Below are positions 1-64,000 of a stretch of 64,000 nt of DNA, one piece after another; within the stretch, counting starts at the first letter, position 1, and every line of letters begins with the position of its first letter. Location of the stretch: NCBI GenBank assembly GCA_021205185.1, contig JAJPYB010000010.1:1-64000 (forward strand). The letters run 5' to 3'. Origin of the DNA: Ruminococcus sp. GTDB lineage: Bacteria; Bacillota; Clostridia; Oscillospirales; Ruminococcaceae. The position numbers were made by a program, and so were the translations under genes. A model generated the notes under the pieces. The model was not told the DNA's origin. It saw nothing but the letters and a program-made list of their open reading frames with translations, and did not search any database.

Positions 1-7
1 GGAAAAA

Positions 8-40
8 GCACTCGAGAAATCGGGTGCTTTTGTTTTTGTT
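8..40. terminator. Bidirectional intrinsic terminator after the MATE gene
   Basis: The inverted repeat AAAGCACTCGA / TCGGGTGCTTT has T-rich flanks on both strands. It lies just beyond the stop of the minus-strand MATE reading frame, so it can end that transcript and also one entering from the left edge. Confidence 0.65.
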
Positions 41-52
41 TTGCCTTAAATT

Positions 53-1440
53 TTAAAATCCTGCTTTCTTTTTAAGCTCTCGCCTTATGCTTATGTAGCT
101 GTATATGAATGCCGCTATTTCGGAAACCCACATAGCGTACCACGTATAGGAAATTTCCAGAAAATTCGTCAGAAGCCATACGAGCGGAACTAGCACTATA
201 AGCTGACGGATTGCGCTGCCTATCATATTGATAATTCCGTTGCCAAGACCAGACGCAAAGTAGCCGAAAATAATAGTCAGCGTTGCAAAGACAAACGTCA
301 ATGATATGATTCTAAGAGCAGGAACGCCGATTCTCAGCATTTCATCGCTCGCTGCAAAAAGTCCAAGCAGCTGGCGAGGGAAGGCAAAGAATATAGCTGT
401 ACCAATTAGCGCCATTATTATTCCGGCAGGAAGTATACCTTTCCATGCCTGCTTGATACGTTCCTTATTCCCTGCGCCAAAATTAAATCCCACAATTGGT
501 ATTGCCGCCTGTCCTAGTCCGTTCATTGGCATCATCAGGAAGTTCTGAAGCTTGTAGTAAACTCCGAAGAAGGCTACTGCCGTTTCGGAAACGCTCATTA
601 AAACAGCGTTTACAGCGAATGTCATAACGCTGCTGATAGCTTGAGTTATAATTGTCGGAATGCCAACCTTGTAAATCGCAGCTACATCGCTTGTCTTAAA
701 ACGGTAACCTTTAAATCGAACGTGTACAATAGGGTTCTTTAATTTGTTTAAAACGAGAGCTACAACCGCTCCGACGCATTGTCCGATTACCGTTGCGATT
801 GCCGCACCCTTGATTCCCATTCTCGGGCAGCCCAAAAGACCGAATATCATAATCGGGTCGAGGATAATATTTACAACCGCTCCCGAAATCAGAGAAATCA
901 TACTTAAAACCGTGTCTCCGACCGCTTGAAGCATTCGCTGTCCATATGTTTGAAGAAACGTACCGTAGCAAATTACCACGCACACCTGCATATACTGAGT
1001 ACAAAGCTCTCTTAGCTCTGAATTGTCAGTCATCAAAGACGCAATAGAACCTGAAAAGAATACCCCGACAAGCGAAAATATGAGCGCTGTTGCAAGATTT
1101 ATAAAAAGACCTGTTGTTGCAACCCGACAAGCGTCGTCGTTTTCTTCGCGCCAACATATCTTGCGAGCAAGGAGTTCAAGCCGACGTTGGTACCAACTCC
1201 AAACGCTATCATCAAAAATTGAACCGAATAAACCAGCGACGTTGCTGTCAGAGCCTGCTCACTGTATCTTGAAACAAAAATGCTGTCGACGATATTATAA
1301 AGCGACTGCACAAGCAGCGAGAGCATTAACGGCACAGACATAGTAAGCAGTAGCTTGTTCATTGGCATCATCGCCATTTTATTAGGCTGTGTCTGCTGCG
1401 AATCGTGCGCGACGCTTAATTCTTTGCTGTCTTCTTCCAT
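53..1440 (-). pseudogene. MATE family multidrug/sodium antiporter, broken by a single-base frameshift
   Basis: MATE proteins are 12-helix membrane exporters that use Na+ or H+ gradients to expel drugs and metabolites. The track shows two reading frames (113 aa and 327 aa) that together give about 450 aa, the normal family length. The first frame reads through ARYVGAKKT and then goes out of phase. Shifting frame at about 1131-1141 restores ACRVATTGLFINLA and a hydrophobic helix that joins directly to the second ORF's MTDNSE. The local sequence ACGACGACG suggests loss of one base in a short repeat; a sequencing error cannot be excluded. RBS and start lie near 1440. No partner gene is nearby. 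The family call is firm; whether the gene is truly dead is uncertain. Confidence 0.8.
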
Positions 1441-1612
1441 TTTCCACTTCTCCTCGAATACTAATTTTTCAAATTTTCAAAACCATACTATTTTACCACT
1501 CTATTTATGAACTTTTCTTCACCTATTTGCAAAAATTGTGTTTGCTAAAAACGCATATCGCCTGAAAATCTGCGCATAATACTGTTAATCAGTTTTTTAG
1601 GGAGGCTTTGAA

Positions 1613-1744
1613 ATGATAGGCTTTATAGTGGGATTTTTTGTCGGCGGAATGGTGGGCGTCATTACAATGTGCCTGTGCTTTATGGCAAGTCGAAGCGATG
1701 AGAATATACAGCAAGTACATCAAAAAAATTCCCCCACCAAGTGA
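1613..1744 (+). CDS. Tiny single-span membrane protein, DUF3789-like
   Basis: This 43-aa ORF is too short for the ORF track. It starts at ATG behind GGGAGG with good spacing. The protein begins MIGFIVGFFVGGMVGV, a Gly-rich transmembrane helix, continues with TMCLCFMA, and ends in a short polar tail (SRSDENIQQVHQKN). The layout and the G-x-V-G-V-x-T-M-C-L-C pattern resemble the DUF3789 family of very small membrane proteins, common in Firmicute phages and conjugative elements. No mobile-element genes surround it here. Function unknown. It sits alone between a minus-strand MATE gene and a minus-strand FemAB gene. Confidence 0.6.
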   Translation: MIGFIVGFFVGGMVGVITMCLCFMASRSDENIQQVHQKNSPTK

Positions 1745-1765
1745 GGAAATTTTGTTTTATTCTAT

Positions 1766-2866
1766 TTATTTATGTCTGAATTTTACCTTCAGCTTTCTTT
1801 GAATTTCGTGATAGCCTCTGTAAATCTTCTCAAATATCTTTACAACCCTTTTCTTGAACGGCGAGAAGCAGTAGTAAAACTCTCCGGCGTAGGTTACAAC
1901 CTCTCCGTTAAAGCCCTTCTTGAACTTGTAAACTCCGTAATTCGGATGAGTTTCGTCCTTGTAGAATGGGATACCCTGAAAGTCGTAAATGAAGTTGTTG
2001 TTTTTTAGCGCCCATTGAATCATCGTCCATTGCATCAGATAATTCGGCATAGTGTTTCTGTACTTATTAGATGAAGCGCCGTAAACATAACAGGTTTTTC
2101 CGGCATATTGAGTTGTAACAGCTCCCGAAACGGCAACATCCTTTCCGCCGGTGTCATCGTTATTTACATAGCACACAAACAGTCTGCAATGCTCCTCGCC
2201 AAGAGCGTCAAGCATTCTTTCAAAATATTCCTTCGGTCTGATTGCAAAGCCGTCACGGGTTCCTGTTTCCTGCATCAGCGGATAAAAGTCGTCGAGCGCT
2301 TCCTTTCCGCAGGCCTTGCAAACAACGCCCTTTCTTGTTGCCTTTCTGATTCGGTTTCTCCAGTCAGGCTTAAAGGTCATCATAACCTCGTCCTCAGTTT
2401 TGCCTTCAATATTTCTCAGCATATAGTTGTTTCTTGCTTGAATTGTTGAAAGCTCAGGCGCGTCTTCAATAAAGCTAAAGCCCATTGACTTTATAAGCTC
2501 TATTACCTCTTTATCTCCCTCCTCACAGCAGGGATCCCACATAAACTCATAGCTATTGTGTTTTTTCGCAAGAACCTTTACGCCTTCAAACAGATCCTCC
2601 ATAACGGTCCTGTCACTCCAATCGCAAACAGGACCGTGAGGCGCATACAAAAACGTACAGCCGAATACGGGTATTTTTCTTATTAGAATAAGACAGGTCC
2701 CTACAACCTTTCCGCTTTCATCTATGGAGATTATTCCTTCCCAGCCCCAATGGTTTTTAACCTTCGGCCAGTTTATAGACTGTAAAAACGTACCGTTTTT
2801 ATGTGTGCTCGCAAAGCTTTCAAATTCCTCGCATTGTGCGATATTTGACTTATCCAGTATTTCCAA
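1766..2866 (-). CDS. FemAB/FemX-type peptidoglycan bridge aminoacyltransferase
   Basis: Members of the FemABX family use aminoacyl-tRNA to add amino acids to the stem peptide of lipid II, building the interpeptide bridge at the inner face of the membrane. The 366-aa length fits. It shows the two GNAT-like halves: WPKVKNHWGWEGI near the N-terminus, and the second half with DWRNRIRKATRKGV, the region GAVTTQYAGKTCYVYGASS, and IYDFQGIP followed by VYKFKKGFNGE, which is the family's C-terminal signature. The start is TTG behind GGGTGG. It appears monocistronic. Which amino acid is added cannot be read from sequence; Gly, Ala and Ser are all used in this family. Confidence 0.85.
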   Translation of the reverse strand: MEILDKSNIAQCEEFESFASTHKNGTFLQSINWPKVKNHWGWEGIISIDESGKVVGTCLILIRKIPVFGCTFLYAPHGPVCDWSDRTVMEDLFEGVKVLAKKHNSYEFMWDPCCEEGDKEVIELIKSMGFSFIEDAPELSTIQARNNYMLRNIEGKTEDEVMMTFKPDWRNRIRKATRKGVVCKACGKEALDDFYPLMQETGTRDGFAIRPKEYFERMLDALGEEHCRLFVCYVNNDDTGGKDVAVSGAVTTQYAGKTCYVYGASSNKYRNTMPNYLMQWTMIQWALKNNNFIYDFQGIPFYKDETHPNYGVYKFKKGFNGEVVTYAGEFYYCFSPFKKRVVKIFEKIYRGYHEIQRKLKVKFRHK

Positions 2867-2994
2867 GTGAAACTACCACCCTTTACCCATTTTTCTTTCG
2901 GGAAACCCCGATATTGTTACTAATTATCATACCACAGAACAGGCAAAAAAGCAACCCCGAGTAAGTGGATTGCAGACGTTGTTTTCCAAAAAGG

Positions 2995-3023
2995 TTTACA
3001 AATAAGACGATTTGTAGTATACT
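2995..3023 (+). promoter_or_regulatory. SigA promoter of the VanY-type gene
   Basis: TTTACA and TATACT are separated by exactly 17 bp. The promoter lies inside the upstream part of the ORF listed from 2965, so that upstream part cannot be translated from this transcript. It moves the gene start to TTG 3058 or ATG 3094. Confidence 0.75.
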
Positions 3024-3057
3024 TAAAGCACACAAACTACAAAGGCAGGAAGTTAAA

Positions 3058-3870
3058 TTGGAACATAAGGAAATTGAGAACTACGAGGATATAATGGAAC
3101 GCCGCCGAAAGGCTGATTTAAAGAGAAGAAAAAAGGATATGAAAATCCTCTGCATTGTAATATTTATAGCGCTTTTAATAGTTGTAGCCTTGATTTTTGC
3201 TTTTAAAGGCGGCGATGAAAGCGTTCCTGCTTCAGCGTCTGTTTCTGAAGAAACCACCACTACTACAACAGCCAGCACAACTCAAAGCGATGACACAACA
3301 GACGAGGCAGAAGCCACAACCGAGCAAGCCGCTCACATAACTGAGGTTATTGACGGGCGAACATACATAGACGGAATTTTAATCGTCAACAAAACCTACT
3401 CGCTGCCGTCAGATTACGACCCGGGAATGGACGAGGAAACTATGGCGGCGTTTGAACAAATGCAAGCGGCGGCGTCTGACGACGGATTGTTTTTGTACAT
3501 TCGTTCAGGCTATCGAAGCTACGCCGATCAGGAGTATCAATACAATGTCCACGTTGAAAACAAGGGTAAGGAGTACGCCGACGAGGTTTCCGCGAGGCCC
3601 GGCTATTCAGAACACCAGACGGGGCTTTGTATGGACGTAAATTCTACGGAGGACAGCTTCGCTGAAACGGAGGAAGCTAAGTGGTTGGCGGAGCATTGCG
3701 CCGAGTACGGCTTTATTATCCGCTTCCCGGAGGGCAAGGAGGATATAACGGGCTACAATTACGAATCATGGCACATCAGATACGTCGGAGTTGAGGTTGC
3801 CAAAGAAATTACCGAGTCGGGTCTTTGCCTTGAAGAATATCTGGGCGTCACCTCGGAATATGCAGATTAA
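3058..3870 (+). CDS. Membrane-anchored D,D-carboxypeptidase, VanY/M15 family
   Basis: VanY-type enzymes remove the terminal D-alanine of peptidoglycan stem peptides with a zinc ion. Domains in order: a basic N-terminus, a transmembrane helix (ILCIVIFIALLIVVALIFAF), a Thr/Ser-rich spacer, then the M15 domain. The catalytic features are all visible: SGYRSYADQEYQY, the zinc motif SEHQTGLCMDV (SxHxxG...D), and ESWHIRYVG with the final His ligand. The track start at 2965 is upstream of the promoter; TTG 3058 has AGGAAG 5 nt upstream, and ATG 3094 is an alternative. The enzyme should face outward. It is monocistronic and ends at a strong terminator. Confidence 0.88.
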   Translation: MEHKEIENYEDIMERRRKADLKRRKKDMKILCIVIFIALLIVVALIFAFKGGDESVPASASVSEETTTTTTASTTQSDDTTDEAEATTEQAAHITEVIDGRTYIDGILIVNKTYSLPSDYDPGMDEETMAAFEQMQAAASDDGLFLYIRSGYRSYADQEYQYNVHVENKGKEYADEVSARPGYSEHQTGLCMDVNSTEDSFAETEEAKWLAEHCAEYGFIIRFPEGKEDITGYNYESWHIRYVGVEVAKEITESGLCLEEYLGVTSEYAD

Positions 3871-3926
3871 ACCAGTTGTCGGGTAAATTTTGTAAGGCAT
3901 TCTTTTAAAATTTCATAGAAACCAAA

Positions 3927-3955
3927 AAACCGCCCTCGTGTGAGAGCGGCTTTTT
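3927..3955. terminator. Bidirectional intrinsic terminator
   Basis: The stem CCGCCCTC / GAGAGCGG with a GTGT loop is followed by TTTTTGT on plus and preceded by a run of A's, giving a T tract on minus. It can end both the convergent carboxypeptidase and alcohol dehydrogenase transcripts. Confidence 0.75.
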
Positions 3956-3973
3956 GTATTAAGGATTTTCAAA

Positions 3974-5191
3974 CTAGAAGTCGATTTCAGTATCGTAATA
4001 GCAAGCCTTAAGAAGCTTTTCCATTTCTTCCTGAGTAGGAATTCTTGGATTTGAGCCTGTGCAAGCGTCGCCGATAGCGTTCTTGGCGATTTCCGGAAGT
4101 CTTTCAAGAAATACTTCCTCAGGAACAAAGCCCTGCTCGCACGGATAGCTGTCAGCACCGTAATTCTTGATGCAATGAGGAATATTAAGCTTGTCGTTCA
4201 TTCCTCTCAGGTACTCAATCAGGAGAGTAACCTTTTCGTCGTCGTTATTTCCGCCGAGGTGCATATAATCAGCAATTACGCCGTAACGCTTTTTAGCTGT
4301 TTCGTCTTTAGCGTTATATGCGATAACCTTTGGAAGGTACATAGCGTTTGCAGCACCGTGAATAATGTGTGCGCCGTAATCGTCAAATGCAGCGCCTGTC
4401 TTGTGAGCCATTGAGTGAACGATTCCGAGAAGAGCGTTCGAGAAAGCCATACCGGCAAGGCACTGTGCGTTGTGCATTCTTGCACGAGCGTCCATATCGC
4501 CGTTATATGAATCAACAAGATCCGCCTGAATCATTTCGATAGCGTGAATTGCCAATGGATCTGTGTAGTCGCAGTTAGCTGTTGAAACGTAAGCCTCGAT
4601 AGCGTGTGTGATAGCGTCCATACCTGTATGAGCTGTAAGCTTCTGTGGCATTGTTTCAGCAAGCTCAGGATCAACGATAGCAATATCAGGTGTGATTTCA
4701 AAGTCAGCGATAGGATACTTGATACCCTTATCGTAGTCTGTGATAATTGAGAATGCAGTAACCTCTGTCGCTGTTCCTGATGTTGAAGGAATTGCGCAGA
4801 AATGAGCCTTCTTTCTCAGCTCTGGAATACCAAATACCTTGCACATATCTTCAAATGTGCAGTCTGGGTACTCGTACTTGATCCACATTGCCTTAGCAGC
4901 GTCGATTGGTGAGCCACCGCCCATTGCAACGATCCAGTCAGGACCAAATTCAATCATCTTTTGTGCGCCGTTCATAACTGTTGTAACAGATGGGTCAGGC
5001 TCAACGCCCTCGATGAGCATAACCTCCATACCTGCTTCCTTGAGGTAGTCCTCCGCCTTCTGAAGAAAACCGTTTCTCTTCATTGCGCCGCCGCCGACAA
5101 CTATTACGGCTTTTTTACCTTTGAGTGTTTTAAGTGTTTCAAGTGAGCCTTTTCCGTGATACAAATCACGAGGTAGTGTAAATCTAGCCAT
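3974..5191 (-). CDS. Iron-containing alcohol dehydrogenase (group III)
   Basis: Group III alcohol dehydrogenases reduce aldehydes to alcohols with NAD(P)H and regenerate the cofactor during fermentation. The 405-aa protein shows the dinucleotide-binding GGGSPIDAAKAM, the SGTATEVTAFS strand, and the iron-binding signature from GMDAITHAIEAYVS through MAHKTGAAFDDYGAHIIHGAANA, with His and Asp ligands. It is a stand-alone relative of the C-terminal half of AdhE. The track start (5308) is too early: ATG 5191 has AGGAGGAAG at ideal spacing, and the extra residues lie across the promoter. The promoter carries a Rex-like operator, which would tie expression to the NADH/NAD+ ratio. Substrate is not determined by sequence; ethanol or butanol formation is likely. 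Confidence 0.9.
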   Translation of the reverse strand: MARFTLPRDLYHGKGSLETLKTLKGKKAVIVVGGGAMKRNGFLQKAEDYLKEAGMEVMLIEGVEPDPSVTTVMNGAQKMIEFGPDWIVAMGGGSPIDAAKAMWIKYEYPDCTFEDMCKVFGIPELRKKAHFCAIPSTSGTATEVTAFSIITDYDKGIKYPIADFEITPDIAIVDPELAETMPQKLTAHTGMDAITHAIEAYVSTANCDYTDPLAIHAIEMIQADLVDSYNGDMDARARMHNAQCLAGMAFSNALLGIVHSMAHKTGAAFDDYGAHIIHGAANAMYLPKVIAYNAKDETAKKRYGVIADYMHLGGNNDDEKVTLLIEYLRGMNDKLNIPHCIKNYGADSYPCEQGFVPEEVFLERLPEIAKNAIGDACTGSNPRIPTQEEMEKLLKACYYDTEIDF

Positions 5192-5256
5192 TTTATCTTC
5201 CTCCTTAGATGTAAAAATTTTGGGTTTTATTTGGGAAAGCGTGCATTCCTTTCCCT

Positions 5257-5293
5257 TTGTTAAAATTTTAACACACTTTCTCCGACCCGTCAA
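5257..5293 (-). promoter_or_regulatory. Alcohol dehydrogenase promoter with Rex-like operator
   Basis: On the minus strand TTGACG (5288-5293) and TAAAAT (5265-5270) are 17 bp apart. The 18-bp site TTGTTAAAATTTTAACAC (5257-5274) covers the -10 and matches the clostridial Rex consensus TTGTTAANNNNTTAACAA at all but the last base. Rex senses NADH/NAD+ and represses fermentation genes when NADH is low; binding here would block RNA polymerase. The site match is read directly; the regulator is inferred. Confidence 0.7.
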
Positions 5294-5390
5294 ATATAAC
5301 TTTCGCATAATAATATATCAAAAAACATATACGATACAGGTCAATCTGACAAATTTGACACCCAAATAGCAAAAGTGGTGAAAATACTTC

Positions 5391-5419
5391 TTGACAAACG
5401 AATTTTCGCATTGTATAAT
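5391..5419 (+). promoter_or_regulatory. Consensus SigA promoter upstream of the ATP-grasp operon
   Basis: TTGACA and TATAAT are both perfect and 17 bp apart. Transcription should start near 5426, leaving a leader of about 175 nt before the ATP-grasp gene. Confidence 0.85.
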
Positions 5420-5485
5420 AAATATGTTGAATTTCAGAATTGAAGCTCGACTAAATCAAAAAGATGAATATTTTGACCGAAGCAA

Positions 5486-5520
5486 GGACGCTCCATTTAA
5501 TATGCGAGCGCCCTTTTTCT
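5486..5520 (+). terminator. Intrinsic terminator inside the leader of the ATP-grasp operon
   Basis: The stem GGACGCTC / GAGCGCCC (one mismatch) is followed directly by TTTTTCTTTT. It lies about 60 nt after the promoter and about 80 nt before the first gene. It may be an attenuator or the end of a small leader RNA. No known riboswitch class was recognised in the leader. Confidence 0.6.
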
Positions 5521-5600
5521 TTTGCTTTTTAAGACGCTTACCGACAAGCTATATTTTAGCTTCTTGGAAAATAGAATTTCTATGATAGGATGTGATTTTT

Positions 5601-6941
5601 ATGACAGATACTGTTTTAACGCTCGAGCGTGCTACTCCTGTTGGAAACGCTGACGAGATAAACGAGCTTTTAAGACGTTACGGCGTTAAGTTTGGAATTT
5701 ACAAAAACGGAACCTTTAAGGAGCAGCTTTTTCCGTTCGATCCGATTCCGAGAATTATTACCGCCGAGGATTTTAAGGCGATGGAAAAGGGACTTGTCCA
5801 AAGAGTAGACGCCCTTAATATGTTTCTGTACGACATTTACCACGATAAGAATATTATCAGGGATAAGGTAGTGCCTGAGGACTTTGTTTACATTTCAAGC
5901 GGCTATCTTCCTCAATGTGAGGGCGTTACGCCAAAGAACAACATTTACAGCCATATTTCAGGAATAGACCTCGTTCAGGCAAAGAACGGAGAATGGTATA
6001 TTCTTGAGGATAATCTGAGAATACCGTCGGGAGCTTCCTATCCGCTTATTGCAAGAGAGCTGACAAGAGTGGCGTCTCCTTCCGCTTTTTCAGGAAACGA
6101 CATTGTCGATAACAGAAACTATGCGAAGCTTCTGAAGGACACAATGGATTATTCAAACTGCGGAGGAATAAACGCTATTTTGACTCCGGGAAGATATAAC
6201 GCTGCCTACTTTGAGCATTCCTACCTCGCTGAGCTTACAGGCTCTGTGCTTGTTTCAAACGACGAGCTTTTTGTTGAGGACAACATTTTATACCACAAAA
6301 CCTATTCGGGCGGAAAGACAAAGGTGGGCGCTCTATACAGACGTATTTCTGACGAGTACCTCGACCCGCTGACCTTTGAACCAAAGTCGCTTATCGGTAT
6401 TCCAAATCTGATGGAAGCGTATAGAACGGGCAATGTCGGAGTTATAAACGCTCCGGGAAACGGCGTTGCCGACGACAAGGGAATTTACTATTTTGTGCCG
6501 AAGATGATCAGGTATTATCTTGGCGAAGAGCCGATTTTGAAAAATGCGCCGACCTATCTTCCGTTTTACGAGGAGGATAAAAAGTACGTTTTGGAGAATC
6601 TTGAAAAGCTTGTTATCAAGGACGTTGCTGAGGCGGGCGGCTACGGAGTAGTTTTCGGAAGCGAGCTCAGCAAGGAGAAGCTAGAGGAGTTTAAAAACAC
6701 AATCATCAATGAGCCGCGCCGCTTTATTGCGCAGGAGGTTATCGACTTTCTGGACCTTCCTATTCTTGAAGGCGGTGAGCAGGTTATGCGAAAGGCGGAT
6801 TTAAGAGCGTTCGTTTTAAGCGGAGAAACAACAAGAGTGTGGGCGTCGGGACTTACAAGATTTTCCCGGAACCCAGATTCGTTTGTAGTTAATTCATCAC
6901 AGGGAGGAGGCTTTAAGGACACATGGGTACTATCTCGTTAG
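5601..6941 (+). CDS. Circularly permuted ATP-grasp protein (DUF404/DUF407 family)
   Basis: ATP-grasp enzymes join a carboxylate to an amine or thiol via an acyl-phosphate. This circularly permuted branch is predicted to make peptide-like bonds, and its members are usually encoded beside Alpha-E and transglutaminase genes, exactly as here. The 446-aa protein shows the family hallmarks: DPIPRIITAEDF near the N-terminus, SGIDLVQAKNGEWYILEDNLRIPSG (metal/ATP region), FVPKMIRYYLGEEPIL, VIKDVAEAGGYGVVFG, and the C-terminal ADLRAFVLSGE. ATG 5601 is preferred over GTG 5592 because AGGATG lies at proper spacing only for the ATG. It overlaps the next gene by 19 nt. The substrate is unknown. Confidence 0.88.
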   Translation: MTDTVLTLERATPVGNADEINELLRRYGVKFGIYKNGTFKEQLFPFDPIPRIITAEDFKAMEKGLVQRVDALNMFLYDIYHDKNIIRDKVVPEDFVYISSGYLPQCEGVTPKNNIYSHISGIDLVQAKNGEWYILEDNLRIPSGASYPLIARELTRVASPSAFSGNDIVDNRNYAKLLKDTMDYSNCGGINAILTPGRYNAAYFEHSYLAELTGSVLVSNDELFVEDNILYHKTYSGGKTKVGALYRRISDEYLDPLTFEPKSLIGIPNLMEAYRTGNVGVINAPGNGVADDKGIYYFVPKMIRYYLGEEPILKNAPTYLPFYEEDKKYVLENLEKLVIKDVAEAGGYGVVFGSELSKEKLEEFKNTIINEPRRFIAQEVIDFLDLPILEGGEQVMRKADLRAFVLSGETTRVWASGLTRFSRNPDSFVVNSSQGGGFKDTWVLSR

Positions 6942-7615
6942 AGCATGGCGATCATCTCTTCTGGCTTGGAAGATATACCGAAAGAGTGCATACGACCTTA
7001 AGAGCATTGGAAAAATTATACGATAATATGATTGACGTAAATTCAGAAAAGTATGTTGAGTATTTGGCTTGCTTTTCCTTGCCGAATACATATTCAAGCA
7101 AGGAAGAGTTTATGACAAGCTTTATTTACGACCCGACAAATCCAAATTCTGTAGCTTATAGTCTTGAAAAGGCTTACGACAACGGAATTGTCCTCAGAGA
7201 GGAAATTTCTACCGAAGCGTTGTCGTTTTTACAAATGGCAATAGATATTCTGGAAAAGTCAAAAAAGAGCAAGCAGGGACTTCGATTGGCGCTTTTGCCG
7301 CTTGAAGACATCTTGTTTGGCTTCTGGGGTTGTATTGCCGACTACATATACGACGACGAAATAAAAACGATTATCTATTGCGGAAAATCAGTCGAACGGC
7401 TTGACCTTTATTTAAGACTCAGATTTCCGTTCGAGAAGATTTATATGGAGTTTGAACGCCTTTGCAAGCACCTCAGAGGGGTTCCTAAAAACACTCCGTA
7501 CCGCTACAACACAAAGCAGCTCTCAACGCTTGTCGAGCTGATGGGAATGGGAGATGATTACGTCTCTGATGTCCCGCAGGCGGTTGCCGCTCTGGGCGCG
7601 CTGTTTGCGTCATAG
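6923..7615 (+). CDS. Alpha-E domain protein (DUF403)
   Basis: Alpha-E proteins are all-helical partners of circularly permuted ATP-grasp enzymes; their biochemical role is not known. The N-terminus shows the family signature DHLFWLGRYTERVHTTLRALEKLYD. The rest is predicted to be helical, ending in YRYNTKQLSTLVELMGMG. At 230 aa it is shorter than the roughly 300 aa common in other phyla. ATG 6923 sits behind GGGAGGAGG and overlaps the ATP-grasp gene by 19 nt, so the two are probably translationally coupled. The gene order ATP-grasp, Alpha-E, transglutaminase is the conserved one. Confidence 0.85.
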   Translation: MGTISLEHGDHLFWLGRYTERVHTTLRALEKLYDNMIDVNSEKYVEYLACFSLPNTYSSKEEFMTSFIYDPTNPNSVAYSLEKAYDNGIVLREEISTEALSFLQMAIDILEKSKKSKQGLRLALLPLEDILFGFWGCIADYIYDDEIKTIIYCGKSVERLDLYLRLRFPFEKIYMEFERLCKHLRGVPKNTPYRYNTKQLSTLVELMGMGDDYVSDVPQAVAALGALFAS

Positions 7616-7636
7616 CTTTGAAAAGGAAATTTTTGT

Positions 7637-8422
7637 ATGAAAAAATTGAACTTCACTTTTACGACCCGTCTCACCTTCGATAACTATGTGCATGACCATT
7701 CCTTTGCGCTGAGGTGTATGCCTATCGAAGCGGAAAATCAGCATATTATTTCCTGCGAGCTTGATATTTCCCCGTTTGTAACTACAAAGCAAACGGTTGA
7801 CGCTTTCGGAAACAACGTCACAAGCGGCTATTTAAAGGGCGAGCATAGATTTTTGGATTACGAAATCAGAGGTGTGGCGGAGATTGACAACAGCCTTCAC
7901 CGCACTGATTATATGCCCTGCTATTTGTATCAATCAAGCTATACAAAGCCGAGCGCTGAAATTGCCGGGTTTTACAAGAGCATCAGTGCTGATTGCAATT
8001 ACACTACGCCTTACGACCGAGCGGCTTACTTTTCCGCTCGTTTATCTGAAATTATGAGATATGAAAAGGATACGACAGACACGCACACAACCGCTGCTCA
8101 GGCTTACGAGCAAAGGTGCGGAGTTTGTCAGGATTTCTCACATATTATGCTGTCGATTTTACGGATTGACGGAATCGCTTGCCGCTACATAGCTGGTCTT
8201 GCCTGCTGCGACGGTGAAACTCATAGCTGGATTGAGCTTTGGACGGGAGACTGCTGGACAGGTTTCGACCCGACGAACAATTGTGACGTAAACGACGATT
8301 ATCTTGCGCTCTCTCAGGGCAGAGATTTCAGCGACTGTGCGATTGACAGAGGAGTTATGTTCGGAGCGTACACAAGGCAGCTTCAGCTTATTTCCTCGCA
8401 GCTGCTGACAAGCTTGTATTAA
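7637..8422 (+). CDS. Transglutaminase-like cysteine protease/transferase
   Basis: The 261-aa protein has an N-terminal beta domain like that of bacterial transglutaminases and then the papain-like core. The triad is visible: Cys in QRCGVCQDFSHIML, His in DGETHSWIELW, and Asp in WTGFDPTNN. No signal peptide is seen, so it probably acts in the cytoplasm with its two upstream partners. Such enzymes either cleave or exchange amide bonds; next to an ATP-grasp ligase it may trim or transfer the product. It begins 21 nt after the Alpha-E stop. Family is certain; reaction is inferred. Confidence 0.88.
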   Translation: MKKLNFTFTTRLTFDNYVHDHSFALRCMPIEAENQHIISCELDISPFVTTKQTVDAFGNNVTSGYLKGEHRFLDYEIRGVAEIDNSLHRTDYMPCYLYQSSYTKPSAEIAGFYKSISADCNYTTPYDRAAYFSARLSEIMRYEKDTTDTHTTAAQAYEQRCGVCQDFSHIMLSILRIDGIACRYIAGLACCDGETHSWIELWTGDCWTGFDPTNNCDVNDDYLALSQGRDFSDCAIDRGVMFGAYTRQLQLISSQLLTSLY

Positions 8423-8496
8423 GGCTTTTGGAAAAATACATTTGCTCGCACCTCACAGAAAGTAATTGTGATAGGCTGCAAGCTTAGCGGTAAAAA

Positions 8497-8657
8497 ATTA
8501 CTCGCTCATGTTCCTCGCATTCAAAGAGGGGATGAACCTGCTTTCAGTAGAAGAAAAAATATATGGATGGGAAGAATTACTCGCTCATATTCCTCGCCAG
8601 CGGCGAGGAAATAGACATCTTGCTTTTGGCAGGAATAAAAAATTATAGGATGGGAAG
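8497..8657 (+). repeat. Two imperfect tandem copies of an approximately 80-nt leader element
   Basis: Copy 1 (8497-8574) and copy 2 (8576-8657) each begin ATTACTCGCTCAT, continue TTCCTCGC, contain a CTTT...AG...AAAAAAT segment, and end GGATGGGAAG. Copy 2 contains a neat CCTCGCC-AGC-GGCGAGG hairpin that is degraded in copy 1. The second GGATGGGAAG lies just ahead of the ATG at 8670 and serves as the ribosome binding region, so the repeat may be a duplicated translation-initiation region. No terminator is present between the transglutaminase and the next gene. No gene is seen in 8423-8669. Confidence 0.65.
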
Positions 8658-8669
8658 GAAATTACGCCA

Positions 8670-9632
8670 ATGATAAAAACGGTAACGCAGGCGTCGCTTG
8701 CGGTAAACGAAAATTTAACTATTAAGAAAAATGTAATCAAAAACGGTAGCGGCAACAAACGTATTTGCGTTGTTACAGGAATACACGGAGATGAGCTTGA
8801 AGGGCAGTATTTTGCTTATCTTCTGGGGAGCTATATAAAAAAGAATATTGACTGCTTTGACGGAACGGTAGAAATTTATCCTGCTCTTAATCCGTTGGGA
8901 GTTGACTCGATAACAAGAGGCATTCCACTATTTGATCTCGATATGAACAGAATCTTTCCGGGTTCAAAGGACGGAACTATGATGGAAACTGTATGCTCGG
9001 CGATAATCGACGATATTACAGGAGCGGATATTTGCCTTGACGTTCATTCGAGCAACATTTATTTAAGGGAGCTTCCTCAGATAAGAATCAGCGTGCCGAC
9101 TGCAAAAACGCTGGTGCCGTTTGCGAAAATGCTGAACGTAGACTTTATATGGGTACACGAGTCGGCTACTGTTCTGGAGTCAACTCTTGCTCACAGCTTA
9201 AATATGAGAGGGACTAAAACGCTTGTTGTTGAAATGGGCGTTGGAATGAGAATTACTAAAGAGTATTGCATTCAGCTTTTTGAGGGCGCTTTGAATCTGA
9301 TGAAGAGCTTAGGAATGTGGAGCGGCGAAACGAAGCCTGTCAGAGAGCCTATAATTTCAGTAAACGGCGCTGTTGGATTTGTAAATTCCCGTGCCGCAGG
9401 AATTTTTGTGCCGACAGCTAATTTTGGAGATCACGTCCACGAGGGCGACCACATAGGAGATGTTTTAAATCCGCTGACAAGCGAGGTTGAAGCGGAAATT
9501 ACCGCTGTTTGTGACGGAATGATTTTTACGCTTCGTGAATACCCGATAGTTTATGGCGGCTCTTTGCTTGCGAGAATACTCAGCGATACGCCCGAGAAGG
9601 AGGTTATAAAGGGAGGCGATCAGCAATGGTAA
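8670..9632 (+). CDS. M14-type zinc deacylase, succinylglutamate desuccinylase/aspartoacylase family
   Basis: This family removes acyl or aminoacyl groups from amino acids and small amides with one zinc ion. The 320-aa protein has the zinc motif GIHGDELEG (HxxE), the substrate-site NRIFPG, and the third ligand in ICLDVHSSN. The C-terminal part (AAGIFVPTANFGDHVHEGDHIGDV) resembles the lipoyl-like beta domain at the end of AstE-like proteins. It is followed by a paralogue with a 7-nt overlap. Placed after an ATP-grasp ligase set, it may hydrolyse that system's product or a blocked precursor. The substrate is not readable from sequence. Confidence 0.85.
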   Translation: MIKTVTQASLAVNENLTIKKNVIKNGSGNKRICVVTGIHGDELEGQYFAYLLGSYIKKNIDCFDGTVEIYPALNPLGVDSITRGIPLFDLDMNRIFPGSKDGTMMETVCSAIIDDITGADICLDVHSSNIYLRELPQIRISVPTAKTLVPFAKMLNVDFIWVHESATVLESTLAHSLNMRGTKTLVVEMGVGMRITKEYCIQLFEGALNLMKSLGMWSGETKPVREPIISVNGAVGFVNSRAAGIFVPTANFGDHVHEGDHIGDVLNPLTSEVEAEITAVCDGMIFTLREYPIVYGGSLLARILSDTPEKEVIKGGDQQW

Positions 9633-10552
9633 AGGAGATAATTTATTCGCTGAAATCGCCTTATCGTGAAAGCCTGGATGTAACTGCATTTAACTTTGGC
9701 GAGGGAAGGAAAAGCGTTGCTGTAGTAGGCGCTTTCAGAGGAAACGAAGTTCAGCAGATGTATGTTTGCTCTCAGCTTATTCAGGAGCTTAAAAAGCTTG
9801 AAGCTAAGGGGGAGATTTCGCCAGACTGCAAAATAACGGTAATCCCCTGCGTCAACTATTATTCTATGAATATTGGCAAGAGATTCTGGACTATGGACAA
9901 CACCGATATAAACAGAATGTTTCCGGGCTACAATCTTGGTGAAACAACTCAGCGTATAGCTGACGGAGTATTTACCTCTCTTCAAGGCTACGAATACGGA
10001 ATACAGCTTGCAAGCTTTTACCAGACAGGAAAATTTCTGCCGCACGTAAAGCTTATGGAAACAGGCTTTACCGACAAGGAGCTTCTAAAGCTTTTTGGTA
10101 TGGAGTTTGGCATTGTGAGAAATCCTCGTCCGTATGATACAACGACGCTCAACTACAATTGGCAGATATGGGGAACTAAAGCCTTTTCTATTTACGCTAA
10201 TGAAACTGATATAATTGACGACAGGTCAGCAAAAATTGCGGTACAGGCTATATTACGCTTTATGTCAAATTTAAAGATTATCAGCAAAAAGGTTCACGCC
10301 GCATATAATACCGAGATAATTTCTGAGTCAAGTATTAAGCAAATACGTTCGAAAACGGGAGGAGTTTTTGTAAGCTGTACTGAGGTTGGAAATACAGTCA
10401 GCGAGGGAGAAACAATCGGTAAGATAATAGATCCGTTTGACGGAGAAACAAAATCGGAAATTAAAGCTGAGTTTTCAGGCATTGTGTATTTTGAATACAA
10501 CAAGCCGCTTATCAACGAAAACACGGTTTGCTTTAAGATTATCAAAGACTAA
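9626..10552 (+). CDS. AstE/aspartoacylase-like paralogue lacking zinc ligands (probable pseudoenzyme)
   Basis: The 308-aa protein aligns with its upstream neighbour over the full length, including NTDINRMFPG and the C-terminal beta domain (TGGVFVSCTEVGNTVSEGETIG). However, the zinc motif GIHGDE is GAFRGNE here (His to Arg), and the LDVHSS segment corresponds to IQLASF (His to Ala). Two of the three zinc ligands are therefore missing and hydrolysis is unlikely. It overlaps the active paralogue by 7 nt, so the two are probably made together and may form a heteromer with a regulatory or substrate-binding subunit. The gene is intact, not decayed. Confidence 0.8.
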   Translation: MVKEIIYSLKSPYRESLDVTAFNFGEGRKSVAVVGAFRGNEVQQMYVCSQLIQELKKLEAKGEISPDCKITVIPCVNYYSMNIGKRFWTMDNTDINRMFPGYNLGETTQRIADGVFTSLQGYEYGIQLASFYQTGKFLPHVKLMETGFTDKELLKLFGMEFGIVRNPRPYDTTTLNYNWQIWGTKAFSIYANETDIIDDRSAKIAVQAILRFMSNLKIISKKVHAAYNTEIISESSIKQIRSKTGGVFVSCTEVGNTVSEGETIGKIIDPFDGETKSEIKAEFSGIVYFEYNKPLINENTVCFKIIKD

Positions 10553-10554
10553 AC

Positions 10555-10590
10555 AAAAGCACCCGAAGTTTTTCACTTCGGGTGCTTTTT
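10555..10590. terminator. Strong bidirectional terminator
   Basis: A perfect 11-bp stem (GCACCCGAAGT / ACTTCGGGTGC) has a five-base loop, with T tracts on both sides. It ends the plus-strand AstE pair and the minus-strand metG-tRNA-Arg transcript. Confidence 0.88.
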
Positions 10591-10666
10591 GGTACGCCTG
10601 ATGCGATTCGAACGCACGGCACATAGCGTCGGAGGCTATTGCTCTATCCAGCTGAGCTACAGGCGC
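10590..10666 (-). tRNA. tRNA-Arg (anticodon CCG)
   Basis: The minus strand folds as a cloverleaf: acceptor GCGCCTG / CAGGCGT, D arm GCTCAGCTGGATAGAGC, anticodon stem ATAGC/GCTAT with loop CTCCGAC (anticodon CCG), and T loop TTCGAAT. The CCA end is encoded. Confidence 0.93.
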
Positions 10667-10670
10667 ATAG

Positions 10671-10697
10671 ATTCCCCTTGTCGTCTGGCAAGGGGAT
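10671..10697 (-). other. Hairpin between metG and tRNA-Arg
   Basis: ATTCCCCTTG and CAAGGGGAT form a stem of about nine pairs between the metG stop and the tRNA. No T tract follows on the minus strand, so it looks like a processing or stabilising hairpin in a metG-tRNA-Arg transcript rather than a terminator. Confidence 0.5.
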
Positions 10698-10701
10698 TTA
10701 G

Positions 10702-12648
10702 TTATCTTATTTTAGAGCCGTTTGGCAGCGATTGATCAGGGAAAATTACGCTCGCCGCACCGTCTGGCGTATCAGCGGCGCAAATCATTCCGTTTGACTC
10801 AACTCCACACAGCTTAACAGGCTTCAGATTTGCGACTATAATAACCTTTTTGCCAACAAGATCCTCAGGCTTATACCACTCGGCAATTCCTGAAACTACC
10901 TGCCTTCCGCCCATTCCGTCGTCAAGCTGTAAGCAAAGAAGCTTTTTCGACTTCTTTACCTTTTCACAGCTTTTAACAAGAGCTACTCTGAGGTCGGATT
11001 TTGCAAAGTCGTCGATGCTGATCTGCTCGCCGACCGGTGCCGGAGTAAAGTCGTCTGCTTGTTCTTCTTTAGCGTTGCTTCCGATGATTTTATTAAGCTC
11101 GTCTATTTCCTTTTCAACGTCGATTCTAGGGAAGATAATTTCTCCTCTGCAAACCTTTACGTTTGTCGGCAGAACTCCCCATTCAGTGGCGTTTTCGTAG
11201 CTTATATCATTGTCGCTCGCTCCAATCTGCTTCCAGATTTTCGGCATTGTCTTTGGCATAAAGCAGCTGAGCAGAGTAGTTGAAATTCTTATCGCTTCCA
11301 AAAGGTTGTACAAAACGCTTGCAAGTCGAGCCTTTTTGGTTTCGTTCTTACCTAAAATCCAAGGCTCAGTTTCATCGATATACTTGTTCGCACGGGAAAT
11401 AACCTTGAAAATTTCAGCCAGAGCGTTGTTAATCTGCGTCTGGTCGATAAACTCGTCAACCTTATCTCTAAGGCTCAAGGCGCAGGAAATAAGCTCATCG
11501 TCGAAGTCGCCCAGCTCACGCTCGGAAGGTATCGTTCCGCCAAAATACTTGTCAACCATAGCGACAGTACGGGAAACGAGATTTCCCAAGCCGTTAGCAA
11601 GGTCGGAATTTATTCTGTTTATCATAATTTCATTTGAGAACGAGCTGTCTGCGCCCAGCGCCATTTCACGGAGAATGTGGTATCTTATAGCGTCAGAGCC
11701 ATAACGCTCGCCCAGAATGAATGGGTCTACAACATTTCCAAGCGATTTTGACATCTTCTGACCGTTAAAGGTAATCCAGCCGTGAACAGCTAAATGCTTT
11801 GGAAGCGGAAGATCTAGCGCCATCAGCATAGCAGGCCAGATAATAGCGTGGAATCGCATAATATCCTTTGCTACCATATGAACGTCCGCTGGCCAGAACT
11901 CGTCAAAATCGTTGTGAGCGTCATTCTGAAAGCCTAACGCTGTGCAGTAATTGAAAAGCGCGTCAACCCAGACGTAAACGACGTGCTTCGGATCAAAGGT
12001 AACAGGGATTCCCCACGTAAACGAGGTTCTTGACACGCACAAATCCTCAAGACCCGGCTTGATAAAGTTGTTTACAAGCTCGGTTGCACGAGATTTTGGC
12101 TGAAGATAATCGGTTTCGGTAAGCAGCTTTTCAATCCTGTCAGCAAACGGAGAAAGCTTAAAGAAGTACGCTTCCTCGCTTGCTTCCTTAACCTCACGAT
12201 GACATTCAGGGCAGCAGCCGTTTTCGTCAAGCTGTGACGAGGTCCAAAAGCTCTCGCAAGGGGTACAATACATTCCCTTATACTCGCCCTTATAAATATA
12301 TCCTCTATCGTAAAGCTCCTTGAAGATTTTCTGAATAGCTTCAACGTGATAGTCGTCGGTGGTTCTTATATAGCGGTCGTAGCTTATATCCATATAGCTC
12401 CAGAGCTTTTTGAAGTTCTTTACAATTTCGTCAACGTATTCCTGAGGTGTAACACCCTGCTCTTTTGCCTTTTCCTCAATCTTTTGACCATGCTCGTCTG
12501 TGCCTGTGAGGAACATGACGGAGTAGCCCTGCATTCGCTTGTACCTCGCTATTGAATCGCACGCTACCGTTGTGTAGCAATGTCCGATATGCGGGTTGCC
12601 CGATGGGTAATAAATAGGCGTGGTGATGTAAAACTTTTTGTTCGTCAT
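10702..12648 (-). CDS. metG: Methionyl-tRNA synthetase
   Basis: The enzyme charges tRNA-Met, including the initiator, with methionine. The 648-aa protein shows the HIGH motif (NPHIGHCY), a zinc knuckle (CTPCESF...CCPECH), the KMSKS loop (NGQKMSKSLGN), the helical anticodon-binding domain, and a C-terminal Trbp111/EMAP-like tRNA-binding domain (FAKSDLRVALVKSCEKV to GMICAA). The track start includes nine extra residues; ATG 12648 has GGAGGAAAAG at ideal spacing. It is probably co-transcribed with tRNA-Arg(CCG). No T-box leader is evident: the promoter lies only about 50 nt upstream of the start. Confidence 0.96.
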   Translation of the reverse strand: MTNKKFYITTPIYYPSGNPHIGHCYTTVACDSIARYKRMQGYSVMFLTGTDEHGQKIEEKAKEQGVTPQEYVDEIVKNFKKLWSYMDISYDRYIRTTDDYHVEAIQKIFKELYDRGYIYKGEYKGMYCTPCESFWTSSQLDENGCCPECHREVKEASEEAYFFKLSPFADRIEKLLTETDYLQPKSRATELVNNFIKPGLEDLCVSRTSFTWGIPVTFDPKHVVYVWVDALFNYCTALGFQNDAHNDFDEFWPADVHMVAKDIMRFHAIIWPAMLMALDLPLPKHLAVHGWITFNGQKMSKSLGNVVDPFILGERYGSDAIRYHILREMALGADSSFSNEIMINRINSDLANGLGNLVSRTVAMVDKYFGGTIPSERELGDFDDELISCALSLRDKVDEFIDQTQINNALAEIFKVISRANKYIDETEPWILGKNETKKARLASVLYNLLEAIRISTTLLSCFMPKTMPKIWKQIGASDNDISYENATEWGVLPTNVKVCRGEIIFPRIDVEKEIDELNKIIGSNAKEEQADDFTPAPVGEQISIDDFAKSDLRVALVKSCEKVKKSKKLLCLQLDDGMGGRQVVSGIAEWYKPEDLVGKKVIIVANLKPVKLCGVESNGMICAADTPDGAASVIFPDQSLPNGSKIR

Positions 12649-12699
12649 ATCTTTTCCTCCTTGAATTATTGACAAGCTCTGCCTGCCGTGAATAAGTAT

Positions 12700-12728
12700 A
12701 GTATATCACCAAATGTAAAATTATTCAA
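12700..12728 (-). promoter_or_regulatory. metG promoter
   Basis: On the minus strand TTGAAT (12723-12728) and TATACT (12700-12705) are 17 bp apart. The short leader leaves no room for a riboswitch. The rest of 12729-12874 is AT-rich with nothing recognised. Confidence 0.65.
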
Positions 12729-12874
12729 GTCGTAAATTCGGGTTTCGGCGAAATAGTTGTTAGACTGCGTTTTAGAAACTTACAATTACCAAAAATGACA
12801 TCTTTGTTTCTGAAAGTGTATATCGACTGTAAAATTGCACAAAAAGCAAGATTGATATTTGTATATTATTCTAA

Positions 12875-12903
12875 TTGACAGGAAAAAGGCGAAAAAGTAT
12901 AAT
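12875..12903 (+). promoter_or_regulatory. Promoter of the 58-aa protein gene
   Basis: TTGACA and TATAAT, both perfect, are 17 bp apart, about 65 bp before the start codon. Confidence 0.8.
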
Positions 12904-12967
12904 TATATTACTCACCAGAGGGTAAAACCTAAAGAAATATATTTTATTGAGAAAGGAGGATAAGACT

Positions 12968-13144
12968 ATGGATATCAATTACAGAAAGCTAAGACGTGAT
13001 CTTGAGGATTACTACGGCACAGCAGTGTTTAACGCAAGTCCGCTGGCAATGTTTGAAGAGTCAAAAGTTAAAAGAGCGAGCGATCGGGATTTGATTCGTA
13101 TGGCACAGGAAGCCGGATTTGACTTGAACGATTATATGAAATAG
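12968..13144 (+). CDS. Small conserved-looking acidic protein, function unknown
   Basis: The 58-aa protein starts at ATG 12968 behind AAAGGAGGATAAG; the track extends it seven residues to a TTG that would overlap the RBS. Sequence features: MDINYRKLRRDLEDYYGTAVF, a central SPLAMFEESKVKRAS, and DLIRMAQEAGFDLNDYMK. It is predicted to be helical, with no signal peptide or membrane span. The length and the final hydrophobic GFDLNDY resemble small uncharacterised proteins of clostridia. Its perfect promoter and RBS argue it is a real, well-expressed gene. No function can be assigned. Confidence 0.8.
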   Translation: MDINYRKLRRDLEDYYGTAVFNASPLAMFEESKVKRASDRDLIRMAQEAGFDLNDYMK

Positions 13145-13251
13145 GGGGAAGACGGCGTGAAATTTGAATTTTAAACTCCTTATAAACCGTCCGATTCCTT
13201 ATTGCAATTTGGGGAGGAACACCACCTCCTCAAAATTTTTCCAAAAAAGTG

Positions 13252-13280
13252 TTGACAAAACAAAAAACTTGCTGTATAAT
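13252..13280 (+). promoter_or_regulatory. Promoter of the tRNA cluster
   Basis: TTGACA and TATAAT with a 17-bp spacer lie about 30 bp before tRNA-Val. Just upstream, GGGGAGG...CCTCCTC can form a short hairpin that may end the preceding small gene. Confidence 0.85.
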
Positions 13281-13310
13281 AATCAAGTCACTTTAAGAGT
13301 GATTATGCGT

Positions 13311-13386
13311 GGGAGCATAGCTCAGCTGGGAGAGCATCTGCCTTACAAGCAGAGGGTCACAGGTTCGAGCCCTGTTGTTCCCACCA
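13311..13386 (+). tRNA. tRNA-Val (anticodon TAC)
   Basis: Acceptor GGGAGCA / TGTTCCC, anticodon stem TCTGC/GCAGA with loop CTTACAA (anticodon TAC), T loop TTCGAGC, and encoded CCA. First tRNA of a four-gene cluster. Confidence 0.95.
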
Positions 13387-13393
13387 TATTTTT

Positions 13394-13470
13394 GGCCTGG
13401 TAGTTCAGTTGGTTAGAACGCTAGCCTGTCACGCTAGAGGTCGTGGGTTCGACTCCCATCCAGGTCGCCA
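13394..13470 (+). tRNA. tRNA-Asp (anticodon GTC)
   Basis: Acceptor GGCCTGG / CCAGGTC, anticodon loop CTGTCAC in the stem CTAGC/GCTAG, T loop TTCGACT, CCA encoded. Seven nt after tRNA-Val. Confidence 0.95.
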
Positions 13471-13474
13471 TAAT

Positions 13475-13550
13475 GCGGGCATAGCTCATCCGGTAGAGCG
13501 CCACCTTGCCAAGGTGGAGGTAGCGAGTTCGAGCCTCGTTGCCCGCTCCA
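13475..13550 (+). tRNA. tRNA-Gly (anticodon GCC)
   Basis: Acceptor GCGGGCA / TGCCCGC, anticodon stem CCACC/GGTGG with loop TTGCCAA (anticodon GCC), T loop TTCGAGC, CCA encoded. Confidence 0.95.
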
Positions 13551-13572
13551 TTTTTGAAAGGATGAATTTTTT

Positions 13573-13648
13573 GCCTCTGTAGCTCAGTCGGTAGAGCAGG
13601 GGACTGAAAATCCCCGTGTCGATGGTTCGATTCCGTCCGGAGGCACCA
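13573..13648 (+). tRNA. tRNA-Phe (anticodon GAA)
   Basis: Acceptor GCCTCTG / CGGAGGC, anticodon stem GGGGA/TCCCC with loop CTGAAAA (anticodon GAA), T loop TTCGATT, CCA encoded. Last tRNA of the cluster. Confidence 0.95.
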
Positions 13649-13656
13649 AGAATTGA

Positions 13657-13685
13657 GTCACGCAATAGCGTGGCTTTTTTCTTTT
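13657..13685 (+). terminator. Terminator of the tRNA cluster
   Basis: GTCACGC / GCGTGGC stem with an AATA loop, followed by TTTTTT. Confidence 0.85.
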
Positions 13686-13699
13686 TAAAGCGGTGTCAC

Positions 13700-13728
13700 T
13701 TGTATATTTTCAGAGAGTGTTGTATAAT
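13700..13728 (+). promoter_or_regulatory. Promoter of malQ-glgP
   Basis: TTGTAT and TATAAT are 17 bp apart, about 35 bp before the malQ start. The -35 is imperfect. Confidence 0.6.
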
Positions 13729-13764
13729 TAGTAGAGCTTGAATTTCAATATAGGAGGAGTTTTT

Positions 13765-15252
13765 ATGAGAGCCAGCGGAATTTTAATGCATATATCCTCT
13801 TTGCCGGGCGAATACGGAATAGGAAAGCTCGGACGGGAAGCGTATAAGTTCGTTGATTTTTTAGTTTCGGCGAAGCAGAGCTACTGGCAGGTGCTTCCTG
13901 TAAGTCCGACAAGCTATGGCGATTCGCCCTATCAAAGCTTTTCGGTGTTTGCAGGTAACCCGTATTTTATAGATTTTGAAACGCTTGAAGGACAGGGGCT
14001 TTTAAAGAAAACCGATTATGAGGGTATCTGCTGGGGCGAGCTTCAGACGGAGGTCGATTATTCAGCAATTTACCAGAACGTGTTTGTCGTTCTGAGAAAG
14101 GCTTATAATCGCTTTAAAAAGACAGACAGCAAAGCGTTCGACAGATTTTTGAGAAAAAACAAGTGGACTTACGATTACGGACTTTTTATGGCGCTTAAAT
14201 TTGCTCATGACGGTAAAGCATGGTACGAGTGGGAGGACGACCTTCGCCTTTGCAGGAAAGCAGCTCTCGATAGCGCAAAGGAGAAATACGCCGACGAGAT
14301 TTCATTCTGGCAGTTTTTACAGTTTGAATACTACGAGCAATGGGGAACGCTGAAAAAGTATGCTAATAAAAAGGGCGTGAAGATTATCGGAGATATCCCG
14401 ATTTACGTGGCGCTTGACAGCGTTGACGTCTGGAGAAATCCGAAGTATTTTCTGCTTGATAAGAATAAACAGCCGATTGACGTTGCAGGCTGTCCGCCTG
14501 ATTACTTTTCACCATTAGGTCAGCTCTGGGGAAACCCTCTGTATCGCTGGGATGTAATGGAAAGCGACGGTTTTAAGTGGTGGATTGCAAGAATCAAATT
14601 CGCAACGAGCATTTACGATACAGTCAGGATCGACCATTTCAGAGGCTTTGACAGCTACTATGCTATTCCGTTTGGAAACAAGGACGCAACAATAGGCGAG
14701 TGGAGAAAGGGAGTAGGCATAAAGCTCTTTAAAGCGGTTAAAGAAAAGCTCGGCGACATTGATATAATAGCTGAGGATTTAGGCTTTATAACAAAAAGCG
14801 TAGAGTCGCTTTTGAAAAAAAGCGGCTATCCGGGAATGAAGGTGCTTGAATTTGCCTTCGACCACGAGGGCAAGAGCGTTTATCTTCCGCACAATTTTAA
14901 AGATAAAAACTGCGTTGTTTATACGGGAACCCACGATAACGAAACAATCGTCGGCTGGGTCAGGAGTCAGACGAAGGCGGACCTTGATTTTTGCAAGAGG
15001 TATTTAGGAGTCAAGCGAAACAAGGATATACCCTGGGCGATGATACGACTTGCCTGGAGCTCGATAAGCGATACTGCAATCGCTCAGATGCAGGACTTTT
15101 TAGAGCTTGATAACACAGCGAGAATGAATACTCCGTCAACTGTTGGAGATAATTGGAAGTGGCGAATGGAAGAGGGCAGCTTGTCAGAGCTCCTTGCTCA
15201 AAAAATCGCACAGCTTACCATTACCTTTGACAGAAACCGATATGACGATTGA
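13765..15252 (+). CDS. malQ: 4-alpha-glucanotransferase (amylomaltase, GH77)
   Basis: The enzyme transfers alpha-1,4-glucan chains between maltodextrins in the cytoplasm, releasing glucose and lengthening chains for phosphorylase. The 495-aa protein shows RASGILMHISSLPGEYGIG at the N-terminus, the conserved SPTSYGDSPYQS acceptor region, the nucleophile Asp in TVRIDHFRGF, the acid Glu in IIAEDLGFIT, and the third acid in YTGTHDNETIVGW. The track start is nine residues too long; ATG 13765 follows AGGAGG. glgP follows after 18 nt, so the two form an operon for maltodextrin or glycogen breakdown. Confidence in function is high. Confidence 0.96.
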   Translation: MRASGILMHISSLPGEYGIGKLGREAYKFVDFLVSAKQSYWQVLPVSPTSYGDSPYQSFSVFAGNPYFIDFETLEGQGLLKKTDYEGICWGELQTEVDYSAIYQNVFVVLRKAYNRFKKTDSKAFDRFLRKNKWTYDYGLFMALKFAHDGKAWYEWEDDLRLCRKAALDSAKEKYADEISFWQFLQFEYYEQWGTLKKYANKKGVKIIGDIPIYVALDSVDVWRNPKYFLLDKNKQPIDVAGCPPDYFSPLGQLWGNPLYRWDVMESDGFKWWIARIKFATSIYDTVRIDHFRGFDSYYAIPFGNKDATIGEWRKGVGIKLFKAVKEKLGDIDIIAEDLGFITKSVESLLKKSGYPGMKVLEFAFDHEGKSVYLPHNFKDKNCVVYTGTHDNETIVGWVRSQTKADLDFCKRYLGVKRNKDIPWAMIRLAWSSISDTAIAQMQDFLELDNTARMNTPSTVGDNWKWRMEEGSLSELLAQKIAQLTITFDRNRYDD

Positions 15253-15270
15253 CAGAAAGGAAATAAACAA

Positions 15271-17649
15271 ATGGATAAGAATAAATTTCTACAAAAAGTT
15301 ACTCAGGACCTTGAAAGCAAGTATGATGTAAGCGTTAAAGAAGCGCTGCCTTATCAGCTTCACGAAAGCGTTTCAAGCGTTGTTATGGACAGTTTGTCTG
15401 AAAATATAAAGAAAAGCAAGTCGGCTCACCTTAGCGGCAGACGTGCTTGCTACTTTTCCATGGAGTTTTTAATGGGCAGAATGATTCAGAACAACCTTTT
15501 GTGTCTTGGAATAAAAGACGAGGTTGCCGACGCTTTAAGTGAAGCGGGAGCTTCACTTGACGAATTTGAGGAAATCGAGGACGCAGCCTTAGGAAACGGC
15601 GGTCTTGGAAGATTAGCGGCCTGCTTTCTGGATTCCGCCGCAACTCACGACCTGCCGCTTGACGGCTACGGAATAAGATACAAGTACGGACTTTTCAAGC
15701 AGACGATCGAAAACGGCTTTCAGGTTGAGCAGGCGGACGACTGGACAAAGTACGGCGACGCATGGAGCAAAAGGTGCGATATGGACGCTGTTACAGTCGA
15801 GTATTCTGACGGCTGTGTGCTGGCAGTTCCTTACGATATGCCGATTATTGGCTACAAGACTCAAAATGTCGGGAACCTTCGCCTCTGGGAAGCTCACGCA
15901 GCGACTGAGTTCGACTTTAAGGCTTTCGATTCGGGCGACTATTTAAATGCCAGCAAGCAAAAAATCTACGCTGAGGACATTTCTCGTGTGCTTTATCCGA
16001 ACGACAATACTGACGAGGGGAAAAGGCTAAGACTTAAGCAGCAGTATTTCTTCTGCTCGGCGTCTTTACAGGATATTGTAAAAAAGCACAAGTGCTATCA
16101 CGGCGACCTCTCAACGCTTGCGGACTTTGTAACAATCCAGCTTAACGATACTCACCCTGTTATTTCTATTCCTGAGCTTATAAGAATTCTGGTTGACAAC
16201 GAGGGAATGAAATTTGACAAGGCTTTTGAAATTGTAAAGAAGGTATTTAACTATACAAACCACACTATTATGCAGGAGGCTCTTGAAAAATGGAGCGCTG
16301 AGCTGTTTGAGTCGGTAGTCCCGAGAGTTTACGACTTTGTGCTTATGATAAACGAGGAGTTTATCAAGGAGATGTATCAAAGAAAAGTTGATAAGGATAC
16401 AATCAAAAAGCTTGCGCCGATAGGAGATAATATGGTGAGAATGGCAAATCTTGCCGTTTTCGCTTCAAGCTACACCAACGGAGTGGCAAGAATCCACACG
16501 GAAATTCTTATAAACTCCTGCTTAAAGGAATGGTACGAGCTTTATCCTGAGAGGTTTCAGAACAAGACAAACGGAATTACTCAGCGCCGTTGGCTTGCTC
16601 TTTGTAATGAGGAGCTGTCAGGTCTTATAACCTCGCTTATCGGCGACGGCTGGAAAAAGGATTTATCTCTCTTAAAGGGACTTGAAAAATACGCAGACGA
16701 CGAAAGCGTATTGAGAAAGTTTATAGAAATAAAGGGCGAGAAAAAGCGTCAGCTCGCAGATTTTATTTACAAGCGCGACAATGTTAAAATTAACCCGAAC
16801 ACGATTTTTGACATTCAGATAAAAAGGCTTCACGAATACAAAAGGCAGCTTTTAAATGCGCTTTCTATTCTCTATATTTATTACGAGATCAAGGACGGCA
16901 ATCTGACGGACTTTACGCCGACCACCTTTATCTTCGGCGCAAAATCAGCTCCGGGATACAGACGAGCAAAGGCAATTATCAAATTTATCGGCGAGGTAGG
17001 CAAGCTTGTAAACAACGACCCCGATACAAAGGATTTGCTGAATGTCGTTTTCGTTCAGAATTACAATGTTTCTTACGCTGAAAAGCTTGTAGCGGCGGCT
17101 GATGTTTCAGAGCAGATTTCAACAGCAGGTACTGAAGCCTCAGGAACAGGAAATATGAAGCTTATGTTGAACGGCGCAGTAACGCTAGGAACGCTTGACG
17201 GCGCAAATGTTGAAATAGTTGAGGAAGCGGGCGAGGAAAACAACTACATCTTCGGCGCTAAGGTAGAGGAGCTTGAGAAAATTTTGCCGAAGTACGATCC
17301 GCGAGAGATTGTAAGCTCAGACGAAAAGATAAAGCGAGTGCTTGACAAGCTTATCGACGGAAGCTTTGACGACGGAGGAGTTCCTTCAAACGAGGAGGGA
17401 AGCTTCAAGGAACTCTATAAAGCTCTTTGCGACGGAGCAAGCTGGCACAAGCCCGACCATTATTACGTTTTAGGTGATTTAAAATCATACGTTTCAAGAA
17501 AGCTGGATGTAAACAAAGATTACAAGGATACGCTTAGCTTTGCCAGAAAGTGCTGGCTCAATATTGCAAACGCCGGAAAATTCTCCTCCGACAGAACTAT
17601 TAAAGACTACGCTGAAAATATCTGGAACATTATGCCTATAGAGCTTTAA
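15271..17649 (+). CDS. glgP: Glycogen/maltodextrin phosphorylase (GT35)
   Basis: The enzyme releases glucose 1-phosphate from the non-reducing ends of alpha-glucans using phosphate and pyridoxal phosphate. The 792-aa length is normal. Visible motifs: ACYFSMEFLMGR, the active-site GNGGLGRLAACFLDS, NDTHPVISIPELIR, NGITQRRWL, RLHEYKRQLLN, and the pyridoxal-binding EASGTGNMKLMLNG containing the Schiff-base lysine. It starts at ATG 15271, 18 nt after malQ, and ends at a terminator. With malQ it supplies glucose 1-phosphate from storage or imported glucans. Glycogen and maltodextrin cannot be told apart from sequence. Confidence 0.96.
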   Translation: MDKNKFLQKVTQDLESKYDVSVKEALPYQLHESVSSVVMDSLSENIKKSKSAHLSGRRACYFSMEFLMGRMIQNNLLCLGIKDEVADALSEAGASLDEFEEIEDAALGNGGLGRLAACFLDSAATHDLPLDGYGIRYKYGLFKQTIENGFQVEQADDWTKYGDAWSKRCDMDAVTVEYSDGCVLAVPYDMPIIGYKTQNVGNLRLWEAHAATEFDFKAFDSGDYLNASKQKIYAEDISRVLYPNDNTDEGKRLRLKQQYFFCSASLQDIVKKHKCYHGDLSTLADFVTIQLNDTHPVISIPELIRILVDNEGMKFDKAFEIVKKVFNYTNHTIMQEALEKWSAELFESVVPRVYDFVLMINEEFIKEMYQRKVDKDTIKKLAPIGDNMVRMANLAVFASSYTNGVARIHTEILINSCLKEWYELYPERFQNKTNGITQRRWLALCNEELSGLITSLIGDGWKKDLSLLKGLEKYADDESVLRKFIEIKGEKKRQLADFIYKRDNVKINPNTIFDIQIKRLHEYKRQLLNALSILYIYYEIKDGNLTDFTPTTFIFGAKSAPGYRRAKAIIKFIGEVGKLVNNDPDTKDLLNVVFVQNYNVSYAEKLVAAADVSEQISTAGTEASGTGNMKLMLNGAVTLGTLDGANVEIVEEAGEENNYIFGAKVEELEKILPKYDPREIVSSDEKIKRVLDKLIDGSFDDGGVPSNEEGSFKELYKALCDGASWHKPDHYYVLGDLKSYVSRKLDVNKDYKDTLSFARKCWLNIANAGKFSSDRTIKDYAENIWNIMPIEL

Positions 17650-17654
17650 GCAAA

Positions 17655-17690
17655 AAAGTCGCTGACTTATCACGTCGGCGACTTTACTTT
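17655..17690. terminator. Terminator between glgP and the glycosylase gene
   Basis: AAAGTCGC / GCGACTTT stem; the plus side ends with TTTACTTTT and the minus side with a run of T's. It overlaps the stop codon of the convergent glycosylase gene. Confidence 0.75.
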
Positions 17691-18490
17691 TCCGAATTTC
17701 TTATGTAGTGAAACAGGTATTGCTGAGCTATTCCTTCGATTCCTTTTGTGCAGTCGGGCAGACCGTTTGGATAATACCTTTTCATTACTCGGCTTATCCA
17801 GACGTCAATCGGAAACGCTTCGGTTTTGTGCATTCCGTAAAGAAGCGCACATTCAGCAACCTTTGGCCCAACGCCTTTTATCGTCATAAGCGCACTTCTT
17901 GCGTTGTCTAGCGGCATTTTTGAAATTTCTTCAAGCGACAATTCATTGGTTGACAGCTTATAAGCGGCGTCAAGAATGTACTTGGCACGAAATCCTGCCC
18001 GCAAAAATCCGAGCGTATCAGTAGTTTCTGCACTGAGTGTCAAATAGCTTGGAAACTCTCCGTAATGCTCGCAAAGACGACCTATAATCCCCTTGATTCT
18101 AGGGATATTGTTGTTTTGAGAAATTATAAACGAGCATAGCGCTTCCCACTTATCCTGTCTTAAAAGGCGTATTCCGCCGGCGAACGACACGGCGCTTGCC
18201 AGCGTTTTGTCGCCAGACAACCGACGCTTTATCTCGCCGTAATCGGTGTAAAGATCAAAATAATTTGCCCAGACGGTAAGAAATTTTTCTTCGTCGGTGT
18301 CTTTAAGCGTAAATGTATTTCCGTCCTGCGAGATTGTAAGCGGCGTATTTAACGCAAAGCCCTTGTAGGTGTTGCTTGTTGTCTTTTCCCAGCGAAACGC
18401 CTGACCGCAGTCGAGAGTTTCGTCCAGATCAAAATCTGAGCAGGTAAGTATTATATCTTTGCCTGATTTTTTATAGCTGAACCTGTTCAT
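17684..18490 (-). CDS. 8-oxoguanine DNA glycosylase/lyase (Ogg1-type HhH-GPD)
   Basis: The enzyme excises 8-oxoguanine opposite cytosine and nicks the strand. The 268-aa protein has the N-terminal OGG domain (DETLDCGQAFRWEK) followed by the helix-hairpin-helix-GPD core: ISQNNNIPRIKGIIGRLCEHYG, then KGVGPKVAECALLYG and FPIDVWISRVMKRYY. The catalytic Lys is expected in the helix-hairpin-helix (GVGPKVAEC) and the Asp in PIDVW; both are present. This is the Ogg1-like form found in Firmicutes, rather than MutM. It appears monocistronic and convergent with glgP. Confidence 0.88.
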   Translation of the reverse strand: MNRFSYKKSGKDIILTCSDFDLDETLDCGQAFRWEKTTSNTYKGFALNTPLTISQDGNTFTLKDTDEEKFLTVWANYFDLYTDYGEIKRRLSGDKTLASAVSFAGGIRLLRQDKWEALCSFIISQNNNIPRIKGIIGRLCEHYGEFPSYLTLSAETTDTLGFLRAGFRAKYILDAAYKLSTNELSLEEISKMPLDNARSALMTIKGVGPKVAECALLYGMHKTEAFPIDVWISRVMKRYYPNGLPDCTKGIEGIAQQYLFHYIRNSEK

Positions 18491-18557
18491 CTTAAATCTC
18501 CCTTTGTTCTTGCTTTTTTTAGTATAACCGATTTTTTTCGATTTTGCAACAAGAGTA

Positions 18558-18586
18558 TTAACAAACCAACTGATCGCCTGTATAAT
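18558..18586 (+). promoter_or_regulatory. Promoter of the sodium symporter gene
   Basis: TTAACA and TATAAT are 17 bp apart, about 75 bp before the start codon. Confidence 0.7.
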
Positions 18587-18660
18587 AATAGTAGCGCTTT
18601 AGCAGATAAAAACATAAAAGCTTTAAAGCGTTGAAGAATTTCAGAGGGAGAATATGAATT

Positions 18661-20169
18661 ATGGTAATGTGGATAGTTTTAGCAATTTACCTTGTGGTAA
18701 TGCTTGCAATCGGCTTTTATTGCCGACATCTTTCTAACACCGTTTCCGACTTTGTTTTAGGAGGAAGAACCTTAGGACCTTGGATGACGGCGTTTGCTTA
18801 TGGAACAAGCTACTTTTCAGCGGTTGTTTTTGTAGGCTACGCAGGAACCTTCGGCTGGAAGTACGGAGTAGCTTCTACCTGGGTAGGAATCGGAAACGCA
18901 GTTATAGGCTCGCTTTTGCCCTGGCTTATTCTGGGCAACAGAACGAGAATTATGACAAAACACTTAGACGCAAAGACGATGCCGGAATACTTTGAACGCC
19001 GTTACGATTCAAAGGGACTTAAGATTATGTCTGCGCTCATTATTTTCGTTTTCCTGATTCCTTATACGGCGTCCGTTTACAACGGTCTTTCAAGGCTGTT
19101 TAATATGGCGTTTGATATTCCTTACGAGTGGTGCATTATAGGAATGGCAGTATTTACGGCGATTTATGTAATTGTCGGCGGATATAAGGCTACTGCTATG
19201 AACGATTTCCTACAGGGAATTTTTATGCTGGTTGGAATCAGTGCCGTTGTTATTACCGCCGTAAGCGGAAAGGGCGGCTTGTTCACAGCTCTTAAGAGCC
19301 TTGGCGAGCAGGGCGAGTACAACACTATTTTTGGACCTGACCCAATAAACTTGATCGGAGTTATAATTTTAACCTCGCTTGGAACGTGGGGCCTGCCGCA
19401 AATGGTTCAGAAATTCTATGCAATCAAGGACAGAAAGGCAGTTAAGCTCGGAACGATAATTTCAACGCTCTTTGCTCTGGTTGTTGCCGGCGGAAGCTAT
19501 TTTCTCGGCGGCTTTGGCCGTCTTTTCGCAACGGCAGATGATGTTGCAGCAAACGGCACCGACTACATAGTGCCGCAAATTATATCAACAATGCCTGACA
19601 TTTTGATAGGAGTTGTTATAGTGCTTGTTTTGTCGGCTTCTATGTCAACCCTTTCAAGCTTGGTTTTAACCTCGTCGTCAACTCTTACAATCGACCTTAT
19701 CAAGCCGTTTTACAAGAAGATGACCGAGAAAAAGCAGGTTGTTATAATGAGAATATTTATTGCAGTTTTCCTGATTATTTCCGTCGGTATCGCAATATTT
19801 ACAATCACCAACCCGAAAACTATTATTTCAACGCTGATGTCTATTTCATGGGGAGCGTTGGCGGGCGCATTCTTAGCACCGTTTATGTATGGACTTTTCT
19901 CAAAGAAAATCACAAAGGCTTCAGTCTGGACGTCCTTCATACTTAGCATGGTATTGGTAATATCTCATATGATTTACTTTACAATTTGCGGAAATACGCT
20001 CACTTTGTGGGGAATTGATATGTCCTCGGCTATTAACTGCGGGGCGATAGTAATGCTTCTGTCGTTGATTGTTGTGCCGATTGTAAGTTCGGTAACGCCT
20101 AAAATGGACAAGGAAAAGCTGGACGTTATATTCAGCTGCTATAAAAAGAAAGAACAAGAAGAAAATTAA
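18661..20169 (+). CDS. Sodium:solute symporter (SSS family)
   Basis: SSS proteins take up amino acids, vitamins or sugars with Na+. The 502-aa protein has about 13 hydrophobic helices; the N-terminus reads MWIVLAIYLVVMLAIGFYCRH, followed by DFVLGGRTLGPWMTAFAYGTSYFSAVVFVG, which carries the sodium-site Ala/Ser residues of the LeuT-like core, and the family signature region LGTWGLPQMVQKFYAIKD. It resembles the PutP branch, but the substrate is not determined by these motifs. ATG 18661 lies about 12 nt after GAGGGAG. Own promoter and strong terminator: monocistronic. Confidence 0.88.
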   Translation: MVMWIVLAIYLVVMLAIGFYCRHLSNTVSDFVLGGRTLGPWMTAFAYGTSYFSAVVFVGYAGTFGWKYGVASTWVGIGNAVIGSLLPWLILGNRTRIMTKHLDAKTMPEYFERRYDSKGLKIMSALIIFVFLIPYTASVYNGLSRLFNMAFDIPYEWCIIGMAVFTAIYVIVGGYKATAMNDFLQGIFMLVGISAVVITAVSGKGGLFTALKSLGEQGEYNTIFGPDPINLIGVIILTSLGTWGLPQMVQKFYAIKDRKAVKLGTIISTLFALVVAGGSYFLGGFGRLFATADDVAANGTDYIVPQIISTMPDILIGVVIVLVLSASMSTLSSLVLTSSSTLTIDLIKPFYKKMTEKKQVVIMRIFIAVFLIISVGIAIFTITNPKTIISTLMSISWGALAGAFLAPFMYGLFSKKITKASVWTSFILSMVLVISHMIYFTICGNTLTLWGIDMSSAINCGAIVMLLSLIVVPIVSSVTPKMDKEKLDVIFSCYKKKEQEEN

Positions 20170-20175
20170 AAACAC

Positions 20176-20209
20176 ACGTCCTTCGAGAAAGCTCGGAGGA
20201 CGTTTTTTT
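20176..20209 (+). terminator. Terminator of the sodium symporter gene
   Basis: ACGTCCTTCGA / TCGGAGGACGT stem with a six-base loop, followed by seven T's. Confidence 0.88.
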
Positions 20210-20210
20210 G

Positions 20211-20239
20211 TAGACAAAGGGCAACTTATTTGGTATACT
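20211..20239 (+). promoter_or_regulatory. Promoter of the FliB-like gene
   Basis: TAGACA and TATACT are 17 bp apart, directly after the preceding terminator's T tract. Confidence 0.65.
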
Positions 20240-20260
20240 TGTTTTAAGAGGTGAAAGAGT

Positions 20261-21274
20261 ATGAAATATGTAAAGCCGTCATATTATTGGGATTTTACCT
20301 GTAAAGCACAGGCGTGTCAGGATAATTGCTGTAGGGTAGGCTGGCGAATAGCGGTGGACGAGCAATCGTACTGCTCGCTTTCTGATCACCACGAACCTAT
20401 ATTTAAAAAGCTTTGCAGCGCTATAAAGCTTGACGACGAGGGGTATTACATAAATGGCGGCGAATGCCCTGCCCTTTCAGAAGACGGGCTTTGTGAAATT
20501 GCAAAAAATTATGGCGACGAGGAGCTGGGTTATATTTGCAGAATGCACCCCCGATTTATAAACGAGTATTCTGACAGAACAGAGTACGGACTGGGTCTTG
20601 CCTGTGAGGAAGCGGCAAGGCTTATAATGTTTGACGTGTGTACTGTCTATAGATGCATCGATTCAGGAGATGGCGAAGGTGAAACGGACGAGAAGGCTGA
20701 AAGACTGATTGAGCTTAGAGAAAGTCTTATGCACTTTATTACCTGCAACGGCGCATTAAACGACAAGATTGCAGGAATGCTTATGTACATTCAAAGGATT
20801 GCGCCGCTTTACGCAAACGAGGAATATGAGTCTGCTGAAAGCGTTAAGCTTCAGGAAATCAAGCTTACAAAAAACGCCGAACCGCAAAACGTAGCCGAGC
20901 TTACAGAAGTGTTTAAAGGACTCGAAATACTTGATGAAAAATGGCCGAAGGCTCTCGATAAAGCGAGGGTTAATAGTAAATCAACGGCGTTTGACGGAAA
21001 TCTGAAGCGGATTTTTAACTACTTTTTGTACCGCTATTTTGTTTCATATTCGCTTGACGGCGATATGATGGGAGCGGTAAAGCTGGCGGCGGTAAGCGTT
21101 ATATTGCTTCGGCTCTTATTTATGGACAAAAACAAATATCGCCGAATAAATTTAGCTCATATGTATTCCAAGGAAGTTGAATACAACGAAGAAAATTTGG
21201 AAAATCTTCTGTTTGAGTTTTACACAAATGAAATTTTTGAAACAGAGAATATAATAAAGGCCCTCGCAAATTGA
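20261..21274 (+). CDS. FliB-like lysine-N-methylase family protein
   Basis: FliB of Salmonella methylates lysines of flagellin. The 337-aa protein begins MKYVKPSYYWDFTCKAQACQDNCCRVGW, the family's N-terminal cysteine cluster, and has more conserved cysteines in GECPALSEDGLCEIA and YICRMHPRFI, a pattern suited to an iron-sulfur cluster. The C-terminal half is helical and poorly conserved. No flagellar genes are in this window, and homologues occur widely in non-motile Firmicutes, so the target here may be another protein. It is monocistronic; its stop codon lies in the loop of the terminator. Family call good, substrate unknown. Confidence 0.8.
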   Translation: MKYVKPSYYWDFTCKAQACQDNCCRVGWRIAVDEQSYCSLSDHHEPIFKKLCSAIKLDDEGYYINGGECPALSEDGLCEIAKNYGDEELGYICRMHPRFINEYSDRTEYGLGLACEEAARLIMFDVCTVYRCIDSGDGEGETDEKAERLIELRESLMHFITCNGALNDKIAGMLMYIQRIAPLYANEEYESAESVKLQEIKLTKNAEPQNVAELTEVFKGLEILDEKWPKALDKARVNSKSTAFDGNLKRIFNYFLYRYFVSYSLDGDMMGAVKLAAVSVILLRLLFMDKNKYRRINLAHMYSKEVEYNEENLENLLFEFYTNEIFETENIIKALAN

Positions 21275-21290
21275 TGCGAGGGCCTTTTAT
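21256..21290. terminator. Bidirectional terminator between fliB-like gene and enolase
   Basis: AAAGGCCCTCGC / GCGAGGGCCTTT is a perfect 12-bp stem with an eight-base loop. The TGA of the fliB-like gene is in the loop. T-rich tails occur on both strands. Confidence 0.88.
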
Positions 21291-22544
21291 TTAGAACAAA
21301 TCTCCGTAGAAGGAAAACGGCGAAAGTATTTCTTCAATTTTTAAAAGACGGTTGTACTTTTCGACCCTCTCCGAGCGGCAGGGCGCGCCTGTCTTTATCT
21401 GCCCTGCATTTATAGCAACGGCAAGGTCTGAAATAAAGGTGTCTGCCGTTTCGCCTGAACGGTGAGAGATTATAGTTTTGTAGGCGGCTCCTTTAGCTGT
21501 GTGAATAGCGTCAAGCGCGTCGGTAAGCGTTCCAATTTGATTTACCTTTACCAAAATAGCGTTTGCGTAGCCTTCCTTGATGCCGTCCTGCAGTCGGGAT
21601 TTGTTGGTTACAAACAGGTCGTCGCCGACAATCTGAAGCTTGTCGCCAAGCTTTTGAGTGAGCTTTTTAAAGCCTTCGTAGTCCTCCTCTCCCAGAGGAT
21701 CCTCAACCGAAATTATAGGGTAGTCAGCGGCGAGTTTTTCGACATATTCTATAAGCTCGTCTGAGGTAAGCTGAGTTTTCTTTTTTGGAAGAAAATATCC
21801 GCTCTTAGCCCTCCACTCGCTTGCCGCCATATCGAGCGCCAGCTTAAAGTCCTTTTCTGTGTTATAGCCTGAAAGCCTGATAGCGTCTAAAATCAGCTCT
21901 ATTGCTTCTCTTTCGTCTTTAAGGGTTGGCGCATAGCCGCCCTCGTCGCCAACAGTTGAAGACAACCCCTTTTGTCTTAAAAGCTCGCCTAAATTGTGGT
22001 AGACCGAAACGCTTGCTTCAAGTGCGTTTGAAAATTTAGTAAAGCCCACAGGCATTATCATAAATTCCTGAATATCAAGGTTGTTAGCGGCGTGAGCGCC
22101 TCCGTTTAGAATGTTAAGCATTGGTACAGGCAGCTTTGCGCCGTTTCCCAAATACTGAAAAAGCGGCTGACCATTAGCCTTTGCTGAGGCTCTTGCAAAG
22201 GCAAGAGATACAGACAATACGGCGTTTGCGCCAAGGCTTTTTAGGTTGTCTGTGCCGTCCATTGCTTTTAGCGTGCTGTCAAGCTCCTTTTGCGAAAATT
22301 CGCAGGAGCAAATTTGCGGAGCAATTACGTTGTTGACGTTTGAAATTGCCATTAAAACGCCCTTTCCGCCATATCTGTTCTTGTCGTTATCTCGAAGCTC
22401 TGAAGCTTCAAACTTTCCTGTTGAAGCGCCTGACGGAACGCTTGCGGAGGAGATTGTGTTGTCGTAAAGTGTTATGGTTGTGCGAATTGTGGGATTTCCT
22501 CTTGAATCTAAAATTTCTCTTGCGTAAACTTCTTTAATTCTCAT
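21291..22544 (-). CDS. eno: Enolase
   Basis: Enolase converts 2-phosphoglycerate to phosphoenolpyruvate in glycolysis. The 417-aa protein shows VYAREILDSRGNPT, the substrate loop SGASTGKFEA, GGAHAANNLDIQEFMIMP, VGDEGGYAP, the magnesium ligands in SVEDPLGEED and IVGDDLFVTN, the catalytic lysine in ILVKVNQIGT, and ISHRSGETADTFISDLAV. The track start adds residues across the RBS; ATG 22544 follows AAAGGAC. It sits only 16 nt after the ypeB stop and has no separate promoter that I can see, so it is probably expressed from the ypeB transcript, or from a promoter inside ypeB. Confidence 0.96.
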   Translation of the reverse strand: MRIKEVYAREILDSRGNPTIRTTITLYDNTISSASVPSGASTGKFEASELRDNDKNRYGGKGVLMAISNVNNVIAPQICSCEFSQKELDSTLKAMDGTDNLKSLGANAVLSVSLAFARASAKANGQPLFQYLGNGAKLPVPMLNILNGGAHAANNLDIQEFMIMPVGFTKFSNALEASVSVYHNLGELLRQKGLSSTVGDEGGYAPTLKDEREAIELILDAIRLSGYNTEKDFKLALDMAASEWRAKSGYFLPKKKTQLTSDELIEYVEKLAADYPIISVEDPLGEEDYEGFKKLTQKLGDKLQIVGDDLFVTNKSRLQDGIKEGYANAILVKVNQIGTLTDALDAIHTAKGAAYKTIISHRSGETADTFISDLAVAINAGQIKTGAPCRSERVEKYNRLLKIEEILSPFSFYGDLF

Positions 22545-22560
22545 TTTTAAAGTCCTTTCA

Positions 22561-23898
22561 CTAGATGGTAAGCGTTCCGTTTTCGCTTTCAACGAGTATC
22601 AGAATTTGCTCCTCCGCACCGGTTTCACAGTTTATATAAACTAATACGTCGGCGTCTGTTTCACTCTTTGTTTTAAATTCGTAGCATAAAAGCTCGCTAC
22701 CTGAGTCTGTTGGAATTACCGCCTTCTGGGATGAAATAACTTGAAGCTTTGGAGATACTTTGTCTGCCGCTTCGTCAGCTGTTATTTTCTCATCGTTAAA
22801 CGATCTTTCGTAGTGGTTGGTTATATATCCTCTTGCGTCGAAGGCTAAAATCTCGCCGTTGTCAAGAGCAATAGATACCTTTACAAGGTCAGCGTAGTAA
22901 ATTACGTCGTCCTCACAGTAGGCAAAATTTACGGTGAGAATGTTGTTGTAAGCTTCGTAATAGGTTTCAGTCATATTGTCAATACCAAGCTCGCCTAAAT
23001 AGCTCAGGGCGTATCGGACAGCTTCTTCGTTTAGAATATTGCTTTCGTCAACGTCACGATTTTTCAGCATATACGAGCAGAAGCCGCCGTTTATTGTTAT
23101 CGCACAGGTCGTATTAGCTGAGGTTCTGAAAAGATATGACGGCATAGTGCTTTGCTCGGTCGTATAGTAGACGAGGTTATTAGCCTGAACTCCGGCTACA
23201 GTAGCCGCTATTTCCTTAGCTTGTTCCTTTGTTATAACCGCTTCGCCCTTTATAAGCTCAGGCGACTTTGTCAGAAGGTGATCGGAATACGGACCGTCGT
23301 AAATTAGCGTTGGGTAGTTGTCAAAGGTCGAGTCAAGCTCCTCAAAGCTGGTGCTGCTTGTATCCGTTTCGTCAAACGTGCTTTCACTTATTGAGGAGAT
23401 TTTTGCATAAGTCAGAAATCCGCCGTCGTTTATATTCTGCTCAACATCCCAGAGCTTATCCTTTAGCGTTACCGAAAGCTCGTACAGAGTACTTAAATTG
23501 TCGTACTCCTTGTTTGTAAGCTCTTCGCCGTCGGCAAGCTTTTTAGCGAGCGACGCTGAGTAGTTTCCAACCTGTGAGAAGAACTTGTAGGTGTCCTCAA
23601 GGTTAAGCTCGCCGACAGGAAGCTGTGAAAGACAGCTTTTTGCTGTTGATGCGTCACGAGAAAGAGAATTTGAAATCTCCTCAAGCATTACAGCGTCGTT
23701 TGAATACATACTTTTTTCGAGGTTTACGCTGATGTTGTCAGCACTTAGCGAAAGATCTTCGATCGCTCGTAAATATCCGTATTCAAGCGCAAGCTCCGCC
23801 TTGTTGGCCTTGCTCATAAGGCAAAAGTTTTGTATAACAAGCACAAGAGCTATTGCTATAATAAAAGTTGTAAGCCGTACCTTTGTTCTAGTTTTCAA
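22561..23898 (-). CDS. ypeB: YpeB-like germination protein
   Basis: In Bacillus, YpeB sits in the spore inner membrane and is needed for the cortex-lytic enzyme SleB. The protein has an N-terminal membrane helix (LTTFIIAIALVLVIQNFCLM), a helical region (LRAIEDLSLSADNISVNLEKSMYSND), and C-terminal PepSY-type repeats (VITKEQAKEIAATVAGV; KITADEAADKVSPKL). TTG 23898 is preferred over GTG 23907 because GGGAG overlaps the GTG but lies 8 nt ahead of the TTG. No sleB is adjacent, unlike Bacillus; it instead precedes enolase. Its presence suggests a spore-forming ancestry or lifestyle. Confidence 0.85.
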   Translation of the reverse strand: MKTRTKVRLTTFIIAIALVLVIQNFCLMSKANKAELALEYGYLRAIEDLSLSADNISVNLEKSMYSNDAVMLEEISNSLSRDASTAKSCLSQLPVGELNLEDTYKFFSQVGNYSASLAKKLADGEELTNKEYDNLSTLYELSVTLKDKLWDVEQNINDGGFLTYAKISSISESTFDETDTSSTSFEELDSTFDNYPTLIYDGPYSDHLLTKSPELIKGEAVITKEQAKEIAATVAGVQANNLVYYTTEQSTMPSYLFRTSANTTCAITINGGFCSYMLKNRDVDESNILNEEAVRYALSYLGELGIDNMTETYYEAYNNILTVNFAYCEDDVIYYADLVKVSIALDNGEILAFDARGYITNHYERSFNDEKITADEAADKVSPKLQVISSQKAVIPTDSGSELLCYEFKTKSETDADVLVYINCETGAEEQILILVESENGTLTI

Positions 23899-23982
23899 AA
23901 AAATCACTCCCGAAATAGATTAGGTTTTGTGGGTTAAAGGTAGTATTAACATAATTTGCGAAAAATATACTTGCTTTATGAT

Positions 23983-24010
23983 TGAAAAAAGCTCGCATTT
24001 GTGATAAAAT
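23983..24010 (+). promoter_or_regulatory. Promoter of the cysteine desulfurase-thiI operon
   Basis: TTGAAA and TAAAAT are 16 bp apart, about 40 bp before the TTG start. Confidence 0.55.
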
Positions 24011-24049
24011 GTTCTTTACACAGGCATTTTACGAAAGAGGGTTAATGGA

Positions 24050-25183
24050 TTGATATATTTTGACAACGGCGCAACCGCAAAGCCGTGTGATGAGGCGATA
24101 AAAGCGGCAAATCAAGCGCTTGAAGCCGAGTGGGGAAATCCGTCTAGCTTACACGCAATGGGCGTTCGGGCGGAGAAAATGGTAAATGACGCAAGAGAAG
24201 CGATAGCAAGCGTTATAAACGCCGAGCCTGGCGAGATAATATTTACATCCTCTGCGACCGAGAGCAACAACACAGCCGTTTTTAGCGCAGCCTTGACAAG
24301 AGGAAAACGCCGAAAGAAGATTATCACCTCAGCATTTGAGCATCCGAGCGTTTCTCAGCCTGTAAAAAGACTTGAGGAAAAGGGCTTTGAGGTGGTGCGA
24401 ATTTACCCTGACAAGACTGGAAGAATTGATCCTCGTAAGGTCTTGTCGCAAATTGACAGCAACACGCTGCTTGTTTCTTTAATGCTTGTGAATAATGAAA
24501 CGGGAGCTATTACCGACGTATCAAAAATATTTAAGGCAGTAAAGGCAAGAGATAAGGAAATTTACACCCACACCGATGCCGTTCAGGGCTTTTTGAAAAT
24601 GAATATAAATTCAAAGACGATGTACGCTGATATGATTTCAATTAGCGGTCATAAGGCTTATGCGCCGAAGGGAATAGGTGCGCTTTACGTTAAAAAGGGA
24701 GTAAACCTTTTGCCGTTTATTGTCGGCGGAGGTCAGGAAAAGGGCAAGAGATCAGGAACCGAATCTACTGTTCTTATAAGCGCTTTGGGCGCCGCCGTAA
24801 ATGCGCACAAGGACGATATTTCTGAAAGACTTGAAAGGGTAAGTGCTTTGCGAAAGCATTTAAAAGAGAAAATCAAAGGAATGGACGGCGTTTATCTCAA
24901 CGAATTTGATAATGCGCTGCCGTACATAAACAGTCTTACAGTCGAGCGCTACAAGAGCGAAACGCTTCTCCATTTTTTAGAGGAAAGAGAGATTTATGTT
25001 TCCTCAGGCTCCGCCTGCTCAAGGGGAAAAAAGAGCGAGGGTTTAAAGGCGTTTGGATATAACGACTCTCAGCTTGATTCAACGCTCAGAATAAGCTTTT
25101 GTGCATCAAATACTCCTGAGCAGATAGACGAGCTTGTAGCGGCTTTAAAGGACGCTAGAGAAAGACTTGTAAAAATACGATAA
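24050..25183 (+). CDS. Cysteine desulfurase (NifS/IscS type)
   Basis: The enzyme uses pyridoxal phosphate to strip sulfur from cysteine as an enzyme-bound persulfide. The 377-aa protein starts at TTG behind AGAGGG and reads MIYFDNGATAKP. Other motifs: TSSATESNN, LMLVNNETG, HTDAVQGFLK, the Schiff-base lysine in SISGHKAYAPKG, and the persulfide cysteine in SSGSACSRGKKS. thiI follows after 14 nt, so the sulfur is most likely passed to ThiI for 4-thiouridine in tRNA; supply to iron-sulfur clusters is also possible. Of the common groupings it resembles the NifZ/IscS-like partners paired with thiI in Firmicutes. Confidence 0.92.
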   Translation: MIYFDNGATAKPCDEAIKAANQALEAEWGNPSSLHAMGVRAEKMVNDAREAIASVINAEPGEIIFTSSATESNNTAVFSAALTRGKRRKKIITSAFEHPSVSQPVKRLEEKGFEVVRIYPDKTGRIDPRKVLSQIDSNTLLVSLMLVNNETGAITDVSKIFKAVKARDKEIYTHTDAVQGFLKMNINSKTMYADMISISGHKAYAPKGIGALYVKKGVNLLPFIVGGGQEKGKRSGTESTVLISALGAAVNAHKDDISERLERVSALRKHLKEKIKGMDGVYLNEFDNALPYINSLTVERYKSETLLHFLEEREIYVSSGSACSRGKKSEGLKAFGYNDSQLDSTLRISFCASNTPEQIDELVAALKDARERLVKIR

Positions 25184-25197
25184 AGGGTGAGCTTATT

Positions 25198-26370
25198 ATG
25201 AATGAAATGCTGCTATTAAAATATGGCGAAATGGCTTTAAAGGGGCAAAACAAAAAGACCTTTGAGGACATTCTTGTCAAGAATACAAAGAGACGACTTA
25301 AAGGATTAGGTAAATTTGAATACAGCAGAGCGCAGTCAACGCTTTATATAAAGCCGCTCGAAGAGGTGGACATAGAGCTTGCTATAGAAAGGCTTTCAAA
25401 GGTTTTCGGAGTGGCAAAAATCTGCAAGGCGGTAATTTGTGAAAAAATCTACGATAAAATTGTAAGCACAGCTCTGCCGTACTTAGAGGACGCTTTGCTG
25501 ACGGCAAAGACGTTTAAGGTAGAAGCCAGAAGAAGCGATAAAAGTTTTCCAATGAAGTCGCCGGAGCTTCAAAAAGAGCTGGGTGCAGATATTCTTTCAG
25601 CATATCCTTATCTTTCGGTCGATGTTCATAACCCCGAGGTTACTGTAACTGTTGAAATCAGAGAGGAGTACGCCTTCGTTCACGCTTATAAAATTAACGG
25701 AGCAGGAGGAATACCGGTAGGCACTTCAGGAAAGGCTATGCTTTTGTTATCCGGCGGAATAGATTCGCCGGTAGCGGGATATATGATGGCAAAAAGAGGA
25801 GTTATCATTGACGCCGTTCATTTTGAAGCGCCGCCGTACACCTCAGAGAGAGCAAAATTAAAGGTCGAAAAGCTCGCAAAGCTTATGAGCGAATATACGG
25901 GAGCGATAAATTTCCATTGCGTTGAATTTACAAAAATTCAGGAGATAATAAAGGAAAAATGCCCCGAGGAGCTTTTTACAATTATTATGCGCCGAATTAT
26001 GATGGAGATTGCCGAAAGGCTTGCAAAAAAAGAGGAAGCAAACTGCTTGGTGACCGGCGAAAGTATAGGTCAGGTTGCAAGCCAGACAATGTACGCTATG
26101 GTTTGTACCGACGCTGCCTGCAACATTCCTGTTTTTCGCCCGCTTATCGGAATGGACAAAACAGAGATAGTTGAAATTTCAAGAAAAATAGGTACGTTTG
26201 AAACCTCTATTGAGCCTTATGAGGACTGCTGTACGGTGTTTACGCCGAAGCATCCGAAAACAAGGCCGCAGTTAAAGGACGTTGAAGCGGCGCAAGCGGC
26301 TTACGATTTTGAGCCGCTTATTCAAGAGGCAGTAAACAGCACAAAGGCGTATATAATCAAGTCGTATTAG
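25198..26370 (+). CDS. thiI: tRNA 4-thiouridine synthase ThiI
   Basis: ThiI activates U8 of tRNA with ATP and installs sulfur. The 390-aa protein has the N-terminal ferredoxin-like/THUMP region (LLKYGEMALKGQNKKTFED, RAQSTLYIKP) and the PP-loop ATP pyrophosphatase domain with SGGIDSPVAGYMM. The C-terminal rhodanese domain of the enterobacterial form is absent, as usual in Firmicutes, where a dedicated NifS-like partner supplies sulfur; that partner is the preceding gene. The cysteines in YEDCCTVFTPKHP match the conserved region near the C-terminus. Function is well supported. Confidence 0.95.
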   Translation: MNEMLLLKYGEMALKGQNKKTFEDILVKNTKRRLKGLGKFEYSRAQSTLYIKPLEEVDIELAIERLSKVFGVAKICKAVICEKIYDKIVSTALPYLEDALLTAKTFKVEARRSDKSFPMKSPELQKELGADILSAYPYLSVDVHNPEVTVTVEIREEYAFVHAYKINGAGGIPVGTSGKAMLLLSGGIDSPVAGYMMAKRGVIIDAVHFEAPPYTSERAKLKVEKLAKLMSEYTGAINFHCVEFTKIQEIIKEKCPEELFTIIMRRIMMEIAERLAKKEEANCLVTGESIGQVASQTMYAMVCTDAACNIPVFRPLIGMDKTEIVEISRKIGTFETSIEPYEDCCTVFTPKHPKTRPQLKDVEAAQAAYDFEPLIQEAVNSTKAYIIKSY

Positions 26371-26510
26371 TTTCCGATTTTAAGCTTGCTGGCAGAAGCG
26401 GAAATCAAGGCGGAAAATCCAATTAGCAAACTGATTTAACAAATTTATATATTGGCAATAACTTCATGAAAAAGTATGTGCAAAATTGAGTAAAAAGGCG
26501 GGGAATATAA

Positions 26511-27038
26511 GTGAAAAATGACAAAAATGACAAATTGATTACAAATACTATTGACAGGACCGCTATAAAAGTGGTAAAATGGTTAACAGAGCATGGGCTT
26601 ACTATATCCTTAGCTGAAAGCTGTACAGGAGGAATGCTGAGCGAAGCGATTACCTCGGTCAGCGGCGCAAGCGAGGTTTACGAGTGCGGAATTTGTTCAT
26701 ATTCAAACAGAATAAAGCAAAGCGTGCTTGGCGTTAAAAGCGAGAGCCTTGAAAAATATGGTGCGGTAAGCGAGCAGGTTGCTAAGGAGATGGCAAACGG
26801 AGCTTTACGTCTGGCGCAAAGCGACATAGCAGTCGGCGTAACAGGCATCGCAGGACCTCTTGGAGGAACCGAGGAAAAGCATGTCGGAACAGTTTGGGTT
26901 TCGGTAGCGACTAAGGAAAAAACAATTGTGAAAAATCTTATGCTCTATAACAGGGGAGTAAAGCTTGAGCGAGAAACCGTAAGGCGGTATACGACTTATG
27001 AGGCGCTTAAAATGGTATTGCAGGTGCTTGGGGCTTAA
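26511..27038 (+). CDS. CinA C-terminal domain protein, nicotinamide-nucleotide amidase
   Basis: PncC/CinA-C enzymes deamidate nicotinamide mononucleotide, recycling NAD breakdown products. The 175-aa protein shows LSLAESCTGGMLSEAITSVSGASEVYECGICSYSN and VGVTGIAGPLGGTEEKHVGTVWV, the family's two signatures. It is the stand-alone short form without the MoaB-like N-terminal domain. GTG 26511 lies after GGCGGGG. The 140-bp gap to thiI holds only AT-rich sequence and a weak TTTCCG/CGGAAA inverted repeat. Sortase follows after 21 nt. Confidence 0.9.
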   Translation: MKNDKNDKLITNTIDRTAIKVVKWLTEHGLTISLAESCTGGMLSEAITSVSGASEVYECGICSYSNRIKQSVLGVKSESLEKYGAVSEQVAKEMANGALRLAQSDIAVGVTGIAGPLGGTEEKHVGTVWVSVATKEKTIVKNLMLYNRGVKLERETVRRYTTYEALKMVLQVLGA

Positions 27039-27059
27039 CTTGAGAATTGAGGTAAGAAT

Positions 27060-28121
27060 ATGTCAATAAAAAACGAGCTTGAAGTTCTCCCTGCTAAGGA
27101 TGATACAAACTTTTTTGTACGTGTTCTCAAATATTTTGTTCCGTGGCGTGGAGATACAATAAGCGATCTTTTCAGAAAATTTATATTTGTAGTTTCGCTG
27201 GTGGTTTTCGCTATATCAGTTTCACAGCTTATCGAGCTCTATTACGGAAACGAGGAAACACAAAGTGATATTTTAGCAATTCAGGATTTAGCTCCAAAGG
27301 CGGAAGCGGAGGATACCACTCTTCCTGAGGATGTTGAGGTTCCTGACGATATGCTACCGCAATGGTACGACCTGTATTCGCTCAATCAGGACGTTGTAGG
27401 CTGGTTGAAGATTGATTCGTTCAGATCAGATCCTGACGATGAAAATACCTGTTATATAAATTATCCTGTTCTGCAATACACAGACAATGAATATTATCTA
27501 TATAAGAACGCATACAAGGAATATTGTCAGTGGGGTTCACTGTTTGCGGATTACTACTACCCGATAACAGGCTACGACAGAGCCGACAATATAGTAATTT
27601 ACGGACATAATATGAGAAGCTTAGGCGTTATGTTCACTCACCTTCATGAGTACAAGTGCGGAGTTGACTTCTTAAAGGAAAATGCTATTATCGACTTTGA
27701 TACGATATATACAAGCGGAGATCAATACATCATCGTCGCCGCTTTTATAGGAACAAGTGAAGAAAGTCAGGACAGCGGTGAAATGTTCGACTACTGGCGG
27801 TTTGGTAACTTTGACGAGGACGAGGAAGCGCATTACAGCTTTGAAAACTTCTACTCAGAGATTACCGACAGAAGTTGGTATTCAAGCGATATAGACTGCA
27901 CCGCAGACGACGAGTATATAACTCTTTCAACCTGCTCAAATGAAGTCAAGGGCTTGAGATGGGTCATCACAGCAAGAAAGATAAGAGATGATGAAACTCA
28001 GGAAGACGTTGACGCAATGATAGAGTCATATGAAAAGAAGGACGATGATGACATCAGATTACCTTCCTCATGGGTTAACGTATGGGGACAGGTTACAATG
28101 TATAAGGGCTGGGACTACTAA
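27060..28121 (+). CDS. Class B sortase
   Basis: Sortases cleave a sorting motif on secreted proteins and join them to peptidoglycan. The 353-aa protein has an N-terminal membrane helix (FIFVVSLVVFAISVSQLIEL), a low-complexity acidic spacer, and a catalytic domain with NYPVLQYTDNEYYLYKN, the His in NIVIYGHNMRS, the Cys in ITLSTCSNEVKG, and the Arg in LRWVITARK. These order and spacings are of the class B type, which often attaches heme-uptake or pilus proteins. No protein with a clear sorting signal was seen in this window, so substrates are elsewhere. It starts 21 nt after the cinA-like gene. Confidence 0.92.
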   Translation: MSIKNELEVLPAKDDTNFFVRVLKYFVPWRGDTISDLFRKFIFVVSLVVFAISVSQLIELYYGNEETQSDILAIQDLAPKAEAEDTTLPEDVEVPDDMLPQWYDLYSLNQDVVGWLKIDSFRSDPDDENTCYINYPVLQYTDNEYYLYKNAYKEYCQWGSLFADYYYPITGYDRADNIVIYGHNMRSLGVMFTHLHEYKCGVDFLKENAIIDFDTIYTSGDQYIIVAAFIGTSEESQDSGEMFDYWRFGNFDEDEEAHYSFENFYSEITDRSWYSSDIDCTADDEYITLSTCSNEVKGLRWVITARKIRDDETQEDVDAMIESYEKKDDDDIRLPSSWVNVWGQVTMYKGWDY

Positions 28122-28160
28122 AATAAAAAAAGAAACTGTAGCCCGCCAGAAGGCAAATGC

Positions 28161-28208
28161 TTTTAACCCTAATCCTGAAAAAAACAGAGAAGCGGGATAG
28201 GGATTAAA
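28161..28208 (+). other. Leader hairpin upstream of the SH3-3D gene
   Basis: TTTAACCCTAATCCTG and CGGGATAGGGATTAAA form a long imperfect stem around an A-rich loop. No T tract follows. It may be a regulatory leader structure. I compared it mentally with the c-di-AMP (ydaO) riboswitch, often found before cell-wall hydrolases, and do not see that consensus. Confidence 0.45.
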
Positions 28209-28258
28209 TAAAAACCAATTTTTTAAATTTTCAAAAAGTCTTGGAGAGGACATTTTGA

Positions 28259-28300
28259 ATGAAAGACAGCTTTTTGCTGTCGGAAAGGCAAAGTGATTGA
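28259..28300 (+). CDS. Possible 13-aa leader ORF before the SH3-3D gene
   Basis: ATG 28259 lies behind GGAGAGGA with good spacing and encodes MKDSFLLSERQSD, ending one base before ATG 28302 of the SH3-3D gene. The main gene itself has only a weak ribosome binding site, so translational coupling through this leader is plausible. The ORF contains a GACAGC/GCTGTC hairpin. Too short to prove it is translated. Confidence 0.35.
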   Translation: MKDSFLLSERQSD

Positions 28301-28301
28301 A

Positions 28302-29276
28302 ATGAAGCTGAAGGACTTGTCCTCAGAGGTTTTGCGTAAGCTTAAAAGCGTAAAATCTTCAAAGGGAATCGGTACGAAGCTGTGCGTTGGCGCCGCAATG
28401 ATTTTAGCGGCTGGCGCAATTTCGATATCGGCAATAACAGGAAATATTGAAGCTACTGATAGCTTAGTTAAAAATGAATCGGAGCAAACGCAGGAAAATT
28501 CTGCAAGCATTGACGTTTATGAAGCACAGGCACCTGAGCAGACAACGCAGGTTCAGACTGAAAAGCTTACAGCGGCAACAACAAGCACAACAGCCAGCAG
28601 CACAGAGAAAACAACTACTACTGTAACTGCGGCGGAGGAAACAACGCAGGCAGCGGTTACAACGACGACTTCAAAGACGACGACAACTACCGCTGAAAAA
28701 ACAACAACGAAAAAGACAACAACATTTAAAACTTACACTATGTACACAAATACCGAGCTCAACTTGAGAAGCGGAGCTGGTACAAGCTACGAGAGCGTAA
28801 CGGTTATTCCGAGCGGTAAGTCGGTTACAGTAACCGGCGAGGCTGACGGAAATTGGCTTCCGGTTAAGTACGGAAGCAAGAGCGGATACGTTCACAGCGA
28901 TTATCTGCAGGAAACAAAGCCGACAACCACAACAACTGTTATAACAACTACAACAACGACAACCACTAAGGCTACTACAACTCAAGAGGTGACATATCTC
29001 GGAACCTTTAAGGTTACAGGCTATTGCTCTTGCGAAAAGTGCTGTGGAAGCTCAAGCGGTTATACATCAAGCGGAACTAAGGCGACAGAGGGCAGAACGA
29101 TTGCCGCTTCATCCGATTACGCATTCGGAACACAGCTGATGTTCAACGGTACAGTTTATACAGTTGAGGACAGAGGCGGTTCTGTTAGCGATAATGTAAT
29201 AGACCTTTACTTTGACACCCACGAAGAAGCTGTAAGCTGGGGTGTTCGTTACTGCGAGGTTTATTTAGTAGGATAA
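28302..29276 (+). CDS. Secreted SH3 and 3D-domain cell-wall protein
   Basis: The protein probably binds and cleaves or remodels peptidoglycan outside the cell. Order of parts: N-terminal membrane anchor (LCVGAAMILAAGAISISAITG), a long Thr-rich linker, an SH3_3 domain (LNLRSGAGTSYESVTVIPSG to SKSGYVHSDYL), a second Thr linker, and a C-terminal 3D domain starting FKVTGYCSCEKCC and ending with VEDRGGSVSDNVIDLYF. The 3D domain has the double-psi barrel of lytic transglycosylases, and the conserved Asp residues are present. Two starts are possible: GTG 28293 and ATG 28302. It is followed by a terminator and a SpoIID-like gene. Confidence 0.83.
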   Translation: MKLKDLSSEVLRKLKSVKSSKGIGTKLCVGAAMILAAGAISISAITGNIEATDSLVKNESEQTQENSASIDVYEAQAPEQTTQVQTEKLTAATTSTTASSTEKTTTTVTAAEETTQAAVTTTTSKTTTTTAEKTTTKKTTTFKTYTMYTNTELNLRSGAGTSYESVTVIPSGKSVTVTGEADGNWLPVKYGSKSGYVHSDYLQETKPTTTTTVITTTTTTTTKATTTQEVTYLGTFKVTGYCSCEKCCGSSSGYTSSGTKATEGRTIAASSDYAFGTQLMFNGTVYTVEDRGGSVSDNVIDLYFDTHEEAVSWGVRYCEVYLVG

Positions 29277-29282
29277 GTGATA

Positions 29283-29333
29283 AAAGAAGTTGGGGATTAA
29301 GCAGCTATGCTCTTTACCTGACTTCTTTTTTGG
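29283..29333 (+). terminator. Terminator between the SH3-3D and SpoIID-like genes
   Basis: AAAGAAGT / ACTTCTTT pair around a loop holding an AGCAGCTATGCT inner hairpin, followed by T's. It ends just before the next RBS, so partial read-through may feed the SpoIID-like gene. Confidence 0.6.
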
Positions 29334-29347
29334 GAAGGGACTTTGAC

Positions 29348-30883
29348 GTGGTAAAACTAAAGGATATTTTTAGCAAGGAAAAAACAGAGGAGCTTACAAA
29401 GGCGAGAAGAATACTTGCTATTGCTGCAACCTCACTAACTGTTGTGGTTGTGGGAATAACAGGCGTTGTGCTTTCGTCTGAGGTTGTTCACCCTACAGCG
29501 GAGATTGTTTCTACCGAGTCGGTAATCGAGTCGACAGAGGAGCAAACTGAAGAAACTACAACCACCGCTACAACAACCACAACCACTACATCTTCCACGA
29601 CAAAGAAATCTACAACGACTACTACTGATCTGGAATTTGTGATAACAGGCGACACCAGCTCAGACCCTTACGTTTCTTCAATTGCTACAGCGCAAAGCTA
29701 TGAAACGGGAGATATTTCAGAGGACGAATTTACAGTCAGAGATATAGATTCCGGTGAGCTTGTAACGAGCGACGGATATGATATGCTGTGTCAGGTAGTA
29801 AACGGAGAAATGGGTTCGTCGTTTTCTTCTGAAGCTTTGAAAGCGCAGGCGGTAGCGGCGTATACATATATCCTTTATTGCGAAAGCATAGACGAGATAC
29901 CTGAGCTGGGCTTGAACGCAAATTATACAAGCAAGATTGAAAATGCCGTATCGGCAGTAGAGGGACTTGTTTGTACCTACAACGGAAAAATTATAAACGC
30001 TGTATTTTCAGCCTGCTCGACAGGAATTACAGCTTCGAGTAAAAACGCATGGGGCGGCTCGCTTTCTTATCTTATATCGGTAAACAGCAAGTACGACACC
30101 CAAGCTACCGATTACGAGGTTGATACAACCCTCAGTCACACGATGGTTCAGATGACGCTTGCGTTAAGGCTTGGAATTGACCTTTCGGACAACCCTAAAG
30201 ATTGGTTTGAGATAACGGAAACCTATGACGGAGGGTATGTCAGCAAGGTTACCCTTTGTGACGGAACTACCGTTACAGGCGACTTTATCAAGGAGCTTTT
30301 CGGACTTCGTTCAAACGCATTTATAATAAGCTATAAGGACAGCGCATTCACCTTTACAACATATGGCTACGGACACGGAGTCGGAATGAGTCAGGAGGGC
30401 GCAAACTTCTACGCCAGCAAGGACGGCTTAAAGTTTGACCAGATTTTAAAGCATTACTACACAGGCGTTAAGGTTGAGCTTTCGGACAACGCTCAGAAAA
30501 CTGTTGTAGAGGTCGAAACGACAGAAGCAACAACTACTACGACAAAGAAAACTACAACCAAAAAGACAACCTCGAAGAAAACAACAACCAAAAAGAAAAC
30601 TACTACTACGACTAAAAAGACGACTGCTAAGAAGACGACAACTGCAGCCGCTAAGAAAACTACAACCACAACAGCTGCTACTGCGGCGGGGCAGACAACC
30701 ACTACCGTGACGGACGAAACAACCTACTTAGAAGATGAGCAAACTGAGGAGCTGACGACGGCGGAACCGGCAGAGGAGGAAACCACTACCGCTTATTACG
30801 AAGAGGAAACAACAACGATAAGCGAGGAAGCTGAAACTGAAGCTGAACAGCAGGAGCAAGCAGAAGAGACCCCAGAAGAATAA
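29348..30883 (+). CDS. SpoIID/LytB-domain membrane protein with Thr/Lys-rich tail
   Basis: SpoIID cleaves denuded glycan strands during engulfment; related domains remodel the wall in vegetative cells. The protein begins with a membrane helix (ILAIAATSLTVVVVGITGVVLSS), then a Thr spacer, and a SpoIID domain: LCQVVNGEMGSSFSSEALKAQAVAAYTYILY (with the catalytic-type Glu), FSACSTGITASSKNAWGGSLSYL, and TYGYGHGVGMSQEGANFYA near the end. After it comes about 120 aa of TTTKK and then Glu/Thr-rich sequence, which could associate with the wall. GTG 29348 fits AAGGGA better than the track's TTG 29330. The tail is unusual for sporulation SpoIID. Confidence 0.85.
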   Translation: MVKLKDIFSKEKTEELTKARRILAIAATSLTVVVVGITGVVLSSEVVHPTAEIVSTESVIESTEEQTEETTTTATTTTTTTSSTTKKSTTTTTDLEFVITGDTSSDPYVSSIATAQSYETGDISEDEFTVRDIDSGELVTSDGYDMLCQVVNGEMGSSFSSEALKAQAVAAYTYILYCESIDEIPELGLNANYTSKIENAVSAVEGLVCTYNGKIINAVFSACSTGITASSKNAWGGSLSYLISVNSKYDTQATDYEVDTTLSHTMVQMTLALRLGIDLSDNPKDWFEITETYDGGYVSKVTLCDGTTVTGDFIKELFGLRSNAFIISYKDSAFTFTTYGYGHGVGMSQEGANFYASKDGLKFDQILKHYYTGVKVELSDNAQKTVVEVETTEATTTTTKKTTTKKTTSKKTTTKKKTTTTTKKTTAKKTTTAAAKKTTTTTAATAAGQTTTTVTDETTYLEDEQTEELTTAEPAEEETTTAYYEEETTTISEEAETEAEQQEQAEETPEE

Positions 30884-30899
30884 AATCAGAGTAAAACTT

Positions 30900-30937
30900 A
30901 AAGCGTGAAGGAAAACCCTCACGCTTTTATTTTTTGC
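30900..30937 (+). terminator. Terminator of the SpoIID-like gene
   Basis: AAGCGTGAAGG / CCCTCACGCTT stem with a short A loop, followed by TTATTTTTT. Confidence 0.85.
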
Positions 30938-30995
30938 AAATATAGTGTCAGTGCAGCATAACAGCCGCAAAAAATAAGTATACTAAAAACAGAAG

Positions 30996-31304
30996 TTACT
31001 GCCTTAAATTGCTGTAATAGGCGATAATGTGGCGGGATTTACCCTCGTTTGAGTCAAGTCCTGTTATGTCAACTCCGTTGCCGCTCATTAAGGTTCCCAT
31101 TTTTATGTTTTCAATGTCGCAGCGAAAAACCTCCTTAGCTTCAAGCAAAAGTGCAACGCAGTCGCCGTTTACAGAAATCCCGCCGTTTCTGCCGATAATT
31201 CTTTCTTCGCCGTCAACAAATTCAACAGCGTAGCTTACTCGCTTGCCGTGATATTCCAAAACGTCCTTGAGCTTCGTTTTCTTTTCCTTTTTAAATAGAC
31301 CCAT
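30996..31304 (-). CDS. Small hypothetical protein co-transcribed with maf
   Basis: The 102-aa protein starts four bases after the maf stop, so the two are in one transcript. The N-terminus is basic (MGLFKKEKKTKLKDVLEYHGKR). The rest alternates strands: VSYAVEFVDGEERIIGRNGGISVNGDCVALLLEAKEVFRCD, IENIKMGTLMSGNGVDITG. This looks like a small beta-barrel, but I do not recognise the family. No signal peptide or membrane helix. The reading frame has normal codon use and a clear RBS inside the maf end. Function unknown. Confidence 0.7.
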   Translation of the reverse strand: MGLFKKEKKTKLKDVLEYHGKRVSYAVEFVDGEERIIGRNGGISVNGDCVALLLEAKEVFRCDIENIKMGTLMSGNGVDITGLDSNEGKSRHIIAYYSNLRQ

Positions 31305-31307
31305 GGC

Positions 31308-31889
31308 TTAATTTTCCTCGCTTGTAAATGCAATAAGCTCTCTCTTTAGCCTTGAAACGGGAAGTCCGACGACGTTGTAAAAGTCGCCGTCAATTTTCTT
31401 GACAAGTACCGAGCCATAGCCTTGTATTCCGTAAGCGCCCGCCTTGTCAAACGGCTCGCCGGTTGATAAGTACCAGGTAGCTTCCTCGTCTGAAATGGGG
31501 TAAAAGGTAACCTGAGTTTCAACAGAGAAGGATTTTATTTTTTTGTCCTTTTTCAAGCAAGCTCCGCTGATTACTCTGTGCGTTTTGGCGGAAAGAGATT
31601 TTATCATATTGAATGCGTCGGCTCGATTTTTCGGTTTTGTGAATATCTTTGAATCGCACAAAACGATAGTGTCGCAGCCTATAATCAAGGCGCCGCTTTC
31701 GTTGATTGCCTTAGCCTTGCGAATAGCAAGCGTTTCGGCGATTTTATCCTGACGAATTATTAAATCAACGTGCTCGTCTACCTCTGCCGGAATTACCTCA
31801 AAATCGTCGGTGATATATTTCAAAAGCTCCTTTCGGCGAGGAGAAGCGGAGGCAAGAATAATTCGCTCGTCTTTTAAAAATTCTGACAT
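31308..31889 (-). CDS. maf: Maf family nucleotide pyrophosphatase
   Basis: Maf enzymes hydrolyse modified or canonical nucleoside triphosphates (dTTP, UTP, m7GTP and others) and influence septum formation. The 193-aa protein shows the substrate loop LASASPRRKELLKYI, the EVDEHVD region, GCDTIVLCDSKIF with the catalytic Asp, HRVISGAC, and GAYGIQGYGSVLVKKIDGDFYNVVGLP. The track start is five residues too long; ATG 31889 follows GGGAGGG. The signature QGYGS is of the YhdE/MafA type, so dTTP/UTP is the likelier substrate. It leads a two-gene unit with the small ORF downstream. Confidence 0.92.
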   Translation of the reverse strand: MSEFLKDERIILASASPRRKELLKYITDDFEVIPAEVDEHVDLIIRQDKIAETLAIRKAKAINESGALIIGCDTIVLCDSKIFTKPKNRADAFNMIKSLSAKTHRVISGACLKKDKKIKSFSVETQVTFYPISDEEATWYLSTGEPFDKAGAYGIQGYGSVLVKKIDGDFYNVVGLPVSRLKRELIAFTSEEN

Positions 31890-31955
31890 AAAAATCCCTC
31901 CCACAAAATATTACTCTAATCAAAATATATCACAACAAAAACACTATGTCAAGAG

Positions 31956-33317
31956 GTGATAAATCTGAACGCTTCAGAAAGGATACTCGATGAAGTCTAC
32001 TCATTTTTATGGGGGCCGCCAATGCTTGTGCTGCTGGTTGGGACAGGAATTTTTCTTTCAATCAGGCTTAAATTTTTGCCGCTTAGAAATCTACCTCACG
32101 CTATTTCTCTTGTCTTTACGAGAGGGGAGAATGGCGAGGGAGATATTTCGCCGTTTCAGTCGCTGATGACAGCTCTTGCCGCTACGATAGGCACCGGCAA
32201 CATAGCAGGAGTTGCCGCCGCTATTACAACAGGCGGAGCTGGAGCAGTAGTCTGGATGTGGATCTCAGCACTTTTCGGCTTGTCAACAAAATACGCTGAG
32301 AGCGTTTTGGCTGTAAAATACAGAGAGAAGAATAAGCGTGGTGAAATGTGCGGCGGCCCAATGTACGCTATGAAAAACGGCTTTTCTCTAAAGTGGCTTG
32401 GAAGCACGCTTGCGGCACTATTTTCAATTTTTACCATTATGGCTTCGTTTGGAATAGGAAATATGACGCAAGCAAATTCGATTTCATCAGGTCTTAGCGG
32501 TACATTTGGAGTGCCTGCATGGGTAACGGGTAGTGTGCTGGCAGCTTTAGTTCTGCTTGTTTTGCTCGGCGGAATAAAAAGCATCGGACGAGTTTGCTCT
32601 GTTGCGGTGCCTGTTATGGCGATAGGGTATGTTGTCGGAGCGGTAGTGGTAATTGCAGTAAACTACAAAAACGTGCCGAGCGGGCTTGTCCTGATGATAA
32701 AAAGTGCCTTTTCCTTTAAATCGGTAGGAGGCGGAGCGTTAGGAATAGCTATTGTTCAGGCTATGCAGTCGGGAGTTTCAAGAGGAGTTTTTTCAAACGA
32801 AGCTGGTCTTGGTTCGGCGCCAATAGCTGCGGCGGCGGCAAGCACAAGCTCGCCTTCAAGACAGGGCTATATAAATATGAGCGGAACCTTTTTCGACACG
32901 CTTTTAATCTGCTCGCTGACAGCAATAGCAATCTGCTCGTCGGGAGTTCTTCTAAGCTCAGACGCAACAGGCGTACTTCTCACAATAGATGCCTTTGAAA
33001 GCACGCTCGGGCCGACAGGCGGATATATTGTTGCAATAGGACTTATTTTCTTTGCCTTTTCAACCATTCTCGGCTGGGAATATTACGGCGAAAAGGCACT
33101 CGAATACTTTATAAAAAACAGAGCGGTGCTTATTCTTTACAGGGTCGTTTACTCGCTGACCTGCTTTGTCGGAGCGACCTCCCAGCTTTCAGTAGTCTGG
33201 AGGTTTTCGGATATTGCAAATGCTCTTATGGCAATACCAAACCTTTTATGTCTTATTCTTCTAAGTCCGACAGTTGCAAGAGAATGCTTTGAATATCAAA
33301 AAAGGCAGGGGAGATAA
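31956..33317 (+). CDS. Alanine/glycine:cation symporter (AGCS family)
   Basis: AGCS carriers import alanine or glycine with Na+ or H+. The 453-aa protein shows SFLWGPPMLVLLVGTGIFLSIRLKFLPL, the family signature ALAATIGTGNIAGVAAAITTGG, ALFGLSTKYAESVLAVKYR, GGPMYAMKNG, and GVFSNEAGLGSAPIAAAAA. About eleven hydrophobic helices are visible. Coordinates follow the track's GTG; however, the GTG lies inside the best Shine-Dalgarno (AGAGGTGAT), which is ideally placed for the CTG at 31965, so CTG initiation is possible. It is monocistronic, ending at a terminator shared with pgsA. Confidence 0.92.
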   Translation: MINLNASERILDEVYSFLWGPPMLVLLVGTGIFLSIRLKFLPLRNLPHAISLVFTRGENGEGDISPFQSLMTALAATIGTGNIAGVAAAITTGGAGAVVWMWISALFGLSTKYAESVLAVKYREKNKRGEMCGGPMYAMKNGFSLKWLGSTLAALFSIFTIMASFGIGNMTQANSISSGLSGTFGVPAWVTGSVLAALVLLVLLGGIKSIGRVCSVAVPVMAIGYVVGAVVVIAVNYKNVPSGLVLMIKSAFSFKSVGGGALGIAIVQAMQSGVSRGVFSNEAGLGSAPIAAAAASTSSPSRQGYINMSGTFFDTLLICSLTAIAICSSGVLLSSDATGVLLTIDAFESTLGPTGGYIVAIGLIFFAFSTILGWEYYGEKALEYFIKNRAVLILYRVVYSLTCFVGATSQLSVVWRFSDIANALMAIPNLLCLILLSPTVARECFEYQKRQGR

Positions 33318-33331
33318 ATCCCTTGCCTTGT
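33302..33331. terminator. Terminator overlapping the stop of the AGCS gene
   Basis: AAGGCAGGGGA / TCCCTTGCCTT stem; the TAA is in the loop. A T-rich tail follows on plus. The convergent pgsA gene ends 3 bp away. Confidence 0.7.
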
Positions 33332-33333
33332 GT

Positions 33334-33900
33334 TTATTTTTGCAATTGTTTCTTTTCCTGTTTGAAGAAAAATATAACGTACATTGCAAGCGACCAAAGC
33401 ATAATAGCCGCGCAGAAAATGATAATTGTATTCGCCCACAGACTTGAAAAATCAAAAACCAAAAGTGCTATCAACGCAACAAACAAAATCGCCGTGCAAA
33501 TTTTTCCGAACCACTTTGCTTGGTTTACAATTCCTCTTGCCATATTTCGTATTCCCATAACCGCCATAAACGTTTCCTTGACGATTAAAATCGCAACTAA
33601 AAGTATCATCAGCTTGTGCTTCGTAATAAGGCAGAGCATTATAACTCCGTGCGAAAGCTTATCGGCAATCGGGTCGAGAGCCTTTCCTAAATCGGAAATC
33701 ATATCAAATCGCCTTGCGATAAAGCCGTCAAAAAAGTCGGTTAAAAAGCCTACCGCCAAAACTATGATTGCTACATACTTGTCAGCTTTTGTTTCAGCGT
33801 TTAGGTACAAAACCATAAAAACTCCCAGCAAAATAAACCGAAGAAATGTCAACAGATTAGGAATTGTAAAAACCTGCTTTTTTAATTTAGTGTTCATCAT
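33334..33900 (-). CDS. pgsA: CDP-diacylglycerol-glycerol-3-phosphate phosphatidyltransferase
   Basis: PgsA makes phosphatidylglycerol phosphate, the first step to phosphatidylglycerol and cardiolipin, in the membrane. The 188-aa protein has the CDP-alcohol phosphotransferase motif in FFDGFIARRFDMISDLGKALDPIADK (DGxxARxxxxxxxxGxxxDxxxD) and about five membrane helices. The N-terminus KKQVFTIPNLLTFLRFILLG matches the PgsA type. Adjacent Met codons at 33900 and 33897 both follow AAAGGGG. The long plus-strand ORF over the same bases is a shadow. Monocistronic, convergent with the AGCS gene. Confidence 0.93.
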   Translation of the reverse strand: MMNTKLKKQVFTIPNLLTFLRFILLGVFMVLYLNAETKADKYVAIIVLAVGFLTDFFDGFIARRFDMISDLGKALDPIADKLSHGVIMLCLITKHKLMILLVAILIVKETFMAVMGIRNMARGIVNQAKWFGKICTAILFVALIALLVFDFSSLWANTIIIFCAAIMLWSLAMYVIFFFKQEKKQLQK

Positions 33901-33996
33901 TTTTCCCCTTTAATCATACTTTTATAATTGTATACCCAAAGTCACAATTTGTCAATCGCTAAGGGTTCAGTTTTTCAAAAATATGTTATGCAGATG

Positions 33997-34025
33997 TTGA
34001 AAAATAATTTGCAATGTGCTAAAAT
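33997..34025 (+). promoter_or_regulatory. Promoter of the EamA transporter gene
   Basis: TTGAAA and TAAAAT are 17 bp apart, ahead of ATG 34055. It overlaps the first codons of the track's longer ORF, supporting the shorter start. Confidence 0.65.
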
Positions 34026-34054
34026 ATTCTGAGTACAAAAAGAGGATGATAAAA

Positions 34055-34984
34055 ATGGAGAAGTATCTGACAAAAACCTGGGTTGTGGCTGTGCTTTGTA
34101 CGGTGTGCTGTATGCTATGGGGCTCGGCTATACCAATGATAAAGCTCGGCTACGCTGAAATGCAAATTGAAGACATTGACGTAATGGCGCAAATTCTTTC
34201 AGCAGGAATCAGATTTTTTATTGCAGGAGTATTAACTGTAATTATCGGAAGCGTTTCAAGCAGACGGTTTATTTATCCGACTTCGCTCGCTTGCGCTTTT
34301 CGAGTTGTCAAGCTAAGCTGCTTACAGACAATAATTCAATATGTATTTTTCTATATCGCCCTTGCGAATATCGACGGAGTCAAGGCTTCCATTCTGGACG
34401 GCGTGAGCGTTTTTATAGCGTTGTTTGTTTCAGCGCTAATTTTCAGAATGGAAAAGCTGACAGCTCTCAAGGTAGTTGGCTCGATAGTAGGCTTTATAGG
34501 CGTTTTCTTAATCAACATCAACACTCAGAGCGTTGGCAGCTTTTTTGAGTTTTCGCTTTTTGGCGAAGGCTTTATAATTCTTTCAACTATCGGCTACGCT
34601 TGCTCGTCGGTTTTTATCAAGCGTTACAGCGTGTATGACGACACGACAATGCTAAGCGGCTGGCAGTTTATGTTTGGCGGAGCCGTTATGGCAGTAATAG
34701 GTGTAATATTTGGCGGAAGGCTTAAGGTGTTCAGCTTAAAAGCGGCGCTTATAATTTTGTATCTTGCATTCGTTTCAGCAGTAGCTTATACAATCTGGGC
34801 GAGGTTATTAAAGTATAACCCTGTTTCAAAGGTCGCAGTTTTTGGCTTTCTAACGCCAATTTTAGGCTCGGTATTTTCAATGCTTATATTAGGCGAAACG
34901 AGCATTCTCAGCTTAAAGGGCATCGCTTCCTTGCTGCTCGTTTCCGGAGGAATAGTGCTAGTCAACCAAAAGACCAAGGAGTAG
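34055..34984 (+). CDS. DMT superfamily transporter (EamA repeats)
   Basis: EamA-type proteins usually export amino acids or other small metabolites. The 309-aa protein has ten hydrophobic helices in two EamA halves: the first begins WVVAVLCTVCCMLWGSAIPMIKLGY, the second GEGFIILSTIGYACSSVFIKRYS, with the typical LTPILGSVFSMLILGET and the final LLLVSGGIVLVNQK. ATG 34055 follows AGAGGATGAT; the track's GTG 34016 overlaps the promoter. Monocistronic. The substrate cannot be told from sequence. Confidence 0.88.
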   Translation: MEKYLTKTWVVAVLCTVCCMLWGSAIPMIKLGYAEMQIEDIDVMAQILSAGIRFFIAGVLTVIIGSVSSRRFIYPTSLACAFRVVKLSCLQTIIQYVFFYIALANIDGVKASILDGVSVFIALFVSALIFRMEKLTALKVVGSIVGFIGVFLININTQSVGSFFEFSLFGEGFIILSTIGYACSSVFIKRYSVYDDTTMLSGWQFMFGGAVMAVIGVIFGGRLKVFSLKAALIILYLAFVSAVAYTIWARLLKYNPVSKVAVFGFLTPILGSVFSMLILGETSILSLKGIASLLLVSGGIVLVNQKTKE

Positions 34985-35013
34985 TATTAAGAACAGATTT
35001 TTGCATAACAAAA

Positions 35014-35053
35014 ACGGCGTTTAGGTTAAAAACCTAAGCGCCGCTTTATTTTT
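35014..35053. terminator. Bidirectional terminator between EamA and the sugar ABC operon
   Basis: ACGGCGTTTAGG / CCTAAGCGCCG stem with an AT loop, followed by TTTATTTTT on plus and A-rich sequence giving T's on minus. Confidence 0.82.
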
Positions 35054-35066
35054 AAGTATTAAATTT

Positions 35067-35936
35067 CTATTCCTTTACGCTTCCCAAAGCTACGCCCTGA
35101 ACTATGTAACGTGATAAGAACAGATAAACAACAATAACAGGGAATATTGAAAATGCAATCATCATATACACCTGACCCATATCAAACTTCAACCAGTCAG
35201 CACTTCGCAGCTGGGCGAGCAGGATAGGTAGCGTCTTTTTGTCATCACTTTGCAAAACCAAAGCAGGTACAAAGTAGTTGTTCCAGCTAGAAACGAAAGT
35301 GAATATTCCTTGAACCGCTAACGCCGGTTTCATGATTGGCATAACTATTCTGTTAAACGTCTTGAGCTCTCCGCAGCCGTCCATTCTTGCTGCCTCAACC
35401 AAAGACATCGGCAGAGAACTGTCCATATACTGCTTCATATAGAAGAAGGTTACAGGAGCCGCAATCGTTGTACAAATCAACGGAATCAGCGAATCGTCAA
35501 GCGATATGTTCTTAACCAGCTTAACAAATCCGAGCGCCGTTACCTGAGTTGGAATCATCATAATCATCAGGATAAACGGATACGCAAACCTCTTTAGCTT
35601 GAAATCATATGCGTGAATAGCATATGCAGTCATCGCTGAAAAATATACGCTGAGTATTGCGCTCAGACCTGAAACGATAACACTGTTTTTAAGTCCTGAC
35701 CAGATTGGCAGAGTTCCTGCTGACAGATTTTTAAAGTTTTCAATCAAGTGTGTGCTAGGAACCCAAGAGAAGCCCTTTTGCAGTTCACCATTTGACCTTG
35801 TGGCATTGACAAACAGCACATAGAACCAGAACAGGCATAAAAATGTAACCAAAATCAAAACAACATAAGCAATAGCTCGTCTGGCATGAATGCTCATACT
35901 CTTTTTTACTTTGTTGTTGTTTTTGCTTTCTTCCAT
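35067..35936 (-). CDS. Sugar ABC transporter permease (MalG-like)
   Basis: The 289-aa protein is the second membrane subunit of a carbohydrate importer. It has six membrane helices and the EAA loop MSLVEAARMDGCGELKTFNRIVMPIMKPALAV, which docks the ATPase. The C-terminus FLSRYIVQGVALGSVKE is typical of MalG-like permeases. The gene overlaps the upstream permease by 31 nt, and RBS AAAGGAGG lies inside that gene. No ATPase gene is in the operon; as usual in Firmicutes, a shared MsmK-like ATPase elsewhere probably energises it. The neighbouring GH74-like gene suggests beta-glucan or xyloglucan oligosaccharides. Confidence 0.93.
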   Translation of the reverse strand: MEESKNNNKVKKSMSIHARRAIAYVVLILVTFLCLFWFYVLFVNATRSNGELQKGFSWVPSTHLIENFKNLSAGTLPIWSGLKNSVIVSGLSAILSVYFSAMTAYAIHAYDFKLKRFAYPFILMIMMIPTQVTALGFVKLVKNISLDDSLIPLICTTIAAPVTFFYMKQYMDSSLPMSLVEAARMDGCGELKTFNRIVMPIMKPALAVQGIFTFVSSWNNYFVPALVLQSDDKKTLPILLAQLRSADWLKFDMGQVYMMIAFSIFPVIVVYLFLSRYIVQGVALGSVKE

Positions 35937-36859
35937 TTCTTTGCCTCCTTTCTTGAATCAGAACCAACCATTCGGAATACAATCAAGCTCAATATAGCTG
36001 AAATAATGAACAGAACAACAGATAATGCACCTGCCATACCATAGTTCTTGCTGTACAAATGCTTGTTCAGGTACATAATAAGCGTCATTGTACTACGCAT
36101 TGGAGCACCTGTACCGTTTGTCAGGATCTGTGGTACATCAAATAACTGCAGACCGCCGATTAAGGATGTGATCATAACGTAAACCAGAATCGGGCGAAGA
36201 AGCGGCATTGTAATTCTCCAGAATACCTGTCTGGAATTTGCGCCGTCAACCTGTGCGGCCTCAAAAAGCGATGTGTCAATTCCCATCATACCGGCCATAA
36301 GCAGAATTGTCGTGTTACCGAACCACATCAAGCAGTTCATAAATGCGATAAGTCCACGAGCAGACCATGTATGAGAAAGGAATTTGTATGGTTCATCAAT
36401 AAATCCAATCTGCATCAGAAGGGAATTGATAGGGCCGTTATCTGAAAACAGGGTAAAGAACAGCATAGCGAATGCGGACGCCATAATCAGGTTAGGCAAA
36501 TAGATGACCGCCTTGAAGAACCTGCTTCCGCGAAGCCTTAGCTGTACATCAGAAAACCATGAACCCAACAGCAGAGAAAGTACAATCTGTGGAATAAAGC
36601 ACATAACCCACATAATCATTGTATTCTTCGCATAGGTCCAGATGTCACCTGACGAAAACAGGGTCACGTAGTTATCAAGTCCGACAAATGTAGGACCTAT
36701 CTGATTTAATCCGGACATATAGTTCTCGAAAAAACTGTTATATATTGTCGTAATAAGCGGGATAAGCTGAAAGATTACGAATGCTGCAGTAAACGGGATA
36801 AGGAAAATGTAACCCCATTTATTATATCTGACGACCTTCCCACGTCTTTTCGTTTTCAT
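35906..36859 (-). CDS. Sugar ABC transporter permease (MalF-like)
   Basis: First membrane subunit of the importer, 317 aa. It begins YNKWGYIFLIPFTAAFVIFQLIPLITTIYNSFFENY and has six helices. The EAA loop DTSLFEAAQVDGANSRQVFWRITMPLLRPILVY is intact. The C-terminal tail is basic. ATG 36859 lies 13 nt after AAAGGAGG. The gene follows the binding-protein gene across a 168-nt gap that holds a terminator-like hairpin, the common way to make more binding protein than permease. Confidence 0.93.
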   Translation of the reverse strand: MKTKRRGKVVRYNKWGYIFLIPFTAAFVIFQLIPLITTIYNSFFENYMSGLNQIGPTFVGLDNYVTLFSSGDIWTYAKNTMIMWVMCFIPQIVLSLLLGSWFSDVQLRLRGSRFFKAVIYLPNLIMASAFAMLFFTLFSDNGPINSLLMQIGFIDEPYKFLSHTWSARGLIAFMNCLMWFGNTTILLMAGMMGIDTSLFEAAQVDGANSRQVFWRITMPLLRPILVYVMITSLIGGLQLFDVPQILTNGTGAPMRSTMTLIMYLNKHLYSKNYGMAGALSVVLFIISAILSLIVFRMVGSDSRKEAKKWKKAKTTTK

Positions 36860-36927
36860 AAAGATTCATTATCCTCCTTTTTCTTACGTTATCCATACGG
36901 AAAACAACACTCCAGTCTTACTTACAG

Positions 36928-36973
36928 AAAAAAATCACGCCTGCCTACCTTTCCGGTCGGACAGGCATGATTT
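36928..36973 (-). terminator. Partial terminator between binding-protein and permease genes
   Basis: On minus, AAATCATGCCTG and CAGGCGTGATTT pair around an inner CCGACCGG loop and are followed by TTTTTT. It likely limits read-through so that the binding protein is made in excess. Confidence 0.7.
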
Positions 36974-36987
36974 AAATTCCTGTACCA

Positions 36988-37004
36988 CTGCAATTAAATT
37001 GCAG
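36988..37004. promoter_or_regulatory. Perfect 17-bp palindrome downstream of the binding-protein gene
   Basis: CTGCAATTAAATTGCAG is fully symmetric about one base and leaves no RNA loop, so it looks more like a protein-binding site than a terminator. It lies 23 bp after the binding-protein stop and ahead of the partial terminator. The protein that might bind is unknown. Confidence 0.35.
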
Positions 37005-37027
37005 CTTTTAATTCAGATTCGAGTAGA

Positions 37028-38395
37028 TTATTCCTCTGGTACTGTAAGTTCCGGATACTTCTCCTGAATTGCTGTGTAGAACAGGTCAAGAGCTTCTTCA
37101 TAAGTTGCGTTGCCCTCGAAGTAGTTCTTCATAGCAGCCTGGAATTCTTCTGTACAGCCCTGATCATAGATAGATGTGTTGCTAAGATCAATGCTTTCTG
37201 CGTTTGCACAGTACATTGAAAGTGGGTTCTGACCACCAAGAATGTCGCTGCTGTAGTCGCTGTCAGCAAGAGCTTCCATTGCGGACTGGTTGTTTACGAA
37301 GTCGTCGTCATCTTCTACGATTTCAGTCATAACGTCTGCATCGCAAGTAAGTGTACGCATAATGTCAGCAACTAAAGTCTCGTTGTCTGTACCTGTAGCT
37401 GCACAAATCCATGTGCCGCCCCAGTAGAAGCCCTGAGGACCTTCACAAGCACCCCAGTTACCTTCGTAACCGACGCTGCCTTCTGTGTCAGCAGCCATTG
37501 AGAAGTTTACAAGCCAAGCTGGTCCAAAGTAGCAGAATACGTTACCATAGAAACCAGCGCTCCAGTCGTCGCTCCAAAGATCTGATGTGCCAGTGTAACC
37601 AGCATCAACAAGAGCCTTAGAATCTTCAACCCATGCTACGATGTTGTCGTCGATGTTGATCTCGCCGTCTTCAACCCACTTAGATGTAACATTGTTTGAG
37701 TATACACGGTAAGTGTCGTTTACTGTAGAAGTAATTGTGTAGCCAGCTTCCTTCAATGTAGCAGCTGTCTCATTGAAAGTATCCCAGTCGCTTACGTAAG
37801 CCTGAACTTCGTCAGGATCGTCTGTGCCAAGAACTTCCAAAGCTATTTCACGGTTGTAGAAGAGAACGCCTGGGCAAGCCTGCCAGGAAACACCTTTCAA
37901 AACGCCGTCAGAGTCAGTCATAACGTCCTTTGTGTACTGATACTGCTCAGAAAGCTCGTCATCAGTAAGTCCAAGGTCTGATACTGACATTGTGTAGTCT
38001 GTGTCAACGTACTTAAGTGCGTAGTCAGCTTCTACAAGGAAGATGTCGATCTTATCGTCGTCATCTGCGTCTGCCTGCTCTAACAATGTTGCGTCAAGAT
38101 TGTCCTGATAAGCATTGTCATCACTAGGAGTAATGTTCCATACTACAGTAACGTCGCCGATTGTACCAGTTGTAGAATCAACTTCTTCATAATCAGCATA
38201 GTGATCTGTTAGACGGGACTTAAATTCTTCGTTCCAACAATAAATGTTGAGAACCTTACCCTCTTCTGTAACTTCGCTGTCGTCAGTTGATGTTGTAGAT
38301 GAAGAATCATCTGAGCATCCTGCGAGACCTGTTACAGCAAGAGTAGCTGCTGCGAGTCCTGCGAGAACTCTTTTCATGGTCTGTGCTTTTCTCAT
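37028..38395 (-). CDS. Sugar-binding lipoprotein of the ABC importer (family 1)
   Basis: The 455-aa protein has a lipoprotein signal peptide (KRVLAGLAAATLAVTGLAGC with lipobox LAGC) and an acidic Ser/Thr/Asp spacer, so it is anchored outside the membrane. The mature part is a family 1 solute-binding protein: EGKVLNIYCWNEEFKSRLTDHY, GVLKGVSWQACPGVLFYNREIA, and an aromatic-rich site (FYWGGTWICAATG). It is highly acidic with few basic residues. It leads the operon with two permeases. The divergent GH74-like gene suggests that the ligand is a xyloglucan or other beta-glucan oligosaccharide, but this is inference. Confidence 0.9.
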   Translation of the reverse strand: MRKAQTMKRVLAGLAAATLAVTGLAGCSDDSSSTTSTDDSEVTEEGKVLNIYCWNEEFKSRLTDHYADYEEVDSTTGTIGDVTVVWNITPSDDNAYQDNLDATLLEQADADDDDKIDIFLVEADYALKYVDTDYTMSVSDLGLTDDELSEQYQYTKDVMTDSDGVLKGVSWQACPGVLFYNREIALEVLGTDDPDEVQAYVSDWDTFNETAATLKEAGYTITSTVNDTYRVYSNNVTSKWVEDGEINIDDNIVAWVEDSKALVDAGYTGTSDLWSDDWSAGFYGNVFCYFGPAWLVNFSMAADTEGSVGYEGNWGACEGPQGFYWGGTWICAATGTDNETLVADIMRTLTCDADVMTEIVEDDDDFVNNQSAMEALADSDYSSDILGGQNPLSMYCANAESIDLSNTSIYDQGCTEEFQAAMKNYFEGNATYEEALDLFYTAIQEKYPELTVPEE

Positions 38396-38488
38396 TGGAA
38401 AAACCCCCTAAATAGTATTTTTTGCAAGGAAATAAACGTACATCGCCTTGCCGATAGTCAAAGCCTTGTGTCGCTTTGTCACAACAAT

Positions 38489-38596
38489 ATTATAACATAA
38501 AATGCGAGCTAATGAAATATGAAAGTAGCACAATTTTTAGGTGAGATTTTTGTGAAAGTTGCACAAACATTTTTACAATTTTGTGTAATTTGCACA
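38489..38596 (-). promoter_or_regulatory. Promoter and three phased repeats upstream of the sugar ABC operon
   Basis: On minus the -10 TATAAT (38489-38494) has no good -35 at the right distance. Upstream lie three copies of a GCACA core (GAAAGTAGCACAA at 38521, GAAAGTTGCACAA at 38554, TAATTTGCACATA at 38586), spaced 33 and 31 bp, about three helical turns. The first sits over the -35 region. This is the layout of an activator-dependent promoter. The 376-bp gap holds no gene. Confidence 0.55.
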
Positions 38597-38691
38597 TATG
38601 GTTAACAAATTAAACTTGAAAACCCCTTTCTGCGAAAAATTTTTAACGAATTATCTAACATATTTTTGGCGGTAATTTTTAGCGCTGACGG

Positions 38692-38720
38692 TTGAAAAAA
38701 GACGTGTCATTTGGTATAAT
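38692..38720 (+). promoter_or_regulatory. Promoter of the GH74-like gene
   Basis: TTGAAA and TATAAT are 17 bp apart, about 50 bp before the TTG start. It is divergent from the sugar ABC operon. Confidence 0.72.
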
Positions 38721-38771
38721 TAGCACAAACTACAAATATATTCAGTACATTCTATTCGGGGAGGAATAAAA

Positions 38772-41093
38772 TTGCATATTGACTATGAATATAAAAACAT
38801 ACCAATAAAGGGCGGCGGCTTTGTAACAGGCTTTGTTTTCAGCAGCCGTTTTAAGGATATATTATACGCAAGAACCGACATTGGCGGAGTGTACCGATTC
38901 GATTTTGAGAAAAACGAGTGGATAAGCTTAATTGATGACGTTAAGGGAGTGAACGCAGAGCGCTGCTTCCCGATAGGAATAGCAGTTGACGAAAATGAGC
39001 GAGAGCGGCTTTATATCGCTTGCGGCGACCACAGAAGCGGAAGCCTTTATATAAGCTCAGATCTCGGGAAAACGTACATAAAGAAATCTATCCCTTGCGG
39101 CATTCACGGAAACTTTTTAGGAAGGAGCGCAGGAGAACGTCTTATCAAGAAGGACGGCGTGCTGTACTTTGCTTCGCAAACGAAAGGATTGTTCGTTTCA
39201 AGCGACGAGGGCGACAGCTGGGAGAATATAAAGCCAAGGGGAGAAAAAAATCTTACCTTTATATATAAGGAAAGACTTTCAGGCAAGGAGTTTTTTATTG
39301 TCGGCACAACTGGCGAGCAAAATGCAAACGGCAGCACCAGAGGTCACACCCTGTACTCTTCTTATGACAATTTAAAAACCTTTGAGGAGCTTGAAATTCC
39401 ACAGCCGATAATGGATCCTGTTTGCAGCATTTTTGGATTTGTTCCTCAGCGAGCGGCAGCAAACGACGAATATCTGTTTGTGACATTTGCACAAATACGA
39501 AACGGCTTTGGCGGCTTTAACGCTATTTCCTGCGACAGCGGAATGTGCTACGACGGCAGGCTTTACAGATATAAGCTTGACGGAGAGCATTTAACGCTTG
39601 ATAAGGACGTAACGCCAAAATGTATACCCTTTAAAAACTACAGGAACTCAGTTTCAAAGGAATTTGAGGGAAGAGTTTCCTTAGGGGCAGGACTTTCAGG
39701 CGTTAATTTCTGCGACGGTATGCTTGTGGTTTCGGAAATTGCGTCTAACAGAGCAGACGACGCAATTTATCTGAGCGAGGATAACGGCGATCACTTCAAG
39801 GTAATTTTAAAAGGACTTGAAGAGGGAAGAATGAACTTTACCGTTTCGTATATGAAGCCTGAATACAACGGAAACCGTTCGCTTATCCATTGGATGAGCG
39901 ACGTTAAGATAAATCCGTTTGACAGCAATATGCTTCTATTCAATACCGGTACGGGCGTTTTTGCAACGAGAAATCTCACCGCTGCAAAGGATGGCGGCGT
40001 GGTTGAATTTGCGCCGCTTTGCGACGGAATAGAGGAAACGGTTCATATGAACGTCTACTCGCCGCCAAATGGAGAGGTAAGATGTATCGACTTAGTTGGA
40101 GATTTAGGCGGCTTTGCGTTTTCAGACCTTGAAAACGGTGCCGAGAATACCTTTGCTAACGAAAACGGTGACAGATATATAACCTGCCTTAACGCTGATT
40201 TTTCCGACAAGGGCGGAATTTACTTTGCGGCGACCCCTAGAGGAAACTGGACAGGTCATACAAAGGGCGGCGTTATAGTTACTAAGGATCAGGGCAAGAG
40301 CTTTAAGCTTTTAAAGTACCCGTTGGGGCTTACCGATAAGCTTGACGAGCTTATTGAAAACATAAAAAGACCAAACGTAGATTCAGGCTGGGTTGCGATG
40401 ACGAGCGACGAAAAGCGACTGATCTGGGCGGTAAGCGGAATACACAGACGCTTTTTATCCGACACGGTTGTTTACACCGACGACGAGGGCGAAAGCTGGC
40501 GCCTGTCAGGCTTTTTTGGAAAGCGTGACTACAAGGCGGAGCCGATTTCCATAAAAATATATTCCTGCAGAGTTGACGAAAACTTTGTCTGGGCGATAAA
40601 CGACAAGGGAGTAGTCTTTATAAGCGAGGATAAGGGTGAAAACTTTTACGAGCGTGAGCCTATAGGCGACACCTTTTGCGAGCCGCAGGAGCGCTTTGGC
40701 GACAATCGTTTTGAAGCGAGAGCGGAGCCTGGCAACCCTCACGTCTTGTGGATAGCGCTTCGCCACAGCGGTTTATTTAGACTTGAGTTTAAAAACGGAG
40801 ATGTTTATTCTCAGAAAATTACCGCTAAGGATGATAGAATCAGTGGTATAGGCTTTGGAAAAGCAAAGAGCGAAGACTACCCGATTACAATTTTTACAAC
40901 TGGAATTATCGGCGGCGAATATGGCTTCTGGCGGTCAACCGATTATGCTAAGAGCTTTGAGAGAATAAATAACGACAATCAATGCTATGGAAACGTTTCT
41001 GGTATTACAGGCGACCCCAGAGAGTTTGGGCGAGTGTATATTGCTTCAGGCTCAAAGGGAATACTGATGGGTGTGCCTTCAGAAGCTAAATAA
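38772..41093 (+). CDS. GH74-like xyloglucanase with no signal peptide
   Basis: GH74 enzymes cleave the beta-1,4-glucan backbone of xyloglucan with two seven-bladed propellers. The 773-aa protein opens with GGGFVTGFVFSSRFKDILYARTDIGGVYRF, which matches the GH74 start including the catalytic-type Asp in ARTDIGG. Asp-box-like repeats (SSDLGKTY, SSDEGDSW, SEDNGDHF, TKDQGKSF, TDDEGESW, SEDKGENF) run along the chain, as expected for the propellers. The N-terminus MHIDYEYKNIPIKG is not a signal peptide, and no dockerin or carbohydrate-binding module is present, so it should be cytoplasmic. TTG 38772 follows GGGGAGGAAT. The divergent importer would supply the oligosaccharides. Confidence 0.82.
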   Translation: MHIDYEYKNIPIKGGGFVTGFVFSSRFKDILYARTDIGGVYRFDFEKNEWISLIDDVKGVNAERCFPIGIAVDENERERLYIACGDHRSGSLYISSDLGKTYIKKSIPCGIHGNFLGRSAGERLIKKDGVLYFASQTKGLFVSSDEGDSWENIKPRGEKNLTFIYKERLSGKEFFIVGTTGEQNANGSTRGHTLYSSYDNLKTFEELEIPQPIMDPVCSIFGFVPQRAAANDEYLFVTFAQIRNGFGGFNAISCDSGMCYDGRLYRYKLDGEHLTLDKDVTPKCIPFKNYRNSVSKEFEGRVSLGAGLSGVNFCDGMLVVSEIASNRADDAIYLSEDNGDHFKVILKGLEEGRMNFTVSYMKPEYNGNRSLIHWMSDVKINPFDSNMLLFNTGTGVFATRNLTAAKDGGVVEFAPLCDGIEETVHMNVYSPPNGEVRCIDLVGDLGGFAFSDLENGAENTFANENGDRYITCLNADFSDKGGIYFAATPRGNWTGHTKGGVIVTKDQGKSFKLLKYPLGLTDKLDELIENIKRPNVDSGWVAMTSDEKRLIWAVSGIHRRFLSDTVVYTDDEGESWRLSGFFGKRDYKAEPISIKIYSCRVDENFVWAINDKGVVFISEDKGENFYEREPIGDTFCEPQERFGDNRFEARAEPGNPHVLWIALRHSGLFRLEFKNGDVYSQKITAKDDRISGIGFGKAKSEDYPITIFTTGIIGGEYGFWRSTDYAKSFERINNDNQCYGNVSGITGDPREFGRVYIASGSKGILMGVPSEAK

Positions 41094-41103
41094 GAAAACA
41101 AAC

Positions 41104-41146
41104 AACCCTTTCACAGGTGTATTTCTTGTGAAAGGGTTTAATTTTG
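41104..41146 (+). terminator. Terminator of the GH74-like gene
   Basis: AACCCTTTCACA / TGTGAAAGGGTT is a perfect 12-bp stem, followed by TAATTTTGT. Confidence 0.82.
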
Positions 41147-41184
41147 TCATTTATTCGGTCGCTGTAAGCTCAGCGCCGATTTTT

Positions 41185-42159
41185 TCATTCAATGTCCAAA
41201 AGCTCGTTTAAGAATTTCGAGTAGTCGTTTCTTCCGTCCTTTATAAACTTAATAGCAGTAGACGGGTGACTGTTTAAAATGGCGGTGAGGAGGTAAGAAA
41301 TATCGTATCCCCACTTGTAGCCTTCATCCTTGATTGCGCCCATATGCTTTGTGACAAAATCCATAACAGGAACAAGGTCGTACTTTGGATTTCTCAGGAA
41401 AGCAAGAAGCGATTCCATATAGCAGTTTCCTGCGCCTCGTCCCATTCCGCTTACCGTACAGTCAAGCCAGCTAACGCCATATCTGAGTGCTGTAATGGTG
41501 TTTGCGAATGCAAGCTGCTGGTTGTTATGTGCGTGAATGCCAATCTGCTTGTTGTACTTTTGTCCAACCTCAAGATACTTGTAAGCGAGTCTTTCAATCT
41601 GCTCCGGGTAGTATGCGCCGAAGCTGTCTACTATATAAATAATGTCTACCGGGCTCTTCGCCAAAAGCTCAAGTCCCTTGGTAAGCTCCTCGTCGTTTAC
41701 CTTGGAAACAGCCATTATGTTTACGCTTACTTCATATCCCTTTTTCTTTGCGTCCTCAATCATTTCAATTGCCGACGGAATCTGATGAATATATGTAGCC
41801 ACTCTCATAAGGTCGAACGGAGAGTTTTGCTTTTGTAAAACATCGTTTTTAAAGTCGGTTCTTCCAACGTCGAGCATACATGAAAGCTTCAGGCTTGTGT
41901 CGTTGTCACCAACAATTTCAAATACGTCGTCGTCCGAGCAGAACTTCCACTTTCCAAAGTCGTCGGGATTGAAAATCTCCTTGGAAGCCTTATATCCAAA
42001 TTCCATATAATCTATGCTTGACTTTAAATTAGTCTGATAAAGGTCACGCACGAATTCATCGGTAAATCTGAAGTTGTTGACAAGTCCTCCGTCGCGAAGC
42101 GTAGCGTCCAGAACTCTTACATCAGGACGGAATGAAATTAAATCTCCTTGTGTTGCCAT
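41185..42159 (-). CDS. Aldolase of the HMGL-like (DRE-TIM) superfamily
   Basis: Enzymes of this TIM-barrel family make or break C-C bonds with pyruvate- or acetyl-CoA-type donors. The 324-aa protein shows VLDATLRDGGLVNNFRFTDEF (the DRE-like motif, here LRDGG), IDYMEFGYKAS, the barrel strand IIYIVDSFGAYYPEQ, and the metal-binding IGIHAHNNQQLAFANTI with SGMGRGAGNC. This is like 4-hydroxy-2-oxovalerate aldolase and related nucleotide-sugar cluster aldolases, but no partner dehydrogenase is nearby. ATG 42159 follows AAAGGATG. The actual substrate is unknown. Confidence 0.8.
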   Translation of the reverse strand: MATQGDLISFRPDVRVLDATLRDGGLVNNFRFTDEFVRDLYQTNLKSSIDYMEFGYKASKEIFNPDDFGKWKFCSDDDVFEIVGDNDTSLKLSCMLDVGRTDFKNDVLQKQNSPFDLMRVATYIHQIPSAIEMIEDAKKKGYEVSVNIMAVSKVNDEELTKGLELLAKSPVDIIYIVDSFGAYYPEQIERLAYKYLEVGQKYNKQIGIHAHNNQQLAFANTITALRYGVSWLDCTVSGMGRGAGNCYMESLLAFLRNPKYDLVPVMDFVTKHMGAIKDEGYKWGYDISYLLTAILNSHPSTAIKFIKDGRNDYSKFLNELLDIE

Positions 42160-42223
42160 TTTTTACATCCTTTTCAATTAAAATTGTACTTATCTGCTTT
42201 AAATCGCTAAAGCGCCGAGTTCT

Positions 42224-42252
42224 ATATTACAACAATTCAATAAATATAGCAA
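42224..42252 (-). promoter_or_regulatory. Promoter of the aldolase gene
   Basis: On minus TTGCTA (42247-42252) and TAATAT (42224-42229) are 17 bp apart. The rest of 42253-42474 holds no gene I accept; a 60-aa ORF there has no RBS. Confidence 0.5.
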
Positions 42253-42474
42253 GGCTTTTCGCGTGAATTTATAATTTGTTCACGATTATTTTAAATAATA
42301 TTAAAACTTTGGCGAAGCCCTGCGCTGTTGAACATAATAAACCGAAATTGAATAGAATATATAGACGTGCTGTGAATAATGTTTTAAAATTTTTGCTTCT
42401 GTTGCACATTTATATGCAAAAAGCGGCTCGGTTTTCCTTTTTAAGAGGCAGGAAATAAAAAGGGAGGTTTCACT

Positions 42475-42786
42475 TTGGAATATGTACTGAGCATTATCGG
42501 TGAAATTGTACTGACAGGCACGATAGCTGTTTTATCCTACAGCTACAAAAGAATAGCGAAAAAGCTTGCCGAGCAGGAAAAGGTAAAGGACGGAGTAGTT
42601 GCAATTTTGCAGGACAGAATACTTTGCATCGGAACGGACCTTATTGCCAGAGGAGAGGTAAGCTTAAGTGAGCTCAGAAACTTTGAAAACCTGTACAGCG
42701 TTTATCATTCTCTTGGAGGTAATTCAACAGGAACTGAAATTTTCAACCGAGTAAAAAGCATGGACATTTTAACAAACGCAAATTAG
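42475..42786 (+). CDS. Phage-type membrane protein, holin-associated family
   Basis: The 103-aa protein starts at TTG behind GGGAGG. It has one N-terminal membrane helix (YVLSIIGEIVLTGTIAVLSYSY), a basic coiled stretch, then ILQDRILCIGTDLIARGEVSLSELRNFENLYSVYHSLGGNSTGTEIFNRV. The pattern LY-x-x-YHSLGGN near the C-terminus is typical of small phage proteins encoded just before holins in Firmicute siphophages. Here the next gene is holin-like, so the pair looks like a leftover or domesticated lysis module. No capsid, tail or integrase genes are near. Confidence 0.65.
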   Translation: MEYVLSIIGEIVLTGTIAVLSYSYKRIAKKLAEQEKVKDGVVAILQDRILCIGTDLIARGEVSLSELRNFENLYSVYHSLGGNSTGTEIFNRVKSMDILTNAN

Positions 42787-42810
42787 CGTGACGACAAAGG
42801 AGGGAATTTA

Positions 42811-43107
42811 ATGGAGTTTTCAAATTTAGCGACAGTTCTGCCGATTGTAGCAATCTGCTATTTAGCAGGAATGGGCGTTAAAGCATTTAAAATAAAGAAG
42901 AGGTTTATACCTTTTATAGTAGGCTCGCTTGGCGGAGCGCTCGGCGTAGTCGGTTACTTTATAATGAGCAGCTTTCCGGCGAACGATCTGGTAACGGCAA
43001 TAGCGATAGGAATTATAAGCGGTCTTGCGTCAACCGGTGTAAACGAAACTGTCAAAACAATAACCAAAAAGGACGCTGCCCAAAGCGACGATGAACAGCA
43101 GGAATGA
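42811..43107 (+). CDS. Phage holin-like membrane protein (SPP1 Hol44-type)
   Basis: Holins open the membrane to release endolysins or other proteins. The 98-aa protein has three hydrophobic segments: LATVLPIVAICYLAGMGVKAF, FIPFIVGSLGGALGVVGYFIM and LVTAIAIGIISGLASTGVNETV, then a charged tail. The basic turn KIKKRFIPFIVG and the GLASTGVNE end match the SPP1-type holin family. It follows the phage-type gene by 24 nt with RBS AAAGGAGGG. No endolysin is adjacent; the next gene is a secreted 3D-domain wall protein with its own promoter. Confidence 0.72.
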   Translation: MEFSNLATVLPIVAICYLAGMGVKAFKIKKRFIPFIVGSLGGALGVVGYFIMSSFPANDLVTAIAIGIISGLASTGVNETVKTITKKDAAQSDDEQQE

Positions 43108-43120
43108 CCTGCTGTTTTTT
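43094..43120 (+). terminator. Terminator of the holin-like pair
   Basis: AACAGCAGG / CCTGCTGTT stem with the stop codon in the loop, followed by TTTTTT. Confidence 0.85.
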
Positions 43121-43325
43121 GTTGCAAAAGATGGTACAAGCTATGAAATTTGCGGGATTTCCGGTACTTTTACTTGTAAAATAAATTGCTAAGCGGGCAA
43201 AACAAATTAACAAACCGTTTGTAATACTTTGGTAAATAATTACAAAATGACAAACGAATTTCAGAAAGAATTAGGGCAATAGGCACTTTAAATATTAAAA
43301 TTCGGTAAACAACACCCGATTTTGC

Positions 43326-43354
43326 TTGACAGTTGATAACGAAAGTGTTACAAT
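43326..43354 (+). promoter_or_regulatory. Promoter of the FN3-3D gene
   Basis: TTGACA and TACAAT are 17 bp apart, about 50 bp before the start. Three ATTACAAA words lie around it (near 43238, 43367 and 43377); I cannot say whether they are regulatory. Confidence 0.7.
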
Positions 43355-43402
43355 CTTGAACAAATGATTACAAAATAATTACAAATCGGAAAGGGTGGCT
43401 AT

Positions 43403-45397
43403 ATGCTGAAAAAAATAGTAACAAAAGGACTGTTGATACTTTTCGTTACAGCAGCAGCTTTGACAGCATCAATAATAACTGCTTCGGCTGACGCTTCAAG
43501 CGAAAGTATTAAGGAAATTGATACTACTTCAACCAGCGCAACGGTAACACTACAGGACACAGGAGCAACAAGCTATAGTATTTTATATTCTGAAAATGCA
43601 AATTTTTCTGACGCTGAAAAAGCGTCGAGCAACACGACGGTTGTGAGGGTTTATAATTTGAAGCCTGACACAACATATTATTTCAAGTCGAGCACGACAG
43701 CTTCGGCTAGCAGGTCGGCAACTGCTACGTACACAATGGCAAAAACAGATCCTGTTACGATGCCGACGCTTGCAAGTACAAAATCAGCAATTTCAAGTAT
43801 TAAGGTAACCTTTGAGGAGGACAGCGAAATTGACGGCTATACTCTGAAGGTCAGCAAATCAAGCGGAGCGGCAGTAGCTGAGCTTTCAAGCACAGACAGC
43901 GCTTTAAGCGTTACTTCGCTCTCAAGCGGAACATCTTACAGCTTTGAAGCTTGTGCGTATACGACAGTAGACGGAGTTTCATACTATTCTGACGCGCTTA
44001 CATTTACAAGCTCGACAAAGTCGGTGGCTAAGCCGTCGGTAAAAACCAAGAAAGCTTCATATGACGCTATAAGAATTGTGCTTAACGAAAAGGATGTCAC
44101 AGGATATGTAGTATATCTTGCTGACAACAAGAATTATAAAAATGCGCAGAAGCTTAAAAGCGAGGACACAACTTTCAGGTTCTCAGGTCTTACAAACAAC
44201 AAGACATATTACATCAAAGCGTTATGCTATGTGACAAGCGGTTCAAAGACGTATAAGTCAGAGGCTATTGAGTTTACCTATTCAACAAAGACGGTAGTGC
44301 TCGGAAAGGTAAATACCTCTAAGTGTACAAAGAACTATTCAAGCCTCAAGGTTGTACTCAACAAAAAGGACGTAACGGGCTATAAGGTTTATCTTTCAAC
44401 AAGCAAGAGCTTCAGCAACAAAACGACAAAGAAGAGTACGACAAATTCTGTGAGCTTTACAGGCTTAAAGCCAAACACAACCTATTACATCAAGACGGTT
44501 TCTTATGTAAAGAGCGGCTCGAAGGTTTATTATTCCGAGTCGCAGACTACAACCCTTAAAACGAAGGCTCTTCCAAAGGTAACTGTAAGCAAAAAGGCTG
44601 CTACCGAAACGACAGCGTCGGTTACAGTTAAAAAGCAAAGCAATGTTACAGGCTATCTGTTTAAGGCTTCAACAAGCAGCAGCTTTAAGACGAGCAAGTC
44701 GGTAAAGGGAAAAAGCACAACTCAGAAGCTGACAGGACTTAAAGCTAATACAAAATACTACGTTAAGGTATGCACATATCTTACAGTAAACGGCAAGAAT
44801 TATTATTCAACGCCTGTTACCTACAATTTCACGACAAATGCTTATGCGGCGGCGCCGAGCGGAGTTACCATAACAAATAGTATGTATAAAATTTCATCGA
44901 CCTCGTGGGGACCGCAGTATACAATCAGTTGGAACAAATCAGCGAGGGCGGAAAAGTATCTTGTTTACTCGTCAAGCAAAAAGTCGAGCGGCTACACGAA
45001 GATAGCTACAGTAACCGGCACAAGCTATACTGTTAAAAATCCGTCTGTCGGCAACCACTACTATATCATCAAGCCTGTTTCCTCATCCGGAACGACAGGA
45101 TATAAATCTGCGGCGAAGGGTATAAAATACGTCGGAATATTTGCAACAACGGGTTATGTTGCAAGCTCAAGTGCGCGAACGGCCGACGGAAGTCGTTGCG
45201 TGGCGCATCATACAATAGCAATGGGCAGAGCTTATGCCTTCGGAACAAAATACAAAATAGGAAACCACACCTACACATACGAATGTGAGGACAGAGGTAG
45301 CGCAGTTACAAACTCCGTTATCGACATTTACTTCAGCTCGTATCGTGAAGCGGTAAATTGGGGAAGAAGATGGATTCCTGTTTATCAAATGCTATAG
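43403..45397 (+). CDS. Secreted multi-FN3 protein with C-terminal 3D domain
   Basis: The 664-aa protein has a signal peptide (IVTKGLLILFVTAAALTASIITASA). About five fibronectin type III-like repeats follow; each ends in a motif such as GLKPNTTYYIKTVSYV, GLTNNKTYYIKALCYV or GLKANTKYYVKVCTYL. The last about 90 residues form a 3D domain: GYVASSSARTADGSRC, AYAFGTKYKIGNHTY, CEDRGSAVTNSVIDIYF, WIPVYQML, with the conserved aspartates. It is rich in Ser, Thr and Lys. The 3D domain suggests glycan-strand cleavage and the FN3 repeats give reach or binding. It is a relative of the SH3-3D protein at 28-29 kb. Confidence 0.82.
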   Translation: MLKKIVTKGLLILFVTAAALTASIITASADASSESIKEIDTTSTSATVTLQDTGATSYSILYSENANFSDAEKASSNTTVVRVYNLKPDTTYYFKSSTTASASRSATATYTMAKTDPVTMPTLASTKSAISSIKVTFEEDSEIDGYTLKVSKSSGAAVAELSSTDSALSVTSLSSGTSYSFEACAYTTVDGVSYYSDALTFTSSTKSVAKPSVKTKKASYDAIRIVLNEKDVTGYVVYLADNKNYKNAQKLKSEDTTFRFSGLTNNKTYYIKALCYVTSGSKTYKSEAIEFTYSTKTVVLGKVNTSKCTKNYSSLKVVLNKKDVTGYKVYLSTSKSFSNKTTKKSTTNSVSFTGLKPNTTYYIKTVSYVKSGSKVYYSESQTTTLKTKALPKVTVSKKAATETTASVTVKKQSNVTGYLFKASTSSSFKTSKSVKGKSTTQKLTGLKANTKYYVKVCTYLTVNGKNYYSTPVTYNFTTNAYAAAPSGVTITNSMYKISSTSWGPQYTISWNKSARAEKYLVYSSSKKSSGYTKIATVTGTSYTVKNPSVGNHYYIIKPVSSSGTTGYKSAAKGIKYVGIFATTGYVASSSARTADGSRCVAHHTIAMGRAYAFGTKYKIGNHTYTYECEDRGSAVTNSVIDIYFSSYREAVNWGRRWIPVYQML

Positions 45398-45443
45398 ATA
45401 TTGATCATGTAGTTTTCAAGTAAAGTCAAAAAATCAGAAATCT

Positions 45444-45476
45444 AAAAGCTTCTGCCAGTCGCAGGAGCTTTTTAAA
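45444..45476 (+). terminator. Terminator of the FN3-3D gene
   Basis: AAAGCTTCTGC / GCAGGAGCTTT stem with a CAGTC loop, then TTTAAATTT. Confidence 0.8.
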
Positions 45477-45638
45477 TTTACTAAGTCGAATGATAATAGT
45501 TTTTGTTAATAACAGTCGTTTTACCAACTTTTTACAATGAGTTTACACATAACTTTCACACTTTGCTTGACTAATTAACAAAGTAGAGTGGTAATATGAC
45601 TATGCTACAATAAAAGGATTAAATGCGGAGGTGGCAAA

Positions 45639-46355
45639 ATGGCATATTCAAACACATTTAAAAGAGGAGAAAAAAAGTTCTTGCTAAGCCCGGCTCAGTA
45701 TAAAAGGGTAAGAGAAGCGCTGGTTGGTAAAATGGCAGTAGACCAATACGGAAGACACACTATTTTGAACGTTTATTGCGACAACGATTACAGCGAGTCG
45801 GTTATCAAGTCGCTTTCAAAGCCTGTTTATAAGGAAAAGCTAAGACTTCGCTCTTACGGAATTCCAACTGACGACAGCACGGCTTTCCTCGAAATAAAAA
45901 AGAAGTTTAAAGGAGTAGTCTACAAGAGAAGAATTGAGGTTAAATATAAGGACGCTTGGAATTATCTTTGCTATAATTTACCTCTTCCGGACGACAGTCA
46001 GCAGGAAAAGGAAATTGATTATCTGAAGACAAGAATGAGATTGAAACCTTATGTTTTTGTCGGATATGACAGAATCGCTATGTATGGACTTGAGGACGAC
46101 GAGCTTAGAGTTACGTTTGATACAAACATCAGGTATCGCTACGACGACCTTGATTTAAGGCAGGGAGACAGCGGAACGATTATACTTGGTAACGGCAATT
46201 ATTTAATGGAAGTTAAATGCGCAGGTTCCTTGCCGATTTGGTTTGCCGATATTCTTGCAGGTGAAAAAATATATTCGACGTCATTTTCTAAAGTTGGAAA
46301 TGTCTTTACAAAAACACATGAAGGGAATAAAAATCTATGTTTACAAATATCATAA
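45639..46355 (+). CDS. VTC-domain protein (polyphosphate polymerase family)
   Basis: VTC domains form a tunnel with basic residues that polymerises phosphate from nucleotide. The 238-aa protein shows RGEKKFLLSPAQYKRV, TILNVYCDND, KPVYKEKLRLRSYG, AFLEIKKKFKGVVYKRRIEV, and the late acidic YLMEVKCAGSLPIWF. These alternating Lys/Arg/Glu strands match the VTC tunnel. The downstream gene overlaps by 19 nt and is DUF4956, the usual partner; in many gut Firmicutes the pair accompanies a CotH-like gene, which is not seen here. Whether it makes polyphosphate is not proven for this branch. Confidence 0.83.
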   Translation: MAYSNTFKRGEKKFLLSPAQYKRVREALVGKMAVDQYGRHTILNVYCDNDYSESVIKSLSKPVYKEKLRLRSYGIPTDDSTAFLEIKKKFKGVVYKRRIEVKYKDAWNYLCYNLPLPDDSQQEKEIDYLKTRMRLKPYVFVGYDRIAMYGLEDDELRVTFDTNIRYRYDDLDLRQGDSGTIILGNGNYLMEVKCAGSLPIWFADILAGEKIYSTSFSKVGNVFTKTHEGNKNLCLQIS

Positions 46356-47008
46356 CAGATACAACGACCAGCATTTCTGCTGGGGGAACGGTTTTAGCGA
46401 TTATTGTAGCGCTTGTTTTAGGACTTGTAATCGCAGGAATTTATGCTCTTGAGGGAAACGCTTCAAAGTATATGCTGGTTTCCTTGGCAACGCTGCCTGC
46501 AATAGTAGGAGTTGTAATTTTAGTAGTAAATGGAAATCTCGGCGTTGGAATTGCCGTAATGGGAGCATTTAGCTTAGTGAGATTCCGTTCAATTCCTGGA
46601 AAAAGCTTAGATATATGCTTTTTGTTTTTTGCAATGGCAGTAGGACTTGTCTCGGGAATGGGATACGTTGTATTTGCAGCGCTTATTACGGTTATTATCG
46701 GAGCGGTTTTGCTTGTCGGCTCAAAGCTTGATATAGGAGTTGAAAAGAGCGAGAACAAAAGCCTTAAAATAACAATTCCGGAGGATTTAGACTATTCCAA
46801 TTGCTTTGACGATATTTTCGCAAAATACACAAAGAGCGCAAAGCTTGTAAAGGTTAAAACTGCAAATATGGGAATGCTCTACGAGCTTAATTACACAATC
46901 AGCTTAAAGAACAACGACTTAGAAAAGAAAATGATTGACGAAATCAGAGTGAGAAACGGAAATCTTACCGTTGCTTGCGAAAGAATTTTCAGCATTGAAA
47001 CTATTTAA
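46337..47008 (+). CDS. DUF4956 membrane protein
   Basis: The 223-aa protein has four membrane helices in the first 135 residues (VLAIIVALVLGLVIAGIYAL, LVSLATLPAIVGVVILVV, CFLFFAMAVGLVSGMGYVVFAALITVIIGAVLLVG) with the conserved loop GAFSLVRFRSIPG between. The soluble C-terminus starts LKITIPEDLDYSNCFDDIF. It is co-translated with the VTC protein (19-nt overlap). The pair probably acts together at the membrane, but the function is unknown. Confidence 0.85.
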   Translation: MFTNIITDTTTSISAGGTVLAIIVALVLGLVIAGIYALEGNASKYMLVSLATLPAIVGVVILVVNGNLGVGIAVMGAFSLVRFRSIPGKSLDICFLFFAMAVGLVSGMGYVVFAALITVIIGAVLLVGSKLDIGVEKSENKSLKITIPEDLDYSNCFDDIFAKYTKSAKLVKVKTANMGMLYELNYTISLKNNDLEKKMIDEIRVRNGNLTVACERIFSIETI

Positions 47009-47032
47009 GCGGAGTGTGTTATCATTTCGCAC

Positions 47033-47087
47033 TTGAAATAATTTGATAAATATGCTATAATTGCTTCTGATGAAAGGTTCATCAGAA
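47033..47087 (+). promoter_or_regulatory. Promoter and perfect palindromic operator of the DtxR-like gene
   Basis: TTGAAA (47033) and TATAAT (47056) are 17 bp apart. Immediately after the -10, from 47065 to 47087, lies TTCTGATGAA, a 3-bp spacer, and its exact reverse complement TTCATCAGAA. The palindrome covers the likely transcription start, which fits autorepression by the encoded regulator. The palindrome is seen directly; the binding protein is inferred. Confidence 0.7.
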
Positions 47088-47128
47088 TCAATGTTTATGT
47101 AAAAAGCTAATGGAAAGGTCGTGTAGAT

Positions 47129-47503
47129 ATGGCGCTTTTGGAATCTGGAGAAATGTATTTGGAAACTATTCTTGTGCTGACAAGAAAGCTGGGCACGGGA
47201 AACGTTCGCTCAATAGATATTGCTGTCCAATCTGGATATTCAAAGCCGAGCGTCAGCCGAGCTGTTGGAATTTTGAAGGACGGCGGCTTTATCGAGGTTT
47301 CCGACAGCGGGTATATCACCCTTACGGAAACCGGAATGGACGTAGCTTCAACTATTTATGAGCGCCACGTTTTGCTTACTGACTTTTTTGTAAAAATCGG
47401 AGTTGATAAGGAAATCGCCGCTGCCGACGCCTGTAAGGTTGAGCATTGCATCAGCAAGGAAACCTTCTCAAAGCTCAAAGAACACATTAAGGCTTTAAGC
47501 TAG
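47129..47503 (+). CDS. DtxR/MntR-family metal-dependent transcriptional regulator
   Basis: These regulators bind Fe2+ or Mn2+ and then repress uptake or activate efflux genes. The 124-aa protein has the winged helix (MYLETILVLTRKLG, VRSIDIAVQSGYSKPSVSRAVGILKDGGFI) and the dimerisation/metal domain (ERHVLLTDFFVKIGVDKEIAAADACKVEHCISKETFSKL), with the expected Glu, His and Cys ligands. No C-terminal SH3 domain is present, as in MntR. It stands alone, with a palindrome on its promoter and a terminator behind. No metal transporter is adjacent, so targets lie elsewhere. Confidence 0.88.
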   Translation: MALLESGEMYLETILVLTRKLGTGNVRSIDIAVQSGYSKPSVSRAVGILKDGGFIEVSDSGYITLTETGMDVASTIYERHVLLTDFFVKIGVDKEIAAADACKVEHCISKETFSKLKEHIKALS

Positions 47504-47523
47504 AAAGCATTACAAGAAAACTT

Positions 47524-47557
47524 GCCTGTCGAAGATTCGGCAGGCTTTTTATTTTTG
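47524..47557 (+). terminator. Terminator of the DtxR-like gene
   Basis: GCCTGTCGA / TCGGCAGGC stem with an AGAT loop, then TTTTTATTTTT. Confidence 0.85.
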
Positions 47558-47712
47558 AAAGATCTGCAAAATAATGAAGATTTTTATTAGCGGGTTAGTT
47601 TTAAAGAGAAATTTGTAGCATATTTGTCATCTTTGAAATTTACTTGTCAAATTGCCCTAAAATGTGCTGTGGATTTCGTGAAAAATGACGAAAAGGAATT
47701 TGTAAAAACCGC

Positions 47713-47741
47713 TTGACTAAATAGAAAATACCCGATATAAT
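47713..47741 (+). promoter_or_regulatory. Promoter of the ABC exporter operon
   Basis: TTGACT and TATAAT are 17 bp apart. The expected start near 47748 leaves a leader of about 90 nt. Upstream, 47558-47712 is AT-rich with nothing recognised. Confidence 0.8.
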
Positions 47742-47753
47742 CTAGTAAGAAAA

Positions 47754-47837
47754 ATGAAAAATCGAAAAAAATACAGGCTGCTGCTGCCTGTGCACCTTGA
47801 TTGGTTTTGTGTTTGTATAGTAGGGAGAGGTGTTTGA
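47754..47837 (+). CDS. Putative 27-aa leader peptide of the ABC exporter
   Basis: ATG 47754 opens MKNRKKYRLLLPVHLDWFCV and the frame stops at TGA directly before the exporter's ATG. An ACAGGC/GCCTGT hairpin lies inside it. Its own RBS is weak and close to the predicted 5' end. In Bacillus subtilis a leader peptide (BmrB) controls the similar BmrCD exporter by ribosome-mediated attenuation; that parallel makes this worth recording. Not proven to be translated. Confidence 0.4.
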   Translation: MKNRKKYRLLLPVHLDWFCVCIVGRGV

Positions 47838-49598
47838 ATGTTTCAAGTGAAATGGATGTGGGAGAACCTGAGGGGCTATCGGGCAAGGTACATTATTGCA
47901 ATGATACTGTCCGTTGCGATTAACGGACTGGAGCTTGCAACGCCTATTTTGTCGGCCCTGATAGTTGATAATTTTATCAGCGCAGAAAACGCTGTAGAAA
48001 ATGTCAAGAACCAGCGAGGGTATCTTATTTTTCTCCTGGTAGCTATAGTCTTGTTCACAGTTTTAAAGTCGATAACGAGATATGTTTGCTGTATGTCTTA
48101 TGAGCACGCTTCACAGGGAGCTATTTATCGTATACGCTCGAAGCTTTTCAGAAATGTTCAGAATCAGGATATAAGCTTTTACGACAGCTATCGGACGGGC
48201 GATCTTATGACAAGACTTACAGGCGACCTTGATATGGTTCGCCATATGCTAGCGTTTGTATTCAGAGGCTTGATTGAATCGTCAACGCTTCTTCTGGCGG
48301 CAGTAGTGTATTTCTTTGTGATCGACTGGAAGATGGCAATAAGTATTCTTGCTTTAACGCCGCTCATATTTATAATTTCTGTACGCCTTAAAAAGGTTGC
48401 TGGTCCTGTTCATATGAAGGCTCGTGAAAAGCTGTCTGCAATCAACACGGCAGCTCAGGAAAACATCTCAGGAAACAGGGTCGTAAAGGCTTTCGCAAGA
48501 GAAGATTACGAGATTGAAAAGTTTAACAAAATAAGCGAGGAGTATGCTGAGGCTAATAAGAAGGCGTCGCTCAAGTGGCTTAACTACTCGCCGTTTCTTG
48601 AAGGAATTGCGCTTTGCCTATCCGCTGTAATGCTTTTGTGCGGCGGACTGTTTCTGATATTTGATCAGATTACAATGGGTGAATACATAGCAGTTTCGGG
48701 ACTTGTATGGGCAGTATCAAACCCGATGAAAAATCTCGGAATGTATGTAAACGACACCCAGAGATTTATGGCGTCGGCTATGAAGATAATTGACATTTAC
48801 TATAAAAAGCCGACAATCAAAACGCCTGAAAACGCTTATGAGCCGAGCAGCGTTAATGGAGATATAGAATTTAAAAACGTATCTTTTAGATACGACGGAG
48901 CGGACGTTTTAAAGGACGTAACATTTAGGATAAACCATGGCGAAACTGTCGCTGTTATGGGCGAAACGGGAAGCGGAAAGACAACGCTAGTAAATCTTAT
49001 TCCGAGATTTTACGATGTGAGTAAGGGAAGCGTTTCGGTTGACGGAGTAGATGTTAAGAATTATTCTCTGAAGTCGCTTCGTGGAAGCATTTCAATGGCG
49101 ACGCAGGACGTGTTCCTGTATTCGGACACTATTGACGGAAATATAGCCTACGGCGATTCAGACCTGCCTGAGCAGGAGGTTGAGGAGTACGCGTCGCTCG
49201 CTTGCGCTACTGAATTTATCGAAAAGATGCCTGAGGGGTACGATACGATAATAGGCGAGCGAGGAGTTGGACTTTCAGGCGGACAGAAGCAAAGAATTTC
49301 ACTCGCAAGAGCAATGGCAGTTCGTCCGAGTATTTTAATTCTGGACGACACTACCTCAGCTGTTGATATGGAAACTGAAAGCTATATACAAAACAGCCTC
49401 AAAAGCTTGGATTACGATTGCACAAAAATAATTATAGCGCAGAGAATCTCGTCAGCGAAGGACGCAGATAAGATAATTGTTTTAGACGACGGAAAGATTA
49501 AGGAGATGGGAACTCATCAAGAGCTTTTAAAGAAGAAGGGCTACTATTACGATGTGTTTATGCTTCAGAACGAGGGCTTTGAAAGGGGTGAGAAATAG
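47838..49598 (+). CDS. Heterodimeric ABC exporter subunit with degenerate ATP site
   Basis: The 586-aa half-transporter has six membrane helices and an ATPase domain. Walker A is GETGSGKTTLV, the signature SGGQKQRISLARAM, but Walker B reads ILILDDTTSAVD with Asp in place of the catalytic Glu, and the switch loop is IIIAQR with Gln in place of His. This matches the degenerate-site subunit of heterodimeric multidrug exporters such as TM287/288, LmrCD and BmrCD. Its stop overlaps the start of the partner by one base. ATG 47838 follows GGGAGAGG. Probably exports drugs or peptides; substrate unknown. Confidence 0.92.
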   Translation: MFQVKWMWENLRGYRARYIIAMILSVAINGLELATPILSALIVDNFISAENAVENVKNQRGYLIFLLVAIVLFTVLKSITRYVCCMSYEHASQGAIYRIRSKLFRNVQNQDISFYDSYRTGDLMTRLTGDLDMVRHMLAFVFRGLIESSTLLLAAVVYFFVIDWKMAISILALTPLIFIISVRLKKVAGPVHMKAREKLSAINTAAQENISGNRVVKAFAREDYEIEKFNKISEEYAEANKKASLKWLNYSPFLEGIALCLSAVMLLCGGLFLIFDQITMGEYIAVSGLVWAVSNPMKNLGMYVNDTQRFMASAMKIIDIYYKKPTIKTPENAYEPSSVNGDIEFKNVSFRYDGADVLKDVTFRINHGETVAVMGETGSGKTTLVNLIPRFYDVSKGSVSVDGVDVKNYSLKSLRGSISMATQDVFLYSDTIDGNIAYGDSDLPEQEVEEYASLACATEFIEKMPEGYDTIIGERGVGLSGGQKQRISLARAMAVRPSILILDDTTSAVDMETESYIQNSLKSLDYDCTKIIIAQRISSAKDADKIIVLDDGKIKEMGTHQELLKKKGYYYDVFMLQNEGFERGEK

Positions 49599-51385
49599 TG
49601 GCAAGAAACAAGTATAATGTAGACGAGGTGCTTGAAACCCCATTTGATATAAAGCACTTAAAGAGATCGTTCAAGTATATTAAAAAGCACGGCAGAAAGA
49701 TGATTCTTGCGCTTGTTTTAAGTATTCTGTCTGCTGTTTCAGGACTTTTAGGACCTATCATCACTCAGTACGCACTCGATATAACTATTCCTAAAGGTAA
49801 GGCCGGAGTTTTAGAGCTTATAGGCTTGTCAATCCTTTTGATTGCAACTATTTTGATTTCCGTTATTTTTTCAAATATCCGTTCGAGGATTATGACGATA
49901 GTAGGTCAGGATATAATTTTTGAAATAAGAACCGACCTGTTCAAGCATTTGCAGGAGCTGCCGTTTGAGTATTACGACAACAGACCGCATGGAAAGATAC
50001 TTATTCGTGTTGTCAACTATGTAAATTCCGTTTCGGATATGCTTTCAAATGGACTGATAAACCTAGTGATTGAGCTTTTAAATATGATCTTTATCTTGAT
50101 ATTTATGTTCTTTGTAAATGTTGAGCTGTCGTTGGTAGTGCTGGCGGGAGTGCCGATATTTTTAGTTGTAATGCTCATCATCAAAAAGGTTCAGCGCAAG
50201 GCTTGGCAGATGGTTTCCAACAAAAGCTCAAACCTGAACGCATATTTGCAGGAAAGCATTACGGGAGCCAGAATCACTCAAGTGTTCAACCGTGAGGATG
50301 AGAACGCTGAGATTTTGGATAACCTTTCAGATTCTTACAGAAAAACATGGCTTAAGGCGGTAAAGTATTCAAATATGGTAGGACCGTCTGCCGATGTTAT
50401 TTCTATTGTCGTTCGTATGGCGATATACGGAGTAGGCTTGCTTATAATATCGCCGGCGTACATAACATTAGGAACGATAGCCGCTATGACAAGCTACGCT
50501 TCAAGCTTCTGGCAGCCAATTATGAATCTGTCAAATATCTTTAACGATTTTATAAATAATATAGCCTACCTTGAACGTATTTTTGAAACGCTTGACGAAC
50601 CGCCCACGATAAAGGACAAGGAGGGAGCTTATGAGCTTCCGAAAATAAAGGGAAATGTTTCGTTTGAAAACGTCACGTTTTCTTACGAGCCTGAAAAAAC
50701 CGTTCTGGAAAACGTTTCCTTTGATGTAAAGTCGGGCGAGAGCATAGCGCTTGTCGGACCTACCGGAGCCGGAAAGTCAACGATTGTTTCGCTTATTTCA
50801 AGATTTTACGAGCTTGACGGGGGGAAAATTACAATTGACGGAAACGATATTTCTGAGGTAACGCTTCATTCGCTTCGTTCGCAAATGGGAATAATGCTAC
50901 AGGACAGCTTTATTTTCAGCGGAACTATTTTAGATAATGTCCGCTACGGAAAGCTTGACGCAGAGCCAGAGGAAATAAAGAAGGCGTGCGAGGTTGTCTG
51001 CGCTTCTGAATTTATCGAAGCTATGCCAAATGGATATATGACTGAGGTAAACGAGCGAGGATCTATGCTTTCGGGAGGGCAAAAGCAGCTTATTTCATTT
51101 GCGAGAACTCTTTTGTCAGATCCTAAAATACTTATTCTCGATGAAGCTACCTCGTCGATTGACGCTCGAACTGAAAGACTTTTGCAGGAGGGACTTTTCA
51201 GACTTATGGAGGGAAGAACGAGCTTTATTATCGCTCACAGACTTTCAACCATTAAAAACTGCGACAGGATAATGTACATAGACGATAAGGGAATTGTCGA
51301 GAGCGGAACTCACGACGAGCTTATAGAAAAACGAGGGGAATATTATAAGCTGTACACTTCACAGCATGAAGAATATGCGGGGTAA
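49598..51385 (+). CDS. Heterodimeric ABC exporter subunit with canonical ATP site
   Basis: The 595-aa partner has six membrane helices and an intact ATPase domain: GPTGAGKSTIVSLI, LSGGQKQLISFARTLL, LILDEATSSID with the catalytic Glu, and IIAHRLSTI with the switch His. GTG 49598 overlaps the last base of the upstream stop (TAGTG). The asymmetric pairing with the upstream subunit is complete. The GH5 dockerin gene starts 28 nt later without an intervening terminator, so read-through into the cellulase gene is possible. Confidence 0.93.
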   Translation: MARNKYNVDEVLETPFDIKHLKRSFKYIKKHGRKMILALVLSILSAVSGLLGPIITQYALDITIPKGKAGVLELIGLSILLIATILISVIFSNIRSRIMTIVGQDIIFEIRTDLFKHLQELPFEYYDNRPHGKILIRVVNYVNSVSDMLSNGLINLVIELLNMIFILIFMFFVNVELSLVVLAGVPIFLVVMLIIKKVQRKAWQMVSNKSSNLNAYLQESITGARITQVFNREDENAEILDNLSDSYRKTWLKAVKYSNMVGPSADVISIVVRMAIYGVGLLIISPAYITLGTIAAMTSYASSFWQPIMNLSNIFNDFINNIAYLERIFETLDEPPTIKDKEGAYELPKIKGNVSFENVTFSYEPEKTVLENVSFDVKSGESIALVGPTGAGKSTIVSLISRFYELDGGKITIDGNDISEVTLHSLRSQMGIMLQDSFIFSGTILDNVRYGKLDAEPEEIKKACEVVCASEFIEAMPNGYMTEVNERGSMLSGGQKQLISFARTLLSDPKILILDEATSSIDARTERLLQEGLFRLMEGRTSFIIAHRLSTIKNCDRIMYIDDKGIVESGTHDELIEKRGEYYKLYTSQHEEYAG

Positions 51386-51413
51386 ACACCGTTATGCCAA
51401 AAAGGAGGATACT

Positions 51414-53192
51414 ATGAAGGCTTTAAAATCTTTGCTGAGCGTATTTTCAGCAGCAGCAATCACCGCAGGAATCGCCTGCTCGTCGCTTACGTTTACAAGC
51501 AGCGTTTCAGCTTCCGACGACGGCGTTATGAGAGAGGGTTTGACTGCAACGCAGGTGTCTCAGGAGATGGGACTGGGCTTAAATCTCGGAAACACAATGG
51601 AAGCTTACAACTCGTCGAACTGCGAGAGCGCAAGCTATACCTGGATTCCGACTATCGGAAGCAATAAAACATCTAATTACGAAACCTACTGGGGAGCGCC
51701 GGTTACCACACAGAAAATAATTGACGGAATCAAGGACGCTGGATTTAACACGGTAAGAATTCCTGTTTTCTGGGGAAATATGATGGAAAACGACGGCACC
51801 TATACAATCAATTCCGACTACATAAAGAGAGTAGGCGAGATTGTTGATTACTGCCGCAATGACGGACTTTATGTTGTTATCAACATTCACCACTTCGATG
51901 AATTTATCATAAGGCGAAACGATTTGGAAAGCTGCAAAACGATTTTCTATACCCTTTGGACTCAGATTGCCGAATATTTCAAGGACTACTCGGATTATCT
52001 GGTATTTGAAGGATATAACGAGTACCTTGGCGGAGAGCAGTTTGACGAAAACGGAAATCTGACAGCTCTTTCTGACGCTGACGCTTACGAGCTTACCAAT
52101 GCTCTTAATCAGGTGTTTGTTGACGCTGTAAGAGCAACGGGCGGCAATAATACCCAGAGAGTTTTAATTGCTTCTGGCTATTGGACAAATATTGACCTGA
52201 CTACTTCCTCGAGCTTTAAAATGCCGACGGACACGGTGGATAACAAGCTAATGGTTTCAGTTCACTATGTTGACAACGCAGTATACTGGTCGAACGAAAT
52301 AGGAAGCGATTGGTGGATGCAGTATAGCATAAATCAATGCGAGGAGCTAAAGAGCGCATTTACCGATAAGGGAATACCTGTATTTATTGGCGAAACAACG
52401 TCTACTTATCCAACGAGCAATTATTCATCCAGCGCTACAAGCAAAAACAGCGCCGAAACGCTTGATACAATGCTAAGGCTTATCACAAGCTACGGCTTTA
52501 CACCGGTTTTATGGGATACGCCAAATAGCTTTTACAGCAGAACAAGCTGCTCTATAAAGTCGTCCTCAAATGCAGCTGTAATTTCTACTCTTTCAGCTGA
52601 GCTTGAAGCGGCTTTGGAAACGTCAACGGAGGAATCAACGGAGGAATCGACAGAAGAACCAACCACGGAGGAACCAACAACGGAAGAACCTACAACCGAA
52701 GAGCCTACTACGGAGGAATCAACCACCGAAGAGCCGACAACAGAGGAGCCTGCTGCAATCTATTCTGTCAGCGGAACAGTTTTCGTATCTGATGAAGGTG
52801 CTGAAACTCAGATGATAGTTGTTGCGACTGACGAAAACGGTGAACAAACGGCAGTTACGGCTACAAGCATGGGCGAATATGTAATAGACGGCTTGGAAGC
52901 AGGAACATATACGCTCACCATAAGCGGCGGAAGGTACGCGTCAAGAAGCTATGAAGTAACAGTTTCTGAAAGCCTTTCACAGGACGTTTACTTAAATCCT
53001 TACGGCGATGTAAACGGCGACGGAAAGGTGACGACAGCTGACGTCGGACTTAGCAATTCACACGCAAAGGGAGTTTCAACACTTACTGACTATCAATATA
53101 TTTGTGCCGACGTAAATACTGACGGCGGCATAACGACAGCAGACGTCGGAAAGATAAATTCACACGCAAAGGGCGTTAGTCTGCTTTGGTAG
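51414..53192 (+). CDS. GH5 endoglucanase with type I dockerin (cellulosomal)
   Basis: The 592-aa secreted protein has a signal peptide (LLSVFSAAAITAGIACSSLTFTSSVSAS), a GH5 catalytic domain (GLNLGNTMEAY, VRIPVFWGNM, VVINIHHFDE, acid/base Glu in VFEGYNEYLGG near residue 200, nucleophile Glu in VFIGETTSTYP near 325), a Thr/Glu-rich linker (EEPTTEEPTTEE), a carboxypeptidase-regulatory-like beta domain (SVSGTVFVSD to SQDVYL), and a C-terminal dockerin with two calcium repeats (GDVNGDGKVTTADVG and ADVNTDGGITTADVG). The dockerin should plug into a scaffoldin cohesin. ATG 51414 follows AAAGGAGG; the track start is 16 residues too long. A paralogue follows. Confidence 0.92.
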   Translation: MKALKSLLSVFSAAAITAGIACSSLTFTSSVSASDDGVMREGLTATQVSQEMGLGLNLGNTMEAYNSSNCESASYTWIPTIGSNKTSNYETYWGAPVTTQKIIDGIKDAGFNTVRIPVFWGNMMENDGTYTINSDYIKRVGEIVDYCRNDGLYVVINIHHFDEFIIRRNDLESCKTIFYTLWTQIAEYFKDYSDYLVFEGYNEYLGGEQFDENGNLTALSDADAYELTNALNQVFVDAVRATGGNNTQRVLIASGYWTNIDLTTSSSFKMPTDTVDNKLMVSVHYVDNAVYWSNEIGSDWWMQYSINQCEELKSAFTDKGIPVFIGETTSTYPTSNYSSSATSKNSAETLDTMLRLITSYGFTPVLWDTPNSFYSRTSCSIKSSSNAAVISTLSAELEAALETSTEESTEESTEEPTTEEPTTEEPTTEEPTTEESTTEEPTTEEPAAIYSVSGTVFVSDEGAETQMIVVATDENGEQTAVTATSMGEYVIDGLEAGTYTLTISGGRYASRSYEVTVSESLSQDVYLNPYGDVNGDGKVTTADVGLSNSHAKGVSTLTDYQYICADVNTDGGITTADVGKINSHAKGVSLLW

Positions 53193-53227
53193 GTGGCAAA
53201 AAATATTGCTTAAAGGCTAAGTAGTGA

Positions 53228-53256
53228 TAGACAAACTCAAAGCTATATGCTACAAT
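53228..53256 (+). promoter_or_regulatory. Promoter of the second GH5 gene
   Basis: TAGACA and TACAAT are 17 bp apart, about 35 bp before the start. Confidence 0.6.
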
Positions 53257-53290
53257 GGGTGTAGGAATTAAAAATCAGAGGAGGAAAACA

Positions 53291-54514
53291 ATGAAGAAAT
53301 TTAAAAAAGCGTTTTTAAGCCTTTTGCTTGCGGCGGCAGTATTAGCGACCAGCGCTTGCTCGTCGACAGGTGATAACGACAGCACAGCAGATTCTGACAA
53401 CGAAACAGTCGCAGACGACGGCGTTATGCGTGAGGATCTGACTGCAACGCAGGTTTCTGAGGAAATGGGACTTGGACTAAATCTTGGAAACACAATGGAA
53501 GCTTACAGCTCGTCAAACTGCGAGAGTGTAGACTATACCTGGATTCCGACAATAGGAGATAACACACCGACAGATTATGAAACCTGCTGGGGCGCGCCGG
53601 TTACCACTCAGGAAATGATTGACGGAATCAAGGACGCTGGCTTTAACACAGTAAGAATCCCTGTTTTCTGGGGAAATATGATGGAGGACGACGGAACCTA
53701 TACGATAAATTCCGATTACATAGAGCGTGTCGGTGAAATCGTTGACTATTGTCGTAACGACGGACTTTATGTTGTTATCAACATTCACCACTTCGATGAA
53801 TTTATCATAAGGCGAAACGATTTAGAAAGCTGTAAGACAATTTTCAATACATTGTGGATGCAGATTGCCGAATATTTCAAGGACTACTCAGACTATGTGG
53901 TATTCGAGGGCTTTAACGAGTATCTTGGCGGCGATCAGTTTGACGAGAGTGGAACGCTGACATCTCTTTCAACCTCCGACGCTTACGAGCTTACAAATGC
54001 GCTCAATCAGGTGTTCGTTGACGCTGTAAGAGCGACGGGCGGCAACAACGAGGAGAGAGTTTTAATCGCATCTGGTTATTGGACAAATATCGACCTAACG
54101 ACCTCTTCAAAATTTGAAATGCCAACAGATACAGTGGATAACAAGCTAATGGTTTCAGTTCACTATGTAGACAACTCGGTTTATTGGTCAAACGAGATAG
54201 GCAGCGATTGGTGGCTTGAATATAGCATAGAGCAATGCGAGGAGCTAAAGAGCGCATTCACCGACAACGGCATACCTGTATTTATCGGCGAAACAACCTC
54301 GTCATATCCGATTTCAAATTATTCTTCAAGCGCTACAAGCACCGACAGCTCGGAATCTCTTGATACAATGTTAAGGCTTATCACAAGCTACGGCTTTACA
54401 CCGGTTTTGTGGGATACGCCAAACGGCTTTTACGACAGAGATGCCTGTGAGATTACGTCATCAACCGACGCTGAGGTTATAGCGACCTTATCTTCCGAGC
54501 TTGCAGAAGACTAA
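53291..54514 (+). CDS. GH5 endoglucanase, membrane-anchored lipoprotein
   Basis: The 407-aa protein begins with a lipoprotein signal peptide (FLSLLLAAAVLATSACSS, lipobox LATSAC), followed by an acidic spacer and then the same GH5 domain as its neighbour: GLNLGNTMEAYSS, VVINIHHFDE, acid/base Glu in VFEGFNEYLGG, nucleophile Glu in VFIGETTSSYP. There is no linker, beta domain or dockerin. It therefore would work at the cell surface, while the paralogue works in the cellulosome. A 65-nt stretch is identical between the two genes, including silent positions. ATG 53291 follows AGGAGG. The likely substrate is a beta-1,4-glucan. Confidence 0.92.
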   Translation: MKKFKKAFLSLLLAAAVLATSACSSTGDNDSTADSDNETVADDGVMREDLTATQVSEEMGLGLNLGNTMEAYSSSNCESVDYTWIPTIGDNTPTDYETCWGAPVTTQEMIDGIKDAGFNTVRIPVFWGNMMEDDGTYTINSDYIERVGEIVDYCRNDGLYVVINIHHFDEFIIRRNDLESCKTIFNTLWMQIAEYFKDYSDYVVFEGFNEYLGGDQFDESGTLTSLSTSDAYELTNALNQVFVDAVRATGGNNEERVLIASGYWTNIDLTTSSKFEMPTDTVDNKLMVSVHYVDNSVYWSNEIGSDWWLEYSIEQCEELKSAFTDNGIPVFIGETTSSYPISNYSSSATSTDSSESLDTMLRLITSYGFTPVLWDTPNGFYDRDACEITSSTDAEVIATLSSELAED

Positions 54515-54535
54515 AGCGAGAATTAAAACAACAAA

Positions 54536-54575
54536 AAAACGCCTTTTGGTTATGTACCAGAGGGCGTTTTAGTTT
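54536..54575. terminator. Bidirectional terminator between GH5 and the two-component genes
   Basis: AAAACGCCTTTTGGT / ACCAGAGGGCGTTTT stem with a TATGT loop and T-rich tails on both strands. Confidence 0.8.
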
Positions 54576-54590
54576 GATTGAACTATTTTC

Positions 54591-55646
54591 TTATTTCGGC
54601 AAAACAACGGTAAATGTTGTTTTGCCGTTTTCACATTCCACTGTTATTTTGCCGTTATGCAAATCAACCACCTTTTTTACAACCGCCAGTCCGATTCCGT
54701 TGCCTTCCGATGAGTGGGATTCATCAGCCTGATAGAATTTATTGAATATTCTGTCAATACTTTCTTTCGGTATGATCTTACCGCCGTTTGAAATTGCAAC
54801 AGAAATGCAGTCGTCATTTTCCTGAATATCAACTGAAACTGTGCCGCCGTTGTCTGAAAATTTCATTGCGTTGTTCAGCAGGTTTATCCACGCCTGTTCC
54901 AAAAGCTCTTTGTTGGCGGTTATTGTGTATTCCGCAAAATTTATATCCAGATTCAAATCCTTTTGCGTCCACATATCTGTAAGCATTAAAATAGCCTGGC
55001 GTATCTGCTCGGAAAGATTGTATTTTGAAACGTTCGTCAATATGCCTTGGTTTTCAACTCTTGTGAGGCTAAGCACGTTATTTGCCATTGACGAAAGCCT
55101 GAGCGATTCGTCTTCGATAACCTTAAGATATTTCTCTTTTTCTTCATCTGAAAGATTGCCGACCTGAAGCATTTTCGCAAACCCTGCAATAGAAACTATC
55201 GGCGTTTTAAATTCATGCGAAAAGTTATTGACAAAGTTATTTCTCAGCTTGTCCATTTGCTCCAGCTCCTCAGCGGCTTTGTTAAAGCTTTTTTCTATAT
55301 CTCGAAAAGTAGGATGTACCGCAATCGGATTGCCGAATTTAATTCTCGTTTTAAAATCACCGTTTGAAAGTCGCTCCAGCTGATTTATAAGCTGATTTAC
55401 AGGTTTCAGAGTGTATTTGCTGGTAAAGAAGGTAATCAAGAATCCCATAATTGCGCTTACCATAGCAATCAGGAAAAGCAATGTACCTCTTGATATATCC
55501 TCCGCCGTACCGATAATATTTAGTCTTAGCAAAATATGTATAACTAAAATACCCAGTCCAACTGTGATACATATTACAACAAAAATGAGTATTGACACCA
55601 ATAATATAAGCGATAAACGCTGTCTGTGTATTTCTTTATTATTCAT
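54591..55646 (-). CDS. Sensor histidine kinase with very short extracellular loop
   Basis: The 351-aa kinase has two membrane helices (LILLVSILIFVVICITVGLGILVIHILL and LLFLIAMVSAIMGFLITFFTS) with only about a dozen residues between them, so it probably senses within the membrane or through another protein. A HAMP linker follows, then the H-box FVNNFSHEFKTPIVSIAGFAKML (phospho-acceptor His), the N-box WINLLNNAMKFS, and the G boxes GNGIGLAVVKKVVDLH. It overlaps the response-regulator stop by four bases. The short loop is like kinases that respond to cell-envelope stress. Confidence 0.92.
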   Translation of the reverse strand: MNNKEIHRQRLSLILLVSILIFVVICITVGLGILVIHILLRLNIIGTAEDISRGTLLFLIAMVSAIMGFLITFFTSKYTLKPVNQLINQLERLSNGDFKTRIKFGNPIAVHPTFRDIEKSFNKAAEELEQMDKLRNNFVNNFSHEFKTPIVSIAGFAKMLQVGNLSDEEKEKYLKVIEDESLRLSSMANNVLSLTRVENQGILTNVSKYNLSEQIRQAILMLTDMWTQKDLNLDINFAEYTITANKELLEQAWINLLNNAMKFSDNGGTVSVDIQENDDCISVAISNGGKIIPKESIDRIFNKFYQADESHSSEGNGIGLAVVKKVVDLHNGKITVECENGKTTFTVVLPK

Positions 55647-56317
55647 ATATTTTTAACCGCCCTGTATCCGAGACCTCGCACAGTCTCTATTGTAAACTCC
55701 TTCCAGTCCTCAAATCTCTTGCGGAGCCGTCCGATGTGTACTGTAACCGTTTCCCAGCCTGTTTCGCTGTCCATTCCCCAGATTTCGTCCATAAGCTGAA
55801 TGCGAGTGAAAATCTTTCCGGGATAGGAAAGAAGCTTGTACAGCAGCAAAAATTCCTTTTGCGGAAGCTCTTGCACCTCGCCCTGTCTTGAAACTGTTAA
55901 TGTGTTGTAATCGAGAGTGACATCACCGATTATTATTTTTTGCTCGTTTACGATTTGCGCTCTACGCAAAAGAGCTTTGATACGATAAAGCAGCTTTTCC
56001 TCGTCAATCGGCTTTGTTATGTAGTCGTCTGTACCGACTATAAAGCCCTGCTTTTCGTCCTCCGGCAGGATTTTAGCAGTCAGCATCAAAACAGGAATTG
56101 TACTTCCTGAATCTCTGACGACTTTTGTAAATTCATATCCGTCCATTTTCGGCATCATAATATCGATAATTACAAGGTCTATATGCTCCCTGTCCAGCAC
56201 CTCAAGCGCTTGTTCTCCGTTTTCGGCAGTAATAACCTCATAATTTGCGTTTTGCAAAATTGCTCTCAGAAGCATTCTTGTGTGCTTGTCGTCGTCTGCT
56301 ACAAGAATATTAACCAT
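55643..56317 (-). CDS. OmpR-family response regulator
   Basis: The 224-aa regulator has a receiver domain (ILVADDDKHTRMLL; phospho-acceptor Asp in VIIDIMMPKMDG; Thr and Lys in MLTAKILPEDEKQGF and DDYITKPID) and an OmpR/PhoB winged helix (LPQKEFLLLYKLLSYPGKIFTRIQLMDEIWG, VTVHIGRLRKRFEDW, TVRGLGYRAVKNI). ATG 56317 follows AAAGGAG; the track's TTG 56326 is too close. It overlaps the kinase gene, the usual co-expressed pair. Direct repeats of OmpR type lie on both divergent promoters, so it should regulate itself and the patatin-KS operon. Confidence 0.93.
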   Translation of the reverse strand: MVNILVADDDKHTRMLLRAILQNANYEVITAENGEQALEVLDREHIDLVIIDIMMPKMDGYEFTKVVRDSGSTIPVLMLTAKILPEDEKQGFIVGTDDYITKPIDEEKLLYRIKALLRRAQIVNEQKIIIGDVTLDYNTLTVSRQGEVQELPQKEFLLLYKLLSYPGKIFTRIQLMDEIWGMDSETGWETVTVHIGRLRKRFEDWKEFTIETVRGLGYRAVKNI

Positions 56318-56350
56318 AAAAGACAACTCCTTTGACTGTTTTGTACAAGT

Positions 56351-56382
56351 ATCATAATACGTAAATCTAAAATGAATCTAAA
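56351..56382 (-). promoter_or_regulatory. Two-component operon promoter with 11-bp direct repeats
   Basis: On the plus strand ATCTAAA occurs at 56365 and again at 56376, exactly 11 bp apart (on minus, TTTAGAT twice). The minus -10 TATGAT is at 56351-56356 and the -35 position falls inside the repeats. OmpR-type regulators bind such head-to-tail 11-bp repeats. Confidence 0.65.
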
Positions 56383-56487
56383 CAAACAGAAATCTGCCTG
56401 ACTATACTATAAATTATAGAATTTTGATTTTTCATTGTCAACTCACACAAACGAAAGTTTTGGAAAAGCCCCGTAAATTTCTCCAAA

Positions 56488-56520
56488 GTTTAGATTGAGT
56501 TTAGAATCCGTTAATATACT
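56488..56520 (+). promoter_or_regulatory. Patatin-KS operon promoter with 11-bp direct repeats
   Basis: GTTTAGA occurs at 56488 and 56499, 11 bp apart. It is the same word as in the divergent promoter read on the other strand. The -10 TATACT is at 56515-56520 and the -35 position lies in the repeats, with no normal -35 hexamer. This is the layout of a promoter activated by an OmpR-type regulator. Confidence 0.68.
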
Positions 56521-56580
56521 AAGTACATAAGATAACCGACAAATTTCGACAAAATGTCTTAAATGAGATGAGGTAATGGT

Positions 56581-57432
56581 ATGTGCAAGGTAGGTTTGGT
56601 TTTGGAGGGCGGCGCAAGTCGTGGTATATTTACGGCTGGCGTGCTTGACTATCTGCTGGAGCAGGATATTTCATTTCCGTATGTTATAGGCGTATCCGCC
56701 GGAAGCGGAAATGCGTCTGGCTTTGTTTCAAAGCAGATTGGCAAATTCAAGGAGCTTCTTTCAAAGGAAACCGACCCTTATTTCGGACTGGGTCAAATGA
56801 GGTACAGCAAAAAGCTGCTTGATACCGATAGTATGATAAACAGCTATTTTTACAAGCGCACGCCTTTTGATTTTGATACCTTTTACGCCTCAAAAGCCGA
56901 ATGCGAATTTGTTGTAACCTGCTGTGAAACAGGAAAACCTGAGTACCACGACGCTAAAGCGGCTGAGGAAGGACTTCCGACCTTAACAAAAGCGTCCTGC
57001 TCGATTCCGTTTTTGTGCGAGCCTGTAAAGCTTGGCGACCAGCATTATTTAGACGGAAGTCTTGCGGATTCTGTTCCTGTAAGGCACACTCTTGAAAACA
57101 AATGCGACAAGGCGGTAGTGGTCCTCACAAGAAATTGGATAGAGGAGCCGCCGACCGATTATGCGCGGCTAAAGCCTGCAATAAATATCGAGTACAAAAA
57201 GCAGTATCCACTTCTTGCCGACACGCTTATCAAGCGCAAGAAAAACTACGAAAGGGATATGGAACAGCTGGATAAGTACGAGCGGCAGGGAGCAGCTTAC
57301 ATAATACGTCCTGAGGGAATGGGCGTTAAGCATTTTGAAAAAAGCAGCAAAAAGATTGACGCATATTATAATCACGGGAGGGAGGTCATAAAGTGGCATA
57401 TGAGCGGACTTTGTGACTTTATGTCGTCATGA
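56581..57432 (+). CDS. Patatin-like phospholipase
   Basis: Patatin-type enzymes release fatty acids from phospholipids with a Ser-Asp dyad. The 283-aa protein shows the oxyanion loop LEGGASRGIFTAGVLDYLLEQ, the nucleophile elbow GVSAGSGNASG (GxSxG), and the Asp in YLDGSLADSVP. No signal peptide or membrane helix. It resembles the YjjU/RssA-like bacterial branch. It starts the seven-gene operon and overlaps the next gene by four bases (ATGA). In this context it may cut lipids to free a site for the acyltransferase, or release the product made by the ketosynthase set. Confidence 0.9.
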   Translation: MCKVGLVLEGGASRGIFTAGVLDYLLEQDISFPYVIGVSAGSGNASGFVSKQIGKFKELLSKETDPYFGLGQMRYSKKLLDTDSMINSYFYKRTPFDFDTFYASKAECEFVVTCCETGKPEYHDAKAAEEGLPTLTKASCSIPFLCEPVKLGDQHYLDGSLADSVPVRHTLENKCDKAVVVLTRNWIEEPPTDYARLKPAINIEYKKQYPLLADTLIKRKKNYERDMEQLDKYERQGAAYIIRPEGMGVKHFEKSSKKIDAYYNHGREVIKWHMSGLCDFMSS

Positions 57433-58118
57433 TTAACTCACTTAAAAAGCTTGGTAACGCAATTTTAACCGCACTTATTTATTTGCTTGCCTTTTTACCC
57501 TCGATTTTTATGCGTCTTTTGTATCGAGGACAAGTAAAATACACCGATCCATCCGCAAAGCAAACTATGAAGCAGGGTGCAGTTTTAATTGCCAACCACA
57601 AAAGCCACAAGGACGGATTTTTCATCCCGATGCTGCTTTTCCCACGAAGGGTTTTTGTGCTTGTAACGAGAAAATGGTACGACAAGCGCTTTTTAAAGCC
57701 GTTGTTTGAGCGACTGCCATATATCCCTATCGACCTGACACAGCCTGATGCGTCTTGGATGTCAGCGGCGGAGGAAGCTTTAAAAAAGGGAAAATGCGTG
57801 CTTATATTTCCTGAGGGGAAGCTTGAAAGAAACGGCAAGCACGAGCCATTTAACTCAGGCTTTTTGCTGCCAGTAAAGCATCTGGGCGTCCCGGTAATAC
57901 CAATGGCGATAAAAGGCGACTACCGATTGTTTCATCGTCAGATGCTTGTCGTTGGAAAGCCTGAAAGAATAGAGCTTAACCAAAAAGGCAGACTGTCAGC
58001 TATTTTACATACAGCGTCAGAGCAATGCGAGCGAGAGGTGTTTTGCCTTGCAGAAGAAGCTGATGACGAAAGAAAAAATGAAGAATTGGAAGAATTGATT
58101 GATTCTCCGCTAAGCTAA
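57429..58118 (+). CDS. PlsC-like lysophospholipid acyltransferase
   Basis: PlsC-type enzymes transfer acyl groups from acyl-ACP or acyl-CoA to a lipid hydroxyl. The 229-aa protein has an N-terminal membrane helix (AILTALIYLLAFLPSIFMRLL), the HX4D motif in IANHKSHKDGFF, the substrate motif VLIFPEGKLERNG, and LGVPVIPMAI. It is coupled to the patatin gene by a four-base overlap and followed by an ACP gene after 36 nt. It is therefore a good candidate to load the product made on the ACP onto a lipid. The housekeeping plsC is probably elsewhere. Confidence 0.9.
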   Translation: MINSLKKLGNAILTALIYLLAFLPSIFMRLLYRGQVKYTDPSAKQTMKQGAVLIANHKSHKDGFFIPMLLFPRRVFVLVTRKWYDKRFLKPLFERLPYIPIDLTQPDASWMSAAEEALKKGKCVLIFPEGKLERNGKHEPFNSGFLLPVKHLGVPVIPMAIKGDYRLFHRQMLVVGKPERIELNQKGRLSAILHTASEQCEREVFCLAEEADDERKNEELEELIDSPLS

Positions 58119-58154
58119 GCGGAGTCAAAATATTACCGAAAGGAAAGAAACATT

Positions 58155-58409
58155 ATGAATGAACAGGAAATTGCAACAAAAATCCAAAAGATGATTTGCG
58201 AAAAGCTAGGAGTTGATCCGGATGAGCTGGATAACGACGTTCCGCTGTTTGACGACGGAATCGGACTCGATTCTATTGACTCACTTGAAATTATCGCAGG
58301 CATTGACGAAGAGTTTGGCGTTGATATGACGGGCGTAGGAAAAGAACCGTTTTATAACGTAACCAGCCTTGCCGAATATGTCGCAAATGCGCTTGATGCT
58401 GATAAGTAA
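58155..58409 (+). CDS. Acyl carrier protein of the ketosynthase operon
   Basis: The 84-aa acidic helical protein carries a phosphopantetheine Ser in GIGLDSIDSLEII. The DSID form, rather than the DSLD of the housekeeping fatty-acid ACP, is common in specialised carriers such as those of aryl polyene and type II polyketide clusters. ATG 58155 follows GAAAGGAAAG. It lies between a PlsC-like gene and the double ketosynthase, so it should carry the growing chain. No phosphopantetheinyl transferase is in the window. Confidence 0.9.
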   Translation: MNEQEIATKIQKMICEKLGVDPDELDNDVPLFDDGIGLDSIDSLEIIAGIDEEFGVDMTGVGKEPFYNVTSLAEYVANALDADK

Positions 58410-58428
58410 CAAGCGGAAAGGAAATGCT

Positions 58429-60765
58429 ATGACAACAGATAAAAACCGTTGTGTTGTAACCGGCTTAGGACTGATAAGCGCAATAGGCAATAACGTTTCA
58501 CAGTGCTGGCAAAATGCAATAAACGGCATCAGCGGAATTAAAAAAGCAAAAGCTGTTGACACGACAGACTGCTATGCAAATCTTGCCGCTGAGGTTGAGG
58601 ACGAAAGCCTAAACGGCGAAGAAAGCATCAACTGGGTTTCCAGACTATGCATTAAGGCGACTGACGAAGCAATGCAGGACGCTGGTCTCTCAGACTTTGA
58701 TAATTCTCCGAAAGCAGCAGTAATTATGGGTAGCTGTGTAGGAGGCGTGTCAAACGCTGAAAAGTATTACAAAAGCGGCAGGAAGGCAGAATACGTCAGC
58801 GAGATTCCCATTTCGCCAATAGCAAACCACGTAGCAAAAACCTATCACGCAGGCGGCGTTGTTACAAACATTGCGAACGCTTGCGCTGCCGGAACGATAA
58901 GCATAGCTTATGCCTGCGACCTCGTCCGATCAGGAAAAGCGGAGGTTGTAATTGTCGGCGGTGCTGATGCATTGGCGTCTGTTCCGTTTGCAGGCTTTTT
59001 GTCACTCCACGCTCTGGATTCAGAACCCTGCTCGCCTTTTAACAGGTGCGGCGGTATTACTTTAGGCGAGGGTGCAGGTGCGCTTATAATCGAATCCTAC
59101 GAGCACGCAGCAAGGAGACAAGCACATATATACTGCGACGTTTTAGGTTCAGGAGTAAGCAGCGACGCTCATCATATTACCGCACCCAGACCTGACGGAA
59201 AGGGACAGATGTGTGCTATTCGCCGAGCAATAAATAGCTCAGGCATAAATCCTTCTGAGATTGGATATATCAACGCTCACGGCACAGGAACCGCTAAAAA
59301 CGACGAAGCGGAATTTCTGTCACTTCACACAATTTTCGATGAGGAAGGTTCCGATTTATCGGTTTCTTCAACGAAGTCTATGGTAGGACATTGCTTAGGC
59401 GCTGCGGGAGCTATAGAAGCGGTATTTGCAATCAAAGCATTGACTGAGGGGAAAATACCGCCGACAGTAGGATATTCGCAGGAGGATTTATCCCGACTTT
59501 CAGACCGTGCAGGAAAGCTTGATTTTTGTCCGAATTTTGCGAGAGAAAAGTCGCTATCAGCCGTTATGAGCAATTCGTTTGCGTTTGGCGGAAACAACGC
59601 AAGCATTGTGTTTTCTAAAGACGTTGGCAATATAAAAACAAAATCCACTCGAGAGCGAGTATTTATCACAGGAATCGGAATTGTCTCGCCGATAGGAAAC
59701 GGTATGGATAATTACATAGAGAAAACGCTTGCTGAAACTCCGCTTGAATGTGACAGCAATGAAAGCGTAATAGACAAGTCGGATTATGAAAATTGCGGAC
59801 TCAAAAATTCGTTTTGCAGAAAGCTTGATAAGTTCAGCCGTTTGCAGGCGGTATCGGGTATGACAGCTCTTTCAGACGCTAAGCTTATCATTGATGACGA
59901 TAACGCTGAGCAAACAGGCATCGTTGTAGGAACATCGGACGGACCTCTTTCGACAATTTGCGATTATCAGCAGGATCTGGTGAACAAGGGCAATTGTTCA
60001 GGCAGCGCATTTAAGTTCCCGAACACGGTTTACAATGCGGCAGGCGGCTATCTTTCAATTTGCTCTGGTATTCGTGGATATAATGTTACGCTCACAAACG
60101 GCGCACAGTCGGGACTTGAAAGTATTTCTTACGCTGTAAATGTTCTTAACAGCGGAGAAGAAAAAGCTGTACTGGCAACGGGAACTGACGAGAACAGCGA
60201 AATCGTAACCGAGCTTTATAAAAAATCAGGCTATTTTGACAGCGGCAATTTTAAGCTTTCCGACGGCAGCACAACTCTTGTGCTGGAAAGTAATAGTTCT
60301 GTTCTGGAACGTGGCGTAAAGCCTTATGCCGAGGTGCTAGGCTGCGGTACGGCCGATTGTCCTGTGCCGTTTGGTACGCTGTCAGGATCTGGCAAAGCGC
60401 TTGAAAATGCAATAAAGCTTGCTCTTGACGACGCTGGTTTGATAAGTGGTGATATAGACGGCATTGTCGGCTTTGCGAACGGACTTAAAGAGGTCGACAA
60501 AATCGAGAACGAGGCGTTAAAGAATACCTTTGGCGAGAGGACGACGCAAATCCCTGCCTTTAATATTCACAAGGTAACAGGAGAAGGTCGTGCGGCGACA
60601 GCTTGTCTGTCTGCGGCGCACGCAGCGCTTATACTTTCAGGAAGGCTTGGGGAAAGCGTTGAAAGCGAAAATCTGGGTGAGGTCGCAGCTTCAAGGCTAA
60701 ACAAGCTTTTGGTAATTTCTTACGGCAGCGGCGGCGTGTATACGGCAGTTATTATAGCAAGATAA
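58429..60765 (+). CDS. Fused ketosynthase-chain length factor (KS-KS) protein
   Basis: The 778-aa protein contains two ketosynthase folds in one chain. The first (about 1-400) is complete: Cys in VTNIANACAAGTISIAYA, His in INAHGTGTAKND, Lys/His in STKSMVGHCLGAAGA, and the final NSFAFGGNNASIV. The second (about 410-778) begins ERVFITGIGIVSPIGNG but has lost the catalytic residues: the Cys position reads NGAQSG (Cys to Ala), the NAHGTGT position reads GFANGLK, and the GHCLGAAGA position reads TGEGRAATA. A KS followed by a dead KS is the arrangement of ketosynthase and chain-length factor in type II polyketide and aryl polyene systems, but those are normally separate genes. ATG 58429 follows AAAGGAAATG; the track start lies inside the ACP gene. 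Confidence 0.88.
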   Translation: MTTDKNRCVVTGLGLISAIGNNVSQCWQNAINGISGIKKAKAVDTTDCYANLAAEVEDESLNGEESINWVSRLCIKATDEAMQDAGLSDFDNSPKAAVIMGSCVGGVSNAEKYYKSGRKAEYVSEIPISPIANHVAKTYHAGGVVTNIANACAAGTISIAYACDLVRSGKAEVVIVGGADALASVPFAGFLSLHALDSEPCSPFNRCGGITLGEGAGALIIESYEHAARRQAHIYCDVLGSGVSSDAHHITAPRPDGKGQMCAIRRAINSSGINPSEIGYINAHGTGTAKNDEAEFLSLHTIFDEEGSDLSVSSTKSMVGHCLGAAGAIEAVFAIKALTEGKIPPTVGYSQEDLSRLSDRAGKLDFCPNFAREKSLSAVMSNSFAFGGNNASIVFSKDVGNIKTKSTRERVFITGIGIVSPIGNGMDNYIEKTLAETPLECDSNESVIDKSDYENCGLKNSFCRKLDKFSRLQAVSGMTALSDAKLIIDDDNAEQTGIVVGTSDGPLSTICDYQQDLVNKGNCSGSAFKFPNTVYNAAGGYLSICSGIRGYNVTLTNGAQSGLESISYAVNVLNSGEEKAVLATGTDENSEIVTELYKKSGYFDSGNFKLSDGSTTLVLESNSSVLERGVKPYAEVLGCGTADCPVPFGTLSGSGKALENAIKLALDDAGLISGDIDGIVGFANGLKEVDKIENEALKNTFGERTTQIPAFNIHKVTGEGRAATACLSAAHAALILSGRLGESVESENLGEVAASRLNKLLVISYGSGGVYTAVIIAR

Positions 60766-60787
60766 GGATGAAAGGAAAATACTGAGT

Positions 60788-61519
60788 ATGAAGGTTGCAG
60801 TTATTACCGGCGCGTCACGAGGAATCGGACGTGCCTGCGCTATAAGACTTGCGGCGGACGGATATACGGTTGTTATAAATTACAGCCATAGCGAGGAGCA
60901 AGCGAAAGAGGCCTTAAACGACATTACAAAAAGCGGCGGAAGCGGTATGACCTGCCGTGCGGACGTTTCCGACTTAAAGGCTGTAAAAGCTATGATGCGA
61001 GAGGTAATAAATACTTACGGACAAATTGACGTGCTTGTAAACAATGCAGGAATTGTAAAGGACGAGTATCTGTTTATGCTAAATAGCGAAACGCTTGACC
61101 GCTGTATGGACATTAACGTCAAGGGATATTTCTATTGCGCTCAGCAGGCGGCGTTAAAAATGTTCCGCAAAAAGAAAGGCGTTATTGTAAATATGTCCTC
61201 CGTAAGCTCTCAGATGGCAATAGCAGGGCAGAGTGTATATAGTGCTACAAAGGGTGCCGTTAATTCTATGACAAGGACTATGGCAAAGGAGCTTGCGCCA
61301 TACGGTATCAGAGTGAATGCGGTAGCCCCGGGATTTATCGAAACGGAAATGATAGATTCAATTCCTGAGGACAAGCGAGAGGAATATTTAAAAGCAATTC
61401 CTTTAGGTCGGCTCGGAAAGGCTGAGGACGTTGCAAACGCAGTATCAATGCTTTGCAGCGATTGCTGCGCCTATATGACAGGGCAAACGCTGGTTTTGGA
61501 CGGAGGTCTTTCGCTATGA
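60788..61519 (+). CDS. 3-ketoacyl-ACP reductase (FabG-like SDR)
   Basis: The 243-aa short-chain dehydrogenase reduces the 3-keto group on ACP with NADPH. Motifs: nucleotide loop GASRGIGRACA, NNAGIVKD, the catalytic Ser in NMSSVSSQMAIAG, Tyr and Lys in VYSATKGAVN, and PGFIETEM. It lies 22 nt after the double ketosynthase and overlaps the dehydratase by four bases (ATGA). Within the operon it supplies the reduction step of each elongation cycle. Confidence 0.93.
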   Translation: MKVAVITGASRGIGRACAIRLAADGYTVVINYSHSEEQAKEALNDITKSGGSGMTCRADVSDLKAVKAMMREVINTYGQIDVLVNNAGIVKDEYLFMLNSETLDRCMDINVKGYFYCAQQAALKMFRKKKGVIVNMSSVSSQMAIAGQSVYSATKGAVNSMTRTMAKELAPYGIRVNAVAPGFIETEMIDSIPEDKREEYLKAIPLGRLGKAEDVANAVSMLCSDCCAYMTGQTLVLDGGLSL

Positions 61520-61962
61520 TGAATATTAAAGATATAAACGAGCGTATTAAACAGCGCCCGCCGTTTCAGATGATTGAACGTGTTACAAAGCTTGTGAGCG
61601 GTGAGTGCGCTGAGGGAATCAAAAATGTTTCAATAAACGAGCCGTACTTTGTGGGACATTTTCCTGATACGCCGATTATGCCGGGAGTTTTAATAATTGA
61701 AAGCTGCGCTCAGCTATGCTCATTGGTGGTTGAAGACGAGCCGTCGGACGATACGCTGTATGTTCTGTTAAAGGTAGGAAATTTTAAATTTCTAAAGCCG
61801 GTAATTCCGGGTGACACTCTTAACATATCAGTTCGTAAAACTCGTGAAGCTGGTACGCTTATATCGTTTGAAGCTACAGCTTGCGTTGACGGACAGGTAA
61901 GAGCAAAGGGAGAGCTGACATTTACCGCCATAGATAAAGCTTCCGTTTACGCTGAAGACTAA
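61516..61962 (+). CDS. FabZ-like 3-hydroxyacyl-ACP dehydratase
   Basis: The 148-aa hotdog-fold protein removes water from 3-hydroxyacyl-ACP. It shows IKQRPPFQMIERV, the catalytic His in YFVGHFPDTPIMPGVL and the acid in LIIESCAQL, then FLKPVIPGDTL. The track adds 21 residues; ATG 61516 lies at the overlapping ATGA of the reductase gene, behind CGGAGG. The operon has ketoreductase and dehydratase but no recognisable enoyl reductase, so the chain may keep double bonds. Confidence 0.92.
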   Translation: MMNIKDINERIKQRPPFQMIERVTKLVSGECAEGIKNVSINEPYFVGHFPDTPIMPGVLIIESCAQLCSLVVEDEPSDDTLYVLLKVGNFKFLKPVIPGDTLNISVRKTREAGTLISFEATACVDGQVRAKGELTFTAIDKASVYAED

Positions 61963-61975
61963 GGAGGAACTGTTA

Positions 61976-62752
61976 ATGAACGAAGAATTAAATGCAGTAT
62001 GGGATAAGACAGAAGAAAAGAAAATACTTGTAATAAACGGCAGCCCACAGGGTAACGCAAGCGGAACTATGCGTGTTACAAACGCATTTTTAAAGGGCAT
62101 TGAGGAAAACTCTCTCTTTAAAACGGAAATTATCACGCTGTCTAAAATGAACATTAAGCCCTGCATGGGTTGCCTTTCCTGTTGGGGAAGAACAGACGGA
62201 GAATGTGTAATCCGTGACGACGATGTTCCAAAGATTAAAAAGAAAATTTTAGATGCGGATGTTGTAATTGCGAGCTTCCCGCTATACTTTTTCGGTATGC
62301 CGGGAACTGTAAAGGTACTCAACGACCGACTTTTAAGCACTATGATGCCGTATCGCGGCGAAAAGGCGGTAGAAGGCGAGCCGTTTCAAGAGTTTCGCTA
62401 TGATTATGATTCAAAAAAATTCCTGTTCGTTTCAACCTGCGGCTTTGGAGAGGTCTTCCCATCGTATAACGCTCTGCTTGCACAGCTTGATTGTATTTTC
62501 GGTAAAGGCGGCTATCAGGCGCTCTTGTGCCCGCAGGGAAAAGTGTTCTCAACACCCGAGCTTGATGAGCGAGTTGATAATTATCTTGAAAAATATACTG
62601 CCGCCGGCAAGGAATTTGCTGAAAACGGCGTAATTGGCGAAAGAACTATAACGTCCCTGCAAAAGCCCATTTTCAACGAGCGAAGATTTAAGCTTCTTAT
62701 AAATGAATTCTGGCGGCAGGAGCGAAAAGCAGGGGGAAGTAACAATAAGTAG
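61976..62752 (+). CDS. NADPH-dependent FMN oxidoreductase / iron-sulfur flavoprotein
   Basis: The 258-aa flavodoxin-fold protein starts with the FMN-binding ILVINGSPQGNASGTMRV, and has a cysteine cluster in KPCMGCLSCWGRTDGECVIRDD, as in iron-sulfur flavoproteins, followed by SFPLYFFGMPGTVKVLNDRLL. The C-terminal part is helical. RBS AAGGAGG lies 13 nt after the FabZ-like stop, so it belongs to the operon. It could act as an unusual reductase on the polyene or keto product or as an electron carrier. It is not homologous to known enoyl reductases by eye. Confidence 0.85.
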   Translation: MNEELNAVWDKTEEKKILVINGSPQGNASGTMRVTNAFLKGIEENSLFKTEIITLSKMNIKPCMGCLSCWGRTDGECVIRDDDVPKIKKKILDADVVIASFPLYFFGMPGTVKVLNDRLLSTMMPYRGEKAVEGEPFQEFRYDYDSKKFLFVSTCGFGEVFPSYNALLAQLDCIFGKGGYQALLCPQGKVFSTPELDERVDNYLEKYTAAGKEFAENGVIGERTITSLQKPIFNERRFKLLINEFWRQERKAGGSNNK

Positions 62753-62760
62753 AAAAAGAA

Positions 62761-62795
62761 AAAGCCCTGATAATCGTAATGACTATCAGAGCTTT
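62761..62795. terminator. Bidirectional terminator: end of the KS operon and of tRNA-Arg
   Basis: AAAGCCCTGATA / TATCAGAGCTTT stem; on minus it is followed by TTTTTCTTTTT, on plus by TAATATTTG. Confidence 0.75.
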
Positions 62796-62803
62796 AATAT
62801 TTG

Positions 62804-62880
62804 TGGCACGCCAGAAGGGATTCGAACCCCCGACCTTTTGGTTCGTAGCCAAACACTCTATCCAGCTGAGCTACTGGCGC
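62804..62880 (-). tRNA. tRNA-Arg (anticodon ACG)
   Basis: Minus strand: acceptor GCGCCAG / CTGGCGT, D arm GCTCAGCTGGATAGAG, anticodon stem TTTGG/CCAAA with loop CTACGAA (anticodon ACG), T loop TTCGAAT, CCA encoded. The adenosine at position 34 needs TadA editing to inosine. Confidence 0.95.
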
Positions 62881-62902
62881 ATACAAATTTACTGCGCAAT
62901 AT

Positions 62903-62931
62903 ATTTTAACACAACGGCAAACGATTGTCAA
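62903..62931 (-). promoter_or_regulatory. Promoter of tRNA-Arg (ACG)
   Basis: On minus TTGACA (62926-62931) and TAAAAT (62903-62908) are 17 bp apart, about 20 bp before the tRNA. Confidence 0.78.
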
Positions 62932-62982
62932 GCATTTTTTGCAGAAGTTTCAGAGCGCATGGCGGGCTTTTATTTGCCTGAT

Positions 62983-63011
62983 TTGACAAATCAAACTAAA
63001 ATGGGTATAAT
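62983..63011 (+). promoter_or_regulatory. Perfect SigA promoter ahead of a gene-free region
   Basis: TTGACA and TATAAT, both perfect, are 17 bp apart. No protein gene with an RBS lies within the next 300 bp, so the transcript is either a small RNA or a long leader of the membrane protein gene at 63315. Confidence 0.8.
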
Positions 63012-63017
63012 AACTAA

Positions 63018-63223
63018 AAGCCAGATAACATAGAAGCTAGAAGCTCGCCCTTTCAGGGCAGAGCAATTCGTAATTCGTAATTATGGTGCAAGAGGAAATT
63101 CTAGCGACTAACCGACTAGAAGACTAGATAACATAGAAACTAGAAAGCTAGAAAGTGTTTACTACAAAAAGTATGAATTAAAAATCTAGTGTCTAGTGAC
63201 TAAGAGACTAGCCGTCTTTTTTT
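63018..63223 (+). ncRNA. Candidate CTAG-rich small RNA
   Basis: The region between the perfect promoter and a hairpin-plus-T run (CTAGTGTCT / AGACTAG then CCGTCTTTTTTT) is about 205 nt. It holds nine CTAG words, two near-copies of AGATAACATAGAARCTAGAA (63023 and 63126), and a GCCCT/AGGGC hairpin. CTAG is normally rare in bacterial DNA. No ORF with an RBS is present. It may instead be a degenerate intergenic repeat. Known RNA families were not recognised. Confidence 0.4.
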
Positions 63224-63314
63224 CAGTAGCGGTACAATCCGCCATTAAAACGTTGATTGAGGGGCAAAGCCCCTTGTTGAATATGCAAAGCTTTAACGAC
63301 TGGGGGTGTGACAG

Positions 63315-64000
63315 ATGAGCGCTAAGGCTAAGAAAATTGATTTTTTGACGTTTGCTGTACGTGCGATGCTCAGCATTGCAACCTTTGTGCTTAATCTGTT
63401 GCTGACGTCCTCCTTGGCATTTTTGTTTTCCTCCAGCAACAGCGAAAATACAGAGAGAATACTTACCAGCTTAAAGGTAAACGACGTTGACGTAACGACA
63501 GCGTTTACATTTCACAGTAAGGTGTTTGACTTGCTCGCTTCGTGGAAATCGGTACTGGTAATCTTCGCTTCAATTTTAGTGCTTGTTGCACTCTGGGGAA
63601 TCTTTTATAAAGCTTCAAATTACTACGCTTCAAAGGCGGTAGGAGTTTATTCGAGAATAACCTGCGTTATGTCCATTATAATAGCCGTTCTGGCAATTTT
63701 CGCCGAGCCTGTAATTTCCTATTATTTTGAGGACTTTTCAGAAGCCAACGACACTAAGCTTAAATCCTTCTGCGCTGTAGTGATTATCGCAAGTCTTATT
63801 ATGCTTGTCGTTGGAATTTTGGCTTCAATCTGCTCGTTGCTATTAAGTACGGCGGAGGGCGCTCCTAGAAAGAAGCTTATCGACGACGATCTTTTGCAGG
63901 ACAGCATCAGTGCAAGAGATGTAATCGAGCGCAAGAAGGAAAAGGAAAGAGTTGAAAAGGAAAGCAGTAAGAAGCCGAAAAAGAAGGAAAGGAAAAAGCC
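63315..64000 (+). CDS. Four-helix membrane protein with Lys/Glu-rich tail (cut by window end)
   Basis: The frame is open to the window edge and therefore missing from the ORF track. ATG 63315 follows GGGGGTGTG. The visible 228 residues show four hydrophobic segments (VRAMLSIATFVLNLLLTSSLAFLF; VLVIFASILVLVALWGIFY; ITCVMSIIIAVLAIFA; FCAVVIIASLIMLVVGILASICSLLL), a short extracellular region after the first, and then a cytoplasmic tail of Lys and Glu (ERKKEKERVEKESSKKPKKKE). I do not recognise a family. It may be read from the perfect promoter at 62983 if the intervening hairpin is only partly effective. Confidence 0.72.
   Translation, partial: MSAKAKKIDFLTFAVRAMLSIATFVLNLLLTSSLAFLFSSSNSENTERILTSLKVNDVDVTTAFTFHSKVFDLLASWKSVLVIFASILVLVALWGIFYKASNYYASKAVGVYSRITCVMSIIIAVLAIFAEPVISYYFEDFSEANDTKLKSFCAVVIIASLIMLVVGILASICSLLLSTAEGAPRKKLIDDDLLQDSISARDVIERKKEKERVEKESSKKPKKKERKK

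Follow-up and report, generated by a model that had tools for sequence, protein, structure and literature searches.

Direct-repeat boxes in a fixed −10 register on the divergent promoters of a two-component operon and a fused-ketosynthase operon in Ruminococcus sp., probable sites of the adjacent OmpR-type regulator

The window analysed here comprises 64,000 nucleotides of Ruminococcus sp. (contig JAJPYB010000010.1 of assembly GCA_021205185.1, positions 1 to 64,000). Within it, a two-component operon on the reverse strand and a patatin-led operon on the forward strand diverge from the intergenic region 56318-56580. The former begins with a response regulator of 224 amino acids (55643-56317, −) that has relatives in the PDB. 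It combines a receiver domain (Response_reg, PF00072, 107 bits) with a winged-helix domain (Trans_reg_C, PF00486, 72.5 bits), both over the cut-off, as is characteristic of the OmpR/PhoB family. The best NCBIfam model was PhoB with 182.8 bits, under its cut-off of 296.2, and the best 25 models included no enterobacterial PhoP model. By curated models, the regulator is neither PhoP nor PhoB. Directly downstream in the same operon, with overlapping ORF ends, lies the gene of a sensor histidine kinase of 351 amino acids with HAMP, HisKA and HATPase_c domains (54591-55646, −). By visual inspection of its sequence, the kinase has two predicted membrane spans and an outside loop of about 14 residues, and such a short loop fits sensing within the membrane.

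The forward operon encodes a patatin-like phospholipase (56581-57432; Pfam Patatin and DUF6363), a PlsC-type acyltransferase (57429-58118; Pfam Acyltransferase), an acyl carrier protein (58155-58409; Pfam PP-binding) and a ketosynthase fused to a ketosynthase-like, chain-length-factor-like (CLF) protein with two ketoacyl-synt domains (58426-60765). It continues with a FabG-type ketoreductase (60788-61519) and a FabZ-type dehydratase (61519-61962), both assigned by domain and family models, and a flavodoxin-like NAD(P)H/FMN reductase assigned by a domain model (61976-62752). In the second ketosynthase half, the position of the catalytic Cys is read as Ala (NACAAG versus NGAQSG), and the protein is, judged from its sequence, a KS-CLF fusion. 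The operon has a ketoreductase and a dehydratase and is devoid of an enoyl reductase; its product could be a polyene or an unsaturated acyl chain. The fused ketosynthase is rare: it was found in 4 of the 295 genomes at order level and in 13 of the 398 at family level. A celluxanthene-type (cex) pigment cluster was considered as the identity of the operon and rejected, as cex relies on an iterative type I PKS (PMC12144888).

The promoter of the patatin/ketosynthase operon carries the box GTTTAGATTGAGTTTAGA (56488-56505, +), which consists of two 11-bp direct-repeat units. The word GTTTAGA occurs at 56488 and 56499, 11 bp apart, exactly where the first-pass annotation had placed it. On the regulator side, GTTTAGATTCATTTTAGA (56383-56366, −) forms a tandem repeat of period 11. 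Here, the complement word had been reported at 56365 and 56376. The spacing of 11 bp held, and the 7-mer common to both copies is ATCTAAA; the exact reverse complement of GTTTAGA occurs in one copy only, as the copies read GTTTAGA and TTTTAGA on the reverse strand. The −10 hexamers, TATACT (56515-56520, +) and TATGAT (56351-56356, −), both start exactly 27 nt from the first repeat base, with a gap of 11 nt between GTTTA-N6-GTTTA and the hexamer at both promoters. The offset of TATACT from the box start is common to the relatives, and the register of TATGAT is likewise conserved. At the regulator promoter, an overlapping TATTAT three bases before TATGAT offers an alternative reading of the −10 element. 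A good −35 hexamer is absent from both box promoters, as had been claimed, the best call being TTTAGA with 4/6 matches within the regulator-side repeat. Two features of an autoregulated OmpR-type direct-repeat promoter are found here, namely a tandem repeat of 11-bp period in place of the −35 hexamer and a fixed distance to the −10 hexamer. A weak hairpin resembling a terminator lies at 56400-56383 (−) and shows no clear conservation in the related genome G007.

Upstream of the regulator box lies a sigma-A promoter, TTGACA-N17-TATAAT (56413-56441, −), that matches the consensus in 12 of 12 positions. The match is also 12/12 in G007, despite a changed spacer, and amounts to 11/12 and 9/12 in the relatives G333 and G553, respectively. 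The promoter picture is fuller than the one first drawn, with a common −10 register and this second, perfect promoter. The regulator operon is probably also driven constitutively from it, and a constitutive supply combined with a self-activated promoter is the likely logic of the operon. The phoPQ operon is built likewise.

In the proposed mechanism, a head-to-tail dimer of the adjacent OmpR/PhoB-type regulator would bind each repeat, one per divergent promoter. The phosphorylated regulator would occupy the place of the −35 hexamer, 11 nt upstream of the −10 hexamer, and recruit RNA polymerase (class II activation). It would thereby turn on its own operon, as positive autoregulation atop the upstream constitutive sigma-A promoter, as well as the operon for patatin, PlsC, ACP, KS/CLF, KR, DH and reductase. 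From the sequence comparisons given below, we consider it very probable that the adjacent regulator, in its phosphorylated form, binds both boxes and activates both operons in this way.

A first question is whether the repeats could be functionless, since the motif is short and A+T-rich. The 1.75-Mb genome was searched by pattern, a search that the first-pass annotation had proposed. The exact pattern GTTTAGA-N4-GTTTAGA occurs once. When the −10 register was included and up to three mismatches were allowed, the two window sites were the only matches with zero or one mismatch in front of genes and the two best matches in the genome, with the patatin-side box in first and the regulator-side box in second place. 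A third match with one mismatch (C6:99428-99460, −) is placed at the beginning of a GGDEF-EAL gene, runs antisense into a prepilin-peptidase gene and is therefore taken as chance. With a scoring profile built solely from other organisms' loci, the two window sites reached 28.9 and 26.5 bits, while the next best score within the window was 11.1 bits. Beyond the window, profile scores cover the listed pattern matches, among which the best other site reached 20.4 bits; the weak matches C3:62570 and C11:44719 (20.4 and 17.1 bits) fall within genes or on their antisense strand. Over the whole genome, the loose pattern gave 117 matches and its reversed form 174, which is no over-representation. The repeats are therefore not widespread without relation to promoters, a finding that would have counted against the original proposal, although a pattern no commoner than its reverse is also what chance occurrence would give. 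An ABC exporter pair in the window (47838-51385) is of the same kind as exporters boxed in relatives; no in-register box was found there, the best nearby match being at 45530 with three mismatches.

Orthologues of the regulator were gathered from 61 genomes, counting that of the window itself, and from 80 named loci. GTTTA-N6-GTTTA with a −10 hexamer at +27 stands upstream of many of them, and the box tracks the orthologues across many Clostridia and some Paenibacillus. Based on dinucleotide shuffles (p ≤ 0.01), a box was found at the regulator promoter in 16 of 33 distinct upstream regions with a regulator identity of at least 60%, and in 1 of 19 upstream regions with an identity below 40%. 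At about half of the close orthologues, the regulator's own promoter has no significant box, and several of these carry one on a neighbouring unit. In total, 39 in-register matches were obtained in 34 of 63 loci (0.99 Mb), compared with 1-4 matches in the same loci when the motif was reversed or permuted at random (twelve permutations, some of them repeated). Concerning these counts, the consensus was picked after the first few sequences had been seen and the loci were fetched together with the regulator, so that the appropriate controls are the permuted motifs and the alternative offsets within this DNA. After the box, −10-like hexamers were counted 39 times at offset 27 and at most ten times at any other offset. 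Pairs of GTTTA upstream of regulators were spaced by 11 in eight of nine cases. An orthologue of the same genus (71% identity; L006:1076-1744 in G010) contains an in-frame TAA stop and looks like a decaying copy.

Fused-ketosynthase operons were located in G007, G553, G333 and others. The first three of these carry, besides the window, a boxed patatin-led operon, with boxes at L161 234+/125−, L162 8154−/8206+ and L163 3890+/3843−. The patatin-side box of the window is identical in G007 and has counterparts in G553 and G333, and the regulator-side box is kept upstream of the orthologous regulators. In relation to the window, the ketosynthase is 93% and the regulator 96% identical in G007, and the regulator is 81% identical in G553 and 77% in G333. 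The divergent regulator gene lies on the same contig in G553 and G333. In G007, the contig breaks off where the regulator gene begins, and the regulator is located terminally on a different contig (L003, L172); its adjacency to the operon is inferred from the matching contig ends. Thus, four genomes have the regulator gene directly divergent from the patatin/ketosynthase operon, and in each of them both promoters are boxed. A comparison of the window with G007 shows identity at 64 of 66 positions in the two stretches of box plus −10 hexamer and at 86 of 109 in the DNA separating them. This conservation, the register and the paired recurrence in independent genomes make functionless chance repeats a very improbable explanation, one that the comparative evidence would already refute unless all of it were coincidental.

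No in-register box was found at ten ketosynthase loci that are without the regulator in the 8-16 kb read, nor at L173-L175 (about 5 kb each), which are ketosynthase loci taken irrespective of the regulator. In G251, regulator and ketosynthase operon are two genes apart and an in-register box on the operon side is absent, hence box control of the ketosynthase operon is not universal. These loci also bear on whether the boxes might be bound by another OmpR-family regulator, or be shared by several, with the neighbouring regulator merely a target. The genome holds 12 matches to related OmpR-type regulators, and cross-binding of similar repeats is documented for HssR and HitR of Bacillus anthracis (PMC3968170). 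On the other hand, the box follows the orthologues of the adjacent regulator and fades as their identity drops, and ketosynthase operons without the regulator in the stretch read carry no box. We regard binding by a different regulator as quite unlikely. The proposal of the first-pass annotation, in which the adjacent regulator was the natural binder and the ketosynthase operon its direct target, gains strong, if indirect, support from the tracking of orthologues, from the paired boxes in four genomes and from the unboxed ketosynthase operons that had no regulator in the stretch read.

The closest parallel is the PhoP box of Salmonella and E. coli. In its architecture I (phoP, mgtA, slyB, yrbL), (T/G)GTTTA-N5-(T/G)GTTTA in direct orientation replaces the −35 hexamer at a distance of 12 nt from the −10 hexamer, or 11 nt in yrbL; class II activation was shown for mgtA, and the box is present on the phoP promoter as well (PMC3335776). 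The boxes described here resemble it in the GTTTA core, the 11-bp period, the orientation and the −10 distance, with GTTTA-N6-GTTTA placed 11 nt upstream. They differ in the base before GTTTA, which is A instead of T or G. Furthermore, the regulator belongs to another OmpR-family subgroup in Firmicutes with lipid and export targets, and the very short outside loop of the kinase is unlike a PhoQ-type sensor domain. The likeness of the boxes probably reflects convergence or a trait common to the fold; by analogy, the window system would function in the manner of a PhoP-box promoter while not belonging to PhoPQ.

This parallel is of importance for the sign of regulation. With the −35 position taken up by the box, a bound regulator could instead repress one or both operons, and on the regulator side, transcription from the strong upstream promoter crosses the box. 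However, neither box promoter has a usable −35 hexamer of its own, the fixed 11-nt gap is that of PhoP-activated class II promoters, and a mere repressor site would need no single exact register. Repression is therefore considered unlikely, and activation by the phosphorylated adjacent regulator is the reading followed here.

Two further groups of systems are comparable. HssR and HitR of Bacillus, Listeria and Staphylococcus, which respond to heme and envelope stress, are OmpR-type regulators that have a direct repeat in the promoters of transporter genes (PMC3968170, PMC6305404). The window system is similar in its type of regulator and in the direct repeat of its target promoters, a likeness drawn from the published descriptions, but its repeat is GTTTA and not GTTCA. 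Heme genes or an hrtAB-like exporter pair were not noticed directly beside it. PhoB, KdpE and M. tuberculosis PhoP, the latter with 7-bp repeats and a 4-bp spacer (PMC4832192), share the head-to-tail dimer on tandem half-sites with a repeat of about 11 bp, and differ in half-site sequence and regulon. A GTTTA-type box of a Clostridial OmpR regulator was not found described in the open-access literature. The switch itself is of an ordinary kind, while the regulator and its lipid-linked targets seem to be undescribed.

In relatives, in-register boxes stand before further genes. Beside orthologous regulators, they precede DegV-family genes (L005:3236, L037:10788, L042:277) and the genes of the fatty-acid kinase FakA (L050:10759), a YegS-type lipid kinase (L035:8855) and a PlsC-type acyltransferase (L060:2640). 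Others are found before ABC exporters (L039, L040, L047, L094), FtsX-type ABC transporters of 780-800 amino acids (L058, L059, L067, L074) and an HlyD-type protein (L066). Distant relatives, including Paenibacillus, Enterococcus and Sporosalibacterium, carry related in-register repeats beside their regulators, of the GTTCA type in L064, L074, L086 and L093 and of the GTTTA type in L058, L059 and L067. GTTCA-N6-GTTCA-like repeats occur, for example, in Sporosalibacterium, Enterococcus, Amphibacillus and Brevibacillus, and the Enterococcus copy precedes an FtsX-type ABC transporter.

Together with the patatin, PlsC and ketosynthase genes of the window, these boxed genes suggest a membrane-lipid or envelope-stress system, and we infer a membrane-lipid or envelope signal for it. 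More tentatively, the regulator clade may represent a Firmicute system that has been widely transferred and has so far escaped description, with a box of its own, GTTTANWTTCAGTTTA, and a −10 hexamer at +27. It would control membrane-lipid remodelling through FakA, DegV/FakB, the YegS-type lipid kinase, PlsC-type acyltransferase, patatin, the KS-CLF lipid or polyene operon and ABC exporters. The signal of its short-loop kinase would be a lipid or a membrane-active compound, perceived within the membrane. This broader picture is possible, though on the doubtful side.

For a two-component system of gut Clostridia that is as yet uncharacterised, the boxes provide a well-defined candidate binding site and a set of candidate targets; they also offer a likely switch for the fused-ketosynthase operon. 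Because the box keeps one exact −10 distance, regulon members should be predictable by sequence alone in any genome carrying the regulator. The nature of the targets points towards a lipid or envelope-stress signal.

Beyond the kinase gene, two closely similar cellulase-like genes (GH5-like, by reading) lie in tandem at 51366-53192 and 53255-54514. The product of the first has a dockerin-like C-terminus and a repeat linker rich in Thr, Glu and Pro; that of the second has neither and is lipoprotein-like. The pair is apparently a recent duplication.
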